A program made the translations under genes and the position numbers. Shown one piece after another: positions 1 through 34,451 of a stretch of 34,451 bases of DNA (the stretch's first letter is position 1; every line of letters begins with the position of its first letter). The notes beneath the pieces are model-generated. The model did no database searches, was not told where the DNA came from, and saw nothing but the letters and a program-made list of their open reading frames with translations. This stretch comes from SAR116 cluster bacterium MED-G06 (lineage in GTDB: Bacteria > Pseudomonadota > Alphaproteobacteria > Puniceispirillales > Puniceispirillaceae), in the NCBI GenBank assembly GCA_002457745.1, contig NTKV01000006.1:1-34451 (forward strand), written 5' to 3'.

Positions 1-289
1 GCGTATAGGCATCCGAGATCGGGTCCTCGACATCGAGAAGTGCTGCCACATGCCGGCTCACACTCTCGCAATCCTCGACTGTCATCTCGCGGTCTTCAAC
101 CGGCTCGGCCATGATCTGAAGCTGGCTACGACCACCCTTCGCGCCCGAATAATGGACGCGAACAAGCCGGAAACCGAGATCGGTTACCGCTCCATCAATA
201 ATCTGGCTGATCCGTGATTCGACCACCGTGCCTCTACCGTTTCCTTCGGACTGTGCCAGCCCGTTCTGCCTGCCATCACAACCGGCCAT
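1..289 (-). CDS. rimP: Ribosome maturation factor RimP, N-terminal part (3' end runs off the window)
   Basis: Minus-strand reading from ATG at 289: MAGCDGRQNG...VVESRISQIIDGAVTDLGFRLVRVHYSG...EDCESVSRHVAALLDVEDPISDAY, with RimP-like 'lGf.lvrv' and 'LDVEDPIS.AY' motifs. An alternative GTG start at 226 (VVESRIS...) is plausible. Position after trmB fits the conserved neighbourhood. Confidence 0.85.
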   Translation of the reverse strand, partial: MAGCDGRQNGLAQSEGNGRGTVVESRISQIIDGAVTDLGFRLVRVHYSGAKGGRSQLQIMAEPVEDREMTVEDCESVSRHVAALLDVEDPISDAYT

Positions 290-301
290 GTTTCAGGCAA
301 T

Positions 302-324
302 AAAAAAGTGGGCCAGTGGCCCAC
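302..324 (-). terminator. Rho-independent terminator upstream of rimP
   Basis: On the minus strand GTGGGCC-act-GGCCCAC (perfect 7-bp stem, 3-nt loop, 308-324) followed by TTTTTT (307-302). Confidence 0.85.
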
Positions 325-351
325 CGTCTTGTGCGACAGCATGTTGTCGTC

Positions 352-382
352 ATTATATAAACCCGCCTGCCACCGAAGGCAA
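352..382 (-). promoter_or_regulatory. Putative sigma-70-type promoter (minus strand) between trmB and the terminator
   Basis: Minus strand TTGCCT (382-377), then TATATA (359-354, 17-nt spacer) or TATAAT (357-352, 19-nt spacer). Sequence match only. Confidence 0.5.
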
Positions 383-426
383 GTCCGAAGCGGCACACCC
401 GCTTTCATGATTTGCCGCTGCCGTGA

Positions 427-1113
427 TCACCCATGGCGGCGCTGAAACAGGAACCAGTTGGGAACACGGTCCTCGCGCTCGGCCTTTTTCATATAGCGCG
501 TCGGCACCAGATCATCGGGGCGGTTGCGCCAGTCACCTGGTCGCCGCGCAGTCCAGATAAAGCCGGGGTGCGCACAGGCCGCCTGCAACAGCCAGCTCTT
601 TGCCACCGGGTGATCACTTGCCAGCACCAGACTGCCACCGGGCCGGATCAGCCGCGCCAACCCGTCAAGCACCATCGGGTGCAGAATGCGCCGCGCTGCA
701 TGGCGCCGCTTTGGCCAGGGATCGGGAAACAGAACATAGGCACCGGCCAATGTGGCGTCCGCCATGCTGTCGAGGATCAGCCGTACATCATCATCCCAGA
801 TCCGGACATTGGCCAGCCCGCCCTGCTCGACATGGCGGACAAGGCTGGCAACGCCGTTGATGAAAGGCTCGGCCCCGATAAAGCCGGCCTCTGGCCGGGC
901 CGCAGCGATGGCCGCCAGATTCTCTCCGCCACCAAAGCCGATCTCCAGAAACAGCTCTTCCGGCCTGCCCGCCATGGTGTCGGCAAACTGGGATATCGGG
1001 TCTCTGTCAGGATCAAACCGGAGCGCTGGAAGTCTCGTCTCCAGCATCTCGCGCATGGTGCGGCGCAGGGGTCGTCCCTTGCGCCGCCCATAGAATTGCA
1101 GCTTTTCAGCCAT
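427..1113 (-). CDS. trmB: tRNA (guanine-N7-)-methyltransferase
   Basis: 228-aa ORF with EIGFGGGENLAA SAM-binding motif, 'GAEPFINGVASL' and 'LFPDPWPKRRHAARR'. Confidence 0.95.
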   Translation of the reverse strand: MAEKLQFYGRRKGRPLRRTMREMLETRLPALRFDPDRDPISQFADTMAGRPEELFLEIGFGGGENLAAIAAARPEAGFIGAEPFINGVASLVRHVEQGGLANVRIWDDDVRLILDSMADATLAGAYVLFPDPWPKRRHAARRILHPMVLDGLARLIRPGGSLVLASDHPVAKSWLLQAACAHPGFIWTARRPGDWRNRPDDLVPTRYMKKAEREDRVPNWFLFQRRHG

Positions 1114-1151
1114 GATCGGGGCGTACCTCGCGACAATGACGCTGTCTGGTA

Positions 1152-2327
1152 TCAGACGGCCGCAGCCAGCGTGTCCGCGAGGTCGGTCGCCTCCCAGCTG
1201 AAGCTTCCCGGGCCAGCCTCACCAGCCATGCGGCCGAAATGACCATAGGCGGCGGAGGCGGCATAGATCGGCTTGTTCAGACCAAGATGCTCACGAATGC
1301 TGCGCGGCGTCAGGCGCATGCTGGCGGTCAGCGCCTGCTCGAGGTGGCTGTCGGCGACGGTACCGGTGCCATGCGTATCAGCATAGATCGATACCGGCTC
1401 GGCAACGCCGATGGCATAGGCAAGCTGGATGGTGCATTTCTCGGCAAGGCCGGCGGCCACCACGTTTTTCGCCAGATAGCGGGCGGCATAGGCGGCGGAC
1501 CGGTCGACCTTTGTCGGATCTTTTCCGGAAAAAGCCCCGCCACCATGCGGCGCGGCGCCGCCATAGGTGTCGACAATGATCTTGCGGCCAGTCAGGCCGG
1601 CATCGCCATCCGGACCGCCGATGACGAAGTTGCCAGTCGGGTTGACCAGAAGATCATCCGCGCCAACCATCCATCCGTCGGGAAGAATATCGGCGATCAC
1701 CGGTGTGACAAGCTTGCGGATGTCAGACTGGCTGGCGGCCTCGTCATGCTGTGTCGACAGCACGATCTTGTGCGCGCCCGTGGGCCGGCCCTGATCATCA
1801 TAGGCAAGCGTGATCTGGCTCTTTGAGTCGGGGCCGAGAATGGAGTCGGCGTCCGCCTTGCGGATTTCCGCAAGACGCTTGAGAACCTGATGCGAATAAT
1901 GGATCGCCGCCGGCATCAATACATCGGTCTCGCGGCAGGCATAGCCAAACATCAGACCCTGGTCGCCAGCGCCTTCATCCTTGTTGTCACCGCTGTCGAC
2001 GCCCATGGCGATGTCGGTCGACTGCTCGTGAAGGTAATTCTGGAATTCAAAATGCGCGTGATGGAATTTTTCCTGCTCATAGCCGATATCGGCCACCGCG
2101 CCACGCACCGCGCCCTCGATCGACTCAAGAATGCCGGGAAGCTTGCCTTTTGAAGCGCGAACCTCGCCACCAATGATCACACGGTTTGTCGTGGCGAAGG
2201 TCTCGCACGCGACCCGGGCTTCCGGCTCGGCCGCCAGAAACAGGTCCAGAACTGTATCGGACACCCGGTCGCAAACCTTGTCAGGATGCCCTTCGGACAC
2301 CGATTCCGAGGTAAAAAGGTAGGCCAT
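1152..2327 (-). CDS. metK: S-adenosylmethionine synthetase
   Basis: 391-aa [27 protein letters not shown]..., '[12 protein letters not shown]', '[23 protein letters not shown]'. Confidence 0.98.
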
Positions 2328-2356
2328 AAATCTCTCCGCTTTTCTCCAGTCTGACC

Positions 2357-3883
2357 CTAGTGCCTTATCATTCTTTTGTGGTCAAGGCGGATTACGAGAA
2401 GCAGGTTTGCCAGAATCAGGATCACAAGCGGCACATCGCGCCACCGGTCATAGATTGTGCCGGACAATGGTGGGGGCACGACAAGGTCGGCAAAACCGCT
2501 TTCCCCAAGGCCAATCCTGGCAATCTGGCGCCCAAGCGGATCGAATCCGGCGCTGATCCCGGTGTTGGCCACACGGATCATGGCCAGCCCTTCCTCGACA
2601 GCGCGCATCTGCGCCTGCGCCAGATGCTGCCAGGGACCCGGGGTATGTCCGAACCAGGCATCATTTGTCAGATTGACCAGAATATCGGGGCGAAGACCGT
2701 CATCAAATCCGCGCCCCACCCCCGGAAACAGCGTCTCGTAACAGATCAGAAGCTGGAGATTGCCGTAGCCGGGAACTGCAATGAGCCGGTTTTCCGTCCC
2801 GGGTGAAAAATCTACCGGCCCGACCAGCGCATCGGCAAAGGGCAACAGAGACCGAAACGGCACGAATTCACCAAATGGCACCAGCCGCCGCTTGTCATAC
2901 AGCGCCTCGACCTGTCCTTTGGCGCGGATCAGGGCCGCAGAGTTGAACAGCCGCCGCTGTGCATCAAACCGCGGCACGCCGGTGACTAGCCAGCCGTCAA
3001 AGGGAAGCGTTTCCCAGGCAGTCTGGCGCAGACGATCTCCCTCGCGGTCAAGCAGTCCGGCAAAGGCGGTTTCCGGCCAGATGATCAATGGCGGCACCGG
3101 CTTTGCCGTCCGTGACAATTCCTGGAGCCGCCCCAGATGCTGCGGGCGAAGGGCACGGTCCCATTTCTCATGCTGTGGCACCACCGGTTGCACGATGCGA
3201 ACGGTCTTCGGGATCTCGTCAGACGGTGTCGGTATGGTGGCAAGACGTATCGCGCCAGACACCATCAGGACAGGCAGGATCAGCCCGAACGCGATGGCGA
3301 GGCGCCGCTGCCCAGCCAGCCAGAAAGCCGGCGCCAGACACCAGAGAATGGCCAGAAGGCTGAGACCATAGAGCCCGAAGAGGCTGGCCGCCTGAAGCAG
3401 GGTCAGATGCGCCGAAAACAGATACCCAGGGGCATTCCATGGAAAGCCTGTTGCCACATAGCCACGGGCCCATTCGCACAGACCAAGAGACAGCGCCAGC
3501 GCCGCAATGCGGCCAGGCTCGCTTCGCACAAAGCGATGGGCGGCGGCGGCGGCCGGCACCCAGAACAGCGACAGAAGAAGCGGAATTCCCAGCAGCGGCA
3601 GCGGCAGGAGCGGCCAGAAATTGATGTCGCCGGTTACCAGCGACAGCGAGATCCACCAGAGAGACACCAGAAACCAGCCAAAACCGGTCACACAGCCGAT
3701 CATCGCCGCCCGGCGTGTGCTGCCTGTTCTGGCAATGCACAGCGCCGGATAGGAAAGCGCCAGTGCCAGCGGCACCAGACCAAAAGGCGGCAGTGTGAGC
3801 GAGGCCAGGCCTCCGGCAAAAAGGCAGGCGGCAAGCTGCCGCCATCCGGTCAGGTTCAGCGCACGCTCAGTAAGGCTATTCAC
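2357..3883 (-). CDS. lnt: Apolipoprotein N-acyltransferase
   Basis: 508-aa multi-pass N-terminus plus nitrilase-like domain with 'WPETAF', '[15 protein letters not shown]', 'ICYETLFPG', '[11 protein letters not shown]'. Confidence 0.95.
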
Positions 3884-4721
3884 CGGCCTGCTGTACCTGG
3901 CGCGCGACCCCGCGCACCTTCAGCAGTGACAGGCGGCGCGGATCGCCCTCCAACACCTCGAACTGCAGGCCAGAGGGGTGACGCACCACCTCGCCACGCC
4001 CCGGCACACGTCCGGCAACAGCACAGACAAGCCCGCCAACCGTATCGATTTCATCACGATCATCATCCTCGAGAAGCTGGCCGGTCAGGATTTCCAGCGC
4101 TTCCACCTCGAGCCGCGCTTCGGCAAGAATGGTGCCGTCATCATTGACGGTGATCTGCGGCTGTACCGCCTCATCATGCTCGTCCTCGATCTCACCGACA
4201 ATTTCCTCGACCAGATCCTCGATCGTGATCAGCCCGTCAACACCACCGAATTCATCAACCACCAGCGCCAGATGGCGGCGACGAAGCCGCATTTCGTGAA
4301 GGAGATCCAGAAGCCGGATGCTTGGCGCGACAAACAGCGCCGGGCGAAGCAGCGTGTCGATGTCCGGCGCCTTGCCAGCGTGCAGATGTGCAAACACATC
4401 CTTGATATGGATGATGCCGGCGATGTCGTCGAGCGTCTCACGGCGCACCGGAAGGCGGCTGTGATTGGCGGCCGTCATCTGCGTGATGATATCGGAAAAG
4501 CTCTCGGTCATGCCGACCGACACGATATCGGCGCGCGGAATCATCACATCGGAGGCATTCAGGTCGCGAAGACCCAGAATGTTGCGAAGAAGCGTGCCTT
4601 CATGCGCATCGAAGCTGGCACGATCCTTGGCTGTGTCCGCCAGCAGGTTTTCCAGCGCGGCACGCGGCGATGAACGCGGCGCCAGCGCCGGCACCATCCG
4701 GCCAATCCATTTGCGGACCAT
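3876..4721 (-). CDS. corC: CBS-domain hemolysin/CorC-family protein
   Basis: 281-aa ORF with 'DVMIPRADI', 'SRLPV', 'GIIHIKDV', 'LVVDEFGGVDGLITIEDLVEEIVGEIEDEHD'. Overlaps lnt by 8 nt. Confidence 0.88.
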   Translation of the reverse strand: MVRKWIGRMVPALAPRSSPRAALENLLADTAKDRASFDAHEGTLLRNILGLRDLNASDVMIPRADIVSVGMTESFSDIITQMTAANHSRLPVRRETLDDIAGIIHIKDVFAHLHAGKAPDIDTLLRPALFVAPSIRLLDLLHEMRLRRRHLALVVDEFGGVDGLITIEDLVEEIVGEIEDEHDEAVQPQITVNDDGTILAEARLEVEALEILTGQLLEDDDRDEIDTVGGLVCAVAGRVPGRGEVVRHPSGLQFEVLEGDPRRLSLLKVRGVARQVQQAGE

Positions 4722-5326
4722 CAGCCGACCCCTCCTGCGTTTACAACCGGGGACATCAGATCCCCACCATCATCACCGTCAGCGTTGGCATAGGGGTTGT
4801 CGATCCCAAGTCGGGCAAGCACACGCACTTCCCCTGCTTCCATGATGTCAGCCTCGTCATCGCTCTCATGATCATGTCCCATCAGGTGAAGAAGGCCGTG
4901 GACCCACAGATGTGTCAGATGATCACCAAGGGATTTTTCCTCATCCCGGGCCTCGGCCTGAAGGGTCTCGAACGACATCGCGATTTCCCCGGCCATGACC
5001 GGCGCGTCACCGGATGACATATCGTCACCTGTCGGGAAGGACAGCACATTGGTCGGCTTGTTCTTGCCGCGGAACATGCTGTTCAGGTCACATATCCGGT
5101 CATCACCGCAGAACAGCCCACCAACCTCAAGCGCTGGCCAGGAAAAGATTTCACAGGTGATATCGGTGGCGATACAGACGCGGGCACGGACAAGATCAAT
5201 GTCGGACGCTGACCAGAGTGTCCGATCAAATATCATTTCCAGATGGCTTCCGCCATCGGTATGCCAGCTCTCGGACGAATGTGACTCGTCGTCCGGACTG
5301 TCGGGCTCCAGGGGCATCTCAGTCAT
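4721..5326 (-). CDS. ybeY: Endoribonuclease YbeY (16S rRNA maturation)
   Basis: 201-aa ORF with 'LNSMFRGKNKPTNVLSFP' and zinc motif 'HLWVHGLLHLMGHDH'. Confidence 0.95.
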   Translation of the reverse strand: MTEMPLEPDSPDDESHSSESWHTDGGSHLEMIFDRTLWSASDIDLVRARVCIATDITCEIFSWPALEVGGLFCGDDRICDLNSMFRGKNKPTNVLSFPTGDDMSSGDAPVMAGEIAMSFETLQAEARDEEKSLGDHLTHLWVHGLLHLMGHDHESDDEADIMEAGEVRVLARLGIDNPYANADGDDGGDLMSPVVNAGGVG

Positions 5327-5362
5327 GCCGGTTGATTCGCTCGCTCCATGCGGAAGTCCATA

Positions 5363-5383
5363 TGCCGGACATATCTTCCGGCA
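5363..5383. other. Perfect intergenic inverted repeat (hairpin) in the phoH-ybeY gap
   Basis: TGCCGGA-catatct-TCCGGCA: 7-bp perfect stem, 7-nt loop, no T-tract. Confidence 0.6.
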
Positions 5384-5452
5384 GGATTCCTGAATGTGAC
5401 CTGATTTGTGGTGATCTGTCCAGTCGGTAACACCGTCTGGCTTTTGCTTTGT

Positions 5453-6427
5453 TTAGCTTTTGCTTTCATAGGCCATAAGGATGCGCGCCACAACCGGGTG
5501 GCGGACAACATCCTTGCCGGACAGGTGGATGATGCCGATTCCCTCGACATCGTCGAGTCGTGACACCGCGTCTGACAGGCCCGACGGCTGGCCATCCGGA
5601 AGGTCGATCTGGCTGAGATCACCGGTAATCACCATGCGTGAATCCTGGCCAAGCCGGGTCAGCACCATTTTCATCTGCACCGGTGTGGTGTTCTGCGCTT
5701 CGTCGATGATGACGTAGGAGGCGCTCAGGGTCCGCCCGCGCATGAAGGCCAGAGGGGCGATCTCGATCTCACCGCTGACCAGCATCCTGTCTACCTTGTC
5801 TGCCGGCATCATGTCGTAAAGCGCGTCATAGAGTGGCCGAAGATAGGGGTCGACCTTTTCTTTCATGTCGCCCGGAAGGAAGCCGAGGCGCTCGCCGGCC
5901 TCGACCGCGGGACGCGACAGCACGATCCGCTCGACCTCGCGTTTCTTGAGCGACTCCACCGCCTTGGCAACAGCCATATAGGTCTTTCCGGTGCCTGCCG
6001 GCCCAAGGCCGAACACCACCTCGCGGCTGCGAAGAAGACCAAGATAGTCTTTCTGACCGGGGGTTTTGGCGATGATCTTCTTTTTCCAGGTATCAAGCCC
6101 CTGGCCGCTTGCCGGCGCAGCATCTCCAGCCTCGACCCAGCGAAGCGCGTCACGAACCAGCGAGGTGTCGACGGGAAGGGACCCGTCAGCCTCGTCAAGC
6201 CGCTTGTAAATGTCCTCCAGGGCACGGCGCGCCTTCTTCGCTGCCGCGGCAGGTCCGGAAATGGTGATGCTGTTACCGAAACTGTCGAGTGTGACCTCAA
6301 GGGCGCTCTCGAGCTGCGCCAGATTGGCGTTGTGCTCGCCGGTCAGGACGGCAAGCTTGCCATTATCCTCGAATTCCATACGGATCGAGGTGGCCTTTTC
6401 ACCCTTCGCAGATGCCCGCCCGTTCAC
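5453..6427 (-). CDS. phoH: PhoH-family ATPase
   Basis: 324-aa ORF with Walker A '[18 protein letters not shown]', '[17 protein letters not shown]', '[23 protein letters not shown]'. Confidence 0.95.
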
Positions 6428-7761
6428 GCCAGCACTCCGACGATGCTGTTCTGCCTTGCCTCGGTCACCCGGCAGGTGACGATGCTGCCGACCAGTCCGG
6501 GCTCTGCCTCGATATTCACCGCCTGCATGTAGGGGCTGCGTCCCGCCACCTGGCCCGGACGCCCGCCAGCACGTTCGATCAGCACGTTCATTTCGCGACC
6601 TTCAGTGGATTTGTTGAAAGCATATTGCTGTGCGTTCAGGAGCTGTTGCAGCGCCTCGAGCCGTTCCGCCTTCACCTGCTCCGGCACCTGCACCTCTTCG
6701 GTTGCTGCCGGGGTCCCGGGGCGCGGGCTGTATTTGAAGGAATAGGCCGAGGCATATCCCACCCGGTCGACAAGCGACAGGGTATCGGCAAAATCACGGT
6801 CGCTCTCACCCGGGAAGCCGACAATGAAGTCGCCGGACAGCGCGAGATCGGGGCGCGCCTCGCGCAATCGGTCGATGATCCGGAAATAGGCATCACGGTC
6901 ATGCCGCCTGTTCATCGCCTCAAGCACCCCGTTGGATCCAGCCTGCACAGGAAGATGGAGATAGGGCATCAGCGCCGGCACATCGCGGTGCGCCAGGATC
7001 AGGTCCTCTTCCATGTCCAGCGGATGCGAGGTGGTATAGCGAATACGATGAAGGCCATCGATCTCGGCAAGTTCACGGATCAGGCGGGCCAGGCTCCAGA
7101 TGCTGCCATCGGCTGCCTCACCATGATAGGCATTCACATTCTGCCCGAGCAGTGTCAGCTCACAACTTCCCGAAGCAACAAGACGGCGGGCTTCTTCAAT
7201 GACGCCGTCCACCGGCCGGGAAAATTCCGCACCGCGGGTATAGGGCACCACACAGAAGGCACAGAATTTGTCACAGCCTTCCTGAACCGAAAGAAAGGCG
7301 GCCGGGCCACGTGGCGCATGTTCTCCCGGAAGCTGATCGAACTTGATCTCTTCGGGGAAATCGGTGTCGATGGCGCGTTCGCGCGCTGCCGGATCGACGC
7401 GGCTGACAAGTTCGGGAAGGCGGTGATAGGTCTGCGGACCGACAACGATGTCGACCCAGGGCGCGCGCCGGGTGATTTCCTCACCTTCCGCCTGCGCCAC
7501 ACAGCCGGCAACGGCGATGGTGACATTGCGGCCCTGCTGGTCGCGCGCGCGATCCTTCATCATCCGCAGTCTGCCAAGTTCGGAGAAAACCTTTTCCGAA
7601 GCCTTCTCGCGGATATGACAGGTGTTGAGGATGACCATGTCGGCCCCCTCGGCTTCACCCGTCGGCGCGTAGCCGAGCGGCGCAAGCACGTCGGTCATGC
7701 GGTCGGAATCATAGACATTCATCTGGCACCCGTAGGTTTTGATGAACAGCTTCTTTGTCAC
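6424..7761 (-). CDS. miaB: tRNA-2-methylthio-N6-dimethylallyladenosine synthase
   Basis: 445-aa [22 protein letters not shown]; radical SAM motif '[15 protein letters not shown]'; '[10 protein letters not shown]'; C-terminal TRAM-like end. Overlaps phoH by 4 nt. Confidence 0.97.
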
Positions 7762-7825
7762 GATCGCGGCTCTTTTCTGAAAGCGGTGGTTACGCCGGTT
7801 GTTCTATGCCGGAGACGAAGGCGGG

Positions 7826-8293
7826 TCAAGGCACTGGCTGACGCAGCTGACGGCGCATCACAATGGCATCGACAAGCGCACCGCCACGCCGGTAATAGCC
7901 GGTGCGCCGGCCAACCTCGGTAAAACCGAGGCGATGATAGAGTGCCAGCGCCGCCACATTGTCGATCGCAACCTCGAGACAGATGTCCTCACACCCATCC
8001 TGTTTCAGGCGCGCCAGAACATGATCCAGCAGCCGCGTTGCCAGGCCGCGCCGTTCGGCATCGGGTGCGGTGGCGATGGACACCAGATCGGCACCTCCGC
8101 CACCTGCAAGGCACAAGGCATAGGCCAGCGGGTCTGCGTCCAGGTCGTCTTCCGGGAGCATCACAAACCCGACAAAGGAGGGACGTGCTGCCAGATCACG
8201 AAGCTGGCGGAGTGTCATTGGCGAGTCGAAGCGCATCGCCTCAAGCGTGGCGATGGCGGCAAGATGACCGGGCGTCAGCGGTGCCGCAATCAC
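7826..8293 (-). CDS. rimI: Ribosomal-protein-alanine N-acetyltransferase (GNAT)
   Basis: 155-aa GNAT ORF with 'DAERRGLATRLLDHVL' and 'CLEVAIDNVAALALYHRLGFTEVGRRTGYY'. Adjacent to tsaB. Confidence 0.88.
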   Translation of the reverse strand: MIAAPLTPGHLAAIATLEAMRFDSPMTLRQLRDLAARPSFVGFVMLPEDDLDADPLAYALCLAGGGGADLVSIATAPDAERRGLATRLLDHVLARLKQDGCEDICLEVAIDNVAALALYHRLGFTEVGRRTGYYRRGGALVDAIVMRRQLRQPVP

Positions 8294-9036
8294 GATGTTA
8301 CCGGTAGCGGGCGGGAGGGGCCAAGAAAGGCAGGGGCCACATAGAGCGGCAGCAGCGGGTCCATGGCCTCACCAGCGGTGAGCCGCGCCGCCGCAAGGCG
8401 CGCCACCTGCATCGCATCCAGCACGTCCATATCGGCAACCGGTTTCAGCCCGGCATCAGGGAAAGACGTCACCATCGCCGCCGCCCCGGCGCCGGTGACA
8501 TCAGCGGCCTGCCACAATGCAGGGCATGGCCCGGGGGTCTCAGGATCGATTTCTGCGATCTCGTCCAGCGGCGTGCCGTTACGATTGAACAGCTGTGCGA
8601 AAAAACTGCCGCGGCGGGTATCGGCCGTGGCCAGAACCATCTTCTGCGCATCGCCCTGCCGGTCGGACGCCGCATAAGCCATAACCGCGAGGCAGGACAG
8701 GCCGACCCCGCTTGCGCCGGTGGCAATCACAAACCCTTTTGCCGCGGCCAGCGCCACCCTGATTCCGGTGAAGGATCCGGGGCCACGACCTGCCGCCACA
8801 TGGGTAAGGTCGTCAGCGGTGATTCCCGCCTCGGCCAGGGCGGCGCGCGCCAGCTCGGTGATCTGCGCCGCGTGGCCATGTCGGGCACTATGCTGATGCT
8901 GCACAGCGACCCCATCTGCCGCGATGACCGCGGCTGACGCCTTGTCTGCGCTCGATTCGATGGCGAGAATCACCGGTGTTGGCGACGCCGGGATCACCGG
9001 ATGTGGCGAGGTCTCATTCATCTCTCGGTCCCGCAT
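8290..9036 (-). CDS. tsaB: tRNA threonylcarbamoyladenosine biosynthesis protein TsaB
   Basis: 248-aa ORF with 'ILAIESSADKASAAV' and 'AAGRGPGSFTGIRVALAAAKGF'. Confidence 0.92.
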   Translation of the reverse strand: MRDREMNETSPHPVIPASPTPVILAIESSADKASAAVIAADGVAVQHQHSARHGHAAQITELARAALAEAGITADDLTHVAAGRGPGSFTGIRVALAAAKGFVIATGASGVGLSCLAVMAYAASDRQGDAQKMVLATADTRRGSFFAQLFNRNGTPLDEIAEIDPETPGPCPALWQAADVTGAGAAAMVTSFPDAGLKPVADMDVLDAMQVARLAAARLTAGEAMDPLLPLYVAPAFLGPSRPLPVTS

Positions 9037-9142
9037 TCAAGGCCCTGCACGATGCTGCGGCAGGAACATTCAAAAAACATCAACTGGCTCTGGTCCGCCC
9101 ATGCCTAGCACAGTATGATCGCCGCATCACCAACCTGGCGGC

Positions 9143-10180
9143 ATGAAATCCATGATCCTATCACTCTGCAACAGCCGTATCCTTGCTGTCATCCTGCTGG
9201 CGACAGCCATGCTTGTCAGCTTTGTTGCGCGCGGTTTTGCCGCCGATCACGCCACTATCCTGATGTATCACAGGTTCGGTGAGGAAAATTATCCAAGCAC
9301 CAATGTGACATTGGAGCAGTTCGAAGAACATCTCGAGGTGCTGGCAAGCGGGCCTTACACTGTATTGCCGCTCGAGGACATCGTGTTGAACCTGCAGTCC
9401 GGCACACCGCTGCCTGACAGGACTGTCGCCATCACCATCGATGATGCCTATCTGTCGGTCTATGAAGAGGCCTTTCCACGGCTGAAAGCGCGTGGATTCC
9501 CGGCAACCCTGTTCGTGGCGACCCGCCCTGTCGATCGGGGGCTTCGCGCCTATATGAGCTGGGACCAGATTCGCGAATGGCAGGCTGCCGGCTACGGGAT
9601 TGGCAGCCAGACCCAGACGCATCCGCATATGCACCAGCAGTCGATGGCGGAGAACGAAAAGGAATTGCGCGTTTCAAACGAACGGTTCCTTGCCGAGCTT
9701 GGCATGCGGCCGACGCTGTTCGCCTATCCATACGGAGAATATAATCTTGATGTGATCGATCTGGTGAAAGAGGCCGGGTTCGAGGCAGCCTTTGGTCAGA
9801 ATTCGGGTGTCGCCCACGGTTATGACGGCTTTTTCGAGCTGCCACGATTCGCCATGAATGAGCAGTATGGCAACCGCGAACGTCTGGAGCTCGCCATCAA
9901 CGGACTGCCACTGAAGGTCACCCAGCTGGTGCCGGAAGATGTGGTCCTTGCAGAGAACCCGCCACTATACGGCTTTACCCTGGCGGCAGACATGGACAAG
10001 GAACGCCAGCTTCGCTGTTTCAACAGCAAATATGGCAAGCTGGATGTTGCCATTATCGGACGGCGTGCCGAGATCAGGATGCCAGGGCCTCTTGTCGGCA
10101 AGCGGTCGCGTGTCAACTGCACCATGCCGGGACCGGATGGCCGGTGGCGCTGGTTCGGGCGACAGTTCCTGACCGAATAG
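9143..10180 (+). CDS. Polysaccharide deacetylase family protein (secreted, NodB-like)
   Basis: N-terminal signal peptide (MKSMILSLCNSRILAVILLATAMLVSFVARGFA), 'ATILMYHRFGEENYPS', 'AITIDDAYLSVYE', 'SQTQTHPHM', 'PTLFAYPYGEYN'. Confidence 0.85.
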   Translation: MKSMILSLCNSRILAVILLATAMLVSFVARGFAADHATILMYHRFGEENYPSTNVTLEQFEEHLEVLASGPYTVLPLEDIVLNLQSGTPLPDRTVAITIDDAYLSVYEEAFPRLKARGFPATLFVATRPVDRGLRAYMSWDQIREWQAAGYGIGSQTQTHPHMHQQSMAENEKELRVSNERFLAELGMRPTLFAYPYGEYNLDVIDLVKEAGFEAAFGQNSGVAHGYDGFFELPRFAMNEQYGNRERLELAINGLPLKVTQLVPEDVVLAENPPLYGFTLAADMDKERQLRCFNSKYGKLDVAIIGRRAEIRMPGPLVGKRSRVNCTMPGPDGRWRWFGRQFLTE

Positions 10181-10240
10181 GCAGACACCCGGATATCTCT
10201 GACAACAGGATTCTGCTGGTGACCGCGCAGCGTGGTGGCG

Positions 10241-11455
10241 TCAGCGCAGCCGCGCTGTCTCGAACCTGCCGAAATCATTGCTGCGGATCAAGGTCTGCAG
10301 CTTGCCGACATAGGCGGTGCCGATTTCGGCGTAGCTGTCCATGAAATTCGCCAGCTGGAACCCCAGATCGCCACGTTTGCGCCCACGCATCATGCTGCGC
10401 CGTTCACGGAAGGTGGCGTAGCTTGGGTGGGTGTTCAGATTGTGCATATAGGCACGCACCGATCCAAACAGATTGGGAAAGCTTCGCACCACGGCCCGGC
10501 TGTTCGAGGCTTCGGCAGGTTTGATTCCGGCGCTGGCCTGCCAGGCCCATTGCCCGAACAGCGCATTGCCCTGACGCGCAAACCGCGAGGTGCCCCACCC
10601 GGACTCGATGGCAGCCTGCGCCAGCGCCAGTGATACCGGCACAAAATCGGCACGAACCAGAATATCGGACTCGACCTCGGCAAGGCTCAAACCATCTGTC
10701 TCGACACGATACAGCTTCGCCCAGCGTTCAAGCGCGGGGCGATCATTGGTTTTGGTGGCACGGCGGACAGCACTGCGGCGCTGCGCGATTTCCTCGTTCG
10801 CGGCGAGAATCAACGGCAGGGTGATGGCAATGAAACTGTCCTTCTGCTGCTGTACCGGAAGACCGGCATGCGAATCCGGAATGTGGCGGGTGAAGTCGCG
10901 GCTGACAATGACCGGCACCGGCGCGGTCTTTGGCACCGCAGGCAATCTGGCGGCGCGCGAGGCCATCTTCGGCTCAGGCTTGGGCTCTGGTGGCACGATG
11001 CGGGCGCGCACCGCCGGCTTCTCGGGAACGGGAACAGCCTTCAGCGCGGCAAGCTGCGTGCTGACATCCATGCTGTTCGGACCGCCACGCTCAGGGATTT
11101 CGGGCGTTGCCTTTACAGTCCGGGTTTTGACGGTGGAGGTGTCGGTGGACGGCGCTGCCGGATCGACCTCGGCCACCATCACCGGCGCCTCATCGACCTT
11201 CACCTTCGCCGGTTCCGATCCTGTCGGTGACGGGGTTGCGGCCAGTGTTTCGCCCTCATCCTGCGACGGCGTTACATAGGTCTCGCCGTCAGACAGAGGC
11301 TGCAGCACCTCGACCACGACCTGTTCCTCGCTGCCAAGCCATTGCGGCGGCTTCAGCTGGAACAGCCCAGGACCCATGATCCCGACGACCACAAAGACCA
11401 TCGCGGCGCGAAGAAGATGGTTGTTGTTGAGCGTTATTCCCGTCGTCTCGGACAC
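10241..11455 (-). CDS. Membrane-anchored glucosaminidase-domain (Bax-like) protein
   Basis: 404-aa ORF: N-terminal TM segment, Pro/Lys/Val-rich linker, C-terminal 'LALAQAAIESGWGTSRFARQGNALFGQWAW' characteristic of Bax/FlgJ-type glucosaminidase domains. Confidence 0.8.
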   Translation of the reverse strand: MSETTGITLNNNHLLRAAMVFVVVGIMGPGLFQLKPPQWLGSEEQVVVEVLQPLSDGETYVTPSQDEGETLAATPSPTGSEPAKVKVDEAPVMVAEVDPAAPSTDTSTVKTRTVKATPEIPERGGPNSMDVSTQLAALKAVPVPEKPAVRARIVPPEPKPEPKMASRAARLPAVPKTAPVPVIVSRDFTRHIPDSHAGLPVQQQKDSFIAITLPLILAANEEIAQRRSAVRRATKTNDRPALERWAKLYRVETDGLSLAEVESDILVRADFVPVSLALAQAAIESGWGTSRFARQGNALFGQWAWQASAGIKPAEASNSRAVVRSFPNLFGSVRAYMHNLNTHPSYATFRERRSMMRGRKRGDLGFQLANFMDSYAEIGTAYVGKLQTLIRSNDFGRFETARLR

Positions 11456-11521
11456 GGCTCACCCACTCGATGAATGCTGAAAGGCCGGGGCCGTGTCATC
11501 GGCCCCTGATGACACCCGCTC

Positions 11522-12076
11522 CTAGAGATCGGCGGCGCGGACCTCACGAACTTCGGGAATATAATGACGGAGCATGTTCTCGATGCCCATCTTCAGCGTC
11601 GCTGTCGAACTTGGACAGCCCTGGCATGCGCCGCGCATCTGCAAGGTGACGATCCCCTCGTCGAAGCCCTGGAACACGATATCACCGCCATCCATGGCCA
11701 CCGCCGGCCGCACCCGCGTGTCGAGGAGCTGCTTGATCTGACGGACAATGTCGTCCTCGTCCTCATCCTCGGCACCCGCATCGTCTGCCGACGCCTCGAC
11801 AACAGGCATGCCGGACGCATAATGCTCCATGATGCCAGCGAGGATCGATGGTTTCAGAGCAAACCAGTCAAGCGCCTCCTCCTTGGTTACGGCAACAAAG
11901 TCGCCACCAAGGAATACGCCACGCACACCATCGATCTGGAACAGGCGGCGCGCCAATGGCGAGCTTCCGGCACTGTCCTCTGCGGGAAAATCGGCTGTGC
12001 CACTGTCCATGACCGGCACGCCTGGAATGAATTTCAATGTCGCCGGGTTCGGTGTGTCCTGCGTCTGGATAAACAT
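11522..12076 (-). CDS. nfuA: NifU-like/Nfu Fe-S scaffold protein
   Basis: 184-aa ORF: MFIQTQDTPNPATLKFIPG N-terminal Nfu domain; 'VRPAVAMDGGDIVFQGF' and 'MRGACQGCPSSTATLKMGIENMLRHYIPEV' with CxxC. Confidence 0.9.
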   Translation of the reverse strand: MFIQTQDTPNPATLKFIPGVPVMDSGTADFPAEDSAGSSPLARRLFQIDGVRGVFLGGDFVAVTKEEALDWFALKPSILAGIMEHYASGMPVVEASADDAGAEDEDEDDIVRQIKQLLDTRVRPAVAMDGGDIVFQGFDEGIVTLQMRGACQGCPSSTATLKMGIENMLRHYIPEVREVRAADL

Positions 12077-12125
12077 TTTTTATGTCCCTCAAGGCTCGGA
12101 ATCAGGATAGGGCTTGATCAGGCTA

Positions 12126-12143
12126 CCGGCGACATCTCGCCGG
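12126..12143. other. Perfect hairpin upstream of nfuA
   Basis: CCGGCGA-catc-TCGCCGG: 7-bp perfect stem, 4-nt loop. Confidence 0.65.
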
Positions 12144-12160
12144 CCAGTCTGGACCAGCGG

Positions 12161-12196
12161 ATTACGCGATTCATTACGCGATGCATTACGCCACGC
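12161..12196. repeat. Short tandem repeat, 3 x 12 bp, upstream of nfuA
   Basis: attacgcgattc / attacgcgatgc / attacgccacgc. Confidence 0.8.
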
Positions 12197-12306
12197 AGGT
12201 AAGCCGTCCATGATAAGGTGTTTGCCCTAATATGGAATTAACACTAGCACATTTCGATGGCCGACTTGTGTGAAAATTTTGTCTTTACACCCTGTGGGCC
12301 AGCCGA

Positions 12307-13374
12307 TCAGCGATTGCCTGCCCCCAGAAACCCAACAATATCGTTCACCTGATCGATGATCGGGGCGGCGATGGCCTCGGCCCGCGCGGCGCCATCAGCA
12401 AGGATTGCATCGATATCGCCGGGGTTTGCCAGAAGCGCGCGCATGCGCGCGCCCATCGGGGCAAGTCTGGAGACGGCCAGATCGGCAAGCGCCGGTTTGA
12501 AGTCGCCAAACCCTCTGCCCCCAAATTCAGACAGCACCGCATCGACATCACTGTCAGCAAGGGCCGCATAGATACCAACAAGGTTCTGCGCCTCGCCGCG
12601 GCCTGCAAGACCGGCAGCCTCAGAAGGCAGCGCGTCGGGGTCGGTCTTCGCCTTGCGAATCTTCTGGGCAATCAGGTCGGCATCATCGGTCAGATTGATC
12701 CGCGAATTGTCAGACGCATCCGATTTGCTCATTTTCGAGTTGCCGTCGCGAAGGCTCATCACCCGCGTCGCACTCCCGAAAATCTGCGGTTCGGGAAGCG
12801 GGAAGAAGGGCACATCGAACGCCATGTTGAAGGACTGCGCGATATCGCGGGTCAGTTCAAGATGCTGCTTCTGGTCCTCACCGACCGGAACATGGGTGGC
12901 GCGATAGGCCAGAATGTCAGCCGCCATCAATGTCGGATAGGAATAGAGGCCGACGGTGGCGTTTTCACGGTTCTTGCCGGCCTTTTCCTTGAACTGTGTC
13001 ATCCGGTTCAGCCAGCCAAGCCGTGCGATGCAGTTGAAGACCCAGGCAAGCTGCGAATGCTGCGGCACACAGGACTGGTTGAACAGGATCGAGCGTTCCG
13101 GCGAAATGCCGGCAGCCAGCAGACTTGCGGCGACCTCGCGTGTGCTCTGGCGCAATGCCTTGGGGTCCTGCGGCACGGTGATGGCGTGGAGATCGACCAC
13201 GCAATAGATCGATTCAAAATTGTCCTGCAGTGTCACCCAGTTGCGGATCGCCCCGAGATAATTGCCAAGATGCAGGTTTCCGGTTGGCTGAATGCCGGAG
13301 AAAATCCGGTTCTCAGGCATGGGAGGGATGCTTGTCATGGTCCGGTCTCTTTGTCGCGCTACGGGACGGTTCAA
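12307..13374 (-). CDS. trpS: Tryptophanyl-tRNA synthetase
   Basis: '[25 protein letters not shown]' (HIGH-type region) and '[15 protein letters not shown]' (KMSKS). The start may be the internal Met of [10 protein letters not shown]. Confidence 0.96.
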
Positions 13375-13427
13375 TCACGCGAGCGTTATGATGGCTGGCG
13401 CCGCACGGGTCAAGCCCAAGCCCTCGG

Positions 13428-14954
13428 CTAGCGCCGCAACAGATGCCGCGGCACCGCGCCGATAACAAGGGCGACCATGACATAGATCGCCCCGCCGCCA
13501 CCGACCAGGAGGGCCAGCCTGACAACGCCGGGAAGGGTGTCTGTGATGTCCTTCGCCACAAAAAGTACCAGTGCCATCACCGCCGTCGCACCCAGAATGC
13601 GGACCGATGCACCACCAGGCGGCAGGCCGAGTGATCTGCCACGGGCAAGGGCCACTGCCAGCGCTGTCGCGGCAACAAAGCCTGATGCCGACGTCGCCAG
13701 CGCCAGACCGACATGTCCAAGCACCGGCATCAGGCTGAGCGACAGGGCGATGTTTGTGGTCACTGCCACCACCGATACGCCAAGCACAAATCCGGGGCGT
13801 CCATCAGCATAGAAGGCGGGTTGCAGGATCTTGACCATGACATGCGCCGGCATGCCGATGGCATAGGCGGCAAGCGCCGCCGCGGTTGCTGTCACCGCGG
13901 CACTGGTGAAGGCACCATGCTGGAACAGTCCCGCAATGATCTGCGGGGCGATGATGATGAGTGCCGCCGCCGCAGGAAGAACCAGAAACGCCGCCAGCTG
14001 GATCGCATCGGCAACCGATTGCCGTGCCGCGTCACGCTCGCCGCCACGAAGCTGCGCCGACAGGCGCGGCAACAGGGCTGTGCCAAGCGCGATCCCGATC
14101 ACGCCAAGCGGCAGCTGCGCCAGCCTGTCGGCAAAATAGAGCCAGGAAATTGCGCCAACCGGCAATAGCGAGGCCAGCACCAGATCGACAATGAGGTTCA
14201 CCTGCATGATGATGGCGCCGGCCGAGGCAACGGTGAATTTCTTCCACATGCGCCGGATCGCGGCACCGAAACGCGGCAGCCGCCATCGCGGCATCCGCCC
14301 CGCCCGGCGCAGCATGATGGCCATCGCGGCAAGCTGCAGGATGCCAGCCAGGATCAACGCCGTGGCCAGCGGCATTGCGCGCTCCACCGCCAGCCAGCCG
14401 GTCGCCACCGGGATCACCAGCGCACCACCAACAAGGCACAGGTTGAACAGCACCGGCATGGCCGCCGCCATCATGAAACGTCCCTCGGCATTGGCGATGG
14501 CCGACCAGAAGGCAACAAGCGAGATCATTGGCAGATAGGGAAAGCTGACCCGCGCCAGCGTGACTGCTGCGGTCATACGCTCTGGCGTGTCGGCAAAGCC
14601 CGGCGCCAGAACAGAAATCACCGCCGGCATGAAGATCTCGCCAAGCACGACAAGCGTCACAAGCACCAGCATCAGCGTTGTCTGCGTTTCGCCGGCCAGG
14701 TCGCCTGCCGCTGCCGCGCCGTCCTGCTGCCGCGCTTCGGTATAGGCCGGCACAAAGGCGTTGGCCATTGCCCCCTCGGCGGTCAGCCGCCGGAACATGT
14801 TTGGAAGCTTCAGCGCGACGAGAAAGGCATCCGCCGCCGGGCCAGCCCCCAGAAAGGCGGCAAAGACGATGTCACGCAGAAAGCCGAGGACGCGGCTGAT
14901 CGCGGTCAGCCCCCCGATCTGACGAAAAGCCCCGGCAAGCGATGGCGCGCTCAT
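13428..14954 (-). CDS. murJ: Lipid II flippase MurJ (MviN)
   Basis: 508-aa multi-pass ORF: 'SRVLGFLRDIVFAAFLGAGPAADAFLVALKLPNMFRRLTAEGAMANAFVPAY'. Confidence 0.95.
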   Translation of the reverse strand: MSAPSLAGAFRQIGGLTAISRVLGFLRDIVFAAFLGAGPAADAFLVALKLPNMFRRLTAEGAMANAFVPAYTEARQQDGAAAAGDLAGETQTTLMLVLVTLVVLGEIFMPAVISVLAPGFADTPERMTAAVTLARVSFPYLPMISLVAFWSAIANAEGRFMMAAAMPVLFNLCLVGGALVIPVATGWLAVERAMPLATALILAGILQLAAMAIMLRRAGRMPRWRLPRFGAAIRRMWKKFTVASAGAIIMQVNLIVDLVLASLLPVGAISWLYFADRLAQLPLGVIGIALGTALLPRLSAQLRGGERDAARQSVADAIQLAAFLVLPAAAALIIIAPQIIAGLFQHGAFTSAAVTATAAALAAYAIGMPAHVMVKILQPAFYADGRPGFVLGVSVVAVTTNIALSLSLMPVLGHVGLALATSASGFVAATALAVALARGRSLGLPPGGASVRILGATAVMALVLFVAKDITDTLPGVVRLALLVGGGGAIYVMVALVIGAVPRHLLRR

Positions 14955-17734
14955 TCAGCTGCCTCTTCCACCTTGTCGAAAGCCGCCAGCAGCCGGTCGC
15001 GGATCGTGTCGAGACGCGCCTCATTGTGAATCTGCAGCCCGAACAGATCCTTCACATAAAACACGTCCACCACCCGCTCGCCATAGGTGGATACGGTCGC
15101 CGTCTGGATCTGCAGGCCAAGGTCGGCAAGCGTATGGGTCAGCCGGTGGAGGAGGCCCGGGAAATCACGTCCGTTCACCTCGATCACAGTATGGGAGGAA
15201 CTGATCCTGTTTGACAGGATCACACGTGAGGGCACCGGCAGGTGACGCACCCGCTCCGGCAGGCTCTGCCAGCGGTCACGAAGTGCCGCCTGCGGACGGA
15301 GCGTGCCGGTCACCGCCTTTTCGATGCTGGCACGCAGGCGGTCCAGAAGGCGCCGGTCACTGACAAGTTCGTTGTTGTCTGTCTGCAGCTGGAACACATC
15401 AAGGATGGTGCCGTCGGCACAGGTGGTGATGCGGGCGCCAGCGATATTGATGCCAAGCCCGGCCACAGCTCCGGCAACACGCGAGAACAATCCCGCATCA
15501 TCAACCGTCAGCAATGTCAGCTCGGTGACCTTGCGATCCTCAACCTGCCTGAAATCGGCAAGAAGCGGCACATCCATGGCGCGAAAGGTTCTGCCAAGAT
15601 CGGCATGGAGGAGATGGGATTCGGTGTCAAAACTGTTCCAGTAGGTGCGCGGCAGCATCGCCGCATAGGTCTCGAACGCCTCGTCTGTCCAGTCTGCCAG
15701 CCGCTCCCGTGCCGCCAGCTTTGCCGCTTCGGCGTTGCCGGATGCAATCACCGCGGCATCGGCACCCCGCAGCACGGCATCGGTCTGGTTGTAGAGGTCG
15801 CGCATCAGCGCCGCCTTCCAGCCATTCCAGATGGTCGGCCCGACTCCGCGGATGTCAGCCACCGTGAGCACCAGCAGAAGCTTGAGACGCTCCGGCGACT
15901 GCACAATGGCGGCGAAATCATCGATGGTCTTCGGATCATTCAGGTCATAGCGGAAGGCTGTCTTGCTCATCACAAGGTGATGGCGGACCAGCCAGCTGAC
16001 TGTCTCGGTCTCCTCCTGGCTGAGGCCAAGACGCGGGCACAGCTCCAGCGCCAGCTCGGCACCAAGTTCGGAATGGTCGCCGTCACGGCCCTTGGCGATA
16101 TCATGGAGGAGCGCCGAAACATACAGCACCTGACGCGACTCGATTTCCGGCATCACTCTGGTCGCCACCGGCGCGGTCTCGGCAAGCGCCCCGGTCTCGA
16201 TCTGATGCAGCACCCCGATCACCTTGATGGTATGCTCATCCACCGTATAGCTGTGATACATGTCGAACTGCATCATCGCGACGATCTTGCCAAAATCGGG
16301 AAGGAAGCGGCCCAGAACGCCACTTTCATTCATCAGACGCAGGATCCGTTCCGGATTGCGGCGCGACGTCAGAATGGCGAGAAACTCGGCCGCCGCCGCA
16401 GGATCATGGCGGGTGGCGTTGCCAAGTGCCGGCAGCCCGCGGGTAATCCGCTGCAGCGCCTGTGGATGGACATCGGCATTCTGCTCCAGCGCCAGCTTGA
16501 AGATGCTCAGCATGCGCAACGGCTCGTCACGGAACATCAGCGCCTGATCGAGATTGATCCGCCCGGCGCGGACGGCAAACGGGCCAAAATGCTGTCCAGG
16601 ACGAAAATCCTCGGCAAGCATGAGCCGCCTTTTGCGGAAATCGGTCTCCATCGCGGCACAGATGATCCGGGTGAGATTGCCGACATCGCGCGCCGCCAGA
16701 TAATAGCGCTTCATGAATCGCTCGACACCGCGCATGCTGCCACGCGCCGCGAATCCCATGCGCGGCGCAATCGCCATCTGCGCATCAAAATCCAGCCGCT
16801 CCTCCGGGCGCCCGGCCAGAAGATGAAGATGACAGCGTACGGTCCAGAGGAACCGCTGCGCGGCAGCGAAGCGGCGGGCCTCGGTCTCGCGCAGAATGCC
16901 CTTTTCGACAATGTCCACGATGCTGTCGGCGCGATAGGCGAATTTGGCAATCCAGAACAGCGTGTGGAGGTCGCGAAGCCCGCCCTTGCCTTCCTTGATG
17001 TTCGGCTCCACCACATAGCGCGTGGCACCGTGCTTCTGGTGACGGGCATCACGTTCGGCAAGTTTTGCCTCGACAAAATCGGCAGGCTTAAGGCGTGCCA
17101 CCTCGCGCCTGAAGGCTGTTTCCAGTTTCCTGTAAAGCGCCACATCACCAGAGATGAACCGCATCTCCAACAGCCCGGTCAGGATCGTATGGTCCTCGCG
17201 CGAGGCGCGGATGGTGTCGGTGACCGTGCGCTTGGCATGACCAACCTTCAACCCCAGATCCCACAGCAGATAGAGAAGCTGTTCGACAATGACATCCGCC
17301 TGGCTGTCGCGCTCACCGGCTGTCAGCACCAGAAGATCGATATCGGACAGGGGCGCAAGTTCACCGCGGCCATAACCGCCAACCGCGACCAGCGCCAGGC
17401 CTTTACCACGATGATAGCTGCTCAGCCGTGTCAGAAGCGCTGACAGAATCTGGTCCATGCCAACCGAGTGTCTGCCAACATAGACGGCGCCGTCGCGGTC
17501 GGCCTCGAATCCGGCGGCAATGGCATCCTTCATATCCTTGTGAAGGGCTTTGGCCGCGCTCAGCAGGCTGCTGCGAAATCTGGCATCGCTGCTGTCATCA
17601 ACATTGTCCAGGGCAGCGTCGAGACGCGCTTCGGAGATCGGCCGCATCGCGTCTGAAAGCGCCGCATCGAGCGGCTGGATCCATTGCCGCCATTGGGTGA
17701 TCTCGGGGGATGGACCGGCGGTCTGGCGTGTCAT
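14951..17734 (-). CDS. glnD: PII uridylyltransferase / uridylyl-removing enzyme
   Basis: 927-aa ORF with nucleotidyltransferase motif 'AVGGYGRGELAPLSDIDLLVL', HD-domain 'HDIAKGRDGDHSELGA' and C-terminal ACT repeats. Confidence 0.96.
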   Translation of the reverse strand: MTRQTAGPSPEITQWRQWIQPLDAALSDAMRPISEARLDAALDNVDDSSDARFRSSLLSAAKALHKDMKDAIAAGFEADRDGAVYVGRHSVGMDQILSALLTRLSSYHRGKGLALVAVGGYGRGELAPLSDIDLLVLTAGERDSQADVIVEQLLYLLWDLGLKVGHAKRTVTDTIRASREDHTILTGLLEMRFISGDVALYRKLETAFRREVARLKPADFVEAKLAERDARHQKHGATRYVVEPNIKEGKGGLRDLHTLFWIAKFAYRADSIVDIVEKGILRETEARRFAAAQRFLWTVRCHLHLLAGRPEERLDFDAQMAIAPRMGFAARGSMRGVERFMKRYYLAARDVGNLTRIICAAMETDFRKRRLMLAEDFRPGQHFGPFAVRAGRINLDQALMFRDEPLRMLSIFKLALEQNADVHPQALQRITRGLPALGNATRHDPAAAAEFLAILTSRRNPERILRLMNESGVLGRFLPDFGKIVAMMQFDMYHSYTVDEHTIKVIGVLHQIETGALAETAPVATRVMPEIESRQVLYVSALLHDIAKGRDGDHSELGAELALELCPRLGLSQEETETVSWLVRHHLVMSKTAFRYDLNDPKTIDDFAAIVQSPERLKLLLVLTVADIRGVGPTIWNGWKAALMRDLYNQTDAVLRGADAAVIASGNAEAAKLAARERLADWTDEAFETYAAMLPRTYWNSFDTESHLLHADLGRTFRAMDVPLLADFRQVEDRKVTELTLLTVDDAGLFSRVAGAVAGLGINIAGARITTCADGTILDVFQLQTDNNELVSDRRLLDRLRASIEKAVTGTLRPQAALRDRWQSLPERVRHLPVPSRVILSNRISSSHTVIEVNGRDFPGLLHRLTHTLADLGLQIQTATVSTYGERVVDVFYVKDLFGLQIHNEARLDTIRDRLLAAFDKVEEAAE

Positions 17735-20436
17735 CTGTCTCCCTCCGTCTTTGGCGACAACAGGTCACGAAGCTCATAAAGAAGTTCCAGCGCGTCACGT
17801 GGGGCCAGCATATCAGGATTGATTGTCTGCAGCCTGTCACGAAGCGGGTCACTGACCGGCGCGGAGGGGACAGACGCGCTGAAATCCTGTTCGAACAACG
17901 GCAGTTCCGATGCCAGCTTGCCAGCGTCGATCACCCCATGGCCACCTGACTCCATTTCGGCAAGAAGCGCCTGCGCCCGGCCCGTCACAGCGGCCGGAAG
18001 TCCGGCAAGCCGTGCCACATGAACACCATATGACCGGTCTGCCGCACCATCGATCACCTGATGGAGGAAAATGATCTCGCCGTCCCATTCGCGCACCTTC
18101 ATCGAATGGCAGGACAGCCTTTCCAGGTCGCTGCGAAGGTTGGTCAGCTCGTGATAATGGGTGGCGAACAGGGTCCGGCAGCGGTTCACCTGATGAAGAT
18201 GTTCAAGGCTGGCCCAGGCAATCGCCAACCCGTCATAGGTGGCCGTGCCGCGACCAATCTCATCGAGAATGACGAATGACCTGTCTGTCGCCCGGTTCAG
18301 GATGGCGGCGGTTTCCACCATTTCGACCATGAAGGTTGAGCGGCCACGAGCCAGATCATCCGCCGCGCCTACACGGCTGAACATGCGGTCTATGACACCG
18401 ATGCTGCACCGTTCCGCCGGCACGAACAGGCCGGCCTGGGCCATGATGGCGATATGGGCATTCTGCCGCAGAAAAGTTGATTTGCCGGCCATATTGGGGC
18501 CGGTGATAAGCCAGATATCGCCACCGTCGCCGAGCTGGCAGTCATTCGGAATGAAACTTTCCCCGGCAGGCAGCATGGTTTCGATCACCGCATGCCGCCC
18601 GCGAATGACCTCAAAGCTGACATCGTCGCGGATCTCCGGACGGCAGCAGGACCGGCGGGCCGCCAGCGCCGCGGATGCCAGCGCGACATCGATCGCGGCA
18701 ATGGCCTGTGCCGCCGCTGAAAGGCTGTCCGCCGCCTCCAGAACGGCTGCCCGCAGCCTGTCGAAAATCTCCATCTCGCGGGCCTGTGCCCGGTCTGCCG
18801 CCGTCGACAGGTCGCGCTCGAGTTCGGCAAGCTCGGTGGTGGTGAACCGCACCGTCTGCGCTGTTGTCTGGCGGTGGATGAACGCCTCATCCTGCATCAG
18901 ACGTTCGGCATGATTGTTCCGGACATCGACATGATAGCCGAGGACATTGTTGTGCTTGACCTTCAGCGAGGCGATGCCGGTCGCCTCGATATAGCGTTGC
19001 TGCAGGGCGGCAATCAGCCTTCGGCTTTCATCACGAAGGGCCCGAAGCTCATCGAGCGCGGTGTCATATCCGGACCTGACAAAGCCACCATCGCGGGCCA
19101 GAAGCGGCACGTCGTCGGCAAGCGCGGGTGTCAGCTCCGCGGCCAGCGATGACGGTGCCATGATCGCGGCGTAGAGGGCCGCAAGGTCGGCCGGCTCGCT
19201 TGTCAGCTGATCCGCCCCGACTGTTCCGGAAGTGGCGCGCCCGACCATGTCGGCGGCGGTGCGAAGCGCTTCGGCAAGCGCCTTCAGGTCGCGCGGGCCA
19301 CCATGCCCCATCGACAGTCGCGATAAGGCCCGGTCAATGTCGGCAAGCCCTTTCATCGCCCGGCGCAGCTCGTCACACAGGTCGGGCTGCCGCAGATACC
19401 AGGCGACCAGATCAAGCCGCCTGTTGATGGCACCCTGATCGGCAAGCGGCGCACCGATCCGTGCCGCCAGCAACCTGCCGCCGGCGGCGCTGACCGTCAT
19501 GTCAATGGCGGCAAGAAGGCTGCCGCGGGTCTCACCTGACAGGGTGCGGGTGATTTCCAGTGACCTGCGGGTGGCCTGGTCGATTTCCATATAGCCTGTT
19601 TCGGTCACCGCCTGGATCGGACGAAGCCGTGGCATGTTGCCCTTTTGCGTCAGCTCGATATAGCCGAGGAGGGCGCCGGCAGCGGCCAGCATCGGGCGCG
19701 AGAACTGGCCGTATCCGTCAAGGCTGGCAACCCGGTAATAGCTGCACAGCGACCGCTGGCCAGCAGCGGAATCAAACAGGGACGGTGCCTGCTCGGTCAT
19801 GCAGGTGCCAAGGGTGCCGAGGGTGCCAATGGTACCAAGGATCTCCGGGACCTCATGGCCTGACGGGACCACCAGCTCGGCCGGCATCAGCATCGCCAGC
19901 AGGCTCTCCAGCCGCTCTGGCGCGATATCCTGAACCGCAAAGTCGCCAGTTGACATGTCGGCCCAGGCAAGCGCCAGCGCGCCGCCAGACTGGCCAACTG
20001 CTGCCAGATAGTTGTGCGACCGGGCGGGGAGCAGATCATCCTCGGTCAGCGTGCCCGGGGTCAGGATCCGGATCACCTCGCGGCGCAACGGACCCTTTCC
20101 GCCACGCGCCTTCTGCTGTTCCGGGTCCTCGGCCTGCTCACAGATGGCAACACGGTGGCCAGCACCAATCAGCCGCGCCAGATAGCCATCCACCGCATGC
20201 ACCGGCACCCCGCACATCGGAATGTCATCGCCATCGCTCTTGCCGCGTTTGGTCAGGGTGATGCCAAGCACGGCCGCGCCGATTTCGGCATCCTCGAAAA
20301 ACATCTCGTAGAAGTCGCCCATACGGTAGAAAAGCAGGGCGTCAGGGTGCGCCTCCTTGACCTGCATATATTGCGCGATCATCGGTGTTGGCGTCTTTAC
20401 TTTTGCAGCGCTTGGTGGTGAGATTGGCGGCGTCAT
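17731..20436 (-). CDS. mutS: DNA mismatch repair protein MutS
   Basis: 901-aa ORF: 'TPMIAQYMQVKEAHPDALLFYRMGDFYEMFFEDA', Walker A 'TGPNMAGKSTFLRQNA', 'FVILDEIGRGTATYDGLAIAWA'. Confidence 0.98.
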   Translation of the reverse strand: MTPPISPPSAAKVKTPTPMIAQYMQVKEAHPDALLFYRMGDFYEMFFEDAEIGAAVLGITLTKRGKSDGDDIPMCGVPVHAVDGYLARLIGAGHRVAICEQAEDPEQQKARGGKGPLRREVIRILTPGTLTEDDLLPARSHNYLAAVGQSGGALALAWADMSTGDFAVQDIAPERLESLLAMLMPAELVVPSGHEVPEILGTIGTLGTLGTCMTEQAPSLFDSAAGQRSLCSYYRVASLDGYGQFSRPMLAAAGALLGYIELTQKGNMPRLRPIQAVTETGYMEIDQATRRSLEITRTLSGETRGSLLAAIDMTVSAAGGRLLAARIGAPLADQGAINRRLDLVAWYLRQPDLCDELRRAMKGLADIDRALSRLSMGHGGPRDLKALAEALRTAADMVGRATSGTVGADQLTSEPADLAALYAAIMAPSSLAAELTPALADDVPLLARDGGFVRSGYDTALDELRALRDESRRLIAALQQRYIEATGIASLKVKHNNVLGYHVDVRNNHAERLMQDEAFIHRQTTAQTVRFTTTELAELERDLSTAADRAQAREMEIFDRLRAAVLEAADSLSAAAQAIAAIDVALASAALAARRSCCRPEIRDDVSFEVIRGRHAVIETMLPAGESFIPNDCQLGDGGDIWLITGPNMAGKSTFLRQNAHIAIMAQAGLFVPAERCSIGVIDRMFSRVGAADDLARGRSTFMVEMVETAAILNRATDRSFVILDEIGRGTATYDGLAIAWASLEHLHQVNRCRTLFATHYHELTNLRSDLERLSCHSMKVREWDGEIIFLHQVIDGAADRSYGVHVARLAGLPAAVTGRAQALLAEMESGGHGVIDAGKLASELPLFEQDFSASVPSAPVSDPLRDRLQTINPDMLAPRDALELLYELRDLLSPKTEGDR
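19804..19839. repeat. In-frame 4 x 9-bp tandem repeat inside mutS
   Basis: ggtgccaag/ggtgccgag/ggtgccaat/ggtaccaag, encoding LGT-IGT-LGT-LGT on the minus strand. Confidence 0.85.
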
Positions 20437-20589
20437 GTTAGTCCTTAGGTTACCCCCGCGGCATGTTAGCAGGTGAGGGTACCAATGTTACAGAAATCCG
20501 CTACCTTTAGGTCTGGCCGGATGTATCCGTCCGAACCGTCGCCTGTTGCGCACGCCCATTGAACGAATGAAAAATGAATAGCCGGTGTT

Positions 20590-22854
20590 ATGAGCCAAAA
20601 AAAGACAAAGCTTGATAAAGAAGCCCTCGCCTTCCACGCCAATGGACGTCCGGGGAAACTCGAAATCACAGCAACCAAGCCGCTGATGAGCCAGCATGAC
20701 CTGTCGCTGGCCTATTCGCCTGGCGTGGCGGCGCCATGCCTTGCCATCGAGGCCGACCCGGACACCGCCTATGACTATACCGCCAAGGGCAATCTGATCG
20801 CGGTGATCTCGAACGGCACAGCTGTTCTGGGCCTTGGCGACATTGGCGCCGCGGCATCGAAGCCGGTGATGGAGGGCAAGGCGGTCCTGTTCAAGAAATT
20901 CGCCGATATCGACGGTCTCGATCTGGAGGTCGACACCAAGGATACCGACAAGTTTGTGGAAGCCGTGGCCATGCTGGCGCCAACCTTTGGCGGGATCAAC
21001 CTCGAGGATATCAAATCCCCGGAATGTTTCATCATCGAGCAGCAGCTGCGCGAGCGGCTGGAAATTCCGGTCTTTCACGATGACCAGCACGGCACTGCCA
21101 TCATCGCCGCCGCCGGCCTGATCAACGCACTGCATGTGACCGGGCGCAAGATGGCCGACATCCGGGTAGTCTGTAACGGTGCCGGCGCTGCCTCGATCGC
21201 CTGTGTCGAGCTGATCAAGAGCATGGGCGTTCCGCATGACAACATCATCCTGGTCGACCGGTCCGGCGTGATCTATCAGGGCCGCGAACAATCGATGAAC
21301 CAGTGGAAGTCGGCGCATGCGGTGAAGACCGATGCACGGACACTGGAAGAGGCGCTTGTCGGCTCGGACGTGTTCCTCGGCCTGTCAGTGGCCGGAGCGC
21401 TGAGCCCGCAGATGGTCGAGAGCATGGCCGACCGTCCGATCATTTTCGCGATGGCCAATCCGGTGCCGGAAATCATGCCGGAAGAGGCGAAAAAGGTACG
21501 CCCCGACGCAATCATTGCCACCGGACGTTCTGACTATCCGAACCAGGTGAACAATGTCCTCGGCTTTCCCTATATCTTCCGCGGCGCGCTTGATGTGCGG
21601 GCCAGCAAGATCAATGAGGAGATGAAAATCGCCGCCGCTGAAGCCATCGCCATGCTGGCGCGCGAGGATGTGCCGGACGCCGTTGCCGATGCCTATGGCG
21701 GACAGGTGCTTCAATATGGCGAGGATTACATCATTCCGGCGCCATTCGATCCGCGCCTGATCTCGGCGGTTTCGTCCGCTGTCGCCAAGGCGGCGATGGA
21801 CAGCGGCGTGGCACGCAAGCCAATCAAGGACCTGGACCGCTATCGCCGCGATCTGTCGGCACGGCTTGACCCGACTGCCTCGACATTGCAGGTGATCTTC
21901 GACCGGATCAGCGCCAACAAGAAACGCGTTGTCTTCGCCGAGGGTGAGGAGGAGAAGGTGATCCGCGCCGCCATGGCCTTCCGCAATGCAGGCTATGGTG
22001 ACCCGATCCTTGTCGGGCGCGAGCGCCGCATCCACGAGACGATCGAGAGGCTGGGGCTGGAGGGCGCGGAAGACCTGCCGATCACCAATGCCAAGGTCTC
22101 CGGCCATAACGAGCTCTATATCGACTTCCTCTATGAGAAGCTGCAGCGCAACGGCGCGCTGCGCCGCGACTGTCAGCGCATGGTCAATCTCGACCGCAAT
22201 GTCTTCGGCGCCTGTATGGTGCTGAAGGGGCATGCAGATGCCATGGTCACCGGCGTGACCAGATCCTTCAAACCAAGCTTCGACCATGTCACCCGCGTCA
22301 TTGATCCGCGCGAGGGCAAGGATTTCTTCACCACCTCGATGATCGTGTCACGCGGCCGCACCGTCTTTATCGGCGATGTGTCGGTCCATGAACGCCCGAA
22401 TGGCGAGCAGATCGCCGACATCGCCGAGGCGATTGCGGCAAAGGCGCGGCAGATGGGCCACACGCCACGGGTCGCGGTGCTGTCTTTCACCAATTTCGGC
22501 AGCCCGATGTCGGACATCACCGGCGAGGCCCGGCGTGCCATCGAGGTTCTCGATGCCCGCAAGCCCGATTTTGAATATGACGGTGAGATGTCGGCAGATG
22601 TGGCGCTGGATTACGAGCTGATGAAGTCGCGCTACCCGTTCTGCCGCCTGTCCGGCCCGGCGAACATTCTGGTGATGCCCGGGTTGCATTCGGCGAATAT
22701 CGCCTTCGAGCTGATCCAGAACCTGACCGAAGGGTCGGTCATCGGGCCGATCATGCTTGGCGCGGAAAAGCCGTTCCAGATTGTGCAGATGGGTGCCTCG
22801 GTGAACGACCTTGTGCAGGCCGCCGCACTGGCCGCCTATGAGGCGCTTCGCTAG
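20590..22854 (+). CDS. maeB: NADP-dependent malic enzyme with C-terminal phosphotransacetylase-like domain
   Basis: 754-aa ORF: '[50 protein letters not shown]', '[11 protein letters not shown]', and a C-terminal '[17 protein letters not shown]' PTA-like region. Confidence 0.94.
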
Positions 22855-22862
22855 TCAGCCGG

Positions 22863-23855
22863 TTACAGCTTTTCAGCCATCACCATCGATGCGATATCGG
22901 CCTCGGGCCGCGCGCCGATATGTGAAATCACCTCGCCTGCGGTCAGGCTGGCAATGGTTCCTGACGCCAGCGCGTCACGGCCATTGGTGCGCCCGTAGAG
23001 ATAGCCGGCGGCAAACAGGTCACCGGCACCGGTGGTGTCCTCGACCGGACCAAGTGGACGTGATGCCACCTCGTGCCGGGAGCCACCATGGCCGATAAAC
23101 GCCCCGGCAGCGCCGCGCGTGATCACCACTTCTGACACCTGCTTGCACAGCGTTTCCGTGGCAGTGGCGACATCACTGTCGCACAGGCTGGCCGCTTCAT
23201 CCTCATTGGCGAACAGAATATCCACATGGTCATGCACGAAACGCGACAGCGCTTCGCGGTGGCGCTCGGCGCACCAGGGGTCGGACAGTGACAGCGAGAC
23301 CTGCACGCCGTGATCGCCTGCAAGCCGTGCGGCATGGGCGAAAATCTCCGGCCCTGCCGGCGCATCGAACAGATAGCCTTCGAGATAGATCACTTTCGAA
23401 GCAGCCACTTCCTGCGGACGGATGTCGTCCGGCTGGAATTCGATACAGGCGCCAAGATGCGTGTTCATCGACCGGATGGCATCCGGCGTCACCAGAATGA
23501 TCGACGAGGCGGTTGGCGCACCGTCGGTCTGTGGCGGGGTGGTGAACTGGACACCGGCAGCGCCGATATCGCCGATGAAGGAATGGCCAAGCACATCATC
23601 ATGGACGCGGCCGGCAAACCCGGCCCGCCCGCCAAGCGCGGCAACGCCGACAGCGGTGTTGGCTGCCGAGCCGCCGGAAATCTCGCGGGCATCGGTGATG
23701 TCGGCATAGAGCGCCGCCGACCGCGGCGCGTCGACAAGGTTCATCATGCCCTTGCCTATGTCGCGTGCCTCGAGAAACGCGTCGTCACAGCGGGCAAAAA
23801 TATCAACAATGGCATTGCCGACAGTCAGGACATCAAGAGGCTGGGACATCTGCAT
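22863..23855 (-). CDS. PfkB-family kinase, adenosine-kinase-like
   Basis: 330-aa ORF: 'DVLTVGNAIVDIFARCDDAFL', 'SGGSAANTAVGVAALGG', 'MNTHLGACIEF', 'EDTTGAGDLFAAGYLYG'. Confidence 0.85.
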   Translation of the reverse strand: MQMSQPLDVLTVGNAIVDIFARCDDAFLEARDIGKGMMNLVDAPRSAALYADITDAREISGGSAANTAVGVAALGGRAGFAGRVHDDVLGHSFIGDIGAAGVQFTTPPQTDGAPTASSIILVTPDAIRSMNTHLGACIEFQPDDIRPQEVAASKVIYLEGYLFDAPAGPEIFAHAARLAGDHGVQVSLSLSDPWCAERHREALSRFVHDHVDILFANEDEAASLCDSDVATATETLCKQVSEVVITRGAAGAFIGHGGSRHEVASRPLGPVEDTTGAGDLFAAGYLYGRTNGRDALASGTIASLTAGEVISHIGARPEADIASMVMAEKL

Positions 23856-24086
23856 TCCTTATGGTGAGGCCAGTAACATCAAACAACACGCGGCGTCAGC
23901 CGACACAGGGTCACCGGAACGCGCGCCGGTTGGTGTAGACAGGTTGGGCGGCAAAAACAAGAAGACATAGCGCGGCACCGGGAAATGCGACAGCGCCGCC
24001 TGGCAGGTCGATAAGTGGTTTGCCAGCACCGGCAGGGCTGGTCTAAGGTGCGCTGGCGCAATTTCCATCCCGATCCCGGCTTATTC

Positions 24087-24923
24087 ATGCGGTCATTCCT
24101 TATGGTTCGGACATTCATTGTCCCGAAGTTTCGTTTTCTGTCCGTCGGGCTGGCAACAGTGATCCTTGCTGCCTGTGAAGTGCAGCCTGTCGTCACCGCA
24201 CCCACACCCCCACCACCCGCACCAGCGGAGACCGTCACGGCTGGCACCGCACCACAGGTCGCGCCAGCCGTCACGACCACCAGCGCGGCGACGGACACAG
24301 CGGCAGACGCCGCACCCGTGAGCGAAGCGGAACCGCCAGCTGCGGAAATCACGGCAGCAGACACCGTTGAGGGTACGACACCGGACAATGGCGAAAGCGC
24401 CGAGTCTTCTGGCGCCGAATCTTCTGGCACCGAGTCATCTGGCACCGACATAGCTGGCACCGAAACATCTGGTGACGAACCAGCCCCGGAAGATCAGCTG
24501 GCCGAACCACTGCCGGACCCGCTTCCGGCCAAGGATGATGCCGTCGCAGATGCGCCGACAGGTGGCGAGACAGCTGACGACCAGACAGAGATCACCGAAC
24601 TGGCCCTGGCGGCACCACCGCCCCCTCCTCCGCCTCCGCCACCACCCCCGCCACCAGCCGAGCTGGCGCCGTCGAGTCTGCAGGGGCTCACACCTGATCA
24701 GCTTCGGATCAGACTGGGCGAGGCCGATTTCACGCGGCAGGAAGGTGACATGAGAACCTGGCAATACAGGTTTGCCGACTGTGTGGTGGATTACTTCCTG
24801 TTTCCGCAGGACGGCATCAGCCGCGTCGCAAGCTGGGCCTGGCGGGCCCCGATCATCGGCATGAAGCTGGACACCACATCATGCCGGCAGGCGCTTGCCA
24901 TGCGTGACAAGACCGGCGGCTGA
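24087..24923 (+). CDS. Putative lipoprotein with acidic repeat region, poly-proline tract and C-terminal conserved domain
   Basis: Lipobox-like 'LATVILAACEVQP', low-complexity Ala/Pro/Glu region, C-terminal 'LTPDQLRIRLGEADFTRQEGDMRTWQYRFADCVVDYFLFPQDGISRVASW'. Start chosen at 24087; 24102 is an alternative. Confidence 0.7.
   Translation: MRSFLMVRTFIVPKFRFLSVGLATVILAACEVQPVVTAPTPPPPAPAETVTAGTAPQVAPAVTTTSAATDTAADAAPVSEAEPPAAEITAADTVEGTTPDNGESAESSGAESSGTESSGTDIAGTETSGDEPAPEDQLAEPLPDPLPAKDDAVADAPTGGETADDQTEITELALAAPPPPPPPPPPPPPPAELAPSSLQGLTPDQLRIRLGEADFTRQEGDMRTWQYRFADCVVDYFLFPQDGISRVASWAWRAPIIGMKLDTTSCRQALAMRDKTGG
24402..24476 (+). repeat. 5 x 15-bp in-frame tandem repeat (ESSGA/ESSGT/ESSGT/DIAGT/ETSGD)
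   Basis: gagtcttctggcgcc, gaatcttctggcacc, gagtcatctggcacc, gacatagctggcacc, gaaacatctggtgac. Confidence 0.85.
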
Positions 24924-24957
24924 GCCTGGCCAGCGCGTAATTTCGGGTCCACATCCC

Positions 24958-25620
24958 TCAGGTAAAAACCTTGTCCTTGAACAGGCACAGCGCGGCGATG
25001 CTGCAGCTTCCGCAATCCGGTTTGCGGGCCTTGCAGACGTACCGGCCATGCAGGATCAGCCAGTGATGCGCCCCCTTTTTCCAGACCTCGGGAACGCGGC
25101 GCACCAGCTCCACTTCGACAGCGTCAGGTGTTTTGCCAGGGGCCATGCCGGTGCGGTTGCCAACACGGAAAATATGGGTGTCGACAGCAATGGTCGGCTG
25201 CCCGAATGCCTCGTTCAGAACGACATTGGCGGTCTTCCTGCCAACCCCCGGAAGCGCCTCCAGCGCAGCGCGGTCATCCGGAACAATGCCGTCATGCGCC
25301 TCGATCAGGAGTTCTGACAGGCGGTGCACATTCTTCGCCTTGGTGTTGAACAGCCCGATGGTGCGGATGTGATGGGCAATGCCGTCGACGCCAAGCGCCA
25401 CCATCGCCTGCGGCGTGGCAGCGGCGGCAAACAGCCCCTTTGTCGCGCGGTTCACCCCGACATCCGTGGCCTGCGCCGACAACACCACCGCCACCAGAAG
25501 CGTATAGGGGCTGGAATAGGTGAGTTCGGTTTTCGGATCAGGCAACTGGTCGGCCAGCCGCGCGAAACAGGTTTCAATGTCGGCAAGCTTCATCTTGCGG
25601 GGGCGCTTCGGGGTGCTCAT
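24958..25620 (-). CDS. nth: Endonuclease III
   Basis: From ATG at 25620: MSTPKRPRKMKLADIETCFARLADQLPDPKTELTYSSPYTLLVAVVLSAQATDVGVN..., 'LPGVGRKTANVVLNEAFGQPTIAVDTHIFRV', C-terminal 4Fe-4S Cys cluster 'CKARKPDCGSCSIAALC'. Confidence 0.95.
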   Translation of the reverse strand: MSTPKRPRKMKLADIETCFARLADQLPDPKTELTYSSPYTLLVAVVLSAQATDVGVNRATKGLFAAAATPQAMVALGVDGIAHHIRTIGLFNTKAKNVHRLSELLIEAHDGIVPDDRAALEALPGVGRKTANVVLNEAFGQPTIAVDTHIFRVGNRTGMAPGKTPDAVEVELVRRVPEVWKKGAHHWLILHGRYVCKARKPDCGSCSIAALCLFKDKVFT

Positions 25621-25744
25621 CGGCTGTGATCTCTGTCTTTGCGGGGGTGGAAAGTTCTGGACGAGTCCCAAGATTGCCCTAATGTCGAGATGGGTGCAAT
25701 TTCCGCCCCGGTACCAGCTTTTCAGGGTCCCACTGGATTCCGTC

Positions 25745-26620
25745 ATGACTGTCTTCAATCTAGGCTCCATCAATATCGACCTTGTCTACACGGTGCCACA
25801 TTTCCCGGCCCCGGGAGAGACACTGACGACGCTTGACCACCAGCGCACACTTGGTGGCAAGGGGGCCAACCAGTCGATCGCGCTGGCCCGTGCCGGCGGC
25901 GATGTGCGCCATATCGGTGCGACCAACCGCGAAGATGAATGGCTTCGTGCTGAAATGCGTGGTGCCGGAGTCGGGATGTCCGGCGTCCAGGACAGCAGCC
26001 TTGCCACCGGCCATGCCATTGTGTCGGTGTCAGTCGATGGCGAGAACCAGATCCTGCTGTTCCCGGGCGCCAATCACGATATCGACATGGATGACGCGAA
26101 TGCCACGCTTGATCAGGCTGGCGACGGCGACTGGGCGCTGCTCCAGAACGAGACCAATGGGGGCGCGGAGTTTGTTGCTGCAGCGCGCCACCGTGGGCTG
26201 AAGCTTGCCTACAGCGCTGCCCCCTTTGATGCCGAAATCACCGCCGGGTTGCTGCCGCATACCGATCTCCTGATCGTCAATGAAGGCGAGGCAGAGGCTT
26301 TGGCAGCCATGCTTGGCAAACCCGCCACCGAGGCTGGCATCCCGCACCTGGTCATCACCCGCGGTGGTGACGGGGCCGACTATACCGGCGAGGCCGGCAG
26401 CTTTCACCAGCCTGCCTTTGACGTCGATGTGGTCGACACCACCGGTGCTGGCGACTGTTTCTTCGGCTATTTTCTGGCCGAGCTTGCCGTCGGGGTCGCG
26501 GTGCCACAGGCGCTACGACTGGCCAGTGCTGCCGGCGCGCTCCATGTCACCCGGCAAGGGGCCGGTGCGGTGATCCCAGATCGCGCCGATGTCGAGGCCT
26601 TTCTGGCAACGGCAACCTGA
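25745..26620 (+). CDS. PfkB-family kinase, ribokinase-like
   Basis: From ATG at 25745: MTVFNLGSINIDLVYTVPHFPAPGETLTTLDHQRTLGGKGANQSIALARAG...'VVDTTGAGDCFFGYFLAEL'. Confidence 0.88.
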   Translation: MTVFNLGSINIDLVYTVPHFPAPGETLTTLDHQRTLGGKGANQSIALARAGGDVRHIGATNREDEWLRAEMRGAGVGMSGVQDSSLATGHAIVSVSVDGENQILLFPGANHDIDMDDANATLDQAGDGDWALLQNETNGGAEFVAAARHRGLKLAYSAAPFDAEITAGLLPHTDLLIVNEGEAEALAAMLGKPATEAGIPHLVITRGGDGADYTGEAGSFHQPAFDVDVVDTTGAGDCFFGYFLAELAVGVAVPQALRLASAAGALHVTRQGAGAVIPDRADVEAFLATAT

Positions 26621-26654
26621 CATCCATCTTCAAGCCCTGACATCCATTTTCAAG
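26618..26654 (+). repeat. Two near-identical 17-bp direct repeats at 20-bp period, the first containing the stop codon of the ribokinase-like gene
   Basis: tgacatccatcttcaag (26618-26634) and tgacatccattttcaag (26638-26654), one mismatch. Confidence 0.85.
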
Positions 26655-26664
26655 AAAGGCGTTC

Positions 26665-27624
26665 ATGGTACAGAAACTCATCATCGACACCGATCCGGGC
26701 ATTGATGACGCGATGGCCATCCATATGGCCTTTGCCGATGCCCGCATCGAGGTTGTCGGACTGACCACCATCTTTGGCAATGTCACCACGAAGCAGGCCA
26801 CACGCAATGCGCTGCACCTCTCACAGATGGCGCATTACCCGGTTGATGTGGCGCATGGCGCGGACCGGCCGCTGACGCGCGACCCGCACCCGCCAGCTGA
26901 TTTTGTTCACGGCCCCGAGGGCTTTGGCGGGCTGCCCGCGCCGGACGTCGAAACAGCACCCGATCCGCGCGATGCCGCAAGGTATCTGTGCGAGACCTGC
27001 GCTGCCGCACCCGGCGAGATCATCATCTGCGCTGTCGGTCCCTTGACCAACCTGGCTGCCGCGCTTGCGCTCGACCCGGACATCACCCGTACCGCGGCGC
27101 GCGTGGTGGTGATGGGCGGCAGCGCCGCACGCCACGGCAATGTCAGTGACTGTGCCGAGGCGAACATCTGGAACGACCCGCACGCCGCAGATGCGGTATT
27201 CGCCGCAGACTGGGACGTCACCATGGTGGGGCTTGATGTCACCGAGAAAACACAATGCACGCCTCAGGATTTCACCGATCTCGCCAAGGCGTCTCCGATC
27301 ATCGGCGGATTTCTGCAACAGGCAGCGGATTTCTATTTCGACTTTCACGAGGCCAAGACCGGAACGCGATCCTGTTTCATGCATGATCCGTCGGCCATTC
27401 TGGCGATCACCGATCCGGCATTGTTCGGCTTTCAGACCACACCGATCTCGGTGGTCTGCGAGGGCGAGGAAACCGGTCGCACGATTGCTGGCCCGGCAAC
27501 CGGCCGGCGCGCCACACATGTGGCAATGACCGTGGACAGCCAGGCGGCGCGACAACGTTTTCTTGGCCTCGTCAGGGCGGCCGACCATATGGCGACAGAC
27601 AGAATGGCACGTGATAACTGCTGA
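26665..27624 (+). CDS. Nucleoside hydrolase (inosine/uridine-preferring family)
   Basis: 319-aa ORF: 'KLIIDTDPGIDDAMAIHMAFAD', 'VVGLTTIFGNVTTKQATRNALHL', 'AVGPLTNLAAALALDPDI', 'VVMGGSA'. Confidence 0.93.
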   Translation: MVQKLIIDTDPGIDDAMAIHMAFADARIEVVGLTTIFGNVTTKQATRNALHLSQMAHYPVDVAHGADRPLTRDPHPPADFVHGPEGFGGLPAPDVETAPDPRDAARYLCETCAAAPGEIIICAVGPLTNLAAALALDPDITRTAARVVVMGGSAARHGNVSDCAEANIWNDPHAADAVFAADWDVTMVGLDVTEKTQCTPQDFTDLAKASPIIGGFLQQAADFYFDFHEAKTGTRSCFMHDPSAILAITDPALFGFQTTPISVVCEGEETGRTIAGPATGRRATHVAMTVDSQAARQRFLGLVRAADHMATDRMARDNC

Positions 27625-27693
27625 CATCCTGTGGCAATCTCTTCAATATGGTGTGCGAGTTGTGACCCTGGGTGATTTTGAGAGGAACAGGAC

Positions 27694-28524
27694 ATGAAGG
27701 TCGAAACTGTTGATTACAAGGCCGCTTACGCCGCCGAAACGCTGGCGCGATCGCTGCGTGACACCGGGTTTGCGGTACTTGCCAATCACCCGATCACGCC
27801 AGACCGGATCGACGCGATTTACGGTGCCTGGGGAGACTTCTTTGCGGGAGACGGGAAATTCGATTTCGCCGTGCAGCCGCCAGCGCATGACGGCTATTTC
27901 GCCTTTCGTTCAGAGAACGCCAAGGATTCTCCGGTGAAGGACCTGAAGGAATTCTTTCATGTCTATCCCGGATGCCGCCTTCCCGCCGATATCGAGGCGC
28001 TGACTCGCCAGATCTATGCCGATCTCGACAATCTTGGGCGCGAGCTTCTGGGCTGGATCCAGGCGCAGGCACCTGCCGAGGTTACGGACGATTTGTCGAT
28101 GCCGCTGGACAAGATGATGGAGGGAAGCGACCAGAGCCTTCTTCGTATCCTGCATTACCCGCCTGTCGAGACCGCCGAGCCGGGCGCCATCCGCGCCGCC
28201 GCGCATGAAGACATCAACCTGATCACATTGCTGCTGTCCGGATCAAAGCCGGGTCTTCAGGCGATGGATGCCGACGGCAACTGGCATGATGTGGCCTGCG
28301 ACCCCGGCATGATCACGATCAATAACGGCGATATGCTGGCGATGGCCACCGGCGACCACTTCCCGTCGACGACGCACCGGGTGACCAATCCCGATGCCGG
28401 CCAGAATGTGTCGCGCTACTCCATGCCGATGTTCCTTCACCCGCGCCCGGATGTGCCGCTTCGTCCGGACATGACAGCAGATCAGTATCTTCAGAAGAGG
28501 CTTCGCGAAATCGGCCTGAAATAA
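27694..28524 (+). CDS. Fe(II)/2-oxoglutarate-dependent oxygenase, isopenicillin N synthase-like family
   Basis: 276-aa ORF: 'LARSLRDTGFAVLANHPI' N-terminal, proximal triad 'AAHEDINLITLLLSG' (His at 28204-28206), distal 'STTHRVTNP' (His at 28375-28377), 'SRYSMPMFLHP' (Arg at 28414-28416, RxS 2OG-binding motif). Confidence 0.88.
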   Translation: MKVETVDYKAAYAAETLARSLRDTGFAVLANHPITPDRIDAIYGAWGDFFAGDGKFDFAVQPPAHDGYFAFRSENAKDSPVKDLKEFFHVYPGCRLPADIEALTRQIYADLDNLGRELLGWIQAQAPAEVTDDLSMPLDKMMEGSDQSLLRILHYPPVETAEPGAIRAAAHEDINLITLLLSGSKPGLQAMDADGNWHDVACDPGMITINNGDMLAMATGDHFPSTTHRVTNPDAGQNVSRYSMPMFLHPRPDVPLRPDMTADQYLQKRLREIGLK

Positions 28525-28660
28525 GCCGTGCAGGGCGCAAAGAAATTGGACTGGTTCCCAAAAAGACGGTAGGAATCAATGGGGATGAAAGGTGTCGCAA
28601 AAAGACGCCGCACCATCAAAACGCCGGGCCTTTGCCGGGCGCTTTACAGCTACGGGAGAA

Positions 28661-29692
28661 ATGAAGATGTTTTTGAAAAAGATTGCTCTGACTTCAGGCG
28701 TTGCGGCAGCGTTCATGCTGGCCTCGGCTTCGGCGGCCACCGCCTTCACCGCCTGCCAGGTCACAGACGTTGGTGGCATTGACGATTCCGGCTTCAACGA
28801 GACAGCCTGGAAGGGCGTCCAGGACGCGATGAAGGATTTCGGCGTTGAAGGCCGCTATCTGGAATCGCAGTCGGAGACGGATTACGAGCCGAACCTGAAC
28901 GCACTCCTTGACGCAAAGTGCGATGTCATCATATCGGTCGGCTTCCTGATGGCCGATGCCACCGCCAATTCGGCGAAGGCCAACCCGGGCAGCAAGTTCT
29001 CGATTGTCGACATGGCCTATGACCCGACCATCCCGAATGTCCTCGGCCAGGTCTATGCCACCAACGAAGCCGCCTTCATGGCAGGCTATCTGTCGGCAGG
29101 CATGTCGAAGACCGGTGTTGTCGGCACGTTTGGCGGCATCAACATCCCGCCTGTCACCGCCTTCATGGACGGCTTCTATTACGGCGTTGCCTATCACAAC
29201 AGCCAGAAGGGCACCGATGTGAAGGTTCTCGGCTGGAACCCGGACAGCAAGGATGGCCTGTTCACCGGCAATTTCGAAAGCCTCGATGATGGCCGTGCCT
29301 ATGCCCAGAACCTGTATGATGAAGGTGCCGATGTGGTGATGCCGGTTGCCGGCCCGGTCGGCCTTGGCTCGTCGGCTCTGGCCATGGAGCTTGGCACCGA
29401 CGCGCTGAAGATCGTTGGGGTTGACGCCGACATGACGCAGACCGACTCCGGCAATGCCGAAGTGTATCTGACCTCGGTGGTGAAGCGCATGGACTCCACC
29501 GTGAAGGAAGTCATCAAGCGCGCCATGGACGGCAGCTTCGAAGGTGGCCTGATGGTCGGAACCGTTGCCAATGGTGGTGTCGGTATCGCGCCTTACCACA
29601 GCTTTGACAGCGTCATTCCAGCCGGTCTGAAGGCTGAGGTTGAAGAGATCAAGGCTGGCATCATCGCCGGCACCGTCAACGTCGGCGGCTGA
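28661..29692 (+). CDS. BMP-family ABC transporter substrate-binding protein (nucleoside/purine binding type)
   Basis: Signal peptide MKMFLKKIALTSGVAAAFMLASASAATA, 'VTDVGGIDDSGFNETAWKGVQDAMKDFGVEGRYLESQSETDYEPNLNALLDAKCDVIISVGFLMADAT'. Confidence 0.92.
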   Translation: MKMFLKKIALTSGVAAAFMLASASAATAFTACQVTDVGGIDDSGFNETAWKGVQDAMKDFGVEGRYLESQSETDYEPNLNALLDAKCDVIISVGFLMADATANSAKANPGSKFSIVDMAYDPTIPNVLGQVYATNEAAFMAGYLSAGMSKTGVVGTFGGINIPPVTAFMDGFYYGVAYHNSQKGTDVKVLGWNPDSKDGLFTGNFESLDDGRAYAQNLYDEGADVVMPVAGPVGLGSSALAMELGTDALKIVGVDADMTQTDSGNAEVYLTSVVKRMDSTVKEVIKRAMDGSFEGGLMVGTVANGGVGIAPYHSFDSVIPAGLKAEVEEIKAGIIAGTVNVGG

Positions 29693-29704
29693 TCCTGACA
29701 AACA

Positions 29705-29745
29705 CCCGTTGCCGCCGGTGTCTGCCTGTGGCAACGGGTTTTTTT
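29705..29745 (+). terminator. Rho-independent terminator between SBP and ATPase genes
   Basis: CCCGTTGCC (29705-29713), GGCAACGGG (29730-29738), then TTTTTTT (29739-29745): 9-bp perfect stem. Confidence 0.9.
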
Positions 29746-29758
29746 GTGGGTTGCTTTC

Positions 29759-31282
29759 ATGAATATCGAGATTCGGGGTATCAGCAAGCGTTTCGGCCCG
29801 GTGCAGGCCAACCAGGATATTGACCTGGACATCCGCGCTGGCGAGGTGCTTGGCCTTCTTGGCGAGAATGGCGCCGGGAAATCCACCCTGATGAATGTAT
29901 TGTCCGGGCTTTACCGACCTGATTCCGGCGACATCATCATTGATGGCACAGCGGTGTCCTTTGACGGGCCTGGCGACAGCATCGCCGCCGGAATCGGCAT
30001 GGTGCACCAGCATTTCATGCTGGTGCCTGTTTTCAGCGTTGTCGAGAATGTCATCCTCGGGGTCGAGCCGACCGGCGCAGCCGATTACCTCGATCTGGAT
30101 GCTGCCCGCGCGCAGGTGCAGCAGATCAATGACAGCTATGGCATGGAGGTGCCAAGCGACGCACTGATCGAGGATCTTCCCGTCGGCATCCAGCAACGCG
30201 TGGAAATTCTCAAGGTTCTGTTCCGCTCCGCCGATGTTCTGATCCTTGACGAGCCGACCGCCGTTCTCACCCCGCAGGAGGTCGAGGCCTTTTTCGGTAT
30301 CGTGCGCGCCCTTCGCGATGCGGGCAAAGCCATCGTCTTTATCACCCACAAGCTTCACGAGATTCTCGAGATTGCCGACCGCGTCAGCGTTCTGCGCCAG
30401 GGCCGGATTGTGGGCAATGGCGTGCCGTCCGAATTCTCCGAGGCCGATCTTGCCGAGATGATGGTGGGCCGGCCGGTCAGCTTTTCGGTTGGCCGTGAGG
30501 CTGCCACACCCGGTCAGCCTGTTCTTGAGCTTGCCGATGTCTCGCTTCTCGATGCCGGGCTGGAAGCGCGTCTGCAGTCCATCAGCATGACGGTGCGCGC
30601 CGGCGAGATTGTCGGTGTTGCAGGGGTTCAGGGCAATGGCCAGACCGAGCTTGTCGAGGCGATCACCGGCCTTGCCTCGGTCAATGCTGGCAGGGTCACC
30701 TTCAACGGCATCGACATCACCGCGACGAGCGTCCGCCAGCGGCACCGCATGGGAATCGCCCATATTCCCGAAGACCGCTTGAAGTCGGGCATGGTGGCAG
30801 GCTTTACAGTGGCAGAGAACATGGTGCTGAACCGCTATTATGACGAGCGTGTCGCGCGTGGTGTGGTGATCGACTGGTCGCGCGCCGAGGAGCAGGCCGC
30901 AGCCGCCTGTCTGAAATTCGATGTGCGCACACCAAGCGTGTTCCTCGGGGCCGGCAGCCTGTCCGGCGGCAACCAGCAGAAAATGGTTGTGGCCCGTGAG
31001 CTGGAACGTGATGTGCGCCTTGTCGTGGCGTCGCAGCCAACCCGCGGGGTGGATGTCGGGTCCATCGAATTCATTCACCAGCAGTTGATGGCCTGCCGCG
31101 ATGCCGGCAACGCCGTTCTGATCATCTCTTCCGAACTGGACGAAATTCTCGACCTGTCCGACCGCATCTATGTGATGTTCGAAGGCCGTGTGACCGCCGA
31201 ATTCGACAATCAGGACAGCTGTGCCGACCGCAATGCCATCGGCCTTGCCATGGCGGGTGTGAACAGGACCGAAGCCGCATGA
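29759..31282 (+). CDS. ABC transporter ATP-binding protein (tandem NBDs, nucleoside/sugar type)
   Basis: 'MNIEIRGISKRFGPVQANQDIDLDIRAGEVLGLLGENGAGKSTLMNVLSGLYRPDSG', second NBD 'GVAGVQGNGQTELVEAITG', 'LSGGNQQKMVVARELERDVRLVVASQPTRGVDVGS'. Confidence 0.95.
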   Translation: MNIEIRGISKRFGPVQANQDIDLDIRAGEVLGLLGENGAGKSTLMNVLSGLYRPDSGDIIIDGTAVSFDGPGDSIAAGIGMVHQHFMLVPVFSVVENVILGVEPTGAADYLDLDAARAQVQQINDSYGMEVPSDALIEDLPVGIQQRVEILKVLFRSADVLILDEPTAVLTPQEVEAFFGIVRALRDAGKAIVFITHKLHEILEIADRVSVLRQGRIVGNGVPSEFSEADLAEMMVGRPVSFSVGREAATPGQPVLELADVSLLDAGLEARLQSISMTVRAGEIVGVAGVQGNGQTELVEAITGLASVNAGRVTFNGIDITATSVRQRHRMGIAHIPEDRLKSGMVAGFTVAENMVLNRYYDERVARGVVIDWSRAEEQAAAACLKFDVRTPSVFLGAGSLSGGNQQKMVVARELERDVRLVVASQPTRGVDVGSIEFIHQQLMACRDAGNAVLIISSELDEILDLSDRIYVMFEGRVTAEFDNQDSCADRNAIGLAMAGVNRTEAA

Positions 31283-32475
31283 CCCGCGCCCCATCCGACA
31301 CTGCCCCAGATGCTGCCCCAGATGCTGCCCCAGACACTGCCCCAGACACTGACAGCCGTCTTCGCGCCTTGCTGGCACCGACCATCGCCACCCGCGGTGA
31401 TCTTCGTGAAGTTGTGCTGATCCCGCTGTTGGCGGTCTTTCTGGCGCTTGTCATCGGCGCGCTGATCATGATGGCCACCTCGGTGGCCCCGGCCACCATC
31501 CTGAAGAGTTTCGTCGCGATGGCGGACGGGTCGCTTGGCTCGATGAACGCCATTTCCGAAACGCTGACAGCCTCGATCCCGCTGGTCATGGCCGGGCTCG
31601 GGATCGGGCTTGCCTTCCGCGCCGGGCTGTTCAATATCGGGGCCGAAGGACAGATGGTGGTCGGCGGCCTTGCCACCGCCATTGCCGCCTTCAGTTTCAC
31701 CGGACTGCCGATGATCCTGCATCTGCCGCTGGCACTTCTGATCGGGATGTCGGTGGGGGCGGTCTATGCCGCCATCGCCGGCGTGCTGCGCGCCACCACC
31801 GGGGCGCATGAGGTGATCTCGACGATCATGCTCAACCTGATTTCCTTCCGGCTTCTCGACTATCTTCTCCGCCAGCCCTACATCCAGAAGGAGGGCCGGG
31901 CCGACCCGATCTCCAGGGCTGTTCTGGAAACTGCCGAGCTGCCGCGTCTTCTGACCTTTCTTGATCCGAACCTGAGGCTTCATCTCGGCCTTTTCATCAT
32001 GCTGGCAGCCGTGGCCATCGTCTGGTGGCTGCTGTTCCGCTCGAAACTGGGATTCGCCTTCCGGATTTCCGGCGAGAACCCGGGGGCGGCCCGCTATGCA
32101 GGCATCCGCGCCGGGCTGACCGTGGTGCTGGCGATGGCGATTGCCGGGGCACTGGCGGGTCTGGCCGGCGCCACACAGGTCAGTGGCGTGCTTGGCCGTG
32201 CCACACCGGGCTTCACTGCCGGCATCGGTTTTGACGCCATCGCCGTGGCGCTTCTTGGACGCTCGCATCCGGTCGGCATCCTTCTCGCCGGGCTGCTGTT
32301 CGGCGCGCTCGAGGCAGGTGGTCGCCAGATGCAGGTGGATGCCGGCGTGTCGATTGACATGATCAGCATCATCCAGGCGCTGATCATCATTTTTGTCGCG
32401 GCACCGCTGCTGATCAAACGTCTCTTCCCGCCGCTGTTCCGAAACCGCGTCACAGCAGGAGGCGGTCATGAATAG
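31279..32475 (+). CDS. ABC transporter permease (BMP-type nucleoside importer, subunit 1)
   Basis: 398-aa multi-pass ORF: 'GLGIGLAFRAGLFNIGAEGQMVVGGLATAIAAF', 'TTGAHEVISTIMLNLISFRLLDYLL'. ATGA overlap with the ATPase gene. Confidence 0.92.
   Translation: MTRAPSDTAPDAAPDAAPDTAPDTDSRLRALLAPTIATRGDLREVVLIPLLAVFLALVIGALIMMATSVAPATILKSFVAMADGSLGSMNAISETLTASIPLVMAGLGIGLAFRAGLFNIGAEGQMVVGGLATAIAAFSFTGLPMILHLPLALLIGMSVGAVYAAIAGVLRATTGAHEVISTIMLNLISFRLLDYLLRQPYIQKEGRADPISRAVLETAELPRLLTFLDPNLRLHLGLFIMLAAVAIVWWLLFRSKLGFAFRISGENPGAARYAGIRAGLTVVLAMAIAGALAGLAGATQVSGVLGRATPGFTAGIGFDAIAVALLGRSHPVGILLAGLLFGALEAGGRQMQVDAGVSIDMISIIQALIIIFVAAPLLIKRLFPPLFRNRVTAGGGHE
31297..31350 (+). repeat. 12-bp in-frame tandem repeat (about 4.5 units) at the permease N-terminus
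   Basis: gacactgcccca/gatgctgcccca/gatgctgcccca/gacactgcccca/gacactgac, encoding DTAP-DAAP-DAAP-DTAP-DTD. Confidence 0.85.
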
Positions 32476-33721
32476 CCAGACGACAGCCGCCGCACCGCGC
32501 GCCATAGACTGGCGCGCCTCGATCACTGGCGGGGCGCTGATCCTGCTGGCGCTGGTCATCGCCTTTCTTCTGGATTCGCCCTGGGATTCGGTCTCGACCT
32601 TCAAGATTTCGCGGCCACGCGATGTCTGGGTGGTTGGCCACCTGACGTTGCCAAGCCAGTGGTTCACCACCATCGCAGCCGTGGTCCTCGCCTTTCTGGG
32701 AACAAGACTGTTTCTGAAAGGGGGTGGGCGCTGGACGACGCTGTCGCTTGCCGTTGCGCTTGTCATTCTGGCGATGGCCTTTCTGGTCTGGGCCACTGCC
32801 GGCAAGTCGATCTCGCTGACCGGCATGCTGCAGGCGACGGTGGTCCGGGCTGTGCCGATCGCGCTTGCCGCGCTCGGCGGTATCCTGTGTGAACGTGTCG
32901 GGGTGATCAACATCGCCATCGAGGGCATGCTGCTGGCGGGGGCCTTTGCCGGGGCGCTGTTCGGATCCCTGATGGGGGGCTGGGCCGGCATCATCTGCGC
33001 CATGCTGATCGGCGGGGTGTTTGGCCTCTTGCTGGCGGTGCTGGTGATCACCTACCGGGTCGACCAGATCATCGCCGGGGTGGTGATCAACCTGTTCGTA
33101 CTGGGGCTGACCTCCTATGTCTCGAGTCAGGTTTTTGCGGAATTCCGCTGGCTGAACAAAGCCACACCGTTCCGCGCCTTCAAGATTCCGGTGCTTGGAG
33201 ACATCCCGCTGGTCGGACCGGTGCTGTTCAACCAGAACCTGTTTGTCTATGGCGCGCTGATCCTTGTGACGCTGTCGACCTATTATCTGTTTCACACACG
33301 ATTCGGGCTTCGTGCCCGCGCTGTTGGCGAGCACCCGCGCGCCGCCGACACGCTTGGCATCGATGTCATCAAGACACGGTATGCCCATGTCATCGCCGCC
33401 GGCATGGTGGCAGGATTTGGTGGGGCATGGTTTACCCTGGGATCGGTCGGCAGGTTTGACGAGAACATGACGTTCGGGCGCGGCTTCATCGGTCTGGCGG
33501 CGATGATCTTCGGGCGCTGGCACCCGCTTGGTGCGCTGGCCGCGGCGCTGATCTTCGGCTTTGCTGATTCCCTGCAGCAGAAACTGTCGATCCTGAACAC
33601 CCCGATCCCGTCGGAATTCCTGTCGATGGCGCCTTACATCGCGACGATTGTGGTGGTTGCCGGGCTGGTTGGCCAGGCGCGCCCGCCAGCCGCCATCGGC
33701 AAACCCTATGTCAAGGACTGA
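32468..33721 (+). CDS. ABC transporter permease (BMP-type nucleoside importer, subunit 2)
   Basis: 417-aa multi-pass ORF: 'GILCERVGVINIAIEGMLLAGAFAGAL', 'LRARAVGEHPRAADTLGIDV', 'RGFIGLAAMIFGRWHPLGAL'. Overlaps the upstream permease by 8 nt. Confidence 0.92.
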   Translation: MNSQTTAAAPRAIDWRASITGGALILLALVIAFLLDSPWDSVSTFKISRPRDVWVVGHLTLPSQWFTTIAAVVLAFLGTRLFLKGGGRWTTLSLAVALVILAMAFLVWATAGKSISLTGMLQATVVRAVPIALAALGGILCERVGVINIAIEGMLLAGAFAGALFGSLMGGWAGIICAMLIGGVFGLLLAVLVITYRVDQIIAGVVINLFVLGLTSYVSSQVFAEFRWLNKATPFRAFKIPVLGDIPLVGPVLFNQNLFVYGALILVTLSTYYLFHTRFGLRARAVGEHPRAADTLGIDVIKTRYAHVIAAGMVAGFGGAWFTLGSVGRFDENMTFGRGFIGLAAMIFGRWHPLGALAAALIFGFADSLQQKLSILNTPIPSEFLSMAPYIATIVVVAGLVGQARPPAAIGKPYVKD

Positions 33722-33740
33722 CCCTTCAGGAGAGGCCTTC

Positions 33741-34154
33741 ATGACAGACATGACTGAGCAGGAAGAGCGGCTGGTCGCTGCCGCAATTGCCGCGATGGGT
33801 CAGGCCTACGCCCCCTATTCGAAGTTTCCGGTCGGCGCCGCCATCCTCGATGAGGGTGGCGGCATCCATAGCGGTGCCAATGTCGAAAATGCCGCCTATC
33901 CGGTTGGCAATTGTGCCGAGGCCAGCGCCATCGCCGCCATGGTGATGGCCGGTCGTGGCCGGATCAACGCCATCGCGGTTGCCGGTGGTGATGGCAAGAT
34001 GCTGTGCACCCCCTGCGGGGCATGCCGCCAGCGGATTCGTGAATTCGCCGCACCGGACACGCCGGTGCTGATCAGCGGGCCCGACGGGCTGCAACGCAGG
34101 TTCACCCTGGAAGAGCTTCTTCCGGAAAGCTTTGGTCCGGAAAATCTTGGCTAA
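33741..34154 (+). CDS. cdd: Cytidine deaminase
   Basis: From ATG at 33741: 'AYAPYSKFPVGAAILDEGGGIHSGANVENAAYPVGNCAEASAIAAMV', zinc motif 'CTPCGACRQRIREF'. Confidence 0.94.
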   Translation: MTDMTEQEERLVAAAIAAMGQAYAPYSKFPVGAAILDEGGGIHSGANVENAAYPVGNCAEASAIAAMVMAGRGRINAIAVAGGDGKMLCTPCGACRQRIREFAAPDTPVLISGPDGLQRRFTLEELLPESFGPENLG

Positions 34155-34160
34155 CGCCGG

Positions 34161-34451
34161 TCAGTCGGTGCCGTAAATCCGGTCGCCAGCATCACCAAGG
34201 CCAGGCAGGATATAGGCCTTGTCATTCAGCTCGCGGTCCATCGCCGCGGTGATGATCGGGATATCGGGATGCGCCGACTGCAGGGCCCGGACCCCTTCCG
34301 GTGCTGCCACAAGGCAGGAAAAGACGATATCCCTGACCCCCATCTCGCGGAGCTTGTCGGCGGCCATGATGGCGCTGCCACCGGTCGCCAGCATCGGGTC
34401 GCCAAGGATCACCTGTCTGTCACCAATGTCCGAGGGAAGGCTGCTGTAATA
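34161..34451 (-). CDS. upp: Uracil phosphoribosyltransferase, C-terminal part (5' end outside the window)
   Basis: Minus-strand open frame to the window edge: [96 protein letters not shown]. Confidence 0.94.

Follow-up and report, generated by a model that had tools for sequence, protein, structure and literature searches.

The oxygenase gene and its operon

In the present study, we analyzed a stretch of 34,451 nucleotides (hereafter, the window) from the genome of SAR116 cluster bacterium MED-G06 (G000; contig NTKV01000006.1). The assembly is 67% complete, and among named genomes it is closest to assemblies of the SAR116 cluster and of related alphaproteobacteria. On the plus strand of the window, genes for a ribokinase-like kinase, a nucleoside hydrolase (NH), an Fe(II)/2-oxoglutarate (2OG) oxygenase, a BMP-type binding protein, an ABC ATPase, two permeases, and cytidine deaminase (cdd) follow one another in this order. 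The PfkB/ribokinase-like gene lies at 25745 to 26620 (the open reading frame begins at 25520, and the start was placed from relatives). The IU-type NH gene (26665 to 27624) encodes the motif DTDPGIDDA and matches PF01156 with 286 bits, and the oxygenase gene (27694 to 28524) encodes 276 amino acids. The importer consists of a BMP/PnrA-type substrate-binding protein (28592 to 29692; PF02608, 176 bits), an ATPase (29744 to 31282), and permeases 1 (31279 to 32475) and 2 (32468 to 33721), both matching PF02653. The cdd gene is located at 33738 to 34154 (open reading frame from 33648, start likewise inferred; NF004064/TIGR01354 above cut-off). Since the gaps flanking the NH and oxygenase genes are short (44, 69, and 67 bp), we read the genes from the kinase to cdd as one operon. 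The 3' part of upp, for uracil phosphoribosyltransferase (34166 to 34451; PF14681, 127 bits), which is cut by the end of the window, lies convergently to cdd on the minus strand and therefore outside the operon. Thus, an earlier note on this DNA was right in placing the NH, the BMP-type importer, the upstream ribokinase-like gene, and the downstream cdd in the same direction as the oxygenase, but not upp. In relatives, a thymidine kinase gene is found beyond upp. A second PfkB-family kinase gene, at 22863 to 23855 on the minus strand, lies near the operon and is conserved in several SAR116 relatives.

A SAR116 cluster for pyrimidine use, in which genes for thymidine kinase, a transporter, and uridine ribohydrolase occur together with upp and cdd, has been described (PMC11698098) and is apparently the locus of the window. 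The word "oxygenase" is absent from the main text of that paper, and the oxygenase gene thus seems to have been left without comment.

The oxygenase matches PF03171 at 63.7 bits (cut-off 23) and DIOX_N (PF14226) at 37.3 bits, above its cut-off; these were its only Pfam matches, and no family was matched in NCBIfam. The product length and the intact HxD...H and RxS motifs reported in the earlier note were borne out. Iron ligands 1 and 2 are encoded in the H171-E-D173 codons (28204 to 28212) and ligand 3 in the H228 codon (28375 to 28377), whereas the R241-Y-S243 codons (28414 to 28422) specify the site for the 2OG C5-carboxylate, aligned to R286/S288 of thymine 7-hydroxylase (T7H). The residues H171, D173, H228, and R241 do not vary in an alignment of 140 orthologues, and S243 hardly varies. 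Judged by its sequence, the protein is an intact Fe(II)/2OG oxygenase, and turnover of 2OG is predicted. The AlphaFold model is confident (pLDDT 88.9), and its least confident part is residues 71 to 80, a stretch in which E74 and A76 are invariant and K77 nearly invariant. This stretch may be a lid that is put in order by the substrate.

Relationship to structurally solved and characterized enzymes

The closest solved protein in the sequence search was SO_2589 of Shewanella oneidensis (PDB 3ON7; E-value 9.8e-82), followed by CC_0200 of Caulobacter (3OOX; 1.2e-35) and Neurospora T7H (1.6e-17). SO_2589 belongs to the same orthologue group as the window protein, shares its invariant residues, and matches it over residues 1 to 275; in the profile search, its E-value was 3.5e-124. 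A 2023 review counts 3ON7 among the enzymes whose functions are "still undefined" (PMC10467617). Our literature search on SO_2589 found nothing relevant, and a further one found no paper linking isopenicillin N synthase (IPNS) with nucleoside hydrolase. A Foldseek search with the AlphaFold model gave the same order (TM 0.91 for 3ON7, 0.82 for 3OOX, and about 0.76-0.80 for T7H). CC_0200 is about 35% identical to the window protein, has longer insertions, and is likewise uncharacterized. With a profile of 35 members, the first characterized enzyme was T7H (1.2e-27), and the ethylene/succinate-forming enzyme (EFE; 6e-23) and plant enzymes came behind it. Assignments to IPNS, ACC oxidase, EFE, or gibberellin oxidases were rejected, since all of these are weaker than T7H by profile and fold; IPNS itself ranks far below 3ON7, 3OOX, T7H, EFE, and the plant enzymes. 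Our search for a close homologue with a characterized, unrelated function found none. T7H, one of the two fungal enzymes to which the earlier note had pointed, was the nearest characterized enzyme by both sequence and fold.

The similarity to T7H raises the possibility of base oxidation, with hydroxylation of a methyl group or another substituent carried by a pyrimidine base or by a modified nucleoside. Neurospora crassa T7H (5C3O-5C3S) and the window oxygenase have their iron and 2OG sites in common, and the T7H substrate residues Arg190 and Phe292 have retained counterparts in R151 and F247. However, an Arg and a Phe at these positions look common in the wider family, the overall identity is about 24%, and the C-terminus of the window protein is shorter. 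Furthermore, T7H Tyr217, which lies over the base and is Phe or Trp in some T7Hs, corresponds to I174 in 139 of the 140 orthologues, and the position of Asn87, which forms a hydrogen bond to the base, is occupied variably by D, A, or S, in an N-terminal region where the alignment is weaker. Identity with T7H in the strict sense was therefore rejected in spite of R151 and F247. The oxygenase may act in a T7H-like manner, yet it is not T7H, and we regard oxidation of the base as possible but somewhat unlikely.

Genomic contexts of the orthologues

We surveyed 80 named loci, 60 further sampled loci, and 40 loci from one gammaproteobacterial order. Many arrangements occur across Proteobacteria and Bdellovibrionota, in which the oxygenase gene adjoins NH and ribokinase genes, BMP importers, PsuK/PsuG, or udk-nupC. 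The order rbk-NH-oxygenase-importer-cdd is found in SAR116, Amylibacter and its relatives, Pacificispira, and others, so that gene order is conserved across alphaproteobacteria, a point that the earlier note had put forward for testing. In Leucothrix, NH-rbk is divergent from the oxygenase, and in Rhodoferax, rbk-NH-oxygenase faces a BMP importer and PsuK/PsuG, in which the gene with a strong PF04227 match is, in our reading, PsuG. Distant orthologues show the orders NH-rbk-oxygenase (L130) and oxygenase-rbk-NH (L170). An importer and the oxygenase occur without NH in L085, L099, and L142, and udk-nupC-oxygenase is found in the related genomes of L135, L184-L190, and L192. On the tree of the 140 orthologues, 13 changes are required to account for the NH-linked state, of which at least 10 are imposed by well-supported branches, although exact placement is unsure in this quickly made tree with some long branches. 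The linkage to NH thus has a history of several gains, or of retention with several losses. Because distant relatives repeatedly adjoin nucleoside genes, the enzyme probably oxidizes a nucleoside for recycling. The active-site residues are unchanged across all of the genomic contexts, which suggests one reaction in all orthologues.

Two close loci (L031 and L032) have an oxygenase 86-87% identical to that of the window, an NH about 75% identical, and a cdd product above 80%. In contrast, the BMP importer that occupies this slot has a binding protein with only 31% identity to its counterpart in the window's importer (28592 to 33721), whereas the importers of other members of the genus are 77-85% identical to the latter. 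From these sequences, we conclude that the importer has been exchanged in place between the same flanking genes (as seen among L031, L032, L003, and L004), which fits a shared substrate class.

Two side observations concern further oxygenases. In L177, a larger IPNS-like oxygenase of 331 amino acids (7173-8165, minus strand; PF14226 and PF03171) is divergent beside another nucleoside hydrolase gene, with genes for a BMP importer and an amidohydrolase close by; a second PF03171 branch may likewise be linked to nucleoside genes. A tandem pair of oxygenase paralogues is present in L153 (G753:C8:47637-49369).

As for the remaining contexts, the scan for neighboring nucleoside genes was negative for 89 of the 140 orthologues; udk and nupC were outside its gene list, so that the udk-nupC locus L135 is counted among the 89. 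The annotated records of Vibrionaceae and Aeromonas showed no nucleoside genes near the match. Genes for SUF or ISC iron-sulfur assembly adjoin orthologues in 11 loci (L056-L058, L063, L083, L087, L104, L122, L125, L127, and L128) that fall in unrelated groups. SUF operons are involved in L056-L058 and in Neomarinimicrobiota-like loci, some of the oxygenase genes standing before SufB operons; in L122 the gene lies between those for HscA and ferredoxin, and in L125, L127, and L128 before ferredoxin. The oxygenase gene directly follows that for the tRNA dihydrouridine synthase DusA in L136, L137, L156, and L159, with a guanine deaminase gene following in L156, and lies between TusE and an IscA-like gene in L150 and L151; DusA and TusE both belong to tRNA uridine modification. 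Some further orthologues adjoin unrelated genes. In the Neomarinimicrobiota-like loci L083, L087, and L104, a dCMP-deaminase-like gene is directly upstream of the oxygenase.

A reaction on nucleosides would also have to make sense at these Fe-S and tRNA-gene loci. One possible explanation is that the protein is a housekeeping oxygenase without nucleoside specificity, acting in RNA modification, metabolite repair, or an iron-related process, and was drawn into salvage operons in some lineages only. The orphan, Fe-S, and tRNA-gene contexts do exceed the nucleoside ones in our sample, and the gene is retained in genomes of about 1.2 Mb. However, the nucleoside linkage occurs in more than one part of the tree, with differing gene orders, and under a simple random model the probability of at least six independent chance placements near NH is, roughly, 8e-7. 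Together with the joint retention or loss of the oxygenase and NH in SAR116 described below, this makes a housekeeping role unlikely in our view.

Co-occurrence with the nucleoside hydrolase

Among 61 genomes of the SAR116 family, 40 have both the oxygenase and the PF01156 NH and 17 have neither; the four discordant genomes comprise two with the oxygenase only and two with NH only (Fisher test, 5e-11, a value that ignores relatedness). In G032, one of the oxygenase-only genomes, the gene is 226 bases from a contig end, and its upstream gene may therefore be missing from the assembly. In genus g6, 15 genomes have neither gene, and G025 has both. In a sample of 387 mostly near-complete alphaproteobacterial genomes, the oxygenase was present in 10 of the 14 with the operon-type NH against 16 of the 373 without it (Fisher test, 2.5e-10, again ignoring relatedness). 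Thus, the two genes do occur together at the genome level; the earlier note had named a lack of co-occurrence with nucleoside genes as grounds for refutation. At the four loci with the operon-type NH and no oxygenase (G387, G450, G321, and G315), inspection by eye revealed no PHYH-type oxygenase in its place.

Possible reactions and biological role

We propose that the enzyme is a nucleoside-directed Fe(II)/2OG oxygenase serving nucleoside import and salvage, a reading from sequence and gene context to which we assign a probability of about 0.7; a role in nucleoside metabolism is thus likely. NH and uridine kinase generally prefer ribonucleosides. In the proposed scheme, nucleosides would enter the cell through the BMP-type importer, among them 2'-blocked, 2'-deoxy, or base-modified ones that would be poor substrates for NH, or for uridine kinase in other bacteria. 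Oxidation by the oxygenase would turn one class of such nucleosides into a normal ribonucleoside, and NH would cleave this product to give the base and ribose; phosphorylation of the ribose would then fall to the ribokinase-like protein, and recovery of the pyrimidine to cdd and upp. A nucleoside substrate is our inference, as are all of the later steps. The neighborhood and the co-occurrence back the part of the earlier note that concerns import and salvage, whereas its specific proposal, a 2'-hydroxylation acting on deoxynucleosides, stays one candidate among several. As to the chemistry, we slightly favor, at a little under even odds, a reaction at the 2' position of the ribose, by which refractory nucleosides would become usable substrates of NH or uridine kinase; a reaction other than this or base oxidation is a minority possibility.

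A pyrimidine deoxynucleoside 2'-hydroxylase would convert thymidine and deoxyuridine to ribonucleosides cleavable by NH. In the SAR116 family, deoC was found in none of the 61 genomes (control genomes were positive) and no pyrimidine-nucleoside phosphorylase scored above cut-off, so that deoxynucleosides would be left without the usual breakdown route. Such a reaction also fits the release of thymidine by Prochlorococcus, reported together with the clustered pyrimidine-use genes of SAR116 (PMC11698098). However, deoC is weakly informative, because it is absent from the whole SAR116 family, including genomes without the oxygenase, and thymidine kinase, present in relatives, already uses thymidine. 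In 49 further genomes that carry the oxygenase, deoC is present in 15 and NH in 29, and only G067 has both, a pattern confounded with taxonomy; the 15 would not need the hydroxylation step. The earlier proposal of this reaction suits the SAR116 family but not a fair part of the other oxygenase-bearing genomes, and we consider it quite improbable.

An alternative is 2'-O-demethylation, in which 2'-O-methyl nucleosides from RNA turnover would yield ribonucleosides and formaldehyde and feed NH or uridine kinase. The same chemistry was described in 2025 for the 2OG-dependent demethylases FJS/PHYHD1, which free nucleosides for salvage and thus possibly fill the same role (PMC12709175). It would be useful to cells with NH and to those with the deo pathway alike, which matches the mixed genomes, and it suits the udk-nupC-oxygenase operons; PsuK/PsuG beside the Rhodoferax oxygenase also suggests salvage of modified RNA nucleosides. 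2'-O-demethylation therefore fits at least as well as deoxynucleoside 2'-hydroxylation. However, FJS/PHYHD1 belong to another Pfam family, PF05721, which the window oxygenase does not match, so that a separate origin would be needed, and some nucleoside hydrolases accept 2'-O-methyl nucleosides directly. We hold this reaction, too, to be distinctly unlikely when taken singly.

Tentatively, the SO_2589/3ON7 family may be a further independent family of nucleoside-oxidizing 2OG enzymes beside T7H and PHYHD1/FJS, through which 2'-modified or 2'-deoxy nucleosides become accessible to salvage by hydrolysis; SAR116 bacteria, with neither deoC nor a pyrimidine phosphorylase, would in this way use nucleosides derived from DNA or modified RNA as ribose and base. 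The proposed role in nucleoside salvage gives a testable function to 3ON7, an enzyme solved yet unexplained, whose family occurs in several classes and phyla of bacteria. Should the proposal hold, the salvage of nucleosides in bacteria would gain an oxidative entry step, which may partly explain how abundant ocean bacteria use the nucleosides released by their neighbors.
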